Assembly: GCA_938083135.1 (NCBI GenBank)
Contig: CALLKY010000071.1
Location: forward strand, 1-62,250
Origin: an uncultured Alphaproteobacteria bacterium
GTDB lineage: Bacteria > Pseudomonadota > Alphaproteobacteria > Bin95
DNA: 62,250 bases
Reading direction: 5' to 3'
Shown here: positions 1 to 62,250 of the stretch, one piece after another
Layout of the letters: each line of letters starts with the position of its first letter
Numbering within the stretch: position 1 is the first letter of the stretch
The notes under the pieces: model-generated
The model's input: only the letters and a program-made list of their open reading frames with translations
Database searches by the model: none
Told to the model about the DNA's origin: nothing
Position numbers and translations under genes: made by a program

Positions 1-790
1 GAGAGGGCAAACTGCGCGGTTATGTGGTGGCCCATCTGTCGGAAGGTTGGACGCCCGAGCAGATCTCCGGGCGCCTGGCCAAGGGGATCGAGATTGGCCT
101 TGGTTCGATCTCGACCGAAGCCATCTATGCATGGATTTACAGCAAGGCGCGCAAGGCCGATCGGCTCTGGCGCACCCTGACCCGGGGTCGTCCTCGTCGC
201 GGACGGCGTAAGCCCGCCTCCAAAGACCGCAATGGCGAGAAAACCCATAGCTCCGAACGATCAGAGGTCGCCGATCAAAGGGAAGAGCTCGGCCATTGGG
301 AAGCTGATTTGGTGATCTGCAAGCTTTCCCGCCCCGTGCTGGTGCTGCACGAACGCAAAACCCGCCTGACTTTGATCAGCCGCCTGATGTGCAAGACCGC
401 GGCGGAGACCGTCTCGGCGCTGATGGCCATGATCAAGCGCTTGTCTCCCGCCCTGCGCGGATCGATTACCTTCGACAACGGCGGAGAGTTCGCCCGCCAC
501 GCCCTGCTGCGCAACATGCTCTCCGCCACCACCTACTTCTGTGACGCCTATTCATCATGGCAGAAAGGCGTTGTCGAAAACACCAACGGACGCATCAGGC
601 GATGGCTGCCCAGGTCCATCGACCTCGACCAAATCAGCGACGAAGACATCCAGGAGATTGCGATGACCCTCAACTCAACACCACGAAAGTGCCTCGGCTT
701 CAAAACCCCTATCGAAGCCATCCTCGCCGAGCTTGGAAAAGATGTTCAAATCAAGTTTGCTTGATAACGTTGCGCTTCAAACTGGAATCC
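1..790 (+). mobile_element. IS30-family element, right part only
   Basis: The window opens inside an IS30-type insertion sequence. What is visible is the transposase gene and, after its stop, a stretch at about 769-790 (GTTGCGCTTCAAACTGGAAT core) that looks like a right terminal inverted repeat of IS30-family elements. The left end lies outside the window, so the matching repeat and the target duplication cannot be checked. The element ends just before the ribosome binding site of the next gene. The right-end call is by resemblance only. Confidence 0.6.
3..764 (+). CDS. IS30-family transposase, 5' end outside window
   Basis: Cuts and joins DNA ends of its own element. The frame is open to the left edge (it reads EGKLRGYVVAHLSEGW before and across the first possible internal start at 24), so the N-terminal HTH part is missing from the window. 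The DDE core is visible: GHWEADL (first Asp), TFDNGGEF (second Asp) and ENTNGRIRRW (Glu), in the order and spacing of IS30-family integrase domains. The C-terminal LNSTPRKCLGFKTPIEA is also typical of the family. All three catalytic residues are present, so the protein may be active if the N-terminus is intact. Confidence 0.9.
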   Translation, partial: EGKLRGYVVAHLSEGWTPEQISGRLAKGIEIGLGSISTEAIYAWIYSKARKADRLWRTLTRGRPRRGRRKPASKDRNGEKTHSSERSEVADQREELGHWEADLVICKLSRPVLVLHERKTRLTLISRLMCKTAAETVSALMAMIKRLSPALRGSITFDNGGEFARHALLRNMLSATTYFCDAYSSWQKGVVENTNGRIRRWLPRSIDLDQISDEDIQEIAMTLNSTPRKCLGFKTPIEAILAELGKDVQIKFA

Positions 791-809
791 ACCGGAGGAG
801 GATTTAGGC

Positions 810-1499
810 ATGCCAAGAAACCGCGGACATAATGGAGGAGATAGTAATCTATTTAAGATTGACTTTGATACTATCGAACTCGTTCTAGAAGATGCTAATT
901 CAGGCTTACTAAAGAAAGTTCACGAAATCCTGCGCCAAGCCGAAGACTTGCCTAGCGTGATTGAAAGCAAGTCTGAGGCTGAAAAGTTCCGGGAACTAAT
1001 CCAAGATTTCCGATCTCTAACTAAGGACGTGTCACACGCTAGACTTGCTGATGGTCGACCTTTCACCGAAGCCGCTAAGGTGGTTAAAGAGTGGTTCTCA
1101 GAAACTGAGAATAATCTGAAGAAAAAGGAAGCTTGGCTATCTAGGCAGCTGGCAGATTTCGCAGTTCAGACACAAAGAGACAGTCGCTCTTCTGAGCATA
1201 AGCCTGGCTATATAGAAACTCCTATTGGCACATCAGTTGATGGAGATCCTGTAGTATCGATCACACAGCCCGAATCATATAGAGAGCCTGATCCAGCGCC
1301 GTTTAATGTGGAATTGGAATGGGAGATTAAATCATTCGACATATCCCAGTTGCCGATCGAGCAGCTAAGAGATTATTTTTCTGATCACAGTATCAGGCAG
1401 GCGTTGAAGAAGCACTTAGACAAAAATGGTCCTAATCAAATAAGAGGCGTTGAATACATTCAGAGCTTAGGCAAAAAGATTGAGGGCGCTGGCCCATAG
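810..1499 (+). CDS. AT-rich hypothetical protein, phage-like
   Basis: No function is recognised with confidence. The 229-residue protein is hydrophilic and helical, without signal peptide or membrane segments. A central part (about residues 75-115, ARLADGRPF...VVKEWF...LKKKEAWLSRQL) resembles the start of proteins commonly carried by phages and integrated elements of proteobacteria, in which a small-helix region precedes a charged linker. A strong GGAGGAGG lies about 10 bases upstream of the ATG, right after the presumed IS30 right end. Codon use is markedly more AT-rich than in the flanking genes, which together with the tRNA neighbour suggests acquisition by transfer. It could be a prophage or island remnant. 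Confidence 0.6.
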   Translation: MPRNRGHNGGDSNLFKIDFDTIELVLEDANSGLLKKVHEILRQAEDLPSVIESKSEAEKFRELIQDFRSLTKDVSHARLADGRPFTEAAKVVKEWFSETENNLKKKEAWLSRQLADFAVQTQRDSRSSEHKPGYIETPIGTSVDGDPVVSITQPESYREPDPAPFNVELEWEIKSFDISQLPIEQLRDYFSDHSIRQALKKHLDKNGPNQIRGVEYIQSLGKKIEGAGP

Positions 1500-1748
1500 A
1501 ATGCTATCCGATCGGCCATGATAATGCTCGGGCTACCGGAGCGTTTTCAAAGGTTAGATGGGATTGGCTTCGTCCGGAGCGCCCAAAAAACAGACTCAAA
1601 CTGACTCGAACTATCGAGACGACGCCTGAGGGGCCATTGGCAGCAAATGGGCAAAATTTAATTAAGCCAAAAGTGTACCAAAAAACGTACCAATCGGGCT
1701 TTTTATTTCATAATTATGATTATAATTCAGGTATTTACAAGATACTTA
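1500..1748. other. AT-rich non-coding stretch beside tRNA-Thr, possible attachment end
   Basis: No convincing gene. The stretch lies directly past the 3' end of the minus-strand tRNA-Thr. It holds two direct copies of GTACCAA (1675-1681 and 1687-1693), one helical turn apart, of the kind bound by tyrosine recombinases near attachment sites. Base composition is far more AT-rich than the core genes to the right. This fits the terminal region of an element integrated at the tRNA 3' end, but no integrase or second attachment core is in the window. Confidence 0.35.
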
Positions 1749-1823
1749 TGGCGCCGGGTGAGAGATTCGAACTCCCGACCTTCGGTTTACAAAACCGCTG
1801 CACTACCACTGTGCTAACCCGGC
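1749..1823 (-). tRNA. tRNA-Thr (anticodon UGU)
   Basis: On the minus strand the sequence folds as a complete tRNA of 75 bases including an encoded CCA (1749-1751). The seven-base acceptor pair is GCCGGGT with ACCCGGC, the anticodon loop TTTGTAA gives UGU (template bases 1789-1791, threonine ACA), and the T loop TTCGAAT is standard. It lies downstream of lepA on the same strand. Its 3' end faces the AT-rich island-like segment, the usual side for integration. Confidence 0.95.
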
Positions 1824-1872
1824 GTGAGGCTCATATAGCCTGCCTGAAAAATGTTCGCAATTCCTGAATGCC

Positions 1873-3675
1873 TCAGGGGTCGCCCATTTTTAGTGCGGCG
1901 ATGAAGGCGCTTTGTGGAATTTCCACCTGACCAAAGGAGCGCATGCGCTTTTTACCGGCTTTTTGCTTTTCCAGTAGCTTCTTTTTACGCGTGATATCGC
2001 CGCCATAGCACTTAGCGGTCACGTCCTTACGCATCGCGCTCACGGTTTCCCGTGCAATCACCTTGCCGCCAATGGCCGCCTGAACAGCGATCTTGAACAG
2101 CTGGCGGGGAATGAGGTCTTTCAGGCGTTCGCAAAGCGCGCGGCCTCGGTATTCCGCCTGGGACCTGTGGACAATGGCTGCGAGCGCCTCAACCGGTTCA
2201 TTGTTGACCAGGATTGAGAGCTTCACGAGTTCGCCTTCTTCATACCCATCAATCTGGTAGTCGAATGAAGCGTAACCACGACTGATGGACTTCAGGCGGT
2301 CGTAGAAATCGAACACGACCTCATTTAGCGGCAAGCGATAGATCAGCATCGCGCGCTCACCCACATATGTAAGCTCTTTCTGGATGCCGCGCCGCTCTTC
2401 GCAAAGTTTGATAACGCCGCCCAGATGCTCATCTGGCAGCATGATTGTGGCGTTAATCCAGGGCTCTTCGATCTTGGCGATCTGCATGACGTCAGGCATG
2501 TCCGCCGGATTATGCATCTCCACGATGCCGCCTTTAACCATGTGCAGACGGTACACGACACTTGGGCTGGTGGCGATCAGATCAAGATCAAATTCACGAT
2601 CCAGCCGTTCCTGAATGATTTCCAAGTGCAACAGGCCAAGGAAGCCACAACGGAAGCCGAAGCCAAGGGCGGCAGATGATTCTGTCTCAAATTCAAAGCT
2701 GGCGTCATTCAGGCGCAACTTCGCCAGGCTCTCACGCAATTGCTCAAAATCGGCAGCATCGGCTGGGAATAAGCCACAGAACACGACCGGCATGTTTGGT
2801 TTGAATCCAGCAAGCGGCTTATCCGTAGGCTTACGGTCATCGGTCAGCGTATCGCCCACCTGACAATCAGCCACCGCTTTAATCTGCGCGGAGACATAGC
2901 CAAGCTCACCTGGGCCAAGCGATTGACGCTTCGTGCGCTTTGGCGTGAACACACCGACTTCGTCAATTTCGTAGGCCGCACCGGTCGCCATCATGCGCAT
3001 GCGCATGCCGCGTTTGATCTCGCCATTCATAACGCGGACCAATGTGACGACGCCGAGATATTGGTCGTACCAGCTATCGACCAGAAGGGCTTCTAACGGG
3101 CCTTCAGTGCTACCCGTGGGTGGTGGCAAGCGCGTTACGATGGCTTCCAGGACTTCAGCGACGCCCTGGCCGGTTTTAGCCGAGATTTCAAGCGCGTCAG
3201 ATGCGTCGATGCCAATCACATCCTCAATCTGCGCCTTGATCCGCTCGGGTTCAGATGCGGGCAGATCAACTTTGTTCAGGACAGGCACGATCTCAAGGTC
3301 ATTTTCGACAGCGAGATAAACGTTCGCCAGTGTTTGCGCTTCAACGCCTTGTGTCGCATCCACGACCAGCAGCGCACCCTCACACGCGGACAGACTGCGG
3401 CTGACCTCATAAGCGAAATCGACATGGCCCGGGGTGTCGATCAGGTTCAGTTCATATTCAATGCCGTCCTTGGCTGTATATCTCAGCTGGACGGTCTGGG
3501 CCTTAATGGTGATGCCGCGTTCTTGTTCAATATCCATTGAATCAAGCACTTGCTCGGACATTTCCCGGTCTGTCAGACCGCCGCACATTTGGATCATCCG
3601 ATCGGCCAGGGTCGACTTACCGTGGTCGATGTGGGCGATGATGGAGAAATTGCGGATGTGGCTGAGGTCAGTCAT
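1873..3675 (-). CDS. lepA: elongation factor 4 (LepA)
   Basis: Ribosome-associated translational GTPase that helps ribosomes under stress or during initiation; it acts in the cytoplasm. The 600-residue length is that of the family. G-domain motifs are complete: AHIDHGKST (14-22), DTPGH (80-84) and NKVD (134-137). The EF-G-like domains follow and the LepA-specific C-terminal part ends with the lysine-rich [17 protein letters not shown] segment. The ATG at 3675 gives the conserved N-terminus [19 protein letters not shown]. It is a single gene, followed on the same strand by tRNA-Thr. Confidence 0.97.
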
Positions 3676-3821
3676 GATTTCCGGTGGGGTAAATGTACGC
3701 GATACCTTGTGATTTAGCGCATGACAGGCCCATTGGGAATGGGCGTAACACGCGATTCATGATGACTATGCCTGATAAATGCACTCTGGCGACGATACGC
3801 CCTCGCCGGTCAGGGGCTCAT

Positions 3822-4970
3822 CTACGGCAGGTAGACTTGTCCATCCATGATTCTGCGCGCTGTCCGGCCAAGGGTTGCGCGCTCGACATGATATTCATTG
3901 CCGATAAGAGCGACGCGCGCCTCGGTGACAATTACGCCTGCGGGATGGCCGATGCGAACATCCTCACGGGTCTGGGCTTCCGGGCGTGCGGCTTCATGGA
4001 CAATTGTCCCGGCTAGCTTACTGGCAACGCCGGTACAGACGGTGCTGGTTCCAGCGTAGGTTTTGTGCATTTGCTGCATGAACATCAGGCGGGAGACAAA
4101 ATCGACCGTCTCTGCCGGCACGACAGCATCACCTAGAACGTTTTGATAATTCTGCGGCGGGCCGATCATGGCAATCAGCGGAGTTGCGGGTGATTGCGCC
4201 TTGGATTGATCGGCATCATCCAGCATGCCCATGGCGACAGCGCCAACGCCGCGAATATTCTCAAGCAGCGCGGTCAGGTCCGTATTTGCGTCGATCTCAG
4301 TGGCGGTCTCAGTACCAGTCAGGCCGACATCCTTGGCACGAATGAAGACATGGGCATTGCCGATGTCCACAAGCGAGGCTTCGATCTGCCCGAAGCCTGG
4401 TATAGTTAGCCGGTCGATGGGATTTCCAGTTGGAAGCAGCCGGTCAGTTGCACCGCCTGCGGTGTCGGCCATGTTCAGCGTGATCTGCGCACCAGTGCCG
4501 GGAACGCCGGGGACGGTGTAGTCGCCTTTTTCCATTGGGCGGCCATCGGCAGTGACGGGCACTTCAGCGATAATCAGGCGTTCCAGGTTGGTATTGTAGA
4601 TGCGCACCTCTGTCACGGGATCGGTCGCCCGCACCATATTCTCCCAAATCGCAAATGCGCCGACACCTGCCGTTAGGTTTCCGCAGAGCGAATGGTAATC
4701 CACATACGGTTCATCAATTTCGACCTGCCCAAATGTGTAGGTCAAATGGCAATCGGGACGCCCCGCTGGCGGCGGGCCGACGACACACACTTTGCTGGTG
4801 AGCGGATCAGCCCCGCCCAACCCATTAATCTGTCGCTTATCGGGCGAACCGAATATCTCAAGGATGGCCCGGTCCCGCGCTTCGGCATCGCGCGGCAAAT
4901 CACTTTCTTTCAGATACACACCCTTACTGGTGCCACCGCGGATGATGGAGCAGCGGATTGCTTCGGTCAT
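3822..4970 (-). CDS. PrpF/GalD-family isomerase (4-oxalomesaconate tautomerase-like)
   Basis: Member of the PrpF fold family, whose members isomerise unsaturated di- and tricarboxylic acids (2-methylaconitate isomerase PrpF, 4-oxalomesaconate tautomerase GalD, methylitaconate isomerase). The N-terminus IRCSIIRGGTSKGVYL and later SLCGNLTAGVGAFA and TSTVCTGVASKLAG are family hallmarks; the cysteines in these motifs correspond to the catalytic positions. The frame stays open for 39 more codons into the upstream gene, but the ATG at 4970 starts the conserved sequence and lies 10 bases after the upstream stop. It is the last gene of a five-gene minus-strand cluster with pobA, so GalD-like action in protocatechuate or gallate ring-cleavage metabolism is a reasonable inference. 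The exact substrate is unknown. Confidence 0.8.
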   Translation of the reverse strand: MTEAIRCSIIRGGTSKGVYLKESDLPRDAEARDRAILEIFGSPDKRQINGLGGADPLTSKVCVVGPPPAGRPDCHLTYTFGQVEIDEPYVDYHSLCGNLTAGVGAFAIWENMVRATDPVTEVRIYNTNLERLIIAEVPVTADGRPMEKGDYTVPGVPGTGAQITLNMADTAGGATDRLLPTGNPIDRLTIPGFGQIEASLVDIGNAHVFIRAKDVGLTGTETATEIDANTDLTALLENIRGVGAVAMGMLDDADQSKAQSPATPLIAMIGPPQNYQNVLGDAVVPAETVDFVSRLMFMQQMHKTYAGTSTVCTGVASKLAGTIVHEAARPEAQTREDVRIGHPAGVIVTEARVALIGNEYHVERATLGRTARRIMDGQVYLP

Positions 4971-4980
4971 GGGGTTAGCC

Positions 4981-6303
4981 CTACAAAGTCTGCCGCAGCA
5001 GATCGCGCTGTGTTGTGCCGACATACTCTGTGCGATAGCGGCCGCGTCGCTGAAATTCTGGGACGATTTCATCGACGAACTGTTCAATGGCTCCAGGGGA
5101 ATGGATCGGGCTTAGCATGAAGCCGTCACCACCCGCGTGATCGATGAACGCCTCCATCTGGTCCGCGACGCTCAGGGCCGTGCCGACGAATTGCGGCAAC
5201 CCGACAGACTGTCCGTGGCGGGCGGCGACTTCAGCCAATGTCATGGAGGACCCGTCAGGCTTCAGGAACCGGGTCCGCATGCGGTGGAGTTCAGGTTCAT
5301 TGCGTTCGGCCATCAGGGCGTCATCGGGAATGCCGGATAGGTCGTAGTCTAAGTGGGCGGAGAGGATGGTCTTGCCAGCGTCCAGCGGTACAAGGGCGTT
5401 GTGTTCCTCCTGCAATTCAAGCGCATGGGCTTCGCTTTCGCCGATGATGGGCTGGGCGCCGAATAGAATGGCGCAATGGGCTGGATCGCGCCCAAACTCT
5501 GCCATGTGTGCGTGGATGGAATCACGGTAGGCTTTGGCGTCTTCGGGCCGAGGCTGAATGGCGAAAAGGGCGTCTGCATATTTCGCCGCGAAATCCTGCC
5601 CTTTGGGCGAGGTGCCAGCCTGCATGATCGCTGGGCCATTCTGAGGGGAAGGGACGACGTTTAACGGCCCCCGACTCCGGAAATGCGCGCCTTCATGTTC
5701 GATGCGATGGACTTTGGAGGCGTCGGCGAAGACCGCGCCTTCCTGGTCCATCACGACAGCACCTTCATCCCAGCTTGCCCATAGCTTTTGGCAAACTTCC
5801 ATGAACTCGTGCGCTTGCTCATAGCGCTTATCAGTCGGCGCACGCTCATTGCCATAATTGGCGGCCTGGTTGCGGTTGATGGATGTGACGACGTTCCATC
5901 CGGCCCGGCCTTCGGTCATATGATCCAGCGTCGCCCACATGCGGGCTGCATAAAATGGGTGCTGATTGGATGTTGAGAATGTCGCGGCAAGGCCGATGCG
6001 GTCAGTGACGGCGCCAAGCCAGGCTAGCAGCGGCATTGGGTCATGCTCTGGTGCCTGGGCGGCGTAACGCAGTGCGGGCTCCATCGTGCCGGAGAACGAG
6101 TCTGAGATGTAGTTGAGGTCCGCGAAGAAGACCATGTCGAACAAGCCGCGCTCGCATGTCTGCGCGATGTGTTCATAAAGTTTAGGGCGATCCCAACGGA
6201 AGTTGGTGTGGTCTGTTTTGGGATGCCGCCACATGCCTAGGCTGTGATAGCTGGGGCCATGCACGAGGAACTGTGCCAGATGAATAAGAGATTTTTGGGC
6301 CAT
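4981..6303 (-). CDS. LLM-class flavin-dependent monooxygenase
   Basis: Bacterial luciferase-like flavin monooxygenase of the NtaA/SnaA/DszA group, which uses reduced FMN supplied by a separate reductase to oxidise small organic compounds. The 440-residue length fits the group. Typical segments are the N-terminal WRHPKT, DMVFFAD, TLDHMTEGRAGWNVVTS and the GTSPKGQDFAAKYADALF region around the flavin site, ending with GGDGFMLSP and EIVPEFQRRG. No flavin reductase is adjacent. It sits between a PhyH dioxygenase and the PrpF-like gene on the same strand with gaps of 10-21 bases, so co-transcription is likely. Substrate unknown. Confidence 0.87.
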   Translation of the reverse strand: MAQKSLIHLAQFLVHGPSYHSLGMWRHPKTDHTNFRWDRPKLYEHIAQTCERGLFDMVFFADLNYISDSFSGTMEPALRYAAQAPEHDPMPLLAWLGAVTDRIGLAATFSTSNQHPFYAARMWATLDHMTEGRAGWNVVTSINRNQAANYGNERAPTDKRYEQAHEFMEVCQKLWASWDEGAVVMDQEGAVFADASKVHRIEHEGAHFRSRGPLNVVPSPQNGPAIMQAGTSPKGQDFAAKYADALFAIQPRPEDAKAYRDSIHAHMAEFGRDPAHCAILFGAQPIIGESEAHALELQEEHNALVPLDAGKTILSAHLDYDLSGIPDDALMAERNEPELHRMRTRFLKPDGSSMTLAEVAARHGQSVGLPQFVGTALSVADQMEAFIDHAGGDGFMLSPIHSPGAIEQFVDEIVPEFQRRGRYRTEYVGTTQRDLLRQTL

Positions 6304-6324
6304 GAAGGTGTGGTCGTCCTAGGT

Positions 6325-7164
6325 TCAGGCGGAATGATCAGCGCGGGCGATGGTGGACCCACGGTCCTGGCGTGCCCGAAAGCGCTTCACGCCTTCTGTG
6401 TGGGCGGCGCGGGCAGCGGGCGTTTCGGGCGCAGCGAGGCGCTGTTCTTTGATGAAGTCATCATGCGCCCATTGCCCGCGAACCAGTAGCGCTGTTGGCT
6501 GTGGTTCACCAAGCGGGCGCACGCGGGCAGGGATGTAGCTCAAGCCAACGCCAATGCGACGGTCGTGATAATTATTGGCGCCGCTGGAGTGGATGAGCTT
6601 TGTGTGATGAAGCGACATCTCACCAGCCTTAAGCGGCATCGGAGCGCCGGTCTTATCATCAAGCCCGCGAATGCCTTGGCCGCGTTTGATCATATTGCCG
6701 GGGCTCAAATCATCAAAATGCTCCAGCCATTCGTACTGGTGCGTGTCGGGCAATACATGCATGCAGCCGGATTCAACCGGTGCATCAGATAACGCGACCC
6801 AAGCTGTTACCTGCTCTGCTGGGTCTAGGAAGAAATAGGCACCGTCCTGGTGCCAGAGAACATAGGCAGGCGCGCCCGCTTCCTTGGTCCACAATGTGAT
6901 GTGATATAGCAGGATATCTGGCCCGATCAGGTCCTCAACCGCATCCAATACTGCGGGGTGGTGGGCGACTTGGTCCGCCCACCTGAACAGCAGGTGCGGT
7001 TTGGATTTCTCCGGAAAATCTAGCGGTGCGCCGATTTCGCTCTCATACCGCTCCAGATCATTGCGGTAATCCGTATATTCTTCACGCGACAGCACGGGCA
7101 CGGGATAGCAGTAGCCGTGCGCGCGGTAGTGGTTGATTTGATCCTCTGTCAGTCGCTTCGGCAT
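6325..7164 (-). CDS. phytanoyl-CoA dioxygenase (PhyH) family protein
   Basis: Non-haem Fe(II)/2-oxoglutarate oxygenase of the PhyH family. The 279-residue protein shows the first metal pair in WHQDG (His105, Asp107) and a distal His in KLIHSSGANNYHDRR (His192), with Arg202/203 placed to bind 2-oxoglutarate. Family members hydroxylate small secondary metabolites, phosphonates, ectoine-like compounds or acyl-CoAs; the substrate here cannot be told. It is flanked by a VOC protein (56-base gap) and the LLM monooxygenase (21-base gap) on the same strand. A second paralogue lies at 57113-57943 and shares the KxHLLF, LIGP and WHQD blocks. Confidence 0.88.
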   Translation of the reverse strand: MPKRLTEDQINHYRAHGYCYPVPVLSREEYTDYRNDLERYESEIGAPLDFPEKSKPHLLFRWADQVAHHPAVLDAVEDLIGPDILLYHITLWTKEAGAPAYVLWHQDGAYFFLDPAEQVTAWVALSDAPVESGCMHVLPDTHQYEWLEHFDDLSPGNMIKRGQGIRGLDDKTGAPMPLKAGEMSLHHTKLIHSSGANNYHDRRIGVGLSYIPARVRPLGEPQPTALLVRGQWAHDDFIKEQRLAAPETPAARAAHTEGVKRFRARQDRGSTIARADHSA

Positions 7165-7220
7165 GGGCTGCGGCCTTCTTCAAATTCTAACGCCAGGATG
7201 CTGCGCGAACGGGCCGCAGG

Positions 7221-7892
7221 TCAACCGGTGGGGACGGGCTTCCCTGTCAGCGATGCGCGCTCCGACAGTTCAATCCAATTCCCGTCTGGATCACGAATAA
7301 AGCTATAGCGGACTTGGCCGACAGTCTTCGGCGCCATGCCAATTTCCACGCCTGCCCGTTCGAGTGCGGACGTCATACCGTCACAATCGAATATCTGTAC
7401 TGTCATGTAACGAAGGCCGCGCTCGCGCCATCCATCGACGCGGGCAGGGGTGCCGGGTTGGGCGATAAGTCGGCTGCGGCCAAGGGTCAGCGTATCCATG
7501 CCATCGGGCGAAAGCCCAAGTGCCTTAGTATAGAACTGCATGAAGGCGTCCAGATTATGAGTCTTGGCATAGAGGGTGAGATCGGAATTTCCTGCAGGTG
7601 CCAAGGTGACCGGTACGCCGTCGGGAGTTTGAAGACTGGCCGCGTCTGCGTGGGCGATAGCGAGGCCGGCATATCCGCCAGGCGGCACGTCAGACAGGGC
7701 CGTACGCGTATGGTTCACCTTGATGATGCTGTCACCCAAGGTCCAACGGTGCTGGTGAAACCCGCCGCCAAGCTTTGCCATGTGGTCATAAGGCAAGCCA
7801 ACTGTATCGCTCCAGAAGGCAGTGTAGCCATCAATATCATTGGTCGCGAAACCAACATCAAATGCGGGCTTGGCGAATTGGTTTGTTGGCAT
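7221..7892 (-). CDS. VOC (glyoxalase/extradiol dioxygenase fold) protein, two modules
   Basis: The 223-residue protein holds two beta-alpha-beta-beta-beta modules of the vicinal oxygen chelate superfamily (about residues 8-100 and 104-215), the second ending with the common RDPDGNWIELSE motif. Members bind a divalent metal and act as glyoxalases, extradiol dioxygenases or isomerases. The open frame reaches 42 codons further upstream inside the pobA 3' end, but the ATG at 7892 starts the family-like sequence and lies 10 bases after the pobA stop. Its place next to pobA suggests a role in handling an aromatic or ring-cleaved intermediate. That role is inference. Confidence 0.75.
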   Translation of the reverse strand: MPTNQFAKPAFDVGFATNDIDGYTAFWSDTVGLPYDHMAKLGGGFHQHRWTLGDSIIKVNHTRTALSDVPPGGYAGLAIAHADAASLQTPDGVPVTLAPAGNSDLTLYAKTHNLDAFMQFYTKALGLSPDGMDTLTLGRSRLIAQPGTPARVDGWRERGLRYMTVQIFDCDGMTSALERAGVEIGMAPKTVGQVRYSFIRDPDGNWIELSERASLTGKPVPTG

Positions 7893-7902
7893 ATTCGAAG
7901 TC

Positions 7903-9075
7903 CTAATATGGCGCGCCAGTATAGCTTTCGGCAAATGCGGTTTGGACGGCAGGATTATCCGTAAGCCGCGCCAATTCTGCCAATTGCAAGCGACGATCAA
8001 ATCGGGAGGCGTCCTCATAGCGATGGGTCAATGCCGTCAATTCTGATGAGAACCTGACGGCTTGCCATACGCGCGCCAGGGCCTTGCCTGAATAAGCATC
8101 AAGTCCCGCGTTTGATTTTTCCTCGTAAAACTCACGAAGCGCGCCGGCCAGATAATATACATCGCTTGCAGCCAGGTTCAGGCCCTTGGCCCCTGTTGGC
8201 GGCACGATGTGGCCCGCATCGCCTGCCAGGAACATTCGCCCGAACCGTAGCGGTTCTGCGACGAAGCTACGAAGCGGTGCTACGCTCATCTCAAGTGCCG
8301 GGCCAGTGGTGACACGGGCCGCTGCCTCAATATCTAACCGCGCGCGCATTTCATCCCAGAACTGATTGATTGACCACGCATTTATATCCTCATCCACAGC
8401 GCATTGCAGATAATATCGGCTGCGCGTGGGTGAACGCATGGAACATAATGCAAAGCCGCGCGGATGGTTCACATAAATCAGCTCATCGGACACCGGCGGT
8501 ACATCAGCCAGCACGCCTAACCATGAAAATGGGAAAACGCGCTCGAATTCTTGGATTGCTTCTGATGGAACACTGGCCCGGCAAATGCCGTGGTAGCCAT
8601 CGGCGCCTATGATGAAATCACAATTTATTTCAATCTCTTGGAAATTTTTCTTAAACAGAACTTTTGGATTCTCGCCTTCAAAATCAACCGGCACAACTGA
8701 ATCTGCTTGATAGATTGTTTGTGAGTTTGATCCATTGCGCGCACCCATGAGATCTCGGGTCACCTCGGTCTGACCATAGACCGTGACTTTCCGGCCACCT
8801 GTCCGGGCACCAAGGTCTATGCGGCGCCGCATGCCGTCAAAGGCGATTTCCAATCCGTCATGGACCAGTCCTTCAGCATCAATACGGCCTGCGAGGCCCA
8901 GCGTGCGCAGCTGCTGCACGGTTCCGGATTCAAGCACGCCCGCACGGATCCGGCTCAGGACATAATCGGCAGATTGCTTCTCAAGAATGACATTGTCGAT
9001 ACCGGCGGCAGTCAAATGCGCACCGAGCAAAAGGCCAGCCGGCCCAGCTCCAATAATGACGACTTGTGTGCGCAT
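7903..9075 (-). CDS. pobA: 4-hydroxybenzoate 3-monooxygenase
   Basis: FAD enzyme that uses NAD(P)H and oxygen to turn 4-hydroxybenzoate into protocatechuate. Visible features are the N-terminal GAGPAG dinucleotide motif, the GADGYHG motif and AGDAGHIVPPTGAKGLNLAASDV. The substrate-site residues known from Pseudomonas PobA are kept: the CSMRSPTRSRYY block (Ser, Arg, Tyr) and the C-terminal ESYTGAPY with the active-site Tyr. The start at 9075 is preferred because GGGAGGG lies a few bases upstream; a GTG at 9087 would overlap that site. Length of 390 residues matches the family. It heads a five-gene minus-strand cluster ending with a GalD/PrpF-like isomerase. Confidence 0.92.
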   Translation of the reverse strand: MRTQVVIIGAGPAGLLLGAHLTAAGIDNVILEKQSADYVLSRIRAGVLESGTVQQLRTLGLAGRIDAEGLVHDGLEIAFDGMRRRIDLGARTGGRKVTVYGQTEVTRDLMGARNGSNSQTIYQADSVVPVDFEGENPKVLFKKNFQEIEINCDFIIGADGYHGICRASVPSEAIQEFERVFPFSWLGVLADVPPVSDELIYVNHPRGFALCSMRSPTRSRYYLQCAVDEDINAWSINQFWDEMRARLDIEAAARVTTGPALEMSVAPLRSFVAEPLRFGRMFLAGDAGHIVPPTGAKGLNLAASDVYYLAGALREFYEEKSNAGLDAYSGKALARVWQAVRFSSELTALTHRYEDASRFDRRLQLAELARLTDNPAVQTAFAESYTGAPY

Positions 9076-9142
9076 ACGCCCTCCCACCTAAGTGCATGCT
9101 GCCATGAAATATAGCAGGCACCCAAGCAGTAAAGCGTGTGGT

Positions 9143-11809
9143 TTAAGCTTTTGCCTTAATCGCTGCTTGCCCAGCCGCGAGCCGCGCTATTGGTGTGCGG
9201 TAAGGGGAGCAAGAAACGTAGTCCAGTCCAGCACCGTGGCAGAACTCCACTGATGCAGGGTCGCCGCCATGCTCACCGCAGATGCCGAGCTTGATGTCAG
9301 AGCGGGCTTTGCGACCGCGTTCAGCCGCAATTTCGATCAACTCGCCAACACCTTCAGGGTCGAGCGAGACGAACGGATCCTTTTCCAAGACGCCTTGGCG
9401 CAAATAGCTGTCGAGGAAAGAGGCGGCATCATCGCGGGAGAGACCGAACGTGGTCTGCGTCAGGTCATTGGTGCCAAAGCTAAAGAATTCCGCATGCTCT
9501 GCGATATCCGCAGCGCGTAAGGCAGCGCGGGGCAGCTCGATCATTGTGCCTACCTGGTATTCCACCGCGCGACCCGTTTCTTCAGCGACAGCCTTGGCAA
9601 TGGCATCAACAAGCGCTTTCATGCGTTCAATCTCAACTTTGGTCGCGACCAGTGGGATCATGACTTCGGGAATGACAGGCTTGCCGGTTTCCTCAGCGAG
9701 TGCGCCCGCAGCCTCAAAAATCGCACGGGCCTGCATTTCGTAGATTTCAGGGTAGGTGATCGCCAAACGGCAACCCCGGTGACCCAGCATCGGATTGGCT
9801 TCAGTCAGCCGCGCGGCGCGCTCCCGGATTGCATCGAGTGACTTGCCTGAGACGCGGGCGATTTCCGCCATTTCATCATCTGTATGCGGCAAAAACTCGT
9901 GCAGTGGCGGATCAAGCAGGCGGATGGTCACTGGCAGCCCGGCCATAATGCGGAAAAGGTCGTGGAAATCCTGGCGCTGCATGGGCAGCAATTTGGCCAG
10001 TGCCGCTTGCCTGCCCTTTTTATCGTCCGCCATGATCATTTCACGGACGGATACAATGCGCTCTGCATCAAAGAACATGTGCTCTGTGCGGCAGAGACCA
10101 ATGCCCTCTGCGCCAAAGCTGAGCGCTACTTCTGCGTCTGCTGGCGTTTCGGCATTGGTTCGTACCCGCAGTTTACGGGCACTATCCGCCATTTCCATAA
10201 GCCGTGCGAAGTCTTCAGAAAGCTCGGGGCTGAGTGTCGGTACGGCACCCAGATACACGTGGCCTTGCCCACCGTCCAAAGTAATGCGCTCGCCTTTTTT
10301 GACCTCACGTCCGCCAGCGCGGAATACACCCTTGGCATAGTCCACAACCACTTCACCCGCACCCGCGACGCAGGATCGGCCCATGCCACGCGCGACAACG
10401 GCAGCGTGGCTCGTCATGCCGCCGCGGCTGGTAAGAATGCCGCGGGCTGCGTGCATGCCATGAATATCTTCAGGGCTTGTTTCTACCCGCACCAGGATCA
10501 CATCCACGCCAGCTTGAGAGAGCGATTCAGCCTCATCAGCGTTGAATACGACCTCGCCAGATACAGCGCCGGGAGAGGCGGGCAGGCCCCGTGCGAGCAA
10601 GGTGCGCTCAGCATCTGGGTCCAGCATTGGGTGCAGAAGCTGGTCCAGGGATGCTGGGTCTACGCGCAGGACGGCTTCATCCTTGGTGATCAATCCTTCG
10701 CCCGCCATTTCAACGGCAATGCGGACGGCGGCCTTCGCTGTGCGCTTGCCGGAGCGTGTTTGAAGCATCCAGAGACGGCCTTCCTCAACCGTGAACTCAA
10801 TGTCCTGCATGTCGCGGTAATGGCGCTCTAGGTCCGCCTGCACTTTAAGCAATTGCCCGAAGACCTCAGGCATAGCTTCTTCCATGGACGGCAGATCAGA
10901 GTTTTGCGCCTCACGGCCTTGGATGGTGAGCGACTGTGGCGTGCGGATCCCGGCGACAACGTCTTCGCCTTGCGCATTCACCAGGAATTCGCCGTAGAAC
11001 ATTTTTTCGCCGGTGGATGGATCCCGCGTGAAGGCAACGCCCGTGGCGGATGTATCGCCCATATTGCCAAACACCATGGCCTGCACGTTAACGGCAGTAC
11101 CCCAGCTTTCGGGGATGTCATGGAGGCGGCGATAGGTTGCGGCACGTGGGGTCTGCCAGCTTTGGAAGACAGCGCTGATGGCACCCCAAAGCTGCGCCTT
11201 CGGATCATCTGGGAACGGTTCGTCCAGGTCTTCGTGCACCAATTGCTTGAACTTCAGCGCTAGCTCGCGCCAATCTTCGGCGTCCAAGTCGGTGTCTAGG
11301 ACAATGCCCTTGCGTTCTTTGCGAAGTTCAATTTGCTCTTCGAACATTCCATGGTCGGCACCCATAACGACGTCGGCATACATCTGCACGAAGCGGCGGT
11401 AGCTATCCCAGGCGAACCGCTCGGAGCCAGATTGGGCGGCGAGGCCTGCGACTGTTTCCTCATTCAGGCCGAGATTCAGAACGGTATCCATCATGCCAGG
11501 CATGGAGACCCGGGCACCGGAGCGCACGGATACGAGCAGCGGACGAGTAGGGTCGCCGAACTTACGGTCGGTCGTGGCCTCAATGGTCTCAAGCGCTTTG
11601 ACGACAGCAGCTTCAAGGTCATCAGGATACTTGCGGCCATTGTCGTAATAGGCCGTGCAGACGTCCGTGGTGATCGTAAAGCCTGGCGGGACCGGTAAGC
11701 CAAGGCTGGCCATCTCCGCCAGGTTGGCACCTTTGCCGCCCAGCAATTCCCGCATTTCGGATCGGCCGTCCGCAGACCCGCCGCCGAAGCTGTACACGAA
11801 TTTTGTCAT
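9143..11809 (-). CDS. ppdK: pyruvate, phosphate dikinase
   Basis: Converts pyruvate, ATP and phosphate to phosphoenolpyruvate, AMP and pyrophosphate, linking gluconeogenesis and glycolysis. The 888-residue protein shows the N-terminal nucleotide domain (FGGGSADGRSEMRELLGGKGANLAEM), the swivelling phosphohistidine motif GGMTSHAAVVARGMG and the C-terminal PEP/pyruvate barrel with GICGEHGGDP. The ATG at 11809 gives the conserved start MTKFVYSFGGG; an in-frame ATG nine codons earlier is less likely. It lies 46 bases behind glyS on the same strand, a gene order I recall from other alphaproteobacteria, so it is probably in one operon with glyQ and glyS. Confidence 0.96.
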   Translation of the reverse strand: MTKFVYSFGGGSADGRSEMRELLGGKGANLAEMASLGLPVPPGFTITTDVCTAYYDNGRKYPDDLEAAVVKALETIEATTDRKFGDPTRPLLVSVRSGARVSMPGMMDTVLNLGLNEETVAGLAAQSGSERFAWDSYRRFVQMYADVVMGADHGMFEEQIELRKERKGIVLDTDLDAEDWRELALKFKQLVHEDLDEPFPDDPKAQLWGAISAVFQSWQTPRAATYRRLHDIPESWGTAVNVQAMVFGNMGDTSATGVAFTRDPSTGEKMFYGEFLVNAQGEDVVAGIRTPQSLTIQGREAQNSDLPSMEEAMPEVFGQLLKVQADLERHYRDMQDIEFTVEEGRLWMLQTRSGKRTAKAAVRIAVEMAGEGLITKDEAVLRVDPASLDQLLHPMLDPDAERTLLARGLPASPGAVSGEVVFNADEAESLSQAGVDVILVRVETSPEDIHGMHAARGILTSRGGMTSHAAVVARGMGRSCVAGAGEVVVDYAKGVFRAGGREVKKGERITLDGGQGHVYLGAVPTLSPELSEDFARLMEMADSARKLRVRTNAETPADAEVALSFGAEGIGLCRTEHMFFDAERIVSVREMIMADDKKGRQAALAKLLPMQRQDFHDLFRIMAGLPVTIRLLDPPLHEFLPHTDDEMAEIARVSGKSLDAIRERAARLTEANPMLGHRGCRLAITYPEIYEMQARAIFEAAGALAEETGKPVIPEVMIPLVATKVEIERMKALVDAIAKAVAEETGRAVEYQVGTMIELPRAALRAADIAEHAEFFSFGTNDLTQTTFGLSRDDAASFLDSYLRQGVLEKDPFVSLDPEGVGELIEIAAERGRKARSDIKLGICGEHGGDPASVEFCHGAGLDYVSCSPYRTPIARLAAGQAAIKAKA

Positions 11810-11855
11810 CGTCTGGCTCGTCCTATTCTGGAACATATGGGCCGCAGCCCTCGTC

Positions 11856-13946
11856 CTAACCTTCGATCAGCGAAAAGTCGGCGACGCCGCGCATCGTCGT
11901 GCCAATTTCTGAGAGCAGCCGTAGCCTGTTGGCGCGCACTGTTGGATCATCCGCATTCACGGTGACCTCCCCAAAGAACGCATCAACGGGCTGGCGAAGG
12001 CCTGCTAAGGCTGCCATTGCCGCGCTGAAGTTCCCTGCAGTGATAGCTGCATTGACGCTCGGGCCAGTCGCACCGAGGGCTGCATGCAAGGCAGTTTCTT
12101 CTGCTTGCACGAAGAGAGCGGGATCAGCGGCGTCATCGTAGCTCTGGCCGTCTTTCTTAGCCTCAATGCCAGCGATATTGGCGGCACGGCGGTATGCGAT
12201 CAGCAAGTTACCGCCATCCTCACTCGCCAGAAGATCGCCAAGCGCCTGGGTACGGCTGACAAGGCGAACCAAGTCATCCTCATCGCCCAGTGCCAATACA
12301 GCGGCGATGTGATGATGCGGGACGCCATCTTCCCGCAGAAGAACCTTCAATCGATCTGCAAAGAATTGCAGCAGCGCGTCCGTCGTTGCTTCTGCGCTTT
12401 CGGGCAAGTTTGTGTAGCCTTCGTGCGCCTCAGCTAGAACGGTGCGGAGCGGCAGCGCCAGCTTGTTTTCCAGAATCAACCGAAGCACGCCAAGGGCGGC
12501 GCGGCGAAGGGCATAGGGGTCACGGCTACCAGTTGGTTTTTGGTCGATGCCGAAGAACCCGGCCAGCGTGTCCAGCTTTTCAGCAAGGGCGACCGCAACA
12601 GATACCGGTGCCGTTGGGCACTGATCGCTTGGGCCTTGGGGCGCATAGTGGTCCCGAATGGCGTCTGCGACTTCCGGGACTGCACCTTGGTTGAGCGCAT
12701 AATATCGGCCCATAACGCCTTGAAGTTCTGGAAACTCGCCAACCATGCCGGAGACGAGATCGGCCTTGCAGAGCCGTGCAGCCTCCATAGCCTGCTCACT
12801 ATCTGCGCCGTCAATGCGGGCTGCGAGGGCACCAGACAGCGCTTCAATGCGACGGACACGTTCGGCGACGGAACCAAGGTCTGCGTGGAACACGACCTTT
12901 TCCAGCGCTGGTAGTCTATCTGCCAGCGGCGTTTTCCGGTCTTGATCCCAGAAGAAGCGCGCATCAGCTAGGCGCGCGCGGAGAACGCGTTCATTGCCGT
13001 TGATGATGCGCGCACCACCGTCTGTGCTGTCAATATTAGCGACCACAGCGAACCGAGGTGCCAAGCTGCCATCTGCGTTTTCAAGAGCGAAATATTTCTG
13101 GTGGGAGCGCATGGAGGTGGTTAGCGCTTCTGCCGGAACGGTCATGAATTCATCATCAATCCGACCGGTCAGGACGACGGGCCATTCGACCAGTCCAATA
13201 ACCTCATCCAGAAGGCCAGGGTCATTCTTGACGACGAGACCTTCTGATTTCGCAGCCGCTGCGAGCCCATCTTCAATTCGCTTGCGGCGATCCGCCGGGT
13301 CGAGGAGGACATTTGCGGCTTCGAGTGCGGCTTTGTAGGCGTCAAAGTTCTGGACAGGCACAATCTTGTCGCCAGCCATGAACCGATGGCCACGTGTTTC
13401 CGTGCCGAAGTTTTTGACGCCGGAAGACCCGCCGAAATCGATGTTGCCAGCAAGTGGCTGGCCATCAAAACTAACAGAGACCCGTTCTAACGGGCGGACA
13501 TATCGGCGTTCCGTATCCGCCCAGCGCATCGATTTCGGCCATGGCAGAGATAGGATCGCGTCACTGATGAGCGCGGGCAGGGCCTCCGCAGCATCCTGGC
13601 CTTCGATCCGTCGCACAACGAAGTGGAAATCCGTGCCTTTGACCTGACGAATTTCACATTCATCGATGGAGGAAAGGCCGTTGGCCCGCAAGAAGCCTTC
13701 CATGGCTTTTTCAGGCGCACCAACCCGTGGGCCTTTGCGTTCTTCTTCCCGGTCGGCCTGCCTGGGTGGCACGCCGGCTGCCACGAGTGCTAAGCGCCGC
13801 GGTGTGACGAAGGTGCGAATAGTCTCCGGTGACAGTGCTGCGTCTTTCAGACGGTCACCGATCAGCTTGGCGAAGTCACGCGCGGCAGCGGCTTGCATGC
13901 GGGCCGGAATTTCTTCGGACAGAATTTCGATTAGAAGCTCAGCCAT
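11856..13946 (-). CDS. glyS: glycine--tRNA ligase, beta subunit
   Basis: Beta subunit of the heterotetrameric glycyl-tRNA synthetase; it contributes tRNA recognition and the anticodon-binding region. The 696-residue protein begins [17 protein letters not shown] and carries the family segments [31 protein letters not shown] and [23 protein letters not shown]. The ATG at 13946 overlaps the end of glyQ by eight bases, which points to translational coupling and equal subunit supply. An open frame of 28 more codons upstream lies within glyQ and is rejected. Confidence 0.97.
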
Positions 13947-14829
13947 TGGCTTGGCCCTCCGCCGGCAGATGGCCGCGCGCTTGAAGCCAGGTGGTGGCAG
14001 AGGCACGGGCGAGGGCGCGGACACGGCCAATATAGGCGGCCCGTTCCGTCACGCTGATAACGCCACGGGCATCTAACAGGTTGAACGTGTGACTGGCCTT
14101 GATGCACTGATCATAGGCCGGCAGTGCCAAACCTTTGCCCGCGAGCGCTTGGCATTCAGTTTCAGCATCTGCGAAGTGGCGGAACAGTGCGTCCGTGTCT
14201 GCGTGTTCAAAATTGTAGGCGGAGAATTCGCGTTCGGCTTGCAAAAACACGTCGCCATAGCTCACACCCTGGCCGTTGAAGTCCAGGTCATAAACATTGT
14301 CGACGCCCTGCACATACATGGCGAGGCGTTCGAGGCCGTAAGTGATTTCGCCCGATACAGGTGTGCAATCATAGCCGCCGACTTGCTGGAAATACGTGAA
14401 CTGCGTCACCTCCATGCCGTCGCACCATACTTCCCAACCGAGCCCCCAAGCGCCGAGCGTTGGGCTTTCCCAGTCGTCTTCAACCAGGCGGATATCATGG
14501 GCGTTCACGTCAATCCCGATGGCACCGAGCGAGCCGAAATAGAGGTCCAGAATGTCCTCTGGGTTCGGCTTCAGAATGACCTGATATTGGTAATAGTGCT
14601 GAAGGCGATTTGGATTCTCACCATAGCGGCCATCCGTTGGGCGACGGGAGGGCTGAACATATGCTGCTTTCCAGGGTTCTGGTCCCAGTGCACGCAATGT
14701 TGTTGCAGGATGAAACGTGCCAGCGCCAACGGACATGTCATACGGCTGAAGAATCGCACAGCCATGATCGGCCCAATAGGCGGAAAGCTTCAGGATCAGG
14801 TCCTGAAAGCTGGAAGGTTGGGTAGCCAT
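13939..14829 (-). CDS. glyQ: glycine--tRNA ligase, alpha subunit
   Basis: Catalytic subunit of the alpha2beta2 glycyl-tRNA synthetase. The class II core is plain: [25 protein letters not shown] at the start, [19 protein letters not shown] with the motif 2 region, and [20 protein letters not shown]. The 296-residue length is usual for alphaproteobacteria. The gene leads a glyQ > glyS > ppdK minus-strand run. The 122 bases upstream to the next gene probably hold its promoter, though no clear -35/-10 pair is called. Confidence 0.97.
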
Positions 14830-14951
14830 TTATGAGGCCTCCGGGCGGCAGGCGCGGCGCTTGGTTGTGCGTCGCAACAAATAATGTGAGCGCAAACTAG
14901 ACAAGGGCCATGCGTGGGGTCAATGCGGGTTTAAGCCTGGGCTATAAAACC

Positions 14952-15191
14952 TCAGTCGGTAGGCCGGGTATTTTGTCGCGGGGTATAGCTGCCTGTCTCA
15001 GGGTCTTTGACCAGATCGACGACTTCGGGGTCCGCTGGCTTATTGGGTTTGCCTTTGCCGCTGGCCTTCTGTGCGGCCTTTCCAAGCCGATCAACGGCAG
15101 CGCCTAAGCCAGTTAGCTTGCGCCAGCCAACAAATACGATAGCCGCCACAGCAAGTAGCAGCAGGATTTTGGCGAAGCTCAAGCCAAACAT
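14952..15191 (-). CDS. small single-pass membrane protein, PP0621-like without cysteines
   Basis: A 79-residue protein with one N-terminal membrane helix (about residues 5-24) and a charged cytoplasmic or periplasmic tail. The tail ends VVDLVKDPETGSYTP, which resembles the ...LVxCPxCGxYVP half zinc ribbon found in small proteins annotated as PP0621 family. Here both cysteine positions seem replaced (D and T/S), so metal binding is unlikely. Function unknown. It is a lone minus-strand gene upstream of glyQ, 122 bases away. The family link is by eye. Confidence 0.6.
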   Translation of the reverse strand: MFGLSFAKILLLLAVAAIVFVGWRKLTGLGAAVDRLGKAAQKASGKGKPNKPADPEVVDLVKDPETGSYTPRQNTRPTD

Positions 15192-15386
15192 GAACCGACG
15201 TCTCCCATAAGTTCGAATCGGCGCACAGTATTAAGCGTTGCGGCCCGAGTGCAAATGATACTACATAAATTACTGAGAGGCTGTTTTCGCTGCTTCCACC
15301 TGACTTTGCTAGGGTGCAAGAGGGTCGCCAAAATGAACGGCGTCCGCTAAAATATTCTTTTTTCGCGATATTCCCAAAGGAGAGGG

Positions 15387-16025
15387 ATGATTTCTGGCGG
15401 CTTTAAAAAAGATGAGCGTCGGCGGTTTCATAATCTGCTGAAGCTTGCCGCTGAGAGTCCGTTTGAGGGCGAGCGGGAAGCAGCGCTTGCTGCAGCCAAA
15501 CGGCTGGCGAAAAAGCACGGAATGAGCCTAGAGGAAGCCGCCGCTGACCACACCGGTCGCGAGGACGATCTGGCTGAGGACGCAGCGCGTACACGCGCTA
15601 AAAGCGAAGCCCAGCGCAATGGGCCATGGACAGGTGCCGCCAATGAGGCCCCGCCAGGGTTCGAAGAACGCTGGGGAATGTCGCGGAAGAAATCCACTGA
15701 CAGCCACTCATGGCGCGCGACGGATGCAGATCGTAAGCGTTGGCACGAAGCGGTTGAAGAGGCCAAAAAGCGCGGCCTTGATGAGAGCGAAAGTCAAGAG
15801 AAAGCGCCACCACGCCGGCAGCAAGCGCAGCGCCGCAGCAGTCGCCGTATGCATCCACCTACGCACGCACGCGCGTTGTTGCGCGAAACGACCTTCACTA
15901 TTGAAGAAATCGCAGCGATCACGGAACTCAGTGTGCTTGAGATTACGGGCATTAAACTGAAAATGCGCTCCGAACCGAAGCCAAAACGCCATGCCCGTGG
16001 CCAGAATAGGCGTGCACGCGGATAA
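15387..16025 (+). CDS. DUF2786 domain protein with basic C-terminus
   Basis: The first 50 residues (LLKLAAESPFEGEREAALAAAKRLAKKHGMSLEEA) match DUF2786, a short helical domain common in proteins of unknown or phage-like origin. The middle is rich in Glu, Arg and Lys. The C-terminal part is very basic and holds a helix-turn-helix-like stretch (TFTIEEIAAITELSVLEITGIKLKMR), so nucleic-acid binding is likely. AAGGAGAGGG precedes the ATG. It is followed by gapR and the PBP gene on the same strand. Function unknown. Confidence 0.75.
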   Translation: MISGGFKKDERRRFHNLLKLAAESPFEGEREAALAAAKRLAKKHGMSLEEAAADHTGREDDLAEDAARTRAKSEAQRNGPWTGAANEAPPGFEERWGMSRKKSTDSHSWRATDADRKRWHEAVEEAKKRGLDESESQEKAPPRRQQAQRRSSRRMHPPTHARALLRETTFTIEEIAAITELSVLEITGIKLKMRSEPKPKRHARGQNRRARG

Positions 16026-16104
16026 TTCTGAAGCGCCTTGATCCTGCCAAGGTCTAGGCCTAGGTTCGCCGCCCGACACACTGCCAATATATGGAAATTG
16101 AAGA

Positions 16105-16359
16105 ATGTCTGATGTGGGCGGCATTACAGCCGAGCAGCTCAAAGCCTATATGGAGCGCATTGAGCGCCTTGAAGAAGAAAAGGCAGCCATGGCCGCCGAC
16201 ATCAAGGAAGTGTTTGCGGAAGCAAAGGCAAATGGCTTCGATGTCAAAATAATGCGGCAGGTGTTGAAGCTGCGCAAAATGGACTCCAATGATCGAGCCG
16301 AGCAAGAAGCGTTGCTGGACCTATATATGAGCGCGCTTGGCATGGCGCCGGCTGCCTGA
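16105..16359 (+). CDS. gapR: GapR family nucleoid-associated protein (DUF2312)
   Basis: GapR proteins of alphaproteobacteria bind AT-rich and overtwisted DNA ahead of replication and transcription complexes and help topoisomerases. The 84-residue protein shows the family core QLKAYMERIERLEEEK, DIKEVFAEAKANGFDVKIMRQVLKLRKMD and the C-terminal LDLYMSALGM, with the long N-terminal coiled coil. It lies 15 bases upstream of the penicillin-binding protein gene. Confidence 0.92.
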   Translation: MSDVGGITAEQLKAYMERIERLEEEKAAMAADIKEVFAEAKANGFDVKIMRQVLKLRKMDSNDRAEQEALLDLYMSALGMAPAA

Positions 16360-16374
16360 TCCACGAGTTAGCAG

Positions 16375-18558
16375 ATGGCGGAAAAGCGCGGGCGCAACGG
16401 GGGGAAGAAGGCTGCTGCGCCTAGGGCGGGTGCTCGGGCGAAAACGTCTGCTGCTAAGAAGCCCGTTGCGAAGAAGCCAACTGCGAAAAAGACAGCGCCA
16501 CGCAAAGAGCCCAAACCGCCTGCACGTCGCAAAGCGCCTGCGAAACCTGCCCCTAAAGCAGATGACCCTCCACCACGCCGTAGAGCCGCTGCTAAGCCAG
16601 ATGGGCCTAAACGTTCATTGGGGCGCCGGGTTTTTCGGGCTGCAGTGCTTATGGGCATCTGGGGATTCTTAGCCGTAGGGTGTCTCGTTGGATATCTCTA
16701 TCTGACATTGCCATCGCTGGATGAAGCAACGCGGCTGAAGCGCGGCCCGACGGCAGCGTTACTCGCAAAGGATGGCGCATTTCTAGCTTCATATGGTGAG
16801 TTGCACGGGGTGATGGTAACCGTGGCTGAATTGCCGGCGCACCTGCCGCGCGCGGTAATTGCCATAGAAGACAGGCGATTTTATGAGCATGGCGGGATTG
16901 ACCCATGGGGTGTCGCACGGGCGCTTTTCGTCAATATTACCAGCGGTGAAATCCGCCAGGGTGCCAGCACAATTACCCAGCAGCTGGCAAAGAATTTGTT
17001 GCTTACGCACAAACGCTCCTATTGGCGGAAAGCCAGGGAAGCGCTGCTTGCGTTGGAGATTGAGCGGAAGTTCGGCAAAGACCAGATTCTGACAGTATAT
17101 CTGAACCGCGTGTATTTTGGCGGCGGCGCTTACGGCGTAGACGCTGCAGCACGGCGGTTCTTTGGCAAACCCGCGACGGAGGTCTCGCTTTGGGAGGCCG
17201 CATTGTTGGCCGCAGTCCTAAAAGCCCCGTCGCGTCTCGCACCGGATAGGAATCCTGAAGCTGCAGCAGCCCGTGCTAAGCTCGTCCTGAATGCAATGGC
17301 GGATGCCGGGTTTATTTCCAGTGATGCCGCTGCGCAGCCCATGGGCGTTGCCAGTGCCGCCGCAACGGCGCTAACGGCACCTGGCGGTGGCGGCGCGCGG
17401 TATTTTGCCGATTGGGCGCTGGATCAGGCCGAAGGCTTCATGGCTGGATTGGACAGCGACGTTCTGGTTGAGACGACGCTGGATCTTGACCTACAGCGCG
17501 CTGCGGAAGCTGCTGTCGCGCGCATTCTGAATAGCCGCCCCAAAAATGTAAGCGCCGCCAATTGGCCGTCTCAGGCTGCACTTGTCGCTATGACCCCAGA
17601 TGGGGCAGTTCGGGCCATGGTCGGCGGCGTCAACTACCGCGCTAGCCAATTTAACCGCGTGACCCAGGCGGAGCGCCAGATGGGGTCCACTTTTAAGCCT
17701 TTCGTATACTTAGCGGCACTTGAGGCGGGGTGGGAGCCGGACGATCGGATCAATGACGGCCCTATCCGTATCGGCAAGTGGCAACCGCGCAATTACAAAG
17801 ACCGTTACTATGGCGACGTTACACTGCGGGCTGGGCTTGCACGGTCGCTGAATGCGGCGGCTGTGCGACTGGCGGAAAGTATTGGACGGCAGAATGCAGT
17901 TAAGGCTGCCCGGCGCCTCGGCCTAAATCGATCTTTGCCGAATGGACCAAGCGTAACGCTTGGGGCAGGCGGGGCTTCATTGTTGGAACTGACCGGCGCC
18001 TACGCTGCATTTGCAAACCACGGACGGTTCGCAACACCTCACGGGATCCGCGAAATTCGCGCCCGGGATGGTGCTGTCCTTTACGAACCAGTCAGCGAGC
18101 CATCCCAGGCAGTTGACCCCGCTGTGGCGCTTCGCATGACGGATATGTTGGGTGCGGTTGTAAAATGGGGCTCTGGTGTTAGGGCCAAAATTGATCGGGA
18201 TGCCGCAGGGAAAACTGGTACCAGCCAATCGGGGCGTGACGCGTGGTTTATTGGCTACACGGCAGATCTGGTCGCAGGTGTGTGGGTCGGCCATGACGAT
18301 AACCGCCCGATCAAGAACTTGTCTGGCAGTGGTCCGCCCGCTGAAATATGGCAAGCGTTCATGGCAGAAGCTGGTGCACAATATGCACCGAAACCCTTGC
18401 CCGGCTTGCACGGATATGCGGACCGTCCGCGGAGCCGCAAAGCAGCTCCCGCGTCACAAACAAAAAAGGAGGAGCCCGCAGGCTCCCCCCAATTCGCGCC
18501 GAAGAAGCGCCCCTTCGTTGAATACAAGTATCCTGAAGGAAATGACGGCGGTAACTGA
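16375..18558 (+). CDS. class A penicillin-binding protein (PBP1A type)
   Basis: Bifunctional peptidoglycan synthase of the inner membrane. Residues 1-80 are an unusually Lys/Ala/Pro-rich cytoplasmic tail, then one membrane helix (about 86-110). The glycosyltransferase domain follows with catalytic Glu165 in AIEDRRFYEHGGID and the GASTITQQLAKN and NRVYFGGGAYG motifs. The transpeptidase domain holds STFK (Ser438, Lys441), SLN (491-493) and KTGTS (613-617). All key residues are intact. The histone-like basic tail is at the long end for such proteins. The stop abuts the stop of the convergent iron-binding gene, whose terminator lies inside this 3' end. Confidence 0.94.
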   Translation: MAEKRGRNGGKKAAAPRAGARAKTSAAKKPVAKKPTAKKTAPRKEPKPPARRKAPAKPAPKADDPPPRRRAAAKPDGPKRSLGRRVFRAAVLMGIWGFLAVGCLVGYLYLTLPSLDEATRLKRGPTAALLAKDGAFLASYGELHGVMVTVAELPAHLPRAVIAIEDRRFYEHGGIDPWGVARALFVNITSGEIRQGASTITQQLAKNLLLTHKRSYWRKAREALLALEIERKFGKDQILTVYLNRVYFGGGAYGVDAAARRFFGKPATEVSLWEAALLAAVLKAPSRLAPDRNPEAAAARAKLVLNAMADAGFISSDAAAQPMGVASAAATALTAPGGGGARYFADWALDQAEGFMAGLDSDVLVETTLDLDLQRAAEAAVARILNSRPKNVSAANWPSQAALVAMTPDGAVRAMVGGVNYRASQFNRVTQAERQMGSTFKPFVYLAALEAGWEPDDRINDGPIRIGKWQPRNYKDRYYGDVTLRAGLARSLNAAAVRLAESIGRQNAVKAARRLGLNRSLPNGPSVTLGAGGASLLELTGAYAAFANHGRFATPHGIREIRARDGAVLYEPVSEPSQAVDPAVALRMTDMLGAVVKWGSGVRAKIDRDAAGKTGTSQSGRDAWFIGYTADLVAGVWVGHDDNRPIKNLSGSGPPAEIWQAFMAEAGAQYAPKPLPGLHGYADRPRSRKAAPASQTKKEEPAGSPQFAPKKRPFVEYKYPEGNDGGN
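18462..18488 (-). terminator. Rho-independent terminator of the iron-binding protein gene, inside the PBP coding region
   Basis: Read on the minus strand, a GC-rich stem (core arms GGAGCC and GGCTCC, bases 18481-18486 and 18471-18476, loop of four, extended by further G-C/G-U pairs) is followed by six T (18462-18467). It lies about 71 bases after the stop of the minus-strand gene and within the sense-strand codons of the penicillin-binding protein. Confidence 0.75.
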
Positions 18559-19575
18559 TCAGCCGTCGAACCCAACTTCATCGACCAATTTGACCGCATC
18601 CTTGCGTAGCTCAGCGATCGTAGATATTGGCAAAGCGTCAGACTTGAACGTGCCAAGGTCCGCCAGCAGAGGTGCCCATTTCACACCCTCACGGATCGGA
18701 TACTCATAGTTCTGCTCGGCATAGATGGATTGTGCTTCCGCGCCGACCAGCCATTCCATCAGCTTTTTCGCTGCACTGGGATTCGGTGCGTGCTTCGCCA
18801 TCGCCATGCCTGAAATATTTACATGTGCGCCGCGATTCTGCTGATTTGGAAAGGCGACATGCACGGCTTCAGCCCAGGGGCGTTGCTTGGGATCGCTCAT
18901 CATTTTGCCGAAGTAGTAATTGTTGCCAAGTGCTACATCGCAAAGACCATCCTTGATCGCCTTGACTTGTGCGCGGTCATTGCCTTGCGGACGGCGGGCT
19001 AGGTTGTTTTTGACGCCAGTGAGCCAGGCTTTTGCATTTTCCCGACCATGGTGGGAGATCATGGAGGCGACGAGGGCAATTGTGTATGCGTGCTTGCCGC
19101 TCCGTGTGCAGACGCGGTCTTTAAATTTTGGATCGGCCAAATCTTCATATGTCAACGTTTTCCAGCCTTCGACGCGGCCCTTGGCTGCGTAGATGACCCG
19201 AGCGCGTGTCGTTAGCGCAAACCAGTCGCCCGCAGGATCGCGGTATTGCGGCGGAATTGTCTTTGTAAGCACGTCGGAAGAAACCGGCTGCGTTACGCCT
19301 GCCTTTTTCACATCATTCAACCTTCCAATATCCACGGTGAAGATAAGGTCCGCAGGCGAGTTGCGGCCTTCAGCTTTTAGGCGCTCAACAAGGCCTTTCT
19401 TGGCGAACAAGACATTGACCTTTGTACCGGTCTCCGCCTCAAACCGCTTGAACAAAGGCTCGACCAGGAACGGCTGGCGGTACGAGTAGACGTTGACCTC
19501 ATCAGCGGTCGCTGCCGTTGTTGCTGTTACTGCGGTCAGGCTCATCGCTGCCGCGAGCAGTTTTTGGAATTTCAT
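18559..19575 (-). CDS. Fe(III) ABC transporter substrate-binding protein (FbpA/FutA type)
   Basis: Periplasmic ferric-iron binding protein. A signal peptide (residues 1-24, cleavage after ATA) leads to the mature start DEVNVYSYRQ. The NNYYFGKM segment supplies the paired tyrosines that bind Fe(III) in this family; IYAEQNYEYPIREGV near the end is also typical. ATG at 19575 is favoured over TTG at 19584 because AAGGA stands nine bases upstream. No permease or ATPase gene is next to it, so partners must be elsewhere. An iron-responsive box lies about 225 bases upstream, ahead of a small ORF that directly precedes this gene. Its terminator lies in the convergent PBP gene. Confidence 0.93.
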   Translation of the reverse strand: MKFQKLLAAAMSLTAVTATTAATADEVNVYSYRQPFLVEPLFKRFEAETGTKVNVLFAKKGLVERLKAEGRNSPADLIFTVDIGRLNDVKKAGVTQPVSSDVLTKTIPPQYRDPAGDWFALTTRARVIYAAKGRVEGWKTLTYEDLADPKFKDRVCTRSGKHAYTIALVASMISHHGRENAKAWLTGVKNNLARRPQGNDRAQVKAIKDGLCDVALGNNYYFGKMMSDPKQRPWAEAVHVAFPNQQNRGAHVNISGMAMAKHAPNPSAAKKLMEWLVGAEAQSIYAEQNYEYPIREGVKWAPLLADLGTFKSDALPISTIAELRKDAVKLVDEVGFDG

Positions 19576-19580
19576 CTGTA

Positions 19581-19757
19581 TCAATCCTTATCGGGCGAAG
19601 CCGGTGGCTTTGCCGCCTCATCATCATTTGGCCATTTTGCGACAGTGGACCCGTCTTGCTCCGTTGCATCAGCCATGCGCATCAGCGCTATTAAGCCGCC
19701 TAATCCTAGCATCCGAACAATCATCCGCCACACTCTCTGCTTTGGCCGCGTCGCCAT
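19581..19757 (-). CDS. small ORF between iron box and iron-binding protein gene
   Basis: A 58-residue frame starting at ATG 19757 and ending five bases before the ATG of the iron-binding protein; the downstream AAGGA site lies in its last codons. It has a basic N-terminus, a short hydrophobic stretch (about residues 12-28, MIVRMLGLGGLIALM) and an acidic, Pro/Lys-rich tail, as expected of a tiny inner-membrane protein. The Shine-Dalgarno site is weak. No family is recognised. Its position as first gene behind the iron box suggests an iron-uptake accessory or leader role, which is inference. Confidence 0.45.
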   Translation of the reverse strand: MATRPKQRVWRMIVRMLGLGGLIALMRMADATEQDGSTVAKWPNDDEAAKPPASPDKD

Positions 19758-19783
19758 TCGACGCAATTGGATGTTACTGAGAA

Positions 19784-19814
19784 TGAGAACGATTCGCAAT
19801 GAGAATGATTATCA
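19784..19814 (-). promoter_or_regulatory. iron-responsive operator (Fur box / iron-RirA box), tandem
   Basis: TGAGAATGATTATCA at 19800-19814 matches the 7-1-7 Fur consensus TGATAATNATTATCA with one mismatch, and also fits the TGA-N9-TCA rule of RirA boxes. A weaker copy, TGAGAACGATTCGCA, sits at 19784-19798 immediately beside it. The site lies upstream of the small ORF and iron-binding protein gene on the minus strand. Which regulator acts cannot be decided here. The divergent ThDP enzyme gene starts about 140 bases to the right and could also be affected. Confidence 0.75.
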
Positions 19815-19955
19815 ATCCTAATAGCGCGACGCCCTGCCGCAGAAAGTGGATGGGTGTATTGGAACCCATGCTGGATTGACGAAAGGGGCGCCAACAGTGT
19901 CTCCTGCCGCAAATATCATTTCCCAATTCAGATCGCCGCCCAGGAGCCAAGACCC

Positions 19956-21653
19956 ATGCCAGATACAGCAAAAGCCGCCAGCAATATGCGTCATGGAGGG
20001 CAAATCCTGGCGGACCAGTTGCGCATTCACGGATGCGACACAGCCTTCTGTGTGGCCGGTGAAAGCTATCTAGAGCTTCTGGATGCTCTCTATGATCACG
20101 ACGACTTCAATCTGTTCACCTGCCGCAACGAAACCGGTGCGGCAAACGCTGCTGAAGCTTATGGCAAGCTGACAGGCAAGCCCGGCGTTGTCATGGTGAC
20201 GCGCGGGCCTGGCGCTTGCCATGGCGTGATCGGGCTGCACACGGCACACCAGGATTCGACGCCGCTGATCATGCTAATTGGCCAAGTGGCGCGGGATCAG
20301 TTCGACCGCGAAGCCTTTCAGGAAATTGATTACCGCCGGATGCTTGGCCAGGTAACGAAATGGACGGCGCAGATCGAGACCGCTGACCGTATTCCAGAAT
20401 ACCTTGCCCGCGCATTCCAGACAGCGACGTCAGGGCGTCCCGGCCCAGTGGCGTTGGCGCTTCCAGAAGATATGCTGCGTGAATTCAGCAGCACCCCGGA
20501 TGCTGTACCATTCAGCACCGTCCGCGCAGCGCCGTCTCCCGCAGGCGTCGATGGCGTAATGGATATGCTTGGTAAGGCAAAACGACCGCTGATGATTGTT
20601 GGCGGCGGCGGATGGACCCAGGCCGCGGCGGATGACATTGAAGCTTTCGCCAAAGCGAATGATCTGCCAGTGGCATGCTCATTCCGCCGGCTCGATATCA
20701 TGGACCATATGGGCCAGAACTTCGTGGGTGATCTATCAACAGCACCTGCGCCGAAGCTGCTGCAATTGGTGAAAGATGCTGACTTGCTGCTGGTGGTCGG
20801 CGCACGCCTTGGTGAGATCACGACCCAGGGCTATGAAATGCTGGAGTCGCCAAAACCCTCCAAGCAATTCATTCATGTGCATGCCTTGGCTGAGGAAATT
20901 GGCCGCGTGTACCAGCCGGACCTTGGCATTCAATCCGGCATGGCGGAATTTGCAGCAGCTGCTAAAGCAAAAGCGCCTCTGAAGAACCCAGCCTGGGCTG
21001 CTCTGCGGAAGCAGGCGCGGGCAGACTTCGAGGAGTGGGTTAATCCTGCACCTGCGGACGGCCCGCTTGATCTTGGTAAATGCATGCTTGCGATTCGGGA
21101 GCGGATGCAGCCGGATTCGATTGTTACAGTGGACGCCGGCAATTTCTCCGGTTGGGCGATGCGCTATATGCAATTCCAACAGCTTGGAACGTTTGCAGCA
21201 CCCACAAGTGGGGCCATGGGCTACGCCGTGCCGGCAGCCGTTGGCGCGTCACTGGCCTATCCAGAAAAGCTTGTCATTGGCTTCGTTGGGGATGGCGGCT
21301 TCATGATGACCAGCCAGGAACTTGCGACTGCGAAGCAGTATGGTGGCAAGCCCGTTATCCTTGTGTTCGATAACGGCATGTACGGCACGATCCGTGCGCA
21401 TCAGGCGAAGCGACACCCGGGTCGCCCAATGGCAATTGACCTGCAGAACCCAGACTTCGAAGCCTTGATCAAAGCCTTTGGTGGCCATGGTGAGACCGTT
21501 CGGACCACGGAAGAATTCGGTCCTGCGCTTGATCGCGCGATCGCCAGCGGCTTGCCTTCTGTCGTTTGCATCAAGATGGACCCCAACATCATCTCCACAA
21601 CAACGACCTTGGAGAAGATGGAAGCCGCCGCCGTTGCGGCTGGCGCGAAGTAG
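19956..21653 (+). CDS. thiamine pyrophosphate-dependent enzyme (acetolactate synthase-like)
   Basis: 565-residue ThDP enzyme with the three-domain layout of the acetolactate synthase/oxalyl-CoA decarboxylase superfamily. The N-terminal PYR domain has the conserved Glu36 in VAGESYLE that activates the cofactor; the C-terminal PP domain has the GDG...N cofactor motif from Gly445 (GDGGFMMTSQEL) to DNGMYG. ATG at 19956 has AGGAG nine bases upstream; the open frame runs 34 codons further without support. No small regulatory subunit gene is adjacent, so branched-chain synthesis is doubtful. It is followed after seven bases by a class III CoA-transferase, a pairing seen for oxalate metabolism, but this protein is not clearly an oxalyl-CoA decarboxylase. 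Substrate unknown. Confidence 0.85.
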   Translation: MPDTAKAASNMRHGGQILADQLRIHGCDTAFCVAGESYLELLDALYDHDDFNLFTCRNETGAANAAEAYGKLTGKPGVVMVTRGPGACHGVIGLHTAHQDSTPLIMLIGQVARDQFDREAFQEIDYRRMLGQVTKWTAQIETADRIPEYLARAFQTATSGRPGPVALALPEDMLREFSSTPDAVPFSTVRAAPSPAGVDGVMDMLGKAKRPLMIVGGGGWTQAAADDIEAFAKANDLPVACSFRRLDIMDHMGQNFVGDLSTAPAPKLLQLVKDADLLLVVGARLGEITTQGYEMLESPKPSKQFIHVHALAEEIGRVYQPDLGIQSGMAEFAAAAKAKAPLKNPAWAALRKQARADFEEWVNPAPADGPLDLGKCMLAIRERMQPDSIVTVDAGNFSGWAMRYMQFQQLGTFAAPTSGAMGYAVPAAVGASLAYPEKLVIGFVGDGGFMMTSQELATAKQYGGKPVILVFDNGMYGTIRAHQAKRHPGRPMAIDLQNPDFEALIKAFGGHGETVRTTEEFGPALDRAIASGLPSVVCIKMDPNIISTTTTLEKMEAAAVAAGAK

Positions 21654-21660
21654 GTCTGTC

Positions 21661-23091
21661 ATGCCAGCGGAAATGAAGGCTGAGAAAATGAACGCTGGGG
21701 AAACGAAAGCCGTATTCGGGGAGGTATGGCAAACGCTAGGCGGTGAACCTTCAGCGCTTGACCAGATCAGCTTCACTGGCGAAGGCCATGGCTTACCATC
21801 TGCTTTTAAGGTCGGCCTGGCTGCACAAGTGACTGAAGGCGCTGCCGGTCTTATGGCAGCGGAGGCTTGGCGCGCGCGAACTGGCGAGGCGCAGACTGTA
21901 TCCATTGACCGAGATGCAGCGGCGATTGGATTCCGCTCTGAACGCCACGCGCATATCGTCCGAGAGGAGCCTGAATATATTTGGGATGAAATCTCCGGCC
22001 ATTATCGCTGTGGAGATGGGCGTTGGGTACAGCTGCACTGCAACTATCCCCACCACATGGCTGGTGCTACGACCGCTTTCAAAGCCCAGGTCTCCCGTGC
22101 CGGGATGCAACGGGCACTGGATCAGATGACGGCGGCTGAAGCTGAAGCCATATTGATCGAACATGCTTTGCCCGGCGGTATGATGCGCACCCAGGCGGAA
22201 TGGCGCGCCCATCCGGCTGGTCAGGCGCTCGACGGCGCGCCTTTGCTGACTTTGGATAAGATTGGCGGTTCGGCACCACGGACTTGGTCCGCTAACCCAG
22301 CCCGTCCGCTTGAGGGCGTCAAAGTGCTGGATATGACGCGGGTGATTGCAGGGCCAGTCTGTGGCCGCACCCTTGCTGCATTTGGGGCTGAGGTCCTTCG
22401 CCTGACGCCGCCACGCTACCCAGATCGCGGTCCACTGGTGCTGGATGGCGGTGCTGGTAAACGCAATGCCATGCTGAATATTAGGTCCAAAGCTGGGCGT
22501 GAGACGTTTGAAGCATTGGTCAGAGACGCAGATATCATCGTGCAAGGCTATCGCCCTGGTGCGCTTGACGCAGCGGGCGTCGGCGCAGATGCGGTGATGC
22601 AACTCAATCCGTCCATCGTGTCCGTTCAACTCTGCGCATTTGGCTATCAAGGGCCGTGGGCAGAACGGCGCGGATTTGATTCGATAGTCCAAACGGTTTC
22701 TGGCATCGCGGATGCCGGTGGACGTGCGGCTGGTCTGGCTGATGGCGCGCCTAAACCGCTGCCAGCACAGGCGCTTGATCATGGTTCGGGGTATTTGATG
22801 GCTGCTGCCGCACTATCGGCGCTGCTGCGACAGCGGCGGGAAGGTGGGGCGTGGCGGGTACGAGCCGCCCTTGCATGGACGGGGCGATGGCTTGAAGACC
22901 TTGGTCCGCTCGATGCCATCAGTGCTCCAGAACCAACAGATGCCGAAATTGCAGCCCATATGCTGGATGAGCAGGGGCCATTCGGTCATGTGCGTCGGAT
23001 CGGTATGGCGACGGTTCTTTCTAAAACACCACCACTTTGGATGCTTCCTGCGGCTCCGCTTGATGCCCACACGGCGGAATGGGCGGCGTAA
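21661..23091 (+). CDS. class III (CaiB/BaiF) CoA-transferase with extra N-terminal half
   Basis: The canonical CaiB start, LEGVKVLDMTRVIAGP, appears only at about residue 217, and the nucleophilic Asp sits at about 340 in RRGFDSIVQ. The first 215 residues look like a copy of the inner or C-terminal CaiB half (LMAAEAWRARTGEAQTVSIDRDAAAI, then YRCGDGRWVQLHCNYPHH), so the chain reads as a partial fused duplication. The family moves CoA between carboxylic acids through an aspartyl-CoA intermediate. ATG at 21661 is seven bases after the ThDP gene stop, so the two are probably co-translated. An open frame reaching further upstream overlaps that gene and is rejected. Substrate unknown. Confidence 0.85.
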   Translation: MPAEMKAEKMNAGETKAVFGEVWQTLGGEPSALDQISFTGEGHGLPSAFKVGLAAQVTEGAAGLMAAEAWRARTGEAQTVSIDRDAAAIGFRSERHAHIVREEPEYIWDEISGHYRCGDGRWVQLHCNYPHHMAGATTAFKAQVSRAGMQRALDQMTAAEAEAILIEHALPGGMMRTQAEWRAHPAGQALDGAPLLTLDKIGGSAPRTWSANPARPLEGVKVLDMTRVIAGPVCGRTLAAFGAEVLRLTPPRYPDRGPLVLDGGAGKRNAMLNIRSKAGRETFEALVRDADIIVQGYRPGALDAAGVGADAVMQLNPSIVSVQLCAFGYQGPWAERRGFDSIVQTVSGIADAGGRAAGLADGAPKPLPAQALDHGSGYLMAAAALSALLRQRREGGAWRVRAALAWTGRWLEDLGPLDAISAPEPTDAEIAAHMLDEQGPFGHVRRIGMATVLSKTPPLWMLPAAPLDAHTAEWAA

Positions 23092-23189
23092 GTGGTCATT
23101 CCGCGACGGGGATCACTGCAATGTGGCCCTTTGCCTAGTTGACCCGGTTCGGCGGGGTGGGTACGCGTGGTTCCATTCACCGAATTTGA

Positions 23190-24974
23190 ATGAGCGCGCC
23201 CGTGTCCAGTCCTGCCGCAGATAAAGCGAAACGCCAGAATTTGAAACCGCTGCGCGCGCTTGCGCCGTTTCTGAAGCCTTACAAGCTCCGTATAGCTGGG
23301 GCACTTGTCGCACTCTCGGTCGCGGCGGGTGCAGTTCTGACCATCGGGATGGGCTTGCGGAAGCTTATCGATAACGGGTTTTCTGGTGATAATCCCGGCG
23401 TGCTGGATGCCGCACTGACATGGCTTGGCGTCATGATCTTGCTGCTGGCGATCGGCACCTATGGCCGCTACTTCCTGGTGACGTGGATTGGTGAGCGGGT
23501 CGTCGCGGATCTGCGACGGGCAGTCTATGGCCGTGTGCTGCAGCTCAGCCCTGCGTTCTTTGAAACCCGGCCCACAGGCGAAGTACTGTCCAGGCTGTCT
23601 GCAGATGCGGAGGTGGTGCAGACAGTCATTGGTTCTGCCGCATCTGTCGCCATGCGGAACATTCTGTTGGTGATTGGCGGTCTCGTATTGATGGCCATTT
23701 CAAGCCCATCACTCATGGGTGCTACAGCGCTTGCGATCCCGGTTGTGATTGCGCCGATTGTTATTTTTGGCCGGAAGGTCCGTAAACTCTCCCGAGAGAA
23801 CCAGGACCGCATTGCAGATGTGGCTGGGCACATTGAGGAAAGCGTCAACGCGATCCGGATCGTGCAGGCATTTGCCCAGGAAGAGGCTGACCTTGGCCGA
23901 TTTCGTGCCCGCCTTGAGAAGGCGTTCGGCACAGCCGTGCGCCGTATCCGCGCCCGGGCTTTGCTGACGGCTGTTGTTATCCTGCTGGTGTTCGGCGCTG
24001 TTGGATTTGTCCTTTGGCTGGGTGGCCACAGGGTGCTTGAAGGGGAAATGTCGGCGGGTGAACTCTCCGCTTTTGTATTCTATGCAATCGTTACAGCTGG
24101 TGGTGTTGGCGCGCTGAGCGAAGTGTGGGGCGATCTCCAGCGCGCTGCTGGGGCCACTGAACGCTTGACTGAGCTACTGCAGGAAGAGCCCGCCATTCAG
24201 GCACCGGCTGCGCCCAGCATTATGGCAAGCCCGACGACAGGGGCATTGTCGTTTGACGCTGTATCGTTCGTCTACCCGTCGCGGCCAGATGCGCCTGCGC
24301 TAAATGGCGTATCGTTCGATGTGGCGCCGGGTGAAACAGTGGCTCTCGTCGGGCCGTCGGGTGCCGGCAAGACCACGATTTTCCAGCTGCTCCTCCGCTT
24401 TTATGATCCAGCCAGCGGTACCATTACGATTGATGGGCAAAATATCGCGTCATTTGAACCGCAGGCGCTGCGGGGTGCTTACGGGTTTGTGCCGCAGGAA
24501 CCTGCAATCTTTTCGGCAACTGTTGCGGAGAATATCCGCTTCGGAAGACCTGATGCGAGCGACGCCGATGTGCGTGCGGCGGCGGAAGCGGCAGCGGCGC
24601 TTGAGTTCATTGATGCCATGCCTAAAGGCTTTGACTCAGATCTTGGGCAAAAGGGCGTGCGTCTGTCCGGCGGTCAACGCCAGCGGATCGCGATTGCGCG
24701 GGCAATTTTGCGTGACCCGCCGATCCTACTTCTGGATGAGGCGACCAGCGCGCTCGATTCTGAGAGCGAGGCGAAAGTGCAAGCGGCGCTTGACCGACTG
24801 CAGAAGGGGCGGACAACGCTTGTCATCGCGCATCGTCTGGCCACCGTACAAAACGCTGACCGTATTCTGGTGTTAGAAGGCGGCGAAATCGCAGCCAACG
24901 GAACGCATGCCGAATTAATGGCGGCGGATGGTCTGTATGCGCGGCTGGCGACTTTGCAGTTTTCAGCCAGCTAA
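23190..24974 (+). CDS. ABC exporter, fused membrane and ATPase domains (MsbA-like)
   Basis: Half-transporter of the ABCB type: six membrane helices (about residues 30-320) followed by a nucleotide-binding domain with Walker A GPSGAGKTT (from about 388), the LSGGQRQR signature, Walker B ILLLDEATSALD and the IAHRLATV switch. 594 residues is usual for lipid A or drug exporters acting as homodimers in the inner membrane. The start ATG at 23190 has no clear ribosome site; the gap to the CoA-transferase is 98 bases. Substrate cannot be told; lipid or lipopolysaccharide precursor export is the commonest role in this group. Confidence 0.9.
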   Translation: MSAPVSSPAADKAKRQNLKPLRALAPFLKPYKLRIAGALVALSVAAGAVLTIGMGLRKLIDNGFSGDNPGVLDAALTWLGVMILLLAIGTYGRYFLVTWIGERVVADLRRAVYGRVLQLSPAFFETRPTGEVLSRLSADAEVVQTVIGSAASVAMRNILLVIGGLVLMAISSPSLMGATALAIPVVIAPIVIFGRKVRKLSRENQDRIADVAGHIEESVNAIRIVQAFAQEEADLGRFRARLEKAFGTAVRRIRARALLTAVVILLVFGAVGFVLWLGGHRVLEGEMSAGELSAFVFYAIVTAGGVGALSEVWGDLQRAAGATERLTELLQEEPAIQAPAAPSIMASPTTGALSFDAVSFVYPSRPDAPALNGVSFDVAPGETVALVGPSGAGKTTIFQLLLRFYDPASGTITIDGQNIASFEPQALRGAYGFVPQEPAIFSATVAENIRFGRPDASDADVRAAAEAAAALEFIDAMPKGFDSDLGQKGVRLSGGQRQRIAIARAILRDPPILLLDEATSALDSESEAKVQAALDRLQKGRTTLVIAHRLATVQNADRILVLEGGEIAANGTHAELMAADGLYARLATLQFSAS

Positions 24975-24986
24975 CATCTGCAGAGC

Positions 24987-25244
24987 TCAGGCTGAAGCGC
25001 GGATGTCTTCCACAGTTTCAAGCCGCGCTTTCGCATCCTGACGTACAGCTTCCAACGTGGCCTGTGCGCCTTTGCTGACAGCCGTGCCTTCGATCTCAAT
25101 AATCAGATCGTGGATTCGTTCGCGCTGCATTTCAAAGAAGTGCATGGCTTCCCGATCTGGTTCAGGTTGGACTTGTTCTTGCTCCATATGGCGCTCGAAC
25201 AGAACTTCGCGGTGTTTTAGAGCGGCGAGGCGGTGCGTACTCAT
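24987..25244 (-). CDS. small conserved-looking hypothetical protein
   Basis: 85-residue soluble, helical, charged protein without signal or membrane segments (ALKHREVLFERHMEQEQ... through VRQDAKARLETVEDIRASA). GGAG stands six bases before ATG 25244, supporting expression. It is convergent with the ABC exporter (12-base gap) and divergent from the gamma-glutamyltransferase-like gene. No family is recognised. Confidence 0.6.
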   Translation of the reverse strand: MSTHRLAALKHREVLFERHMEQEQVQPEPDREAMHFFEMQRERIHDLIIEIEGTAVSKGAQATLEAVRQDAKARLETVEDIRASA

Positions 25245-25376
25245 AATTCACTCCTTCGTTCTGGGGTGCTGGATGTGTAAAACTCTTCCCCCAAGACAGA
25301 GCTTCCGCTTTTGCGGTAAATTGGACGTTAATGCTTAATGCTTTCCTTGCCGAAAGTTTGATTTAGGGACTTAACC

Positions 25377-26966
25377 ATGCGTGATCTTCACTTGCCGGGC
25401 CGCTCCGCTGTTCGTTCAACACGGGCAATGGCGGCGACGAGCCAGCCGTCTTCAACGCTTGCCGCCATCGAGATATTGCAAGCAGGCGGCAATGCTATGG
25501 ACGCCGCGATTGCTGCCTGCGCTGTGCAATGTGTGACGGAGCCCGGTTCAACTGGCATTGGTGGTGATTGTTTCTGCCTGTATCAGCCTGCAGGGGCAGA
25601 GGTTCCGGTCGCGTTCAATGGTTCTGGTAAAGCCGCGGGCAAGTCAAACATGGCGTTCTTCCAGGAGCGGGGCATCACAGCGCTTGATGACGAAAGCGCC
25701 CATGTCGTGACAATCCCCGGCGCTATTGATGCCTGGGCGACGCTCTCTGCCGATCATGGGCGACTGGGGTTAGACCGGGTCCTGCAGCCCGCCATTCGCT
25801 ACGCCGAAGAAGGTTTTGCTGTGCACGGCCGGACGGCAGCAGATTTCGCTGGTGCGTCTGCCAAGCTTTCCAAGGATGAGGGAGCGAAAGCCGTCTATTT
25901 CAATGTTGCGGGCAAAGTTCCTGGTGAAGGCGACATTCTGCGCCAGCCAGCATTAGCGGCGACGCTTCGGCGGATTGCGACTGAAGGCCGGAGCGCTTTC
26001 TATGAAGGTGCCGTGGCTGAAGATATTGTCGCCACGCTGAACGCAAAGGGCGGTGGGCATGCACTTGCTGATTTCGATGCCGTTGGCGGTGAATATGTGA
26101 CGCCGATTAAAACGGATTTCCGGGGCTATGACGTATTCGAATGCCCGCCAAACGGGGTCGGCGTTATTGCGTTGCTGATGCTGAATCTCACGCAGGCCAT
26201 GCCTGTCGCAGATGACCCAATGTCACCGGACCGCCTGCATCGCATGATCGAGGCGACCAGGTTGGCTTACCGGGACAGGAACGCCTTTGTTGCGGATCCA
26301 AAGTTCTCTGATGTGCCCGTGGAAACGCTTCTCTCGCAGGGTTACGCGAATGCACTGGCTGCGAATATTGATGATAATCGGGCGGCTGATCTACTGCCGC
26401 CGCCGGGCCTGCCTCGCCATGATGACACGGTTTATATCTCTGTCGTTGACGGTGATGGGAATGCGTGCTCGTTCATCAATTCGCTGTTTAAGGGATTTGG
26501 TAGCGGCATCGTCGCGGCGAAATCGGGCATCGTGCTGCAGAACCGTGGATTCGGGTTTGTGCTGGAAGATGGCCATCCAAACTGCATCGCGCCCGGCAAA
26601 CGGCCTATGCACACGATTATCCCTGGCATGCTGTCCAAGAATGGCCGGGTTGTGATGCCGTTTGGCGTCATGGGCGGGCACTACCAACCTGTAGGCCATA
26701 GTTGGTTACTATCATCGATCCTAGACCATGGCCTTGATCCGCAAGAGGCGATGGATCTTCCGCGAATCTTTGCCTACGAAAATCAGGTTGAGATCGAAAA
26801 TGGCGTCAGCGATGCCCTGGCGGCAGACCTTGCGGCCCGTGGCCACAATATCAAGCGCGTCAGTGGTCCCCATGGCGGCAGCCAAGGCATTTGGATTGAC
26901 CATGAGCGCGGCACGCTCGCCGGCGGCTCTGACCCACGCAAAGATGGCTGCGCAATCGGATTTTAA
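25377..26966 (+). CDS. gamma-glutamyltransferase family protein
   Basis: Ntn-hydrolase of the gamma-glutamyltranspeptidase family, made as a precursor that cleaves itself before a Thr. The large-subunit start (AAIEILQAGGNAMDAAIAACAV, EPGSTGIGGDCF) and the cleavage/nucleophile Thr351 in HDDTVYISVVD are clear, followed by NSLFKGFGSGIV and the C-terminal GGSDPRKDGCAIGF. There is no signal peptide, so the protein is probably cytoplasmic, unlike classical Ggt; such members include acylases and hydrolases of other amides. It stands alone, upstream of an IS3 element. Confidence 0.88.
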   Translation: MRDLHLPGRSAVRSTRAMAATSQPSSTLAAIEILQAGGNAMDAAIAACAVQCVTEPGSTGIGGDCFCLYQPAGAEVPVAFNGSGKAAGKSNMAFFQERGITALDDESAHVVTIPGAIDAWATLSADHGRLGLDRVLQPAIRYAEEGFAVHGRTAADFAGASAKLSKDEGAKAVYFNVAGKVPGEGDILRQPALAATLRRIATEGRSAFYEGAVAEDIVATLNAKGGGHALADFDAVGGEYVTPIKTDFRGYDVFECPPNGVGVIALLMLNLTQAMPVADDPMSPDRLHRMIEATRLAYRDRNAFVADPKFSDVPVETLLSQGYANALAANIDDNRAADLLPPPGLPRHDDTVYISVVDGDGNACSFINSLFKGFGSGIVAAKSGIVLQNRGFGFVLEDGHPNCIAPGKRPMHTIIPGMLSKNGRVVMPFGVMGGHYQPVGHSWLLSSILDHGLDPQEAMDLPRIFAYENQVEIENGVSDALAADLAARGHNIKRVSGPHGGSQGIWIDHERGTLAGGSDPRKDGCAIGF

Positions 26967-27170
26967 TGATGGCGGCAGGAGAACGCGCGCTGACGTCAAT
27001 GTTTTAGTGGATTTAAATTCGCGACTGCGCTTTGGAGCGGGAGAAGGGATGGAGCTCATCGAAGATGAGCCGAACCCGACCTGATCTGTAACGCAATCAA
27101 TGTCTTAGTGTAGCACGGGTTCGATTAAACAGCACCGAAATTGTCTACCGGCTTGTATACCGCCCGCCGT

Positions 27171-27199
27171 TGGAGCAGCCCCACTGAAGTGGTCCACCC
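27171..27199. repeat. left terminal inverted repeat of IS3 element
   Basis: TGGAGCAGCCCCACTGAAGT... pairs imperfectly with the reverse complement of 28371-28399 (TGGTCAGCCCCCACTAAGT...). The shared blocks are TGG, CAGCCCC, ACT, AAGT and GTCC. Confidence 0.7.
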
Positions 27200-27238
27200 A
27201 CTGGGATAGTATTTATCCCATCGAAGGAGGATCAGAAT

Positions 27239-27517
27239 ATGGCAGGCAAGCGAGATAAACCTGAAGAGATCGTGGCGAAGCTGCGCCAGGTCGAGGTGCT
27301 ACAGGGCCAAGGTCAATCGATAGCAGACGCAGTCCGTCAGATCGGCGTGACGCAGCAGACGTTCTATAGATGGCGCAAGCAATATGGCGGGATGGGTCGT
27401 GACCAGCTTCGACGTTTGAAGGAGTTGGAGAAGGAGAACCTGCGGCTCCGCCGTGCAGTCTCGGACTTGGCTTTGGACAAGCAGATCCTGCAGGAAGCCG
27501 CACGGGGAAACTATTGA
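27239..27517 (+). CDS. IS3-family OrfA, HTH transposase subunit
   Basis: 92-residue N-terminal transposase frame: a helix-turn-helix (EIVAKLRQVEVLQGQGQSIA and ...IGVTQQTFYRWRKQYGGM) and a leucine-zipper-like coiled coil (LKELEKENLRLRRAVSDLALDKQIL) used for end binding and multimerisation. GAAGGAGG lies upstream of the ATG. It overlaps OrfB by four bases, with a slippery heptamer just before its stop. Confidence 0.93.
   Translation: MAGKRDKPEEIVAKLRQVEVLQGQGQSIADAVRQIGVTQQTFYRWRKQYGGMGRDQLRRLKELEKENLRLRRAVSDLALDKQILQEAARGNY
27505..27511 (+). other. -1 ribosomal frameshift heptamer joining OrfA and OrfB
   Basis: GGGAAAC read in the OrfA frame as cgG GGA AAC, the classical X XXY YYZ arrangement. 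It stands directly before the OrfA stop (27515-27517), and slipping back one base leads into OrfB. Such a site makes the OrfAB fusion transposase in IS3-family elements. Confidence 0.75.
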
Positions 27518-28365
27518 GCCCCGCACGCCGTCGGCGTTGTGTTGATCACGTGCGGGAGCGGCTTGGCATATCGGAGCGCCGGGCTTGCCGCACGCTTGGC
27601 CAGCATCGTTCGACGCAACGCCAGCATCCGTCGGGGCCAGCAGATGAAGCCAGCCTAACGGCCGACATCATCGAATTGGCGCGCGCCTATGGTCGATACG
27701 GCTATCGTCGCGTGACAGCTTTGCTGAACCAGGCCGGCTGGCACGTGAATCATAAACGTGTGCAGCGTATCTGGCGGCGTGAGGGGCTTAAAGTACCGCA
27801 GAAGCAGCCGAAGAAGGGCCGTTTGTGGCTGAATGACGGGTCCTGCATCCGCCTCAGGCCGGAGCGCCCTAATCATGTCTGGTCCTACGACTTCGTCCAT
27901 GACCGGACTGATGACGGACGGGTTTATCGGACGCTGAACATCATCGATGAGTTCACACGAGAGGCCCTGGCGATCCGTGTCGACCGGAAGCTGAACTCCA
28001 TTGATGTGGTGGATGCCCTGACGGACCTCTTCATCTTGCGAGGACCGCCAGCATTTATCCGCTCGGACAATGGCCCTGAGTTCATCGCCGAGAGGGTTCG
28101 GGACTGGATCGGCGCTGTAGGGAGCAAGACTGCCTACATCACCCCAGGGTCGCCCTGGGAGAACGGATATTGCGAGAGCTTCAACGCTCGGTTCCGCGAC
28201 GAACTGCTCAACGGCGAAATCTTCTACACACTCAAGGAGGCAAAGATCATCATCGAACAATGGCGACAGCACTATAACCGCAAGCGCCCACACAGCGCGT
28301 TGGGCTGGCGGCCGCCAGCCCCTGAGGCTGTCCTGCCCCTAGAGCAGAGACCGGCTATCCACTAA
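27514..28365 (+). CDS. IS3-family OrfB, DDE transposase catalytic subunit
   Basis: 283-residue catalytic part with an HTH_21-like N-terminus and an rve integrase core: first Asp in WSYDFVHD, second in IRSDNGPEF, and Glu in GYCESFNARFRDELLNGE, ending with YNRKRPHSALGWRPPAPE. It begins in the -1 frame relative to OrfA; the TTG at 27514 overlaps the OrfA stop. It is most likely made mainly as a frameshift fusion. Confidence 0.95.
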   Translation: MSPARRRRCVDHVRERLGISERRACRTLGQHRSTQRQHPSGPADEASLTADIIELARAYGRYGYRRVTALLNQAGWHVNHKRVQRIWRREGLKVPQKQPKKGRLWLNDGSCIRLRPERPNHVWSYDFVHDRTDDGRVYRTLNIIDEFTREALAIRVDRKLNSIDVVDALTDLFILRGPPAFIRSDNGPEFIAERVRDWIGAVGSKTAYITPGSPWENGYCESFNARFRDELLNGEIFYTLKEAKIIIEQWRQHYNRKRPHSALGWRPPAPEAVLPLEQRPAIH

Positions 28366-28370
28366 CATTA

Positions 28371-28399
28371 CACCCGGACTACTTAGTGGGGGCTGACCA
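28371..28399. repeat. right terminal inverted repeat of IS3 element
   Basis: Reverse complement begins TGGTCAGCCCCCACTAAGT and matches the left end with a few mismatches and single-base gaps. Confidence 0.7.
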
Positions 28400-28822
28400 G
28401 CCGCACCATGGCTATTGCTCGCTGCGCGTGTTGATCATTCCCGCGCTGCATTGCATCTTTCACACTTTGCGGCAGTCGGTTACGGCGTTCGCGCTGATGC
28501 CCTCAGCAGCTACGCCTGGGCCAAGATCGCACAACGTAGGGGCTATTTTCCAAGGTCAGTCAAATTCCGTATTGAATTCGCCGAAACAATGATCAAAGTC
28601 GCTGATTATCCCGATGAAGCAGATAGAAAATGGCGAATGGAGGCCATTTCGAAACGAATTAAAAACTGGCGTGTGACGGATCGATTCGGGCTTAAATTCT
28701 ATTCATACTGGAATGATCAACCAATTTTCAGCGCCCTTGGCGACGCCTACAAGGCCTTCGTGTGTATCTCGCGCATCCCAAAGCAAAAAGGCAGCCTCCT
28801 CACTGCGCCAAGTGGGCGGTGA
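28400..28822 (+). pseudogene. Sel1-repeat protein remnant cut off by the IS3 element
   Basis: The frame is open from the IS right end to the stop at 28822, without a credible start or ribosome site. The first part reads ALHLSHFAAVGYGVRADALSSYAWAKIAQRRG, which has the spacing of a Sel1-like repeat (A..L...Y..G.GV..D...A..W...A...G). The rest (about 90 residues) is charged and less clear. Sel1 proteins are helical-repeat scaffolds. The missing N-terminal part is not found to the left of the IS (26967-27170), so that side may also have been lost or rearranged. Confidence 0.6.
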
Positions 28823-28920
28823 AATAATTGGTAAATAGAGGTGATCACCACGCGAGGAAAACATGTCATTGATATTGTTACCAAATTCCTCTTAATATAA
28901 GCTCTAAAATCAAGAACTAC

Positions 28921-29199
28921 TTATAGTCTTTTCCTAATTTCCTCAAATAAGTAACAACTAGTGTCTATGCCTCCCTGTATGTGCCAACCTGATTGTGATC
29001 CCTTCCAAATGCGATGGAGTCTCATGCGCCCGCGTTTACTCTTGAGCTCTGTTGTCAGGAACGCCTTGATGAGAGGTCGCTCTGCGTCTGTCAGGCAGTC
29101 GCCAGCATGGGCTATAGCATTCTCAAATGTTCCGTACTCAATGACTACATCTTGGTGAAAGTGGCTACACAAACGAGAAAGGCCCTTAAATATATCCAT
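28921..29199 (-). CDS. small AT-rich protein, possible CdiI-like immunity protein
   Basis: 92-residue soluble protein starting at ATG 29199 with GGGAG just upstream. It has an N-terminal LCSHFHQDVVIEYGTFENAI motif; an (F)HQD...EYG pattern early in a protein of about 100 residues is reminiscent of a CdiI/contact-dependent-inhibition immunity family. The remainder (GWHIQGGIDTSCYLFEEIRKRL) is typical of no family I can name. Composition is AT-rich, next to the Sel1 remnant and IS3, consistent with transferred DNA. No toxin gene is beside it. The immunity call is tentative. Confidence 0.45.
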   Translation of the reverse strand: MDIFKGLSRLCSHFHQDVVIEYGTFENAIAHAGDCLTDAERPLIKAFLTTELKSKRGRMRLHRIWKGSQSGWHIQGGIDTSCYLFEEIRKRL

Positions 29200-29333
29200 G
29201 CCCACTCCCAAACTTCTTAGACCGGATTAATCACGTCCTCACATTTACGTCGCGCAGGGTATCATGAGTTAGCAGTATACGCAGACAGTATGCGCCCTAG
29301 GTTGCTATTATGATTGTTAGAATGTCGGGCAGC

Positions 29334-30113
29334 CTACTTACCCTTAAACGCCGGCTTTCGTTTTTCGAAGAAGGCGGCGCGGCCTTCTTGGAGGTCGTCT
29401 GTGGAGAAGAGGACGCCTTGGAGCTGGCCTTCCCATGCAAGCTCCTGCACGAGCGTCATGGGCCAGCGCATGGTCATGGCTTTGGTGTAGCCGACGGCAA
29501 GCGGGCCCATGGCTGCGAACTCTGCTGCGACTTCCTTAGCGCGAGTGAGCGCTTGGCCGGGGGCGGTCAGTTCATCAACCATGCCATCAGCCAGGGCATC
29601 TGACGCGGCCACATCCTCCGCCAACATGCAAATTTCTTTGGCGCGGCCAATGCCGACGCGGGCCGTTAGTGTCGCGAGCAACCCGACATCGGGCATCAGG
29701 CCAATCTTGGCGAAGGAGGCGCAAAAGCGCGCGTTATCCGCCGATATCACTTGATCCGCCAATAGAGCCACGGACAGCCCGCCACCAAACGCGCCGCCTT
29801 CGATGGCAGAGACCACTGGTTTTTCTGAATGCGCAATCTTTGCTGCGAGCCCCTGCAGGCGCGGCATCCGGCGCCGCAGCGGCATATCCATGTCGTCAAA
29901 GCCGGAAATATCACCACCGGCACAGAAGGTTCCGTTCGCACCGGTCAGAACCACAGCACGGATCGCATCGTCCGCCATGATATCTGCTACATGGCGCTCC
30001 ATATCCGACACGACGGCTTGAGACAGCGCATTCCGCTTCTTCACGTCATCCATGGTGAGGATGGCGATGGCACCGTCTTTCTCTAGGGTAGCGCCTGGAT
30101 TGTAATCGCTCAT
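29334..30113 (-). CDS. crotonase-fold enoyl-CoA hydratase/isomerase, PaaG-type (third of three)
   Basis: 259 residues with the crotonase oxyanion-hole segments (GTFCAGGDIS and EGGAFGGGLSVALLAD). The two catalytic Glu of true hydratases are absent; instead Asp142 lies in KIGLMPDVGLL, the position of the catalytic Asp in PaaG-type isomerases and 4-chlorobenzoyl-CoA dehalogenases. Isomerase or dehalogenase-like chemistry on a CoA ester is therefore more likely than hydration. It is three bases behind the next paralogue on the same strand, last in a run that starts with a TRAP-TAXI importer. Confidence 0.88.
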   Translation of the reverse strand: MSDYNPGATLEKDGAIAILTMDDVKKRNALSQAVVSDMERHVADIMADDAIRAVVLTGANGTFCAGGDISGFDDMDMPLRRRMPRLQGLAAKIAHSEKPVVSAIEGGAFGGGLSVALLADQVISADNARFCASFAKIGLMPDVGLLATLTARVGIGRAKEICMLAEDVAASDALADGMVDELTAPGQALTRAKEVAAEFAAMGPLAVGYTKAMTMRWPMTLVQELAWEGQLQGVLFSTDDLQEGRAAFFEKRKPAFKGK

Positions 30114-30116
30114 GGT

Positions 30117-30899
30117 TCAGGCTCCCTTGAAGACTGGTTTCTGCTTGGCGAAGAAAGCGCGCCTGGCCTCCGTCGCGTCTGCAGTGCCCATAAGCGCCTG
30201 TTGTGCATCAATCTCCATCGCGAACACGCTTTCAAGGTCAAACGGCCAGCGCGCAAATGCGCCTTTGATGGCACCGATGGCAAGCGGTGCGGCGGCGGCA
30301 AACTTCTCTGCCTTCGCCAGCGCCGCATCCAATGCGCTGCCCGATGGTGCCAGCACATCGACCATGCCAAGGCGCTTGGCCTCAACACCGTCTGTTACGC
30401 TGGCCAGCATCAGCATTTCCTTAGCCCGCCCCATGCCGACGCGCTGCGGCAGGGTGTACAGCAAGCCGCCGTCAGGCATCAGGCCGATCTTGTTGAATGC
30501 GGCGCAGAATTTTGCATCCTCTGCTGCCACAATATGATCCGCGGCCATAGCGACGCCGAACCCAGCGCCGTAAGCAAAGCCTTCGACTGCTGCAATGATC
30601 GGCGTTTCGCCCCGGATCATCGTGTGCAGAAATTCCCGCTGGCGGTAGACCACATGGCGGCCCTTGGCGGGTGTCATATCACCGAACAGTGTGACATCCC
30701 CACCGGCGGAGAACGTGCCCCCTGCCCCAGTGATAACGATGGCGCGCACGTTCGGGTCGCGCTCTGCCTCAGCCAGTGCTGGACCAAATACGGCTTTCAC
30801 ATCCATGGTCAACGCATTGCGCTGTTTAACATTGTTGATTGTGAGGATACGGACCGAACCATGATCCTCGACAAGCGTTTTGGGCGCGGCGTCACTCAT
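30117..30899 (-). CDS. crotonase-fold enoyl-CoA hydratase/isomerase, PaaG-type (second of three)
   Basis: 260 residues; oxyanion-hole motifs GTFSAGGDVT and EGFAYGAGFGVAMAAD, with Asp143 in KIGLMPDGGLL and no Glu at the hydratase positions. It is tandem with both neighbours at gaps of three bases, so all three are probably translated from one message. The three copies share layout but differ widely in sequence, which suggests an old duplication and division of work, perhaps as subunits or successive steps. Confidence 0.88.
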   Translation of the reverse strand: MSDAAPKTLVEDHGSVRILTINNVKQRNALTMDVKAVFGPALAEAERDPNVRAIVITGAGGTFSAGGDVTLFGDMTPAKGRHVVYRQREFLHTMIRGETPIIAAVEGFAYGAGFGVAMAADHIVAAEDAKFCAAFNKIGLMPDGGLLYTLPQRVGMGRAKEMLMLASVTDGVEAKRLGMVDVLAPSGSALDAALAKAEKFAAAAPLAIGAIKGAFARWPFDLESVFAMEIDAQQALMGTADATEARRAFFAKQKPVFKGA

Positions 30900-30902
30900 C
30901 GC

Positions 30903-31691
30903 CTAATTCCCCTGAAATACGGGTTTGCGCTTCTCGAAGAAAGCGTTCAGGCCCTCTGTCGTATCTGCACTGGTGAAAAGAATGCCCTGGCCTTGGGACT
31001 CATAGGCCAACATATCATCCAGCCCCGCCGGGAAATGTGCGAGCGCTTCCCGCGTCAAGCGGTTCGGCAATGGAGCGGCCTCAGCAAACGCCTGGGCCTT
31101 CTGGAGTGCTGCCGATAGCGCCTGGCTCTTGGGGGCAACGGCTTCAACCAAGCCAATCTCCAGCGCTTCATCAGCGGCAACCACGTCTGCCAACATCAAC
31201 ATGCGTTTGGCTTTTCCAGCTTTGACCCGCTGTGGCAGTGTCCAGAACAAGCCCATATCGCCCATCAGGCCAACCTTGCCGAAGGAGGCGCAGAACTTTG
31301 CGTCATCCGCCGCGACAATCCAGTCCGCCAGGAGCGCCAGGCTAAGCCCTGCCCCGAAGGCAAACCCTTCGACCGCCGCAACAATTGGCTTCTCGCCGCG
31401 CGCCATGGTTTCAACAGTTTGGCGGCCTGCACGGATACGATTCCGGCCTTCGAATGCCGTCATATCCTGCATGGTGGAGAGATCGCCGCCGGCAGAAAAT
31501 GTGCCACCCGCACCGGTAATCACGATGGCACGGGTCGCGTCGTCAGCCTCGATATCGTTCAGGTGGGCAACGAGTTCTGCCCGTATTTCAGGTGAAAACG
31601 CGTTACGGCGCTTTACGTTGTTCACGGTGAGAACGGCGACCGCCCCCTCCTGGGTGCGATCTACGCGGGATACCGCGTCCGTTTCACTCAT
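30903..31691 (-). CDS. crotonase-fold enoyl-CoA hydratase/isomerase, PaaG-type (first of three)
   Basis: 262 residues with GTFSAGGDLS and EGFAFGAGLSLALLAD. Asp145 in KVGLMGDMGLF takes the PaaG-type catalytic position; the hydratase Glu residues are Ser and Phe here. The gene follows the TRAP permease gene with a 26-base gap on the same strand. It is likely to act on a CoA thioester derived from whatever the TRAP-TAXI system imports; that link is inference from order alone. Confidence 0.88.
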   Translation of the reverse strand: MSETDAVSRVDRTQEGAVAVLTVNNVKRRNAFSPEIRAELVAHLNDIEADDATRAIVITGAGGTFSAGGDLSTMQDMTAFEGRNRIRAGRQTVETMARGEKPIVAAVEGFAFGAGLSLALLADWIVAADDAKFCASFGKVGLMGDMGLFWTLPQRVKAGKAKRMLMLADVVAADEALEIGLVEAVAPKSQALSAALQKAQAFAEAAPLPNRLTREALAHFPAGLDDMLAYESQGQGILFTSADTTEGLNAFFEKRKPVFQGN

Positions 31692-31717
31692 GATTCCAGC
31701 CTCTCAGAAATACGGTG

Positions 31718-33793
31718 TCAGGCGAGGCCTGGCTTCTTAGAGCCAAGCTTGCCGAGCCCCAATCCGGCCGCGACACACACAACGCCAACCATTGTTAGTT
31801 CGGCAAGGTGGAAGTCGGCGAACCCATCCGGTGCGGCAATGCAAATGCCACCGAAGAACAATATCGCCCGGCCCAAAAGACCCACAAGGCCGCCCCCCAG
31901 ATCGCCAAGGTACATGATCGCCCCCTGGATCGCGCTTGCGATAAACACGATGCCAATGATCGCCATCACGAATGAGAGGATCACCTCACCAATTGGGCCC
32001 TGGCCAATAAGCGCCGGGTTATAAACGAAGAAGAACGGCACGAAGTAGATCACCACGCCGATCTTCATAGCTTCAAACCCAGTCTGCATTGGGGGCGAGC
32101 CGGAGAGCTTGGACGCCGCGAATGCGCCAATCGCAACCGGCGGTGTGATGAAGGAAATCATCGCCCAGTACAGCATGAACAGATGCACCGCCATCGGGTC
32201 CATGCCAGTATCGACCAAGGCCGGGGCAAGGATGATCGCGAGGAACATGTAGGCCGCTGTCACCGTTAGGCCGATGCCCAGGATGAAGCTTGTCAGCGCG
32301 CCCATCATCAACAGGATCAGCGTGTTGCTGCCTGCGATATGCACGAGCTCATTGGTGAAGCCGCCAGCCATACCGGTGAACGATAGCGCGCCGATGACGA
32401 GGCCAATGGATGCCAACAGGCCGCCAAGTTCGGCCAGCAACAGGCCCATGGCGAGAATGAACTGCCGCAACTTAGCCCTGTCCCAACGATGCTTCTTCGA
32501 GAAGAGTTGGTTGATGACCAGAAGCACGACCGTTGCATAGAACGGCGCTTCCTGTTCCCGGTGCAGCGCAAGCAGCATGTAGACCAGCAGCACGAAGGAG
32601 AAGATATAATACCAGCCTTCTTTGATGGTATCCAAAACCTTCGGCAGCTCCTCACGTGGGATGCCTTTCATGTCATGCTTTTGCGCGTTCGCGTCAATCT
32701 GCATGAACAGACCGAAATAATAGAGAATTGAAGGCACAGCAGCAGCCAAAGCGATTTCGTAATATGGCAAGTTCAGGAACTCAGCCATGATGAACGCGGT
32801 GGCACCCATGATTGGTGGCATCAGCGTGCCGCCCGTTGAAGCGCAGGCCTCAACACCGCCCGCATAGGCAGGTTTGAACCCGACGCGCTTCATAGCTGGA
32901 ATTGAGAGTGTGCCAGTCGTCAACACGTTGGTCACAACACTACCGCTCATGGAGCCCATGAGACCGGAGGCGAAAATCGCCACCTTCGCCGGCCCGCCCC
33001 GCACATGCCCAAGCAGTGCAAAAGCGAAGTTAATGAAGAATGCGCCAGCACCTGTGAACTGCAGCGCAACGCCGAAGATCAGGAAGCCAAACACGAGATA
33101 TGCGAAGGCGCGCATCGGAATGCCTAGCAGGCCTTCCTCACTCAGGATCAACAGTGCCGCTGATTCCAGCAGTGTAAACGTAGCGCCAGAAAGTGCATTC
33201 GGCAGCCAGGACGCGTCCGCCCAGAGCAAATAAGAGGATGCCAGCGACGTCACGAAGAAGATTGACCAACCGCCGGTGCGTCGTCCAATTTCAATGGCAT
33301 AAGCCCAGGCGACCAAGCAGATAATCTGCGTGTCGCGAGGCGCATCATATTCCCAAGCTTCGTCCAAAATCTTCTGCGCCATGAATACGAAGTAGAGCAT
33401 CAAGGCGACCACGCCGACGCCCAAAATCACATCATAAAAGGGGACTTTCGATCTGTCCTGCGAGGCATAGGTTGGGAAAAGGATGAAAACCATCGGCCCA
33501 AGTGCCGCGAGCAAAATATAGTAATAGCGCGTGTCGATGATGATGAATTTGTTCCATTCCTGATCAATCAAGCCAATGGCTTTGAGACCTGCGGAGATAT
33601 CATCAAGGAAGAAGCCGGTATTAAAAATCTGGTTCGTCGCAAGGACGACGATGAAGATGATTGAGCATGTAAATAGGAATGACCAAAACGGCGTTAGCGT
33701 CCGGTAACGGGCGAGTTCTTGCTCTTGCTCGACCTGTTCAAGGCGGCGATGCACCTCATCCGAAAAACCTTGGCTTTCGTTCGTATCAGCCAT
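31718..33793 (-). CDS. TRAP transporter permease, fused small and large subunits (TAXI type)
   Basis: 691-residue inner-membrane protein with a soluble helical N-terminus (about 1-30), an N-terminal four-helix DctQ-like part and a twelve-helix DctM-like part, the fused form used with TAXI binding proteins. Motifs include GLMGSMSGSVVTNVLTTGTLSIPAMKR, GTLMPPIMGATAFIMAEFL and MISFITPPVAIGAFAASKL. ATG 33793 is chosen because the preceding 30 codons lack family similarity. TRAP systems use a sodium gradient to import organic acids and related solutes. It lies 182 bases after the TAXI gene. Confidence 0.93.
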   Translation of the reverse strand: MADTNESQGFSDEVHRRLEQVEQEQELARYRTLTPFWSFLFTCSIIFIVVLATNQIFNTGFFLDDISAGLKAIGLIDQEWNKFIIIDTRYYYILLAALGPMVFILFPTYASQDRSKVPFYDVILGVGVVALMLYFVFMAQKILDEAWEYDAPRDTQIICLVAWAYAIEIGRRTGGWSIFFVTSLASSYLLWADASWLPNALSGATFTLLESAALLILSEEGLLGIPMRAFAYLVFGFLIFGVALQFTGAGAFFINFAFALLGHVRGGPAKVAIFASGLMGSMSGSVVTNVLTTGTLSIPAMKRVGFKPAYAGGVEACASTGGTLMPPIMGATAFIMAEFLNLPYYEIALAAAVPSILYYFGLFMQIDANAQKHDMKGIPREELPKVLDTIKEGWYYIFSFVLLVYMLLALHREQEAPFYATVVLLVINQLFSKKHRWDRAKLRQFILAMGLLLAELGGLLASIGLVIGALSFTGMAGGFTNELVHIAGSNTLILLMMGALTSFILGIGLTVTAAYMFLAIILAPALVDTGMDPMAVHLFMLYWAMISFITPPVAIGAFAASKLSGSPPMQTGFEAMKIGVVIYFVPFFFVYNPALIGQGPIGEVILSFVMAIIGIVFIASAIQGAIMYLGDLGGGLVGLLGRAILFFGGICIAAPDGFADFHLAELTMVGVVCVAAGLGLGKLGSKKPGLA

Positions 33794-33975
33794 GAAAACA
33801 ATCCTTGTCTTGCGCACTTCTGGCGCGGTCAGTCTAACTACTGCTGTAGGGTATAACGGGGGACCCCAAACACGTTTCCGCATCCAGGGTCCTGAGCCGT
33901 ATCAACTATCGAATTACGCTGGCCGCCGCCTCACGGCCGAAACTGCAAGGCGACGGAGATGCGTATATCGTCAGA

Positions 33976-35136
33976 TCACTTCGGGTCTGGCCATTCGGTC
34001 CAGACAGGAGCGAAACCGGCAGCTTTCAAAGCTTCTGCACGGTTGCTCTTCCATGCAGCGTAGAAAGTTGCGTCGTCATTGTCTTTATGGGTCGCACTTG
34101 TGGTTTTCCAAGCAGCGGCAACAACGTCCTGACGACGGAGCATATTGTCCGTGTTCTCTTGGTCAGCAGCCGTCCACTTGCCGATTTCCTTGTAGTAGCG
34201 GATCGCACCGTTGTGGATTGGAACAACCCAGGAAAGCTTCTGGTTGTCGATGTTCCAGCCCTTCATGCCAGGCGCCGCATCTTTCATGGAATCGTAGCTT
34301 TCGAACAACGTCTTCGTCATGGAGTAAGCAACGTCGTCAGAGATGTTCGGATAGGACATGAAGACTGGGTACGGGTACAGAGCGCCTTCAAGTGGCTTGT
34401 CCTTGGAGAGGCCAACACCATCGGTGCAGAGCTTCTTGATGTAGTAAGGACCAGCTTCGAAGAAACGCGCCCAACCTGCTTCATCACTATGCGGCGTTGC
34501 GGGCCAAGAAAGACCACGTGGCGTCGCTTCCTGCTTGCGCGGATAGTTGGAGATGGTGGATGTGAATGCGATATCGGCTTTGCCGTTCGCAATCGCTTCC
34601 TGAGCAGCGCGGCTTCCGCCGAATTCAACCCGCTGAACATCGTCCCACGTCAGGCCAGCAAACCGCAGATACGTGTAAACATTATAGTTCAACGCAGGGG
34701 CAGCCTTAATCACGGCTACGCGCTTGCCTTTGAGATCATAGGCGGTTTTCACGCCAAGATCGCCAGCAACGTACGGGATCAGGCAGTTATCGCCGAAGTT
34801 AAAGGCAAGAACACGGGTCTTTTGTGGACCCCAGGAGCGCTTGGCAAACACGAATGCCGCTTCCTGGCTCATAAAGGTACCGAGACCGTTGAACGAGAAA
34901 TCTGCTTTGCCGGAGCGCACAGGCGCTAGACGGGACAGATCGTTCTTGCCCGGCAGGACACGCATCGTCACGCCAGCTTGGTTCTTCAGGGCAGCGCCCA
35001 AGGCGACTGCCTGGCTGTAACCGGATGTGCCGACGCCATAAGCCGTCAACATGACCTTCTTCGGCAATTCCGCCATGCTTGGCGCCGCGAGGGCGGCAGC
35101 CATAGCGCCCGCGGTAGCCGCAACTGCTAATCTCAT
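33976..35136 (-). CDS. TAXI-family TRAP transporter solute-binding protein
   Basis: Periplasmic binding protein of 386 residues with a signal peptide (about 1-22, ending APSMA). The TAXI-type start LTAYGVGTSGYSQAVALGAALK and the segment VKTAYDLKGKRVAVIKAAPALN are characteristic, as is the paired W-rich C-terminus. It is the first gene of the run TAXI > TRAP permease > three crotonases. Ligand unknown; TAXI proteins bind small organic acids or amino acids such as glutamate. Confidence 0.93.
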   Translation of the reverse strand: MRLAVAATAGAMAAALAAPSMAELPKKVMLTAYGVGTSGYSQAVALGAALKNQAGVTMRVLPGKNDLSRLAPVRSGKADFSFNGLGTFMSQEAAFVFAKRSWGPQKTRVLAFNFGDNCLIPYVAGDLGVKTAYDLKGKRVAVIKAAPALNYNVYTYLRFAGLTWDDVQRVEFGGSRAAQEAIANGKADIAFTSTISNYPRKQEATPRGLSWPATPHSDEAGWARFFEAGPYYIKKLCTDGVGLSKDKPLEGALYPYPVFMSYPNISDDVAYSMTKTLFESYDSMKDAAPGMKGWNIDNQKLSWVVPIHNGAIRYYKEIGKWTAADQENTDNMLRRQDVVAAAWKTTSATHKDNDDATFYAAWKSNRAEALKAAGFAPVWTEWPDPK

Positions 35137-35255
35137 AAAGTTTCCTCCCAGGGTTTATTCGCCGAGACAATGCTTGCTGCCTCGATCTCCTGAGAGTTTC
35201 GCAAGGCGGGACGCAGTAAGTCAATCCCGCTGAAAACTTCATCTTTTTTATAAAA

Positions 35256-36413
35256 TCACGCCGCATCCGCCTCTGGAGCGACCTTCGGCTCACCGAACAA
35301 ATAGCCCTGGCCCAGCGCCACATCGAACTCCAGCAGCTCAACAAGCTCACGCTCGGTCTCGACTTTTTCGACAATGAGTTCAATGCCATCAAGCGCCAGC
35401 CTGCGCTTCATCCGGTGTGCATCCGGGCCATTCTCCAACAGGAAAGCCGAAGCCGCCCCCTTAACAAATCGGAACCCGCGCCGACGCAGCAAAGCACCAT
35501 CGACCTCAAAGTCCTCAACACGATCCATGCTGAACCGAACGCCAATTGCAGTTAGGCCTTCCATATAGCGTTGAAGTTCCGCATCGCCCGGATCCCAATC
35601 ACCTTGAGAAATCTCAAAAATCAGGCTGGGCGCAAGTTCAGGATCCTCTTCTAGGAATTCGATAAAGTCGGCGAGGAAATCACGGTCTTTAAGCGTGTGA
35701 CGGGATACATTGCAGAAGAAACCCACATGCGCATTACGCGCCCGCGCCCTGCGTACAAGCTGGACCGCCCGGAACAGCAGGAGATTATCAATCGGCGCAA
35801 TTAAGCCCGCCTCCTCCGCCGCTGCAACATATGAGTCTGCGGGCAGCAATCCGTTGGCACCATCTGGCACACGACTGAAGCACTCATAATAACGACGCTG
35901 GCGTTGCGGTAGCGTCACGACTGGCTGCAAGAACAGGTCAATCCGCCCCTCCGCCAGTGCATCACGTACTTTATCAAGAACCTCTGCGGGCGACATATCT
36001 GGCACCGCTGGGCGCTTCGGGAATGGCGTCACCCGCTGCCCGCGAACATTCGCTGCCTGCAATTGCCCGAACTGGCGCTGCATGACGGCCATTTCATCGA
36101 CCATCGCCTTGATTTGCCGCTTGGCACCGCCGCCATCTGCAAGGGCTTGGTGCACGGCGATCATACCATCTTTGGCGAGTGCCAAATCTGTGTTAGCCTG
36201 ATCTAACGTACGGCGAACCTGCGTGAGTTCGCCCCGCAGACCGACAATGTCTTTGCGACGGAGCGCCATCTCCAATGCGACGCCGCCAAGTGCGGCTACA
36301 CCAACGCCAGCAGCCGCTGCAGGACCAATCGCGCCCTCAAGCTCCCATACACCTGCGCCTGCGCCAGCAGCAGCCAGCACCGTTCCACCTAAAATTGGCC
36401 AACGCAAATCCAT
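35256..36413 (-). CDS. degenerate EAL-domain membrane protein (TipF-like)
   Basis: 385 residues: two N-terminal hydrophobic helices (about 5-24 and 30-50), a coiled coil (about 55-125) and a C-terminal EAL-type domain (about 145-375). Signature residues of active c-di-GMP phosphodiesterases are altered: the EAL motif reads ECF, and the DDFG metal loop reads MDRVEDF. VEKVETERELVELLEFDVALGQGYLFGEP is near normal. It is therefore probably a c-di-GMP sensor or scaffold, not an enzyme. The layout matches Caulobacter TipF, which places the flagellum, but no flagellar genes are nearby. It stands alone. Confidence 0.8.
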   Translation of the reverse strand: MDLRWPILGGTVLAAAGAGAGVWELEGAIGPAAAAGVGVAALGGVALEMALRRKDIVGLRGELTQVRRTLDQANTDLALAKDGMIAVHQALADGGGAKRQIKAMVDEMAVMQRQFGQLQAANVRGQRVTPFPKRPAVPDMSPAEVLDKVRDALAEGRIDLFLQPVVTLPQRQRRYYECFSRVPDGANGLLPADSYVAAAEEAGLIAPIDNLLLFRAVQLVRRARARNAHVGFFCNVSRHTLKDRDFLADFIEFLEEDPELAPSLIFEISQGDWDPGDAELQRYMEGLTAIGVRFSMDRVEDFEVDGALLRRRGFRFVKGAASAFLLENGPDAHRMKRRLALDGIELIVEKVETERELVELLEFDVALGQGYLFGEPKVAPEADAA

Positions 36414-36514
36414 GGACGCAACATACCCTTCGGCTAAGTTTCAGCCTTAGGAATACAGCCCGTGCTCTTGCGGTATGGTTAACGGAATACGGTGATAAAC
36501 CTATGATTCATTGA

Positions 36515-37381
36515 TTAATCTTCTGCCGCCACCTGTTGCGCCCGCCTTATGGCCACGGGAGAGGCATATTCTCTGTCATTAAAGAGAGACGGAACTTTGG
36601 CGCGGGCTTCTGCCACTTTGGAAACATCGATCTTCGCCGTAACGAAGCCAACGTCCTCGCCGCCGTCTGCCAGAACTTCGCCCCAAGGATCGACAATCAA
36701 GGAGTGGCCGTAGGACTTTCGCCCCTCTGCATGTTCACCCACTTGTGCAGGCGCAAACATAAAGCAGCCGTTTTCAATCGCCCGCGCCCGGAGCAGCACG
36801 TGCCAGTGCGCCCGGCCCGTCGGCACAGTGAATGCGGACGGTGCGGCCAAGAAATCAGCGCCCGCTTTTGCAAGTTCCCGATAGAGATACGGGAAGCGCA
36901 TGTCGTAGCAGACGGTCATGCCAAGCGCGCCCCAAGGCGTCGCGGCCAGCGTTGCATGATCGCCGGGCCGGTAGCCTTTTGATTCCCGATAGCTCTCGCC
37001 CTCGGCCACATCTACATCGAACATGTGGATCTTGTCGTATTTGGCCGTGACATCACCCTCAGGCGTTACCAAGAAAGAGCGATTGGCGAATCGGTCCCCA
37101 TCGCTGAGCTTCACGGCCATGGAACCGACCAGGATCCAAGCACCAGTTTCCTTCGCCAGATCCTTGAACATGGCCAGTGCAGCGTTGCTCTCTTCCAGCT
37201 CGACCTTTGTTGCGGCCAGTTTGCGGCGCGGTTCCAGCATTGCGCATACTTCTGGCGTCATGATGAGATCGCCGCCAGCATCGCGCGCCCGGCGGATCAG
37301 GTCGCTGAGCGTTGCCATGGTTGGCGCAACATCGCGTTCAGCTGTGTTCTGGACACATGCAGCCGTGAAAACATCACTCAT
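36515..37381 (-). CDS. carbon-nitrogen hydrolase (Nit/nitrilase superfamily)
   Basis: 288-residue amidase with the full catalytic triad Glu44 (MTPEVCAM), Lys117 (KYDKIHMFDVD) and Cys158 (TVCYDMRFPYLYRELA). The IHMFDVDV and GRAHWHVLLRARAIENGCFMFAPAQ segments place it with Nit1/Nit2-like proteins that remove deaminated glutathione or omega-amidates. It overlaps grxC by four bases (ATGA), a coupling with a glutathione-linked protein that supports a deaminated-glutathione repair role. The specific substrate is inference. Confidence 0.92.
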   Translation of the reverse strand: MSDVFTAACVQNTAERDVAPTMATLSDLIRRARDAGGDLIMTPEVCAMLEPRRKLAATKVELEESNAALAMFKDLAKETGAWILVGSMAVKLSDGDRFANRSFLVTPEGDVTAKYDKIHMFDVDVAEGESYRESKGYRPGDHATLAATPWGALGMTVCYDMRFPYLYRELAKAGADFLAAPSAFTVPTGRAHWHVLLRARAIENGCFMFAPAQVGEHAEGRKSYGHSLIVDPWGEVLADGGEDVGFVTAKIDVSKVAEARAKVPSLFNDREYASPVAIRRAQQVAAED

Positions 37382-37647
37382 GCGGATGCGCCTGAAAGCA
37401 TCCCATCCAGCTTGCCGGATCGATCAAGGGCCGCCAGTTCGTCAGACCCGCCTACGCCAACATCATTAATGAAGATCTGCGGCACAGTGTGCCTGCCATC
37501 CGCCCGGTCGCGCATCGCATCGCGAACGGCGGGCTTGCCGTCCACATCAATTTCCGTGAATTCGACGCCCTTTTCCTTCAATAGCTTCTTCGCGCGGAAG
37601 CAGAATGGGCACCACATGCTTGAATATACTTCGACCTTGGCTGCCAT
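37378..37647 (-). CDS. grxC: glutaredoxin 3
   Basis: 89-residue thioredoxin-fold protein with the dithiol active site CPFC (Cys13, Cys16), the TVP cis-proline motif (TVPQIFIND) and GGSDEL for glutathione binding. It reduces disulfides with glutathione in the cytoplasm. AGGAG stands eight bases before ATG 37647; the frame stays open for 29 more codons upstream without support. It is translationally coupled to the nitrilase gene. Confidence 0.95.
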   Translation of the reverse strand: MAAKVEVYSSMWCPFCFRAKKLLKEKGVEFTEIDVDGKPAVRDAMRDRADGRHTVPQIFINDVGVGGSDELAALDRSGKLDGMLSGASA

Positions 37648-37725
37648 TGTCCGGCTCCTTATCCATGCTTCATAGTGTGCCAATATGGGGCCAACTGGGC
37701 GCGGCGCCAATGCGGGGATTGTATC

Positions 37726-38607
37726 ATGGATCACGTTAAGGCCTACGAAAACCTACGCGGCTTGGTCTACACGCCTTTCTATGTCGGCATCGCTGAGGGT
37801 TTATTTGAGGCTGCCAACGTTAAATTAGAAGCCACACTCTCTCCATCTGGCGAGGAAACCGCTGCAGGTGCCGCTTCCGGCCGCGTTGATCTGGCATGGG
37901 GCGGGCCTATGCGTGTTATGGCGGCCTACGACAAGGATCCAGAAGGGGCGGATTTGCTCTGCTTCGGCCTTGCTGTTAGCCGCGATCCATTTCTAGTGAT
38001 CGCACCTGCGCCTGATCCTGGCTTTACTCCGGCGAAACTTGCCGGCCGCCGCCTCCTTGTTGCAACACACGCGCCAACGCCTTGGATGCTGTTGCAGGAA
38101 GATGTGCGCCGAATGGGCCTAGACCCAGCGGCAATCATCCGCGAAGACGGCGTAGACCCAGATGACGCCTTCCGCCGCCTCCAATCCGGCGATGCAGACT
38201 ATGTGCTGGCGTTTGAACCCTGGGGGTCACTGGCGGAACGAGACGGTCTTGGCGCGGTCGTATCTGCAGGTGCGAAGCGCGGCCCGTTAGCGTTTACAAG
38301 CTTTTACGCCAACCGCACATTCATGGAGAGCCGCCCCGAAAGCGTCGCTCGCCTAACAGATGGTCTTCGCCGTGCACTAGCCTATGTCCGTGGATCTGAT
38401 CCAGCGAAACTTGCCGCAATCATCAAACCCTGGTTTCCAGATTTCGATGAAGCTCTCCTGGCAACCGCAATCACCCGCTACCAACGCCTCGACCTATGGC
38501 CAAGCGACCCAACGATGACCGCTGACGGTTTCACCCGCCTAAAATCATCCTTGCTGTCATCTGGCTATATCAACAGCGCCCCCGCATTTGAACGGATTTG
38601 CCGCTAG
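37726..38607 (+). CDS. NMT1/THI5-like binding protein without signal peptide
   Basis: 293-residue protein of the periplasmic-binding fold used by sulfonate, pyrimidine-precursor and nitrate importers (YTPFYVGIAEGLFEAANVKLE, GRVDLAWGGPMRVM, VLAFEPWGS). Unlike transporter subunits it has neither a signal peptide nor a lipobox, and no permease is beside it. A cytoplasmic enzyme-like or sensor role, as in THI5 proteins, is possible. ATG 37726 starts the similarity; the frame is open 17 codons earlier. It is divergent from grxC (78-base gap), and its stop codon shares CTAG with the livF stop. Confidence 0.8.
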   Translation: MDHVKAYENLRGLVYTPFYVGIAEGLFEAANVKLEATLSPSGEETAAGAASGRVDLAWGGPMRVMAAYDKDPEGADLLCFGLAVSRDPFLVIAPAPDPGFTPAKLAGRRLLVATHAPTPWMLLQEDVRRMGLDPAAIIREDGVDPDDAFRRLQSGDADYVLAFEPWGSLAERDGLGAVVSAGAKRGPLAFTSFYANRTFMESRPESVARLTDGLRRALAYVRGSDPAKLAAIIKPWFPDFDEALLATAITRYQRLDLWPSDPTMTADGFTRLKSSLLSSGYINSAPAFERICR

Positions 38608-39362
38608 ATCGCCAAGTATTGCTGGCGGAGGTCTTCGTTTTCCAGGACCTCATTGGCCGTGCCGTCGAAGGCGACTGCGCCCATGTCTAGGATGATGGCG
38701 CGGTCAGCTAAGCGCAGGGCGGCAATGGCGTTTTGTTCGACGATGATTGTCGTCATGCCAAGCGCCTTAATCTGAATCAGGATCTTTTCGATTTCCTGCA
38801 CGATCACTGGTGCCAAGCCTTCGTAAGGCTCATCCAGTAGCAGCAATTTTACATCCCGTGCGAGCGCGCGGGCGACGGCTAGCATCTGTTGCTCACCGCC
38901 AGACATCGTGACAGCATCCTGCTTACGGCGCTCCGCGAGGCGCGGGAAATGCTCGTACAGGCGCTCAATGGACCAGCCGATGGGCGGTGCGATTTGGGCA
39001 AGCTGTAGGTTTTCTTCGACCGTCAGGCCCTGAATGATGCGGCGGTCTTCGGGTACAAGACCGATGCCTGCTTGTGCTGCCTGATGCGCCTTCATGTCAT
39101 GCAAGGGTTGGCGATCCAGCCAAATTTCGCCCTTATGCAATTCGGGTGATCCAGCGCGTGCAATTGTGCGAAGGGTTGAGGTTTTGCCAGCACCATTGCG
39201 GCCAAGCAGTGCCACGATCTCACCCTCGCGGATGTCGAAACCAACGCCCTGAACAATGTAACTCTCACCATAATAGGCGTGCATGTTCCGGCAGGAAAAG
39301 AATGCAGGAGCAGAGCCGTGGCCCTGGGTCGGCTTTACCTTCGGCGCGTCAAGATTGCTCAT
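38604..39362 (-). CDS. livF: branched-chain amino acid-type ABC transporter ATPase (LivF)
   Basis: 252-residue nucleotide-binding subunit with Walker A GRNGAGKTS, signature MSGGEQQMLAVARAL, Walker B LLLLDEPYEGLAP and switch His region VEQNAIAALRLADRA, as in LivF. It overlaps livG by four bases (ATGA-type). It pairs with livG to drive import by livH-livM. Last gene of the five-gene operon. Confidence 0.93.
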   Translation of the reverse strand: MSNLDAPKVKPTQGHGSAPAFFSCRNMHAYYGESYIVQGVGFDIREGEIVALLGRNGAGKTSTLRTIARAGSPELHKGEIWLDRQPLHDMKAHQAAQAGIGLVPEDRRIIQGLTVEENLQLAQIAPPIGWSIERLYEHFPRLAERRKQDAVTMSGGEQQMLAVARALARDVKLLLLDEPYEGLAPVIVQEIEKILIQIKALGMTTIIVEQNAIAALRLADRAIILDMGAVAFDGTANEVLENEDLRQQYLAI

Positions 39363-40117
39363 ATTTCCGCCCCTCCAAGATAGGCTTCCTGAACGCGGGG
39401 ATCGCCTTTTATGTCATTCGGCGCGCCTTCCGCAATCACATGACCTTGCGCCAGCACGCTGATTTTGTCCGCAAGCGAAAACACTACATGCATATCATGT
39501 TCAATCACGACCATAGTGATGCCACGGGATGCAATGGTTTTCAGCAGATCAATGGTGTTGTTCGTGTCCGCCCGCGCCATGCCAGCGGTCGGCTCATCCA
39601 GCAGCAGTAACTTAGGCTGTTGCACAAGGCACATTGCCAATTCCAGGCGGCGTTTATCACCGCGCGATAGGCTGTTGGCGACCATTGCATGTTTCTCGCC
39701 CAGGCCAACGTCGGCGAGCATTTCCTCAGCCTTGCCGCGGACATCATTCTGGCCCGCCATCGGCTTCCAGGCATTCAGCGAGAATGCGCCATCACGTTTG
39801 GCGAAATACGGGATCATGACGTTCTCAAGCAATGTAAGATCACCGAAAATCTCCGGTGTCTGAAACACGCGACTAACGCCGAGCTGGTTGATTTCGTGCG
39901 GTGCCAGCCCAATCAGCGAATGGTCCTCAAACGTGACGGTGCCAACATCGGGCGTTAACCGGCCAACAAAGCAGTTCAGCAAGGTTGACTTGCCTGCACC
40001 GTTCGGGCCGATGATCGCGTGCACGGTGCCCGGTTCGATTTCCAGGTTGACCTCATCCAGCGCCTTAAGGCCGCCGAAGCGTTTGTTGACGTTCTGAACG
40101 GAAAGAATGCTTGCCAT
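39359..40117 (-). CDS. livG: branched-chain amino acid-type ABC transporter ATPase (LivG)
   Basis: 252-residue LivG-type ATPase: GPNGAGKST, LSRGDKRRLELAMCL (signature), LLLLDEPTAGMARADT and VIEHDMHVVFSLADKI. The usual signature Ser-Gly-Gly is Ser-Arg-Gly here, a variation seen in some LivG proteins. ATG 40117 begins the family sequence, ten bases after the livM stop; an upstream extension of 17 codons within livM is rejected. Confidence 0.93.
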   Translation of the reverse strand: MASILSVQNVNKRFGGLKALDEVNLEIEPGTVHAIIGPNGAGKSTLLNCFVGRLTPDVGTVTFEDHSLIGLAPHEINQLGVSRVFQTPEIFGDLTLLENVMIPYFAKRDGAFSLNAWKPMAGQNDVRGKAEEMLADVGLGEKHAMVANSLSRGDKRRLELAMCLVQQPKLLLLDEPTAGMARADTNNTIDLLKTIASRGITMVVIEHDMHVVFSLADKISVLAQGHVIAEGAPNDIKGDPRVQEAYLGGAEI

Positions 40118-40127
40118 GGTCCCGCCC

Positions 40128-41276
40128 CTATTCCGCCGACGCCGGTTGCGTTTCTGTAGGCCCATCACTGTCGGCCTTGCGTTTAAACAGCACGCCGAAC
40201 CGGCGCACGCCTTCCATCAGGCCGCCCGGCAAGAAGATCACGATCACCATAAAGAGCGCGCCCAGCGTCAAATGCCAGCCTTCACCCACAAAGAGTGAAG
40301 CGACTGACACAACGGCATGCTGCAGTGTTTCCGGCAGGAAACTGAATGTGTTGAGCAATATGTTCTCGTTGAAGGCGGAAAAGATATTTTCAAAGTACTT
40401 GATGGCACCAGCGCCGATCACAGGACCAAGCAAGGTGCCAGTGCCGCCAAGGATCGTCATCAGCACGACTTCACCGGACGCTGTCCATTGCATGCGCTCT
40501 GCGCCCGCCAGCGGGTCCGTCACAGCGAGCAGTCCACCAGCAAGGCCAGCATACATTCCGGAAATCACGAAGGCCGCCAACGCATAGGGGCGCGTGTTCA
40601 GGCCCGTGTAGTTCATGCGGTTCTGGTTCGACTTCACGGCCCGCAACATCATGCCGAACGGTGAGCGGAAAATGCGCATCGAGATATAAAAGCAAAGGAT
40701 CAACACTGCTGCGCAGAAATAGAAACCCGGATAGCCCGTCATGTCGATGCCAAACAAATCAGACGATGGCAGAACCGCGCCATAATCCCGCCCGAACGCG
40801 ACATCCAACACCCTGGGATCAGCTTGGCGAAGTTGCAGGCCCGTTTCGCCATTCGTGATTGGTGTCAGCACAGAATAAGCCAGATTGTAGCTCATCTGCG
40901 CGAAAGCCAGGGTTAGGATCGAGAAGTAAATACCCGTCCGGCGGAGCGAAATGAAACCGATCAATGCTGCAAACAATCCACCCAGCAGCGTCGCCAAGAG
41001 AACCGCTGGCAGCGGGTTCATGCTGAGCAGCTTGAACGTCCACACAGCCGTATAGGAGCCGATGCCCAAAAAGGCTGCATGGCCAAAGGAGAGATACCCC
41101 GTCAGCCCAAACAGGATGTTAAAGCCAATGGCGAAGATGCCGAAGATCGCAAACTTCTGCAGCAAATCAGGATAACCAGCACCGAAGGGCTGCAGAATAA
41201 CAGGGCCTGCAAGGACCGCTGCTGCGAAGCATAGAAGCAACACCAGATCGCTTTGTTTTTTGATTATCGCAACCAT
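40128..41276 (-). CDS. livM: branched-chain amino acid-type ABC permease (LivM)
   Basis: 382-residue inner-membrane permease with the LivM pattern [21 protein letters not shown] and the later [32 protein letters not shown]. About ten membrane helices. It forms the channel with LivH. The C-terminal tail beyond the last helix is cytoplasmic and charged. Spacing is four bases to livH and ten to livG. Confidence 0.93.
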
Positions 41277-41280
41277 CAGA

Positions 41281-42309
41281 TCAGCCCTCCATCATGCCTT
41301 TGCGGCCCATAAGGCCACGGGGCCTCGCGAGCAGCACGACAACAGCGATCAGGTAGATGATGATTTGGTCGATCCCGGGCAGGATCTGCTTCACTTCCTC
41401 CATAGAGGCTAAACTTTGCAGGATTCCAAGCAGGAAGCCCGCAACAACTGCGCCGCCGAGCGATCCCATGCCGCCCACAACAACGACAACGAAACTCAGC
41501 ACCAGAAAGTCCATGCCCATGTGGTAATCCGGGCTAAGGATCGGCGTGTACATAACCCCGGCAAGGCCCGCGACGACCGCCGCCAGGCCGAAGACAATCG
41601 TGAACTTGCGGTCGATGTCTATCCCCAGCAGCCCCACTGTCTCCCGGTCTGCCATCCCCGCACGGACAACCATGCCGAAGGTGGTGAACTGCAGAAAGGC
41701 GAATACGCCAGCGATCACAAGTGTGGAGAATAAGAAGTAGATCAGCCGCCAGGCCGGATACACGACATTGCCCGCGTCAAAACCAATCATGACGCCAAAA
41801 TCAAGCATGCCCTTTGCTGTATCTGGCGCAGGTTGCGGGATTGGGTTAGCGCCGAACTGGCTCTTCACCAATTCCTGAATGACGATGGCCAGGCCAAACG
41901 TCACCAAAATCTGTTCAGCATGTGGGCGTTTATAAAAATAGCGGATAAGGCCCCGCTCCATCGCGACGCCAATAAACAGCATTACGGGGATGGCGAGTAA
42001 TATGGATAATGGCACTGAATAGTCGATCATCCAGACGCCAACGTCACCAAACCAACTTTCAATGTAAGGCGTGCGAATTTCCATCGGCGTGCCCCAAGCG
42101 GTGAGCTTGGTCGGATCGAGCACGACTTTCTCTAAAGTAAACAACGCCTTGATGCTGACGGCGCAAAATGCACCCATCATAAACAGCGCACCATGAGCAA
42201 AATTGACGACGCCAAGCGTGCCGAAAATGATCGTGAGACCCAAGGCAATCAACGCATAGGCGCCACCTTTGTCCAGGCCGTTCAAAATCTGCAGCAGTAT
42301 AGCATCCAT
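41281..42309 (-). CDS. livH: branched-chain amino acid-type ABC permease (LivH)
   Basis: 342-residue permease beginning [30 protein letters not shown] with the LivH hallmark [15 protein letters not shown] and later [26 protein letters not shown] long extra loop (about residues 60-95, [13 protein letters not shown]...) between early helices makes it larger than Liv proteins of about 290 residues and recalls the urea/short-chain amide type importers. ATG 42309 starts the similarity; a strong hairpin lies between this gene and the binding-protein gene. Confidence 0.92.
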
Positions 42310-42385
42310 CGTATTTCCCCCCGCGGGATTGGCCGTGCGATAGGCCGTCAATTGCACCGGTAAAACCCTCGGCGCTCAGAGCAAA

Positions 42386-42415
42386 CCCGGTCGCTCCAAT
42401 ATGGGAGCGACCGGG
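42386..42415. terminator. strong intercistronic hairpin between binding-protein gene and livH
   Basis: Perfect 12-base inverted repeat CCCGGTCGCTCC / GGAGCGACCGGG with a six-base loop, just after the binding-protein gene and before livH. There is no T run on the minus strand, so it is more likely an mRNA-stabilising or partial-termination stem that raises binding-protein output over the permeases. Confidence 0.65.
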
Positions 42416-42439
42416 GCCGTCAATCACAGCAACGAAGAG

Positions 42440-43783
42440 TTATGCGCCGTCGTTGTAAGGACCAAGCTCACCACCTAGCAAGGAGGCCGGATATTCGACC
42501 TGCGCGCGCGGCGTAACTTCGACGACTTCGAGAACGTCGAACTTGGAGGATGGGTTTTCCTTGCCCTTCACGACCAACACGTCTTTGAAGCACTGGTGAT
42601 CTTCGGCGCGGTATTCCGTTGGACCATTGCCAAGGCCATCGAACTTGAAGCCTTCCAATGATTTGCCAACGCCGGACGGACGGAACGTACCGGCCCGCTG
42701 TGCAGCATCTGCATAGAGCAGCGCCTGGCAGTAGGTGGTGTGCGCCGCCTGTGATGGTGGGAAGCCATACTTCTGGCCAAAGGACTTAACGAAGGCCTTG
42801 GAGCCTTCGTCCTGCAAAGACCAATGCCAGTTGGTGGAGCCAAAGATCCCTTTGACGTTCTCGCCAGCACCCTGCGCCATCAGGCGGGAGTAGAGCGGAA
42901 CAACAATGGCGAAGTCTTTGCCATTCACCTGCTTGTCACGAAGACCGAACTGAACTGCCTGGGTCAGGGAGTTCACCATGTCGCGGCCATAGTGGTTCAA
43001 TACCAGCGTATCAGCGCCGGAGTTCAACACAGGCGTAATGTACTGGGAGAAGTCACCAGCGCCCAAGGGCGTGCGAACGGCGGCGGCTGTGTTCCAGCCA
43101 AGCTGCTCGGTGTACTTCTTAATGGAGCCTTCCTGTGACCAGCCCCACGTGTAATCAGCCGTGAGGTGGTAGGCGTTCCGCTCCGTGCCGAAGTTATTTT
43201 TCAGCACTGGCGCAAGTGCAGCGCCCGTCATCTCCGTGTTGAAGAAGTGACGGAAGCCGTTAGCGCGCTTATCCTTACCCGTGGTGTCGTTGGAGTGGGT
43301 GAGGCCAGCCATGAAGATCACGCCTGCGTCCTGGCAAAGGCCCTGGACAGCAATCGCAACGCCGGAGGAAGACCCGCCGGTGATCATGACAGCGCCGTCT
43401 TTTTCGATCATGCGCTTAGCAGATGCACGAGCAGCGTCAGACTTGGTCTGGGTGTCACCAGTGACGAACACGACCTTCTTGCCGTTTACGCCAGCGCCGG
43501 TTAGCGCCTTGGAGGAGAAGGTGTTCAGCATGCCGCCGTCGCCTTCGCCATTGATGTGCTCAACAGCCAGCTGATAAGCGCGCAGTTCGTCCGCGCCTTC
43601 GTCGGCATACGCGCCGGTCTGTGGCACGTTGAAACCAAGCGTGACCGTGGAGCCTTTGGGCTCGTTGGTGTAACCGGCAGCCCAGGCTTTGCTGGTGAAG
43701 ATTGTCGGCGCCGCGAGTGCGGTCGTTGCAGCAGCTGCGCCCCGCAGCAAGCTGCGTCGGCTTACTTTTGTAAAATTGGCCAT
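42440..43783 (-). CDS. Liv-type ABC transporter substrate-binding protein, Tat-exported
   Basis: 447-residue periplasmic binding protein of the type I fold. The N-terminus has a twin-arginine signal (VSRRSLLRGAAAATTALAAP, cleavage near KAWA), so it is exported folded. The body matches amide/amino-acid importer binding proteins (GFNVPQTGAYADEGADELRAYQLAVEHIN). ATG 43783 is used; a longer frame of ten codons exists upstream. It is the first gene of the operon binding protein > livH > livM > livG > livF. The ligand may be an amino acid, amide or short-chain acid. Confidence 0.92.
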   Translation of the reverse strand: MANFTKVSRRSLLRGAAAATTALAAPTIFTSKAWAAGYTNEPKGSTVTLGFNVPQTGAYADEGADELRAYQLAVEHINGEGDGGMLNTFSSKALTGAGVNGKKVVFVTGDTQTKSDAARASAKRMIEKDGAVMITGGSSSGVAIAVQGLCQDAGVIFMAGLTHSNDTTGKDKRANGFRHFFNTEMTGAALAPVLKNNFGTERNAYHLTADYTWGWSQEGSIKKYTEQLGWNTAAAVRTPLGAGDFSQYITPVLNSGADTLVLNHYGRDMVNSLTQAVQFGLRDKQVNGKDFAIVVPLYSRLMAQGAGENVKGIFGSTNWHWSLQDEGSKAFVKSFGQKYGFPPSQAAHTTYCQALLYADAAQRAGTFRPSGVGKSLEGFKFDGLGNGPTEYRAEDHQCFKDVLVVKGKENPSSKFDVLEVVEVTPRAQVEYPASLLGGELGPYNDGA

Positions 43784-43958
43784 GTGAAGGGTCCCTCCCA
43801 GAACGTTTCCCAAAACGTTTCGTTGATTAAACGCACGGGACGCATCACGCCCCCCGCTGGCTTATTTGCCTGTTTCTAGGGTCGCGGAATTTGTGACAAT
43901 CCACAATAAGATACTGATATTTATTAATATTTTTGTGAATTTGAATATATTATTCATT

Positions 43959-43991
43959 GCTGTACTGTAAATTTCTTTACAGAAATACAGC
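43959..43991. promoter_or_regulatory. nested inverted repeats, probable operator for the XRE/ScfR regulator
   Basis: Inner arms CTGTAAA (43965-43971) and TTTACAG (43976-43982) with a four-base spacer sit within outer arms GCTGTA (43959-43964) and TACAGC (43986-43991). The site ends 17 bases before the regulator's ATG in an AT-rich divergent region shared with the Liv operon. Position and symmetry suit an autoregulatory site for a dimeric HTH protein. Confidence 0.6.
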
Positions 43992-44008
43992 TAAGGCGCA
44001 GAATTATC

Positions 44009-45601
44009 ATGGTTAGTGCAGTGCGGCAGAGATTGATCGGTCCGCGTGTGCGGGCGCGAAGAACCGCGCTTGAATTGACTCAAGCGGCACTGGCCGAACG
44101 CGCAGGCATCTCAACCTCGTATCTGAATCTAATCGAGAACAACAAGCGCCCCGTCGCAGGGCGGCTCCAAATTGCGCTGGCCGAAGCCCTAGATATAGAT
44201 ATCTCCGCCCTCAGTGGTGCCGCAGAACAACAGCTCACCGACGCCCTCAGCCTCGCTGCCGCTGATCCTGCCCTTGGCAGCGCAGCGCTGACACCAGCAG
44301 ATGCAGCCGAACTTGTCGGCCATTACCCCGAATGGGCCAGGCTGACAGCGCGCGCCGTCGCCGCTTACCGCGAGCAGGCCTCACAGACTGTCGCCCTGAC
44401 CGACCGTTTGGCCCATGACCCTGTCATCGCCAACGCCGTCCATCAGATGCTGACCAATATTGCCGCTGTTCGATCTACAGCTGAAATCCTGACCAGCGTC
44501 CAAGATTTGCCGCCTGAACAGCTCCAACGATTTCATGCAATCATTGAAGAGCAATCGAGCGCCCTGACAGATGCCAGCGGCACCTTGGCTGCGGTCTTTG
44601 ATCCGACCAATACCCATCTTCGGCCCGTCACCAGTCTTGATGTGATTGAAGACGCCTTCGCCCGACGCCAGAACCGCCTGCCCGCGCTGGAGGACGCCGT
44701 AACGCACCTGCGCGCGCGATTGCACATTGATGCAGAGGCAACGGGTGCAATTATTGACCAAGCTCTGGCCGGCCATTGGAAATCGCTCGGCTTAAAGATT
44801 GACAGCACCGGGACTGCAATGGTGCCAAGCCAGCCTTCGCCCAGCACGCTTTCTCTGCCCCGCGCTGCCCCTGCTGCCACGAACCGGGCCTTCCTTGCGC
44901 TGAAGCTGCTGGAACGGGTGCTTGCTAACCAAGTTGAGACGGAATTGTCAGGTGAATTGACACCGGACGGCCCATCCGATGCCCCGCCTCTGGCCATAGG
45001 ATCACCAGCGGCAACGGACTTGCGGGCGGCATTCGTGCAATACGCAGCCGATGCGCTGCTCATGCCCTATGGCGCATTCTTGGCGGATGCAGTCGCATGG
45101 CGCTTCGATATCGCGATGCTTGCAGCATCTTATGATGTTGATGTTGCCGCCGCCGCTCGCCGTTTAACCACCCTGCAACATGGCGGCGCCCCAGCTTTTG
45201 CGATGCTTGCCGTCAATCCATCTGGCGCGCGGCTAGACCGCAGGCGAACCACAGACGTCGCTATGCCCAGGTTCGGCGCCGGATGCGCACTTTGGGCGAT
45301 CCACAGTGCATTTAATGGGACGGAACGCGCCCGCGAGCAAATCATCGAAATGCCAACAGGAGAGCGGCTTTGGACAATCGCTATTGCAATGTCCGCTCCC
45401 GGCAAGAGCGCTGATGCCGCGCCACCCCGCCGGGCCTATATGCTGGCGACACCTGCCATTCACGCCGGCACATTTTCTGGCGAAGACACAGGCCACGTCC
45501 CCTCTGTCGCGGCGGGAATTACCTGCGAACTCTGCCCACGTGGGGACTGTGCATACCGGGCGGCTGCGCCCATTTTGGCCGAAATCACCGGAAAAGCGTA
45601 G
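44009..45601 (+). CDS. XRE/ScfR-type transcription factor with a DHp-like helical segment
   Basis: 530 residues. An HTH of the Cro/C1 type (about 9-68, RARRTALELTQAALAERAGISTSYLNLIENNKR) is followed by a helical part, then a degenerate M78/IrrE-like region (about 335-400) without HExxH, and the ScfR C-terminus with the cysteine signature CELCPRGDCAYRAAAP. Family members respond to acyl-CoA levels and control propionyl-CoA, acetate or glyoxylate genes. The middle (about 138-195) aligns with the histidine-kinase dimerisation helices: VHQMLTNIAAVR against SHELRTPMTSIR of the neighbouring kinase, then STAEIL and QRFHAIIEEQSSAL. His145 falls at the phospho-His position. It is followed by a receiver, a small membrane protein and a symporter-kinase. 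Confidence 0.85.
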   Translation: MVSAVRQRLIGPRVRARRTALELTQAALAERAGISTSYLNLIENNKRPVAGRLQIALAEALDIDISALSGAAEQQLTDALSLAAADPALGSAALTPADAAELVGHYPEWARLTARAVAAYREQASQTVALTDRLAHDPVIANAVHQMLTNIAAVRSTAEILTSVQDLPPEQLQRFHAIIEEQSSALTDASGTLAAVFDPTNTHLRPVTSLDVIEDAFARRQNRLPALEDAVTHLRARLHIDAEATGAIIDQALAGHWKSLGLKIDSTGTAMVPSQPSPSTLSLPRAAPAATNRAFLALKLLERVLANQVETELSGELTPDGPSDAPPLAIGSPAATDLRAAFVQYAADALLMPYGAFLADAVAWRFDIAMLAASYDVDVAAAARRLTTLQHGGAPAFAMLAVNPSGARLDRRRTTDVAMPRFGAGCALWAIHSAFNGTERAREQIIEMPTGERLWTIAIAMSAPGKSADAAPPRRAYMLATPAIHAGTFSGEDTGHVPSVAAGITCELCPRGDCAYRAAAPILAEITGKA

Positions 45602-45691
45602 ACAACATGCCTCCTAAGCGGCAATCCTAGGCAGCAAGAGCAAAGCACCCGCGCGTAAGACGGGGCGGCTCAGTAGAGGAGGTCTGACCCG

Positions 45692-46057
45692 ATGACCAAA
45701 ACTGTCCTCATTGCAGAAGATGAGCCGCATATCGTTGAGCTGCTAACCTTCCTGCTAGAGCGCGAAGGCTATGCCGTAACCGCAGCCGCCGATGGCGAAG
45801 CCGCATTGACGGTATTAGCCAACACGACGCCTGACTTGGCTGTGTTGGATGTCATGATGCCAAAACAGAGCGGATTTGATGTCCTGCGTGAAGCGCGTAA
45901 CGACCCCAGGCATAAGGATCTTCCGATCATTATTCTGACCGCGCGCGGACAAACCCGTGATCGGGAAACCGCGATTGAAATGGGCGCGGACGCATTCATC
46001 GCCAAACCATTTTCCAACCAAGATGTGCTCGCGACATTAAGACGGCTCGGCGCATGA
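45692..46057 (+). CDS. single-domain response regulator (receiver only)
   Basis: 121-residue CheY-like receiver with no output domain: acidic pair in AEDEPH, phospho-acceptor Asp53 (LDVMMP), Thr83 and Lys105 (AKPF). AGAGGAGG lies 10-15 bases before the ATG. It overlaps the next gene by four bases (ATGA) and is 90 bases after the XRE regulator. It is likely phosphorylated by the symporter-kinase; lacking an output domain, it must act through a partner protein. Confidence 0.95.
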   Translation: MTKTVLIAEDEPHIVELLTFLLEREGYAVTAAADGEAALTVLANTTPDLAVLDVMMPKQSGFDVLREARNDPRHKDLPIIILTARGQTRDRETAIEMGADAFIAKPFSNQDVLATLRRLGA

Positions 46058-46329
46058 ATGCGACAGACGCCCAAACCAGTACATCAGATCAAGCTGACCG
46101 CGTCCTTATCCAACAGTCTGAGCGGCGGGACCGCAGCCGGGCGGCGGCGTTGCCTCTCATTGGGTTTTTCCTATTAACGCCTCTCTTTATTCGCGTGTTC
46201 GCGGCTGATGCCACCGTGCTCGGCGCGCCATTGGTGGTTATCTACATTTTCGGCATTTGGCTTGGCCTCATCATCTGCGCAGCACTCCTGGCAAAGCGGT
46301 TGAAGCGCGCCGACCATGCTTTCCGCTAA
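46054..46329 (+). CDS. small two-helix membrane protein, symporter-subunit-like
   Basis: 91 residues: charged soluble N-terminus (about 1-30), two membrane helices (about 33-50 and 58-82) and a basic end (KRLKRADHAFR). The layout and the APLVVIYIFGIWLGLIICAALLAKRL segment recall the DUF4212/DUF485-type small proteins that accompany sodium:solute symporters. It overlaps the receiver gene by four bases and the symporter-kinase gene by 14, so its product is made in step with the kinase. A role as subunit of the fused transporter sensor is inference. Confidence 0.75.
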   Translation: MNATDAQTSTSDQADRVLIQQSERRDRSRAAALPLIGFFLLTPLFIRVFAADATVLGAPLVVIYIFGIWLGLIICAALLAKRLKRADHAFR

Positions 46330-49039
46330 CGTTCTTTCGGCAATCTGCGTCGGCTATGTCGCGGTCCTGTTCGTCACCGCCTATCTGGGCGACAGGAAGG
46401 CACGCTCTGGCAAACCAGGGTGGCTTGAATCGCCACTGGTCTACACGTTTGCTATCTCCGTCTATTGCACATCCTGGACGTTCTATGGCGCCGTTGGGTC
46501 TGCCGCGCGAAACGGGTTGGAATTCGTTACGATCTATCTGGGGCCGACACTAGTTTTTGTCGGCTGGCTGCACCTTCTCAGCAAGCTGGTTCGGATTGCC
46601 CGGGCCAACAACATCACATCCATCGCGGATATGATTTCGTCCCGCTACGGCAAAAGCTCCGCCATCGCTGTTGTCGTCACGCTGATTTCAGTGGTCGCTG
46701 CGACGCCTTATATCGCCCTGCAGCTAAAGGCCGTCGCCACGAGCTTTCAGGTCATCGTCGCTGGCGCGGATCCCGGCGTCGCGACCGCTGCGGGCGGGGT
46801 TGCGGCACCCCCCACCTTCGAAGCGGCGTTCTGGGTCGCTGCTGGCATGGCTGCATTCACATTGCTGTTCGGCGCGCGCAACACGGATACCAATGAACGA
46901 CACCATGGCGTCGTCGCCGCCATCGCACTGGAAGCCATTGTAAAGCTGACAGCATTGATTGCCGTTGGCGTATTCGTGGTTTTTGGCATGGCGGATGGCC
47001 CGGCTACCATCTTCGAGCGCATGCCGCCAGATCTGCTGACACCCCGTGATGACTTTGCAACCCGTTGGATCACGCTAATCCTGCTATCCAGCGTCGCCAT
47101 TATCTGCCTGCCCCGCCAGTTCCACGTCACCGTCGTCGAAAACGTTGATGAACGGCAGGTAGCGACGGCGTCCTGGCTGTTTCCGCTATATCTTTTCCTG
47201 ATCAGCATTTTCATTCTGCCGATTGCGATTGCAGGCCTTTCCTTCCTGCCCGCTGGCGCTGACCCGGACCTATTCGTGCTGACATTGCCCATGGCGGCTG
47301 ATCAGCATGGCCTCGCACTCCTTGCATTCCTTGGCGGATTTTCATCGGCGACTTCCATGGTCATCGTCTCCAGCATCGCGCTGGCGATCATGATTTCAAA
47401 CCATATCGTCATGCCGCTAATGCTAAAAACGCCTTGGGCCGAGCGGGCGCAGTCCGGTGATATCCGCCGCATGCTGCTGCGCAGCCGCCGCATCAGCATC
47501 GTCGCTATTTTGATGCTGGGCTTCTTGTATTTTCGGCTGAGCAGTGGGTCTGAAGGCCTTGCCTCCATTGGGCTCATTGCCTTCGCTGGCGTCGCACAAG
47601 CAGCACCCAGCATGATTGGCGGTGTGTTCTGGCGCATGGCGAACGGGCGCGGTGCGCTGGCAGGCCTCATCGCCGGATTCACAATCTGGGCCTACACGCT
47701 TTTCCTGCCAAGCTTCGGCCCAGACGTCATATTCACAGCCAGCGCATTGGCAGATGGGCCATGGGGCATTGGCATCCTACGGCCCTACGCGCTGTTCGGT
47801 TTGACCGGGCTTGACCCACTGACCCATGCGCTGTTCTGGAGCTTCACAGCAAATATTCTGCTGTTCGTCAGTATTTCGCTACTGGCCGACCAACGGCCCC
47901 TGGAACGATTGCAGGGCGCGCTCTTTGTCGACGTATTTCGCATGCCGGGCTCCAACTCGCATCGCTACATCCAGCGCTCTGTCACCGTGACGGACCTTTT
48001 TGTCCTGGCCCAACGCATTATGGGGCCGAATGAAGCACAGCGGATGTTTGCTGGGTTCGCACGCCAGCAGGGCTTAGATGGCGATATGCCGGTCGCGACC
48101 GACGCCTTTATCGACCATCTGGAGCGCCGCCTCGCCGGCTCGATTGGTGCCGCATCCGCTCGCACCATGATCTCCCAGATTGCCGTTGGTGAAAGCATCA
48201 GTCTGGCTGAACTTACCAAGGTGGCGGATGAGGCCGCTCAAGCCATTGAATATAGCCAGCAGGTCGAAGAAAAATCCCTTCAGCTTGAAGCGACTGCACG
48301 GGAACTCCGTGAGGCCAACCGGCTGCTGAAAGAACTGGACGCCCGCAAGGATGATTTCCTGAACCAGGTCTCCCACGAACTTCGCACGCCCATGACATCA
48401 ATCCGGTCATTCTCAGAAATACTGCTTGAAAATGCGGATATTGATGGCCCGCGCTCCGACCGTTTTCTGTCCATCATCCATGATGAAAGCATCCGGTTGA
48501 CCCGCCTGCTCGACCAAATCCTTGAATTATCCCAAATGGAAACGGGCCGGGTAGAATGGCCCCTCTCTGCGGTTAACATTGATAAAGCACTGGGTCGCGC
48601 CGCTGCCGTGTCTGAAGGCATCGCATCTGAGGCAGGCGTTCAGTTGGCTTTAAGCCTGAACGCCCCGGGTGCCGTAGCAGAGGCAGAGGCTGACCGGCTT
48701 GTCCAAGTCTTCGTCAACTTGATCAACAACGCTATTAAGTACGGGGCAACGAAGGGTGAGGCTATTGAGATAAACAGCAGTTTCGCAGATGGCCATTATC
48801 GCATGACGATTCGAGATTGCGGCCCCGGCATTCCCGAACGCGACCGTGAACGCGTCTTCGAGAAGTTCGTACGTGGTGCCCAACCGGAAACCAGCGGCGC
48901 TGGCCTTGGCCTGCCAATCAGCCGCGAAATCATTCGCCAATTCAGCGGTGATCTGGTTCTGCTTGATGGTCCGGAAGGCGCTGGCGCAGTCTTCCAAGTC
49001 ACTCTGCCAGCAAGTGTTCGCGCGGCTGCTGCGGAATGA
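46316..49039 (+). CDS. sodium:solute symporter/histidine kinase fusion sensor
   Basis: 907 residues. About residues 1-560 are a 13-helix sodium:solute symporter domain (SSS; e.g. YCTSWTFYGAVGSAARNGLEF, TSIADMISSRYGK), then a linker and a kinase: H box SHELRTPMTSI with His687, N box NLINNAIKYG, G1 DCGPGIP, G2 GAGLGLPI. Such fusions (CrbS, CbrA types) sense or carry acetate, amino acids or other solutes and control carbon-use genes via a response regulator. The adjacent regulator is receiver-only, which differs from the CrbR/CbrB arrangement with a DNA-binding response regulator. Convergent with recR (10-base gap). Confidence 0.95.
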   Translation: MLSANVLSAICVGYVAVLFVTAYLGDRKARSGKPGWLESPLVYTFAISVYCTSWTFYGAVGSAARNGLEFVTIYLGPTLVFVGWLHLLSKLVRIARANNITSIADMISSRYGKSSAIAVVVTLISVVAATPYIALQLKAVATSFQVIVAGADPGVATAAGGVAAPPTFEAAFWVAAGMAAFTLLFGARNTDTNERHHGVVAAIALEAIVKLTALIAVGVFVVFGMADGPATIFERMPPDLLTPRDDFATRWITLILLSSVAIICLPRQFHVTVVENVDERQVATASWLFPLYLFLISIFILPIAIAGLSFLPAGADPDLFVLTLPMAADQHGLALLAFLGGFSSATSMVIVSSIALAIMISNHIVMPLMLKTPWAERAQSGDIRRMLLRSRRISIVAILMLGFLYFRLSSGSEGLASIGLIAFAGVAQAAPSMIGGVFWRMANGRGALAGLIAGFTIWAYTLFLPSFGPDVIFTASALADGPWGIGILRPYALFGLTGLDPLTHALFWSFTANILLFVSISLLADQRPLERLQGALFVDVFRMPGSNSHRYIQRSVTVTDLFVLAQRIMGPNEAQRMFAGFARQQGLDGDMPVATDAFIDHLERRLAGSIGAASARTMISQIAVGESISLAELTKVADEAAQAIEYSQQVEEKSLQLEATARELREANRLLKELDARKDDFLNQVSHELRTPMTSIRSFSEILLENADIDGPRSDRFLSIIHDESIRLTRLLDQILELSQMETGRVEWPLSAVNIDKALGRAAAVSEGIASEAGVQLALSLNAPGAVAEAEADRLVQVFVNLINNAIKYGATKGEAIEINSSFADGHYRMTIRDCGPGIPERDRERVFEKFVRGAQPETSGAGLGLPISREIIRQFSGDLVLLDGPEGAGAVFQVTLPASVRAAAAE

Positions 49040-49049
49040 TGGGATCCGG

Positions 49050-49649
49050 CTAACCGTCGAGCGGACGCCTAAGCCTGAGCGCCGTCGAAAGCGTGCCGTC
49101 ATCCAGATAATCAAGCTCACCACCAACAGGCATGCCATGGGCCAACCGGGTGACCTTTGCACCAGTATCCGCTAGGCGCTCTGCCAAATAATGCGCCGTT
49201 GTCTGCCCATCCAAAGTGGCGTTCGTAGCAACAACGACCTCTGCCACCTCTTCCGTCCGCACGCGCGCAACAAGCGGGTCGATGCTGAGGTCTTCTGGCC
49301 TGACACCATCAAGGGCTGAAAGCACACCGCCCAGCACATGATACCTGCCCCGGAAGGTCCCTGCCCGCTCAAACGCCCAAAGATCGCCGACGCGCTCGAC
49401 CACGCAAATCATGGCGCTATCCCGCTCTGGATCGCGGCAAATATCGCAAGGGTCGCGGGCGTCAATATTGCCGCAATGGCCGCAAGTGCGGACTGTCCGC
49501 TCAACCTCTGCCAACGACCGTAAAAGCGGCGTCAATGCAGCTTCAGGGCGCTGAATAAGATGCAACGCAGCTCGCCGCGCCGACCGTGGACCAAGCCCAG
49601 GCAAGCGCGAAAGATGCTGAATCAGCCGCTCTACAGCGGGGGCGGGCAT
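49050..49649 (-). CDS. recR: recombination mediator RecR
   Basis: 199 residues: helix-hairpin-helix start ([23 protein letters not shown]), a four-cysteine zinc site ([16 protein letters not shown]), a Toprim domain ([15 protein letters not shown]) and a C-terminal Walker-like region ([22 protein letters not shown]). It helps load RecA with RecF and RecO. Last gene of the dnaX > ybaB > recR run. Confidence 0.97.
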
Positions 49650-49674
49650 GGGTCAGGCTAGCTTCAAAAGCGTG

Positions 49675-49998
49675 TCAGAACGGCAGCTTGATGCCATCCG
49701 GCAGCGATAGGCCGCCGGTCAGCTTCTGCATTTCCGCCTGGGAATACTCTTCCGCCTTACCTTTGGCGTCGTTCACTGCGGCAATGACCAAATCCTCCAG
49801 CAGCGTCGGATCTGCCGGGTCCATGGCCTCTGGAGAAATGGACAGGCTTTTCAGCACGCCCTTCCCCGTGACGGTCGCTTTCACCAGACCAGCGCCAGAT
49901 TCGCCCATCGCTTCATAGTCCGCCAGGCCTTCCTGGAGATCGGCCATTTTGGCCTGCATCTCCTGGGCCTGCTTCATCAAATTGCCAAGGCCTCTCAA
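49675..49998 (-). CDS. ybaB: YbaB/EbfC nucleoid-associated protein
   Basis: 107-residue DNA-binding protein beginning RGLGNLMKQAQEMQAKMADLQ, with the family core ATVTGKGVLKSLSISPEAMDP. The TTG at 49998 is chosen: it overlaps the dnaX stop (TTGA) and gives the family N-terminus; the ATG at 49977 would remove the conserved GLGNL. Coupled to dnaX, 25 bases before recR. Confidence 0.94.
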   Translation of the reverse strand: MRGLGNLMKQAQEMQAKMADLQEGLADYEAMGESGAGLVKATVTGKGVLKSLSISPEAMDPADPTLLEDLVIAAVNDAKGKAEEYSQAEMQKLTGGLSLPDGIKLPF

Positions 49999-51956
49999 TC
50001 GTCCAGCTCCCAATCACCAAAGTTAATATCATCGTCATAGACGACGTCGGGGTTGTCGTATCCTATTTCGCCATCCGCCGATATGGGTGGATTGGGCATG
50101 TCTGCATTGGACAGTGGTTCTGGCTCCGGCGCTTCAAGCTGTGGCCGACCGACTGTCAGTTGCGCACCCGGGAATGTCGCGAGTGCAGCAATGACAAGCG
50201 GGTGCGCTCTTAGCATCGCATCTGCAGAGGCTTCGGCGTCGACCTGGCTCGGTTGGCCAGCCTCAGTGCTGGATTCAACAGACCATACCCGGTCCGTCGC
50301 TTTGCCCAGCTCCTCCCGAAGGCGGCGTGCATAGTTCTCCGGCAGGTCCGCTTGGTCCTCATAGACGATCCGCCCAGCGGCGTATTCTACAAGCCTGAGC
50401 CGCCGGATCAGCGATAAGCCACGGGCAGCACCGACTTGGCTCAGATGCGCCAGGAGACTCTCAAAGTCTGGAAAGGCACCCGGGGATTCAGCACCTTTGG
50501 GCGGTTCTGGCGCGGGTTCCTGGGTTGGTTCCAAAACCGGCGCTGGCGTTGCCTCTGCTTCGGGCCGTGCAGCTTCAACGACAGGCGCTGGATCAGCCGA
50601 AGCCATCGCACGAGCGGCCTGGCCGCCGCCAATATCAACCGACTGCGCGGCCTCCACTGCGACCGGGCCCGATGCATCAGCGGCTGCGGTGCTGCGCGTC
50701 GCAGTGGCATTTGGGGCCGGTGCAGCAGGTGCGGCTTGCGGCGCAGACCCACCGCTCGCACTGTTCCGCTGCGCTTCATTATCAATCCGGCGAATAAGGT
50801 CATCCGGGGTTGGCATATTAGCAGCATAGGCCAATCGGATCAGCGTCATTTCCGCCGAAAGCCTTGGGTTCGGCGCGCTCAACGTCTCGGCATGGCCTTT
50901 GGAGAGCAGCTGCCAAGCCCGGGACAGCGCCGGGAGATTGAGCCGTTTCGCCAGTCCAGCCGCTCGCTCGCGCTCTGCAGCAGACGAGGCCGCAAAGTCC
51001 GCACCAGCGGGATCGACCCCAAGCCGCGTCGTCCAATACGCCGCTTCCATCAGGTCCTGTAGTGCCGCCGCTGGATCTGCGCCAATGGCCAGCATTTCAC
51101 TGAATTGATCAAGTGCCGCCTTGGCATCTCCGCCCATCGCCGCCTCGAACAGATCATACGCCGCCAACCGGTCTGACAGCCCGAGCATGCCGCGCACCTG
51201 GTCTGCCGTGACAAGACCATCGGCTTCAGCCAGCGCAATGCCCTGGTCCAGCAGCGAAAGACCGTCACGGACAGACCCATCAGCCGCCCGCGCGATCATC
51301 GCCAGCGCTTCTTCCTCAACCCGCGCACCCTCTTTTTCAGCAATAGAACCAAAATGCGCTGCCAGCCTATCCGGCGGCACCCGGCGCAGATCAAAGCGCT
51401 GGCAACGGGACAATACCGTCACCGGAAGCTTGCGGGATTCCGTTGTGGCGAAGATGAATTTAAGGTGCGGCGGCGGTTCTTCCAGCGTTTTCAGCAGCGC
51501 ATTAAAGGCCGCGTTAGAGAGCATATGCGCTTCATCAAGAATATAGACCTTGTAGCGCGCAGACGCTGGCCGGTAGCGGGACGCCTCAGTGATCTCACGG
51601 ATATTGTCGACACTATTATTGGAGGCAGCATCCATCTCAACCACGTCGACATGGCGGTCCTCGATGATGTCGCGGCACTGCCGGCAAACACCGCATGGCT
51701 GGATCGTCGGCCCGCCGTCGCCATCCGGGCCTTCGCAATTGAGCGCACGGGCGATGATGCGAGCGGTCGTGGTTTTGCCAATGCCACGCACCCCGGAAAG
51801 CAGATAAGCCTGGGCGATCCTGTCCCGCTCGAACGCATTCGTCAGCGTGCGGACCATCGCCTCCTGGCCGATCAGGTCATCGAAGGTCTGCGGGCGATAT
51901 TTCCGCGCTAAAACCCGGTATGGCTGCGCGTCGACCGGTTGTTCTGCATCGGCCAT
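49995..51956 (-). CDS. dnaX: DNA polymerase III subunit gamma/tau
   Basis: 653 residues: AAA+ clamp-loader ATPase with Walker A GVRGIGKTTT (Lys61), a zinc site CGVCRQCRDI, Walker B VYILDEAHML and arginine-finger region SRCQRFDLRRVPPDR. After about residue 385 comes a low-complexity Ala/Pro/Glu linker, then the polymerase-binding end. No A-rich slippery heptamer of the E. coli type was seen at the domain boundary, so a separate gamma form is not predicted. The SRP RNA gene lies just upstream on the same strand. Confidence 0.96.
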   Translation of the reverse strand: MADAEQPVDAQPYRVLARKYRPQTFDDLIGQEAMVRTLTNAFERDRIAQAYLLSGVRGIGKTTTARIIARALNCEGPDGDGGPTIQPCGVCRQCRDIIEDRHVDVVEMDAASNNSVDNIREITEASRYRPASARYKVYILDEAHMLSNAAFNALLKTLEEPPPHLKFIFATTESRKLPVTVLSRCQRFDLRRVPPDRLAAHFGSIAEKEGARVEEEALAMIARAADGSVRDGLSLLDQGIALAEADGLVTADQVRGMLGLSDRLAAYDLFEAAMGGDAKAALDQFSEMLAIGADPAAALQDLMEAAYWTTRLGVDPAGADFAASSAAERERAAGLAKRLNLPALSRAWQLLSKGHAETLSAPNPRLSAEMTLIRLAYAANMPTPDDLIRRIDNEAQRNSASGGSAPQAAPAAPAPNATATRSTAAADASGPVAVEAAQSVDIGGGQAARAMASADPAPVVEAARPEAEATPAPVLEPTQEPAPEPPKGAESPGAFPDFESLLAHLSQVGAARGLSLIRRLRLVEYAAGRIVYEDQADLPENYARRLREELGKATDRVWSVESSTEAGQPSQVDAEASADAMLRAHPLVIAALATFPGAQLTVGRPQLEAPEPEPLSNADMPNPPISADGEIGYDNPDVVYDDDINFGDWELDD

Positions 51957-51989
51957 GGCGTGAGGCAGCCCATCTCATGAGACATGATA

Positions 51990-52088
51990 GCGAACGGCTG
52001 GCGAGCGACCCGGGCTGAAACTCGTTACGGCTGCTTCCTTCCGGACCTGACCGAGTTGGCGAGGGACCCGCCCGCCGCCAACCGTTCA
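51990..52088 (-). ncRNA. ffs: 4.5S signal recognition particle RNA
   Basis: On the minus strand the conserved apical core GGTCAGGTCCGGAAGGAAGC (20 bases) is exact, flanked by complementary arms; the outer stem pairs GAACGG (minus-strand 5' arm, bases 52087-52082) with CCGTTC (minus-strand 3' arm, 51997-51992) and continues through TTGGCG/CGCCAG. The ends are set by the outer stem and may be off by a few bases. It sits 33 bases upstream of dnaX, the usual place in alphaproteobacteria. Confidence 0.93.
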
Positions 52089-52246
52089 CCGCTGAATATC
52101 GTCCCCCACCCCAGTTTTGTCCAGCCCTTTCAGCCCAAATAGCTAGGCGCCAAATCGTCCCGCTTGACTTACCCCCCGCCCCCCATTATCAGCACCCATC
52201 TTCGTAGGCTCCGCACCCCAATGCGCCAATGCCCGCTTACGATTGT

Positions 52247-52346
<100 letters not shown>

Positions 52347-52677
52347 GACACACGCCCGCGCTATCATTCGATCGGCAGGCTTTTGCGTTAGCAAACGCCG
52401 AGAGATCGTCAGAACTTTCGAGCGCCACCGCCTACGTCCTCTCAAATTCTCGTATCATGGTGATCGCATTCTGGGACATGGCTTATTATGTCTGATCGGT
52501 ATGGTTAGGTACTGGCCGTCGATCTAGTCAATGATGAATCGCTAACATAAGCGAACCAAAAACTCACCGGAGGACAGTTCGCCTAAGTGGTCCAGGCGCA
52601 TAGACTGCTTTGCCGCACTAGGCGACACTACAAGGCAAAGATATTGGTGAACCGGGCAGATCAGAAAGAGAAGTGCA
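52347..52677. other. 331-base stretch without a gene
   Basis: No frame with a credible start or family match. Frames that read across the tRNA are artefacts. The part near 52540-52677 probably holds the promoter of the following dehydrogenase gene, with AGAGAAG as its ribosome site just before the ATG; no clear -35/-10 pair is called. Confidence 0.5.
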
Positions 52678-53658
52678 ATGCAGGTTTCAGTCGCGGACAT
52701 TGAGCGCAAGAGCAAAGAGGCCCTGGTGGCATATGGTGCTGGCGCCTGGCAGGCACGCACTGTGGCGCGGGCCGTGGCGCGGGCTGAACAGACCGGCAAT
52801 GTGATCTGCGGGCTCTATTATTTGGAGAGTTACTGCGTGCAACTGGCATCTGGCAGGGTCAACGGAACCGTTGAACCGCTTGTCACGACACCACGCCCAG
52901 GCACTGTTAATGTTGATGCGGGGCTCGGCTTTGCGCAGCCGGCATTCGAGCGTGGATTGCCGAAAGCCATTGAGGCTGCAAAAAGCTGCGGTGTAGCAAC
53001 ACTGTCAATTGCCCATTCTCACACGTGCACATCGCTTGGATTCTTCACTGAACAGATTGCTGCAGCCGGGTTAATCGGTATCGGGTTCACGAATGCTTCG
53101 GCCATCGTGGCCGGCCAGGGCGGCAAGAAGCGGGTGCTTGGGACAAATCCAATCGCTTTCACTTTGCCAGGGACGGACGGGCCCGCGATGCATGCCGATT
53201 TCGCAACATCTGCTGTGGCACTTGGCAAAATTACAATGGCGAAAGCTGCCGGTGAGGACATCCCATTGGGATGGGCGGTTGATGGCGATGGCCAACCGAC
53301 GACTGATCCAGAAAGTGCGCTGCAAGGGTCCTTGGCGAGTGCCGCAGGATACAAGGGTTGGGCGCTCGGCCTTCTGGTTGAATTCCTAGCTGCCGGATTG
53401 ACGGGGTCCGTCAATTCACTGGATGTGAAAGGGTTGAAAGCGGCGGAAGGACCACCCCATGATCTCGGCCAGTTTTACATTCTGATCGACCCCACCGCAC
53501 ATGCCGGGATGCTTGCCGAAAGTGTCGACCGCGTGGCGAGTGAAATCATTGATGACCTGCCAGTTCGCATACCAGGCTCGACCAGCAAGAACAGAGATCC
53601 GGTCACGATTGATGATGCGCTCTGGGCTTCAGTCGAAGCACTTGCAGCAGGCTCATAA
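52678..53658 (+). CDS. Ldh2-family NAD(P)-dependent oxidoreductase
   Basis: 326 residues of the malate/L-lactate dehydrogenase 2 family (YlbC/ComC/DpkA type), unrelated to Rossmann dehydrogenases. Visible motifs are SIAHSHTCTSLGFFTEQIAAAGLIGIGFTNAS, the substrate/NAD site region LGTNPIAFTLPG, DFATSAVALGKI and the GYKGWALGLLVEFLAAGLTG block. Members reduce 2-oxo acids or imines (sulfolactate, ureidoglycolate, piperideine-2-carboxylate). It stands 193 bases before a betaine-type importer, so a related substrate is possible; substrate unknown. Confidence 0.9.
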   Translation: MQVSVADIERKSKEALVAYGAGAWQARTVARAVARAEQTGNVICGLYYLESYCVQLASGRVNGTVEPLVTTPRPGTVNVDAGLGFAQPAFERGLPKAIEAAKSCGVATLSIAHSHTCTSLGFFTEQIAAAGLIGIGFTNASAIVAGQGGKKRVLGTNPIAFTLPGTDGPAMHADFATSAVALGKITMAKAAGEDIPLGWAVDGDGQPTTDPESALQGSLASAAGYKGWALGLLVEFLAAGLTGSVNSLDVKGLKAAEGPPHDLGQFYILIDPTAHAGMLAESVDRVASEIIDDLPVRIPGSTSKNRDPVTIDDALWASVEALAAGS

Positions 53659-53851
53659 TAACATGATGGCCAGGCAGAGATTGACCCCGCGGCGAGTTCA
53701 AAAGCTTGCCTTGGTTGATCAAATTCCTAGGCCGGACCTTGTAAAAACCGGTGATGCGCCGTAAGGTGAAAAAACCATCATAAAATGACACGAGCCTAGT
53801 GTCGGTAAGTAGCCGAAAAGCTTTGGCGCGTGCATCAACAGGGAGAAAAAT

Positions 53852-54829
53852 ATGCGCAAGAGCATTCTTGCTGGATTGGTTGGCGTTGCTTCGAGTATTG
53901 CTTTAAGCTTTCCAAGCGCAGCACATGCCGATTGCGGTGAAGTATCAATCACCGAAATGAACTGGGCATCGTCCCAGATTATTACTGAGGTTTCCAAGTT
54001 TTTGATGGAACAAGGCTATGGCTGCTCCGTAGAGAAAGTTCCATCAGCAACCACGACATCTGTGGCCTCACTGGCAGAAAATGGCGAGCCGGACATCGTT
54101 ACTGAATTGTGGCTGAACTCCACAGGTGCCGTATATGCCAAGCTTGAAGCTGAAGGCAAAGTTACACGACTCGCAGACGTGTTTGATCCAGGCGGCGTTG
54201 AAGGCTGGTGGATTCCAACTTATCTCGCCGAAGCGCACCCTGAACTGACCACCGTCAAAGGCATTCTTGCCAATCCAAAGCTGGTCGGTGGGCGCTTCAA
54301 TAACTGCCCCGATGGCTGGGGGTGCCGCATTGTTAACGACAACCTGATTAAGGCGCTGGATATGCGCGGTACGGTCGATATTTTCGATCACGGTTCTGGC
54401 GAAACCCTGGCGACATCCATCGCTGCGGCATACGAGAACAAAGAGCCATGGTTCGGCTATTACTGGGGCCCGACTGCGGTTCTCGGTAAGTACAAAATGA
54501 CGAAAGTCACTATCGGCAATATCGACATGGCCGCCCATAAAGGGAATCAGGAAAAAGAGAACGCGAAGCCTGCCGTTTCTGACTTCCCCCCAGCGCCCGT
54601 GCTGACGGTTGCGACCGCCGCACTTGCCAAACGTGAGCCTGAAGTCGCTGCGCTGATGGGTAAAGTCAGCTTCGAAATTGGCCTGCTCAGCAGCCTCTTG
54701 GCTTGGCAGGAGAAGAACAGCGCGTCTGCAGAAGAAGCCGCTGTTTACTTCCTGACGACCCAGTCTGATGTGTGGTCGGCATGGGTGAATGACGATGCAC
54801 GGGCAAAACTGTCCGCCTTCATCAAGTAA
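53852..54829 (+). CDS. glycine betaine/choline-type ABC substrate-binding protein (OpuAC/ProX)
   Basis: 325-residue periplasmic protein with signal peptide (about 1-27, cleaved AHA-DCGE). OpuAC-family features include ITEMNWASSQIITEVSKFLMEQ, ENGEPDIVTELWL and YENKEPWFGYYWGP, with aromatic residues for a quaternary-ammonium ligand. AGGGAG stands six bases before the ATG. It is followed by permease and ATPase genes. The ligand is likely a betaine or similar compatible solute, not proven. Confidence 0.92.
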   Translation: MRKSILAGLVGVASSIALSFPSAAHADCGEVSITEMNWASSQIITEVSKFLMEQGYGCSVEKVPSATTTSVASLAENGEPDIVTELWLNSTGAVYAKLEAEGKVTRLADVFDPGGVEGWWIPTYLAEAHPELTTVKGILANPKLVGGRFNNCPDGWGCRIVNDNLIKALDMRGTVDIFDHGSGETLATSIAAAYENKEPWFGYYWGPTAVLGKYKMTKVTIGNIDMAAHKGNQEKENAKPAVSDFPPAPVLTVATAALAKREPEVAALMGKVSFEIGLLSSLLAWQEKNSASAEEAAVYFLTTQSDVWSAWVNDDARAKLSAFIK

Positions 54830-54836
54830 CGGGAAA

Positions 54837-54864
54837 GCCGGGCAGGCCTACGTGTCTGCCCGGC
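54837..54864. terminator. hairpin between binding-protein and permease genes
   Basis: Nine-base perfect stem GCCGGGCAG / CTGCCCGGC with a ten-base loop, eight bases after the binding-protein stop. No T run follows. Like the stem in the Liv operon it probably raises the binding protein over the membrane parts. Confidence 0.6.
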
Positions 54865-54941
54865 GTATTCTCGCGAACAGGTACGCAAACTTGCTGCCTA
54901 ACGGATACTTTTATCCGCATTGATGGACGAACGGGTATCAC

Positions 54942-55973
54942 ATGGCTACCTATGATTTTCTATTTGATAATCTTGGCCTGCGCGCTTGGTGCGATGCCGG
55001 TAAAACGGGCGATGGCCCGCTTTCCATGGCCGATCTGCTCGCCAAGGCGAATGGTCCCAAAGAAGCATCAATTTGGGACCTGCCGTTCCCATCGCTGGAT
55101 GCGCTCAACGATGCCTGCGGACGCGTTGCACAATCAAGAGACTTAACGAAGGGCGTCGAAAACGCTTTTCTGGCGGTCAAGAATCCGCTTCAGTTTGTTC
55201 TTGACCCAATCACCCAGCCACTCAGCTGGATATTGGAATTTGCACTTTATACATTTGACGTGACGCCGTGGTGGCTCATGTTTCCCATCCTAATGCTGGT
55301 TGTCTTTCTGGCGTCCAGGTCGTTTCGGATGGTTGGACTTGTGGTCGCGTGCCTGGGCTTTTTGGCTCTGATTGATCACTACGACTATGCAATGCAGACG
55401 CTCGCGATCATCTTTGTCTGCGCGTTTTTATGTGTGCTGATGGGCGTGCCGATAGGCATCGCCATGTCCCGCAGCAATACGCTGCAAAGGCTCACTATAC
55501 CGGTCTTGGATATGCTCCAAACGCTGCCGGCCTTTGTGTATTTGATTCCGCTGATCTTTCTGTTCTCAGTAACAGAGCCGAAACTGTATGGCATCGCGAT
55601 CATTCTCTACGCGATCGTTCCCGTGATCCGCTTGACAGATCTGGGCATCAGGCTTGTGGATGAAGAGGTTATTGAAGCCTCCGATTCCTTCGGCATGACA
55701 GACCGCCAGAAGCTGTTCGGGGTACAAATACCATTGGCGTTGCCCAATATTATGGCCGGTGTGAACCAAACGATCATGATGAGCTTGGCGATGGTGGTCA
55801 TCGCATCGCTTGTCTCAGCACCCGGCCTCGGCGTGCTGGTGCTGCGCGGAATTCGGAACTTGGAGCTTGGGGTTGGTCTGGTTTCCGGTCTCGGTATTGT
55901 TCTACTCGCGATCATTCTCGACCGCGTCACGAAGGCTGCGTTGAACCGCATCAATGCTGCACAGAAAAATTAA
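54942..55973 (+). CDS. betaine-type ABC transporter permease (ProW/OpuAB)
   Basis: 343 residues. An N-terminal soluble part (about 1-85, typical of ProW-like proteins) precedes about six membrane helices and the MetI fold with the EAA loop EASDSFGMTDRQKLFGVQIPLALPNIMAGVNQTIMMSLAMVV. Works with the flanking binding protein and ATPase. The ribosome site is weak; the start follows the best frame. The stop overlaps or nearly meets the ATPase start. Confidence 0.92.
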   Translation: MATYDFLFDNLGLRAWCDAGKTGDGPLSMADLLAKANGPKEASIWDLPFPSLDALNDACGRVAQSRDLTKGVENAFLAVKNPLQFVLDPITQPLSWILEFALYTFDVTPWWLMFPILMLVVFLASRSFRMVGLVVACLGFLALIDHYDYAMQTLAIIFVCAFLCVLMGVPIGIAMSRSNTLQRLTIPVLDMLQTLPAFVYLIPLIFLFSVTEPKLYGIAIILYAIVPVIRLTDLGIRLVDEEVIEASDSFGMTDRQKLFGVQIPLALPNIMAGVNQTIMMSLAMVVIASLVSAPGLGVLVLRGIRNLELGVGLVSGLGIVLLAIILDRVTKAALNRINAAQKN

Positions 55974-55986
55974 GGCAGGCAGCGCG

Positions 55987-57048
55987 TTGACCAACTCAGT
56001 GAAAATTTCGATCCGAGACCTCTACAAAGTCTTCGGGGCGGACCCACAGACGGCTCTGGAGCATGTGCTGAACGGCGCCAGCAAAGCAGATTTGCTTGAA
56101 CAATACAGCCATGTGCTTGGCTTGAGCGATATTAATGTGGATATGCGCGAAAGCGAGATCACCGTCATTATGGGCCTTTCGGGGTCTGGAAAATCCACCT
56201 TGATCCGGCACTTGAACCGGTTGATTGAGCCGACGCAGGGTCGGATTGAAGTCGATGGGGACAACGTGCTGGCGTATGATGAAGCACAGCTTCGCACCAT
56301 GCGCCGCGAAGTGATGTCGATGGTATTCCAGAAGTTTGCGCTCTTGCCCCATCGCACAGTGGCTGAGAACGCCGGAACGACACTGAAAGTACGTGGCGTT
56401 GCACAGCGCGAATATCTGCTTGAGGCGCACAAGTGGCTGAGCCGAGTGGGCTTAGAGGGCTTCGACAAACATTATCCGCACCAACTTTCAGGCGGCATGC
56501 AACAGCGCGTCGGCATTGCCCGGGCGCTAACATCAAATGCGCCGATTATGCTAATGGATGAGGCATTCTCCGCACTCGATCCTTTGATCCGCACGGACAT
56601 GCAGGACCTGTTGCTTGAACTGCAGACAGAGCTACAAAAGACCATAGTCTTCATCACTCACGACCTTGATGAGGCCCTAAAATTGGCTGACCACTTGGTC
56701 ATTCTTAAAGACGGCCAGATCATCCAACAAGGCGAGCCGCAGCACATCCTGCTCAATCCTAACGATACATATATCGAAGACTTCGTTAGCGATATAAATC
56801 GCGCCCGTGTGCTGCGTGTGCGATCGATCATGACGACCTTGGATGGAACCAACGCGCCCAGTAATGCCCATGGCGAGGTTGACTTTGATGATACTCTTGA
56901 AAGCCTTATCAGCACATCTGGCGGCGATACATCTCACACCTATCTCGTGATGCGCGACGGCGCACCGGTTGGCACCTTAGATATGAAAAACCTAGTTAAG
57001 GCTTTGGTTCCGCGCGCAGCCTCGGAAGCAGGTGCGCGAAAGTACTGA
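55987..57048 (+). CDS. betaine-type ABC transporter ATPase (ProV/OpuAA)
   Basis: 353 residues from the TTG at 55987: Walker A GLSGSGKST, signature LSGGMQQRVGIARAL, Walker B IMLMDEAFSALDPLIR and H-loop ITHDLDEALKLAD. The 40-residue N-terminal helical part before the ATPase core (LYKVFGADPQTALEHVLNGASKADLLEQ) is typical of ProV. The C-terminal 80 residues carry a degenerate CBS-like part for ionic-strength sensing. AAGGCAGG supports TTG 55987; ATG 55954 would overlap the permease gene and is an alternative. Confidence 0.9.
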   Translation: MTNSVKISIRDLYKVFGADPQTALEHVLNGASKADLLEQYSHVLGLSDINVDMRESEITVIMGLSGSGKSTLIRHLNRLIEPTQGRIEVDGDNVLAYDEAQLRTMRREVMSMVFQKFALLPHRTVAENAGTTLKVRGVAQREYLLEAHKWLSRVGLEGFDKHYPHQLSGGMQQRVGIARALTSNAPIMLMDEAFSALDPLIRTDMQDLLLELQTELQKTIVFITHDLDEALKLADHLVILKDGQIIQQGEPQHILLNPNDTYIEDFVSDINRARVLRVRSIMTTLDGTNAPSNAHGEVDFDDTLESLISTSGGDTSHTYLVMRDGAPVGTLDMKNLVKALVPRAASEAGARKY

Positions 57049-57112
57049 TTGCCCGCACCGCAACTGACAGCATAGCAAAGCCAGAGACGGCGTAGTTATG
57101 CCTACAGGCCTA

Positions 57113-57943
57113 TCAAAGCTTGGCCGTATTCGTTGCAGCCCCCTCATAGAGGATGTTGTTGATGGCTTCCGCGGCTTTGGCGTGGAATGCGAATACGGCG
57201 GGGTCCAGGTCTCGGGTGGGCCGTGGCGTGTGCTCGAAGGCTCTGTGGGGGTCTTGGCCGCGTACGAGAGCTGCTGAATCCCATTCGCCGACAACTTGCT
57301 CGGTCTCTACCGGCATGAAGTGCATGGAGACGCCAATGCGGCGGTCGGTGCCGGTGTTCGGGCCGCTTGCGTGGGCGGCGCGGTAATTATGGATCGACAT
57401 CTGGCCGGGCTGCAGCGGCATATGTACGGCGCGGGCATCATCGACGCCTTCCGTGATTTCTTGGCCGCGGGTCAGCATATTGTCATCGTCATAGCGGTCT
57501 TCGTGGTTTAGCACATCGCCCTTATGGGTGCCCGGCATAACGCGCATACAGCCATTTTCGACCTGGGCTGGGGAAAGCGCCAACCAGGCTGTGATGACTT
57601 TATCGCTTGAAAGGCCCCAATAGCGGTTATCCTGATGCCAGGAAACGAAGCTTTCTGACCCTGCGTCTTTAATCCAAAAGATGGTATTCCAGCAGAGGAT
57701 ATTCGGCCCGATTAATTGCTCTATCGGGTCCAGAACACGTGGGTCGCGGATGAGATCATCCAGCCATTTAAACAGAAGGTGGGATTTCGGGCGCTGCGTT
57801 GGCAACAGTTTGCCGCCGTTTTGGGCTTCAACGGCCTCCAAGCTCGCCCGGTGCCGTGCCACTTCATCAGCATCCAGCACGTCAATGGGGAAGACATATC
57901 CCTCAGTTTCGTATTGCTGAATTTGGGCTTCTGTGAAGCGCAT
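57113..57943 (-). CDS. phytanoyl-CoA dioxygenase (PhyH) family protein, second copy
   Basis: 276-residue Fe(II)/2-oxoglutarate oxygenase with the metal pair His103/Asp105 (SWHQDNRYWG), distal His191 (NYRAAHASGPN) and Arg201/202. GGAGA stands seven bases before ATG 57943; an earlier in-frame ATG is less well placed. It resembles the copy at 6325-7164 in the KSHLLF, LIGPNILCWNT.FW and WHQD blocks. It is convergent with the importer genes (64-base gap) and lies 140 bases after the aldolase gene on the same strand. Confidence 0.9.
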   Translation of the reverse strand: MRFTEAQIQQYETEGYVFPIDVLDADEVARHRASLEAVEAQNGGKLLPTQRPKSHLLFKWLDDLIRDPRVLDPIEQLIGPNILCWNTIFWIKDAGSESFVSWHQDNRYWGLSSDKVITAWLALSPAQVENGCMRVMPGTHKGDVLNHEDRYDDDNMLTRGQEITEGVDDARAVHMPLQPGQMSIHNYRAAHASGPNTGTDRRIGVSMHFMPVETEQVVGEWDSAALVRGQDPHRAFEHTPRPTRDLDPAVFAFHAKAAEAINNILYEGAATNTAKL

Positions 57944-58040
57944 GGCCGTTTCTCCGAACATCTAATTTCCCCGCAAATTTAGCGGGTAGCGACCCGTTTG
58001 GGCAATCCAATTTTATCCATAGGTATTGGCAGAGCAGTAT

Positions 58041-58073
58041 GGGGAGGCTTGACCAAATCTGGCCCGCCTCCCC
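58041..58073 (-). terminator. stem after the HpcH/HpaI aldolase gene
   Basis: Eight-base arms GGGGAGGC / GCCTCCCC with a loop of about 17 that can pair further (GCCA/TGGT). It starts about 10 bases past the aldolase stop. No T run follows, so it is a candidate only. Confidence 0.5.
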
Positions 58074-58083
58074 GCATTTCAAC

Positions 58084-58851
58084 CTAGGACGTACCGGCTT
58101 TGAGCTTAGCCAATTGGTCCTTCGCCCCTGCGATCATGCAGGCGAGGTCTGAGGTCAGCATAACCATGTCAAACCCGCGCTTGATGGCTCCAGCAGCAAA
58201 TTCGGCACCTGCACAATGCATAACGGCTTTGATACCGCGCTTGTGCGCGGTATCGCGGATTTTGTTACAGGTTTCCATGTGCAGCGGGTTAGGATTGTCT
58301 GCCTGGGGCGGCAGACCAAGCGCGTAGGACAGATCAGCCGGACCAATATAAACGGCGTCGAGACCTGGCGTGGCGCAGATCGCATCCAGGTTTTCGAGGC
58401 CTTCTTTGGTCTCAATCATCGCCATCACGATGATCTGGTCATTCGCTTCCTCGAAGTAATTGGCACCACCATAATGCGCCGCACGGATCGGGCCAGAAGA
58501 GCGCATGCCGACAGGGGCATAGCGGCAAGCAGCAACCGCTTTTGCGGCTTCTTCCGCATTGTTCACCAGTGGCACGATAATGCCATAAGCGCCGACATCC
58601 AGTGCTTTCATGATGGCTGCCGGGTCATTCCAGGCAACACGCACAAACGGCACGGTGTCTGTCTGCGAGATTGCCTGCAACATTGGCAGTACATCGTTTA
58701 TCTCAGACATGCCGTGCTGTAGATCAACACAGAGCGCATCGAAGCCTTGGCGCGCCATCATCTCCGCTGTGAAGCTATGAGAGATTGAGAGCCAGCCGAG
58801 GGATGCAGATTGACCAGCAGCCCACATTTCTTTGATTTTATTCGGTCGCAT
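58084..58851 (-). CDS. HpcH/HpaI-type class II aldolase
   Basis: 255-residue metal-dependent aldolase that splits or joins 2-oxo-4-hydroxy acids with pyruvate or an aldehyde. Visible are [20 protein letters not shown] (metal Asp/His region), [22 protein letters not shown] and [35 protein letters not shown] with the metal-binding Glu and Asp. It begins after AAGGAAG. The nearest gene downstream is a PhyH dioxygenase and upstream a GMC oxidoreductase, on the same strand. Confidence 0.92.
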
Positions 58852-58959
58852 ATTTCTTCCTTTTTACGTTAGCGCGGCACGTGGGCCGGTTCTGGATTCA
58901 TGGACAGCGTGGCCTGTAATCGCCGCTTGGTCGAGCCCCTCTGCGGATCGTGTTCTTGC

Positions 58960-60558
58960 TCAGGCGCGGGCATCCGCCAGCACCATATCCGCACCCTTTT
59001 CGGCGACCATGATCACCGGTGCGTTGATATTACCAGAAGGCATGGTTGGCATGACGGATGCGTCTATCACCCGAAGTCCTTCAATGCCGCGCACCCGCAG
59101 GCGATCATCCGTAACGGCCATGGGATCATCCTTTGTGCCCATCTTGGCCGTTCCCATGACGTGATACGTGGTGGCGCCAGTGGCGCGGGCGTATTCGAGC
59201 AATTCTTCGTCCGATTGCATCGCTATGCCTGGATAGAGTTCCTCTTCGCGGTATTTACCGAGTGCGCTTGCTTCCCCGACCTGTCGGGCAACGCGCATCC
59301 CGCCAATAATCGCTGCCTGATCAATCGGGTCATCCAGGAAGTTCTGGCGAATCGTTGGTGCTGCTTCCGGGTTTGCGGATTGGATATGGATGGAGCCTTT
59401 GCTCTCTGGCCGGCACTGGTACACGCCGATGGTCATGCCAGGGTCTTTATGGAACTTCCGGGTGATGGCATCGAAGCTGCCATGGGCGAAGAAGAACTGG
59501 CAATCAGGGGTATCCAGTTCTGGCCGGCTTTTCACGAAGCCATGGCCAACACCGGCGGTCCACGTCAGGATGCCTGTGCGGTTGAACGCGTATTGCAGTA
59601 CGCCTTTGACCAGCCCTAGCCCGCGCGTCTGCTCGTTCAACGTAATGCGCTGATTAACGCGCCAAGCAAAGCGCGCGGCGTAATGGTCCCTATAGTTTTC
59701 GCCGACGCCGGGCAGGTCGTGGGCTACATTAATGCCCTGGGCGCTCAACACGTCCGGGCAGCCAACACCAGAAAGCTCCAGCAATTGCGGGGATTGGACC
59801 GCGCCGGCGGACAGAATGACTTCGCCATCCGCCTTCGCTTCACGCATCGCGCCGTCTTGCTCGTAGATGACGCCGACTGCGCGCTTGCCCTCAAGTATGA
59901 CCCGGTGAGCGCGGGCGTTAGACTGCACATCCAAGTTCGGCCGGCTGCGGACGGGGTGCAGATATGCGGCAGCCGCGCTGTACCGTCGACCATCCTTCAT
60001 AGTGGTCTGGTAGTAACCAAACCCGGCTTGATCCTTACCGTTATAGTCCGGGTTATCGGGATACCCGACTTCAACACCAGCCTGCACGAAGGCGTCGACC
60101 ATTTCATGTCGTTCAACCATGTCTGAAACATAGAGCGGGCCTTCGCCGCCGCGGACATCATCACCGCCGCGCTCGAACGTCTCCGCCTTTTTGAAATAAT
60201 CCAGCACGTCATCATAGCCCCAGCCGCGATTACCAAGCTGCGCCCAGGTGTTGAAATCAATCGGGTTGCCCCGGACATAGAGCATGCCGTTGATCGAGGA
60301 TGATCCGCCGATCACTTTGCCACGGGGAATCGGTATTCGGCGGCCCTTCACGTTCTCATCTGCCTCTGTCTCAAAGTTCCAATTGAACTTCGGATGGTTC
60401 AGCAGCTTTTGAAAACCGACCGGGACTGTGATCCACATGCTCTTGTCTTCGCCGCCTGCCTCCAGCAGCAGAACCTTAGTGTTTGGGTTCATGGAAAGGC
60501 GGTTCGCCAGGACGCATCCGGCAGAACCAGCGCCGACGATAATGTAGTCATATGCCAT
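58960..60558 (-). CDS. GMC-family FAD oxidoreductase (choline dehydrogenase-like)
   Basis: 532 residues beginning [21 protein letters not shown] (FAD motif), with GMC signature 1 ([17 protein letters not shown]), [15 protein letters not shown] (signature 2) and the catalytic His region [13 protein letters not shown]. Choline, alcohol and related dehydrogenases share this pattern. ATG 60558 is used; the frame is open 15 codons further without similarity. Located near a betaine-type importer but on the opposite strand, so a choline or alkyl alcohol substrate is only a suggestion. Divergent from the enoyl-CoA hydratase gene. Confidence 0.9.
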
Positions 60559-60667
60559 GCCAAATTTCCCCACCTGATATGATTCTTGCTGAAGCAACCT
60601 CACTTTCGGGCCGCTCTTTGGTGCGGTAGCGTAACGAAACTAACCAAAACGCCAAGGGGCATGCGCC

Positions 60668-61441
60668 ATGGAAACGACCATCATCAAATGCGAAATCGCT
60701 GACCACATTGCTCGCGTCACAATCGATAATCCGCCAGTGAACGCCATGAGCCCGCAGTTCCGGCAGGAAATGATGTTGGTCTTTGACCGGATCAGCGACA
60801 TGGATGATGTGCGCGTTGCCGTGCTAACGGGCCAGGGCAAAGTGTTTTGCGCGGGGGCAGACATTAAATCCCGGGTGGGACGCGTCGCCCAGCCAGGTGA
60901 CCACTGGCAAAATAGCCGCACATCCAGGGAAAGCTTCCACTGCATTATGGAATGCAAGAAGCCTGTCATCTGTGCACTGAACGGCCCTGCCCTTGGCGCT
61001 GGCCTGGCGGTGGCTGCGTCTTGTGACATCTTGATTGCGTCGGAAAAAGGTTCGCTCGGGCTTCCAGAAATCAATGTTGGCCTGCTTGGCGGCGGGCGAC
61101 ATGCCATGCGGCTATTCGGGCATTCTCTCACACGGCGGATGATGTTCACCGGCTACCGCGTGCCAGCGTCTGAGTTATATCGCCTTGGCATCATCGAAGC
61201 TGTTACAGCCCCGGAAGACCTTATGGACGCCGCTATGGATATGGCCCGGGATATCGCATCCAAGAGCCCAATCGCCATGAAGCTCGCCAAGCATTCACTC
61301 AATACGATTGAGGAGATGAGCCTGCGAGACGGCTATCGCTTTGAGCAAGGGATGACCGGCGAACTTGGACAATACGAGGACTCAAAAGAGGCCATGCGCG
61401 CCTTCGCCGAAAAGCGCCCGCCCGTCTTCAAGGGCAAGTAA
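60668..61441 (+). CDS. enoyl-CoA hydratase family protein
   Basis: 257 residues with the crotonase oxyanion-hole segments (KVFCAGADIK and LNGPALGAGLAVAASCD). One catalytic Glu is kept (Glu134 in GLPEINVGLLGGG), while the other hydratase position is Ala/Val, unlike the PaaG-type trio at 29.3-31.7 kb. Hydratase-like, isomerase or other CoA-ester chemistry is possible. Tightly followed (five bases) by a DUF938 methyltransferase gene. Substrate unknown. Confidence 0.9.
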   Translation: METTIIKCEIADHIARVTIDNPPVNAMSPQFRQEMMLVFDRISDMDDVRVAVLTGQGKVFCAGADIKSRVGRVAQPGDHWQNSRTSRESFHCIMECKKPVICALNGPALGAGLAVAASCDILIASEKGSLGLPEINVGLLGGGRHAMRLFGHSLTRRMMFTGYRVPASELYRLGIIEAVTAPEDLMDAAMDMARDIASKSPIAMKLAKHSLNTIEEMSLRDGYRFEQGMTGELGQYEDSKEAMRAFAEKRPPVFKGK

Positions 61442-61446
61442 TCGGA

Positions 61447-62175
61447 ATGCGCCCGATTTACACCGGCACGATCAAGACAACCCCGCCAGAGGCTGACGGT
61501 AGACTGAATGCCCCCGCCGCCGCCAGAAACCTTGAGCCGATACTGGCGGTACTCACGGACTACATGCCGCAAGCCGGTCATGCCGTCGAGATCGCCAGTG
61601 GCACAGGGCAACATTGTGCTGCGTTCGCAGCCGCATTTCCGAACGTGCAATGGCAGCCGACAGATGTCGTGCCAGAACGCCTCGCCAGTATTGACGCATG
61701 GGCGGAAGCCGCTAGAGCTCGCAATGGAGCTAGCAATATGGCCCCGGCAATCCCATTGAATGTCGAGCAGCCGGAATGGCCCCTGGCTGCCGGAAGTATC
61801 AATGTGGTGATCCTGGTGAACCTGCTGCATCTCATATCAGACACCGCGGCGGAAGCAGTGTTCTTGGGCGTTAGCCGTCTGTTAGCGCCGGGCGGTCGGT
61901 TCTTTGTCTATGGTCCATTCCTCCGCGAGGGCAAATTCGCATCTGAAAGCGACGCAAGTTTTCACGCCAGCCTGCGCCAGCAGGACCAAGATATTGGCTA
62001 CAAGGATGCAGATGACGTCGCCAATATCGCCGCGCGCTATGATCTTGCGGTCTTAGAGCGCCGCAATATGCCAGCGAACAACCTGATGTTCGCCTTTAAA
62101 AAACTGTCGACCCACATTTCCCATATGAGATTTAGCTTGGCGGTGCCGCGAGGCGTGATAATCTTTCCGTATTAA
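61447..62175 (+). CDS. DUF938 SAM-dependent methyltransferase
   Basis: 242-residue protein with the DUF938 pattern: AAARNLEPILAVL, SAM motif I AVEIASGTGQHCAAFAAAFP, WQPTDVV, and ANLLHLI-type segment VNLLHLISDTAAEAVF followed by LLAPGGRFFVYGPF. The C-terminal 20 residues (THISHMRFSLAVPRGVIIFPY) run past the family end and look like a read-on tail. Function of the family is not known. Co-directional with the enoyl-CoA hydratase gene. Confidence 0.88.
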   Translation: MRPIYTGTIKTTPPEADGRLNAPAAARNLEPILAVLTDYMPQAGHAVEIASGTGQHCAAFAAAFPNVQWQPTDVVPERLASIDAWAEAARARNGASNMAPAIPLNVEQPEWPLAAGSINVVILVNLLHLISDTAAEAVFLGVSRLLAPGGRFFVYGPFLREGKFASESDASFHASLRQQDQDIGYKDADDVANIAARYDLAVLERRNMPANNLMFAFKKLSTHISHMRFSLAVPRGVIIFPY

Positions 62176-62201
62176 TGAGTTAGATTTTGCAGGGTGGAAG
62201 T

Positions 62202-62250
62202 TTGGCAACGGACGCGACGGGTGAAGCGGAAACGGGGCCTTTGCGGCTTC
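62202..62250 (+). CDS. possible start of a gene running out of the window
   Basis: A TTG at 62202 opens a frame MATDATGEAETGPLRL that stays open to the window edge, shortly after AGGGTGGA. Too short to identify, and the start codon and spacing are weak. Confidence 0.25.
   Translation, partial: MATDATGEAETGPLRL

Follow-up and report, generated by a model that had tools for sequence, protein, structure and literature searches.

A DHp-like insert in an alphaproteobacterial XRE/ScfR-type regulator as a candidate docking site for a stand-alone receiver

What does a receiver control when it carries no output domain of its own? The question is raised by a locus in the window, the whole stretch of 62,250 nucleotides analysed here, where genes for an XRE/ScfR-type transcriptional regulator, a stand-alone receiver, a small membrane protein and an SLC5-type histidine kinase follow one another, divergent from an ABC transporter operon. 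A sequence-only reading of this DNA had proposed that the regulator carries a kinase-like dimerisation and phosphotransfer (DHp) segment and is the missing output of the receiver. The features of the locus are as follows.

38604-43813, minus strand: LIV/Urt-type ABC operon (substrate-binding protein, two permeases, two ATPases), the likely target, from ORFs and neighbourhoods.
43966-43989, plus strand: candidate operator TGTAAATTTCTTTACAGAAATACA (TGTAAATTTCTTTACA at 43966-43981) in the divergent promoter region; the match alone is not rare in the window.
44009-45601, plus strand: XRE/ScfR-type transcriptional regulator, 530 aa, with the DHp-like insert (ORF; HTH_3 and ScfRs Pfam matches).
44048-44206, plus strand: HTH_3 DNA-binding domain, residues 14-66 (Pfam).
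44327-44416, plus strand: long helix ahead of the insert, residues 107-136, predicted by AlphaFold2 (pLDDT about 72-86).
44420-44599, plus strand: DHp-like helical hairpin, helix 1 at residues 138-163 and helix 2 at 169-197 (HisKA, model, Foldseek and HK853 profile match).
44441-44443, plus strand: codon of His145, the phospho-His position (H in 59 of 67 family members).
44633-45178, plus strand: degenerate IrrE/M78-like (PrpR domain III-like) region (Pfam; PrpR and IrrE rows in Foldseek).
45188-45586, plus strand: ScfRs C-terminal domain, residues 394-526 (Pfam), with Cys 426, 506, 509 and 514 nearly invariant.
45692-46057, plus strand: stand-alone receiver, 121 aa, with D10, D53, T83 and K105 (Pfam, receiver alignment).
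46054-46329, plus strand: small membrane protein, 91 aa, conserved in the operon (ORF, related loci).
46316-49039, plus strand: SLC5/SSF-domain histidine kinase, 907 aa (Pfam SSF, HisKA and HATPase_c).
48347-48547, plus strand: HisKA (DHp) domain of the kinase.

The receiver had been described as lacking an output domain, and Pfam searches of its 121 aa gave a receiver match only. The active site is intact: all 150 aligned receivers have D10, D53 and K105, with T or S at position 83. Related receivers end at most about 30 residues past the receiver match, and no output domain was found on them once unrelated receivers from the whole-genome search had been set aside. The kinase, matched by the SSF (24.3 bits), HisKA and HATPase_c models, does lie downstream of the regulator; the claim that it is two genes away did not hold, since the genes for the receiver and the 91-aa protein intervene and it is the third. 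In nearly all related loci the hydrophobic 91-aa protein is encoded between the receiver and the kinase, its gene overlapping both neighbours; no Pfam family matched it above cut-off, and it probably goes with the SLC5-type kinase. An SLC5-domain kinase is also found in CrbS/R, CbrA/B and RpuS/R, where it governs how small carbon compounds are taken up or used, and in the SLC5/STAC systems characterised to date the kinase signals to a response regulator that has a DNA-binding output domain of its own (PMC9100948). Here, by contrast, the receiver lacks an output domain, and the kinase is not a hybrid. Two candidate relatives were set aside: PrlS/PrlR of Brucella, in which the kinase is a hybrid and the regulator a LuxR protein (PMC7918813), and the Caulobacter XRE regulators RtrA/RtrB, which are transcriptional targets of SpdR and not receiver-docked (PMC6530869).

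The architecture of the regulator is that of the ScfR family (RamB, MccR/PrpR, PccR), with HTH_3, an IrrE-like region and a ScfRs domain bearing four Cys. PF01381 (40.5 bits) and PF09856 (72.9 bits) were both matched above cut-off, the family profile matched PrpR with an E value of 1e-101, and PrpR, IrrE and HTH proteins made up the Foldseek rows obtained with the full regulator model. The RamB equivalog model NF038139 gave 123.4 bits against an NCBIfam cut-off of 700. In two reports, ScfR regulators are described as binding acyl-CoA thioesters, PrpR as carrying a [4Fe4S] cluster and RamB as binding intermediates of the ethylmalonyl-CoA pathway (PMC6765138, PMC10370305). The M78/IrrE-like region 44633-45178 is unusually degenerate, scoring 14.5 bits against up to 65.6 bits in relatives. 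Relatives were collected by scanning one genome per species in 84,980 species, which yielded 80 loci; 67 distinct insert-bearing regulators make up alignment A1, whose members share descent, so that the counts below are of non-independent events. HTH_3 and ScfRs were matched by all 67, and the Cys quartet (C426, C506, C509, C514) is nearly invariant among them. Across the 80 loci, an insert of about 60 residues, placed between the HTH and the acyl-CoA-binding half (about residues 138-197), occurs in the alphaproteobacterial relatives, whereas ordinary ScfRs, from Myxococcota and others, lack it (non-insert relatives among L060-L079). Ordinary ScfRs also differ in having no known wiring to a two-component system. 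At the place of the insert PrpR has domain II, which is not visible in the crystal (PMC6765138).

The identity of the insert was addressed at the level of the family. The window regulator alone matched HisKA at residues 140-184 with an E value of 0.0019 and 18.7 bits, below the Pfam gathering score of 26.9, and this match is only suggestive; it is doubtful when taken alone because it ranks last of 32 HisKA-like places in its own genome. Its relatives carried the claim of a HisKA/DHp-like middle further. HisKA was matched at E values of 0.01 or lower in 22 of the 67 insert-bearing regulators, and four of them (L154, L083, L149 and L168) exceeded the cut-off with 31.9-38.7 bits, the best being L154 (1e-9, 38.7 bits), whose segment reads THELRTFLTSIRSFSEIL. 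When the segment profile was searched against the PDB, the kinase HK853 was the top true single-stretch match (5e-6), followed by other histidine kinases and DivL (0.003). Rows of immunoglobulin-binding protein A in the same search were rejected, being summed weak repeat matches that are singly not significant. The spacing from His to Phe is exactly 30 in the regulators and in the operon kinase alike. In a tree of DHp segments all regulator inserts fell on one side of a branch with 99/98 support, which fits a single origin; the 67 columns were too few to resolve which kinase is closest to them. That the insert is homologous to DHp domains is hardly open to doubt. The regulator nevertheless departs from functional histidine kinases, which have an H box (HE/D..T/N-P) and a CA domain: neither Glu at H+1 nor Pro at H+5 is conserved, and Pfam gave no HATPase match.

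The predicted fold points the same way. AlphaFold2 placed helices at residues 107-136, 138-163 and 169-197, with pLDDT mostly 86-95 in the hairpin, and the segment modelled alone gave the same helices as in the full regulator. The model is a two-helix hairpin of the HisKA/DHp type with His145 on helix 1. HK853 chains, mostly from HK853-RR468 complexes, came first when the segment model was compared by Foldseek (E 0.04, probability 1.00). In VIA-align HK853 scored Z 8.7, tied with unrelated hairpins (Z 8-9). Helical hairpins are common and unrelated ones score equally, so that the fold comparison supports a DHp and is not by itself proof of one.

The alignment of His145 with the phospho-His of DHp domains was borne out, and the residue is mostly kept: position 145 is H in 59 regulators, F in 6, Q in 1 and Y in 1. 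T, S or N occupies H+4 in 66 of the 67, I160 (H+15) and F175 (H+30) are invariant, and S156 (H+11) is found in 64, E159 in 62, L161 in 60 and R155 in 55. His145 was present in 55 of 55 A1 regulators whose genes adjoin that of the receiver or kinase, and was lost in 8 of the 12 others. Conservation of this kind could be attributed to a phosphorelay, in which the kinase phosphorylates Asp53 of the receiver and the phosphate passes to His145, as from Spo0F to Spo0B; the phospho-His form of a one-component-type regulator, active or inactive, would then be the output, combined with acyl-CoA sensing. Spo0B and ChpT are DHp-like hairpins without kinase activity that are met by receivers, and the lack of kinase features in the regulator would thus suit a relay. 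Those proteins are stand-alone phosphotransferases that pass phosphate on, whereas in the regulator the hairpin is fused to a DNA-binding output and the His is not universal. Three independent lineages of the regulator tree have replaced His145, by F, Q or Y, without losing the remainder of the segment, and L stands in its place in L049, a linked locus outside A1; the departures at H+1 and at H+5, where true kinases keep Pro, also speak against a relay. An association of His loss with unlinked genes was not significant (three independent pairs, p 0.25), L049 being a linked exception. His145 thus seems to matter in most lineages and yet to be dispensable, since it was lost at least three times while the segment stayed. 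The relay is considered unlikely. Docking of the receiver on the hairpin is favoured over phosphotransfer because His145 appears dispensable and because in Caulobacter the DHp of DivL, with Tyr for His, reads the phosphorylated lone receiver DivK, a reversed flow (PMC4211667). DivL/DivK resembles the present pair in the lone receiver and the dispensable His; DivL differs in being a pseudokinase with PAS and CA domains, whereas the regulator has a DHp without CA inside a transcription factor.

Residues that set receiver specificity were then compared. Counted from His260 of HK853 (named in a PDB entry title), positions H+8, H+11 and H+15 of the regulators correspond to A268, A271 and T275, which by the title of entry 4jau are residues swapped to rewire receiver specificity. 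At H+11 and H+15 the regulators match the operon kinase and differ from the other kinases of the genome. At the three positions the SLC5 kinase family reads S, S and I and the regulators A/S, S and I, both with R at H+10; among the other kinases of the genome G prevails at H+11, V/L at H+15 and L/I at H+10. For the window protein alone, helix 1 is barely more similar to the cognate kinase than to other kinases, and this slight difference made a family-level test necessary. Log-odds over H+6 to H+16 were positive, that is cognate-kinase-like, for 59 of the 67 regulators and negative for 22 of the 23 other kinases of the genome, all 23 of which the window regulator exceeds with its 4.8. The receiver-facing residues of helix 1 are kept in the regulators, and beyond F+9 of helix 2 the kinase-conserved residues are mostly lost, one Leu excepted. 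Judged from these positions, the half of the DHp that contacts the receiver seems to have been kept and the half that contacts the ATPase domain lost.

The co-occurrence of the genes was examined across the class. A full-length kinase ortholog (E below 1e-200) was found in 63 of 387 genomes and an insert-bearing regulator in 52 of 387, all 52 within those 63 (hypergeometric p 5e-54, uncorrected for kinship); the presence of the insert was read off the alignment in each case except G358, where the gene is split into two ORFs. At seven of seven further loci where the kinase does not adjoin the regulator, it was found elsewhere in the genome, and in G014, G299, G196, G118, G205 and G327 the two genes are on different contigs. 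ScfRs without the insert do not track the kinase and are present in kinase-less genomes. Because it holds where the genes are unlinked, the co-occurrence is more than operon hitch-hiking. In G002, a genome of the same genus, the receiver has gone from the operon (G002:C112:24536-28851) and lies on another contig (G002:C141:38535-38891), which provides a naturally occurring case for testing signalling between unlinked genes.

Receiver docking is not separable from direct contact with the kinase on these data, since both proteins accompany the insert. The hairpin might pair with the kinase in a mixed four-helix bundle, or have His145 phosphorylated in trans, the receiver being no partner. Besides co-occurrence with the kinase, this arrangement could draw on the receiver gene being out of the operon in the same-genus genome and in Terasakiella. 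Those genomes, however, keep a stand-alone receiver elsewhere (52% identical in the same-genus genome; the best receiver match is free-standing in two of three Terasakiella genomes), and the regulators have lost the kinase-conserved residues of helix 2 and the Glu at H+1 while keeping the receiver-facing ones. Pairing with the kinase is therefore regarded as improbable.

No insert-bearing regulator was detected in 11 of the 63 kinase genomes, and there the receiver must have another output. In kinase lineages without the regulator a large protein adjoins the same lone receiver (L182:9933-12011, L176:10013-12334) and may be this other output; that of L182, 692 aa, has a C-terminal DEDDh exonuclease domain and, by eye, a PAS-like stretch. 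Such lineages, together with the fact that DHp domains are dimerisers, would also suit a segment that is a mere dimerisation hairpin of kinase origin, without a signalling role, the receiver acting elsewhere. This is the least probable of the explanations, and a very improbable one: conservation is among the highest at H+11 and H+15, which lie beyond the core positions, and even where the genes are unlinked the insert occurs only in genomes that have this kinase. Contact with the receiver, or with the kinase, is very probably what the insert is for.

The likely target of the regulator was sought in its neighbourhood. At nearly all insert-bearing loci the regulator gene and the gene for the substrate-binding protein of one and the same LIV-type ABC operon are divergently oriented, an arrangement seen across many alphaproteobacterial families; ordinary ScfR loci have no divergent ABC operon. 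Of the 67 regulators, 58 have TGTAAA/TTTACA upstream; 200 Markov shuffles gave 11 on average and 19 at most, and inside the ORF the motif occurs in 1 of 67. This motif is a candidate operator. Operon and motif are kept even where kinase and receiver are elsewhere. At L154 a sodium/solute symporter gene replaces the operon. NCBIfam urea and LIV (branched-chain amino acid) models matched the operon below cut-off, and lactate, considered as its substrate, found no support in the literature searched. Farther along the minus strand, at 35256-36413, an ORF of 385 aa has a C-terminal half that looks EAL-type by eye.

Docking of the receiver is favoured by the pattern of co-occurrence, by the specificity residues held in common with the kinase and by the fold, and the reading that fits best is that the ScfR-type protein would be the missing output of the receiver. 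The three checks named in the sequence-only reading, on the predicted fold, on conservation of His145 and on co-occurrence, all turned out in its favour. A HisKA-type DHp would have been inserted once into an ScfR-family factor, probably as a copy from an SLC5-type kinase like that of the operon. The membrane kinase would sense a solute, probably a small carboxylate as suggested by SLC5 and the ScfR kin, and would phosphorylate the stand-alone receiver at Asp53. The receiver would then bind the regulator hairpin on a surface equivalent to the one presented to it by the kinase, and its docking would rearrange the HTH dimer, so that the divergent ABC operon would be controlled jointly with the acyl-CoA/Fe-S half. 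Docking of the phosphorylated receiver on the hairpin, with control of DNA binding, is on balance the probable main mechanism.

In the literature searched, which excluded most subscription journals, no paper on a DHp/HisKA segment in an XRE/ScfR regulator was found. For Paracoccus denitrificans, one report places the ScfR gene Pden_1785 beside a two-component system, with no follow-up and, in the text consulted, no mention of a DHp segment (PMC10370305); the Paracoccus locus L038 has an insert-bearing regulator together with kinase and receiver genes. Bacterial receivers without output are numerous and their targets mostly unknown, and here a candidate output can be read from sequence. If the proposal is true, the transplanted DHp would be a new way to couple two-component signalling with a one-component regulator that senses metabolites, and the principle of DivL, a DHp that reads a receiver, would be widened from kinases to transcription factors. 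It would also give a testable assignment to a widespread alphaproteobacterial system whose only recognisable sign at present is an XRE regulator next to a kinase.
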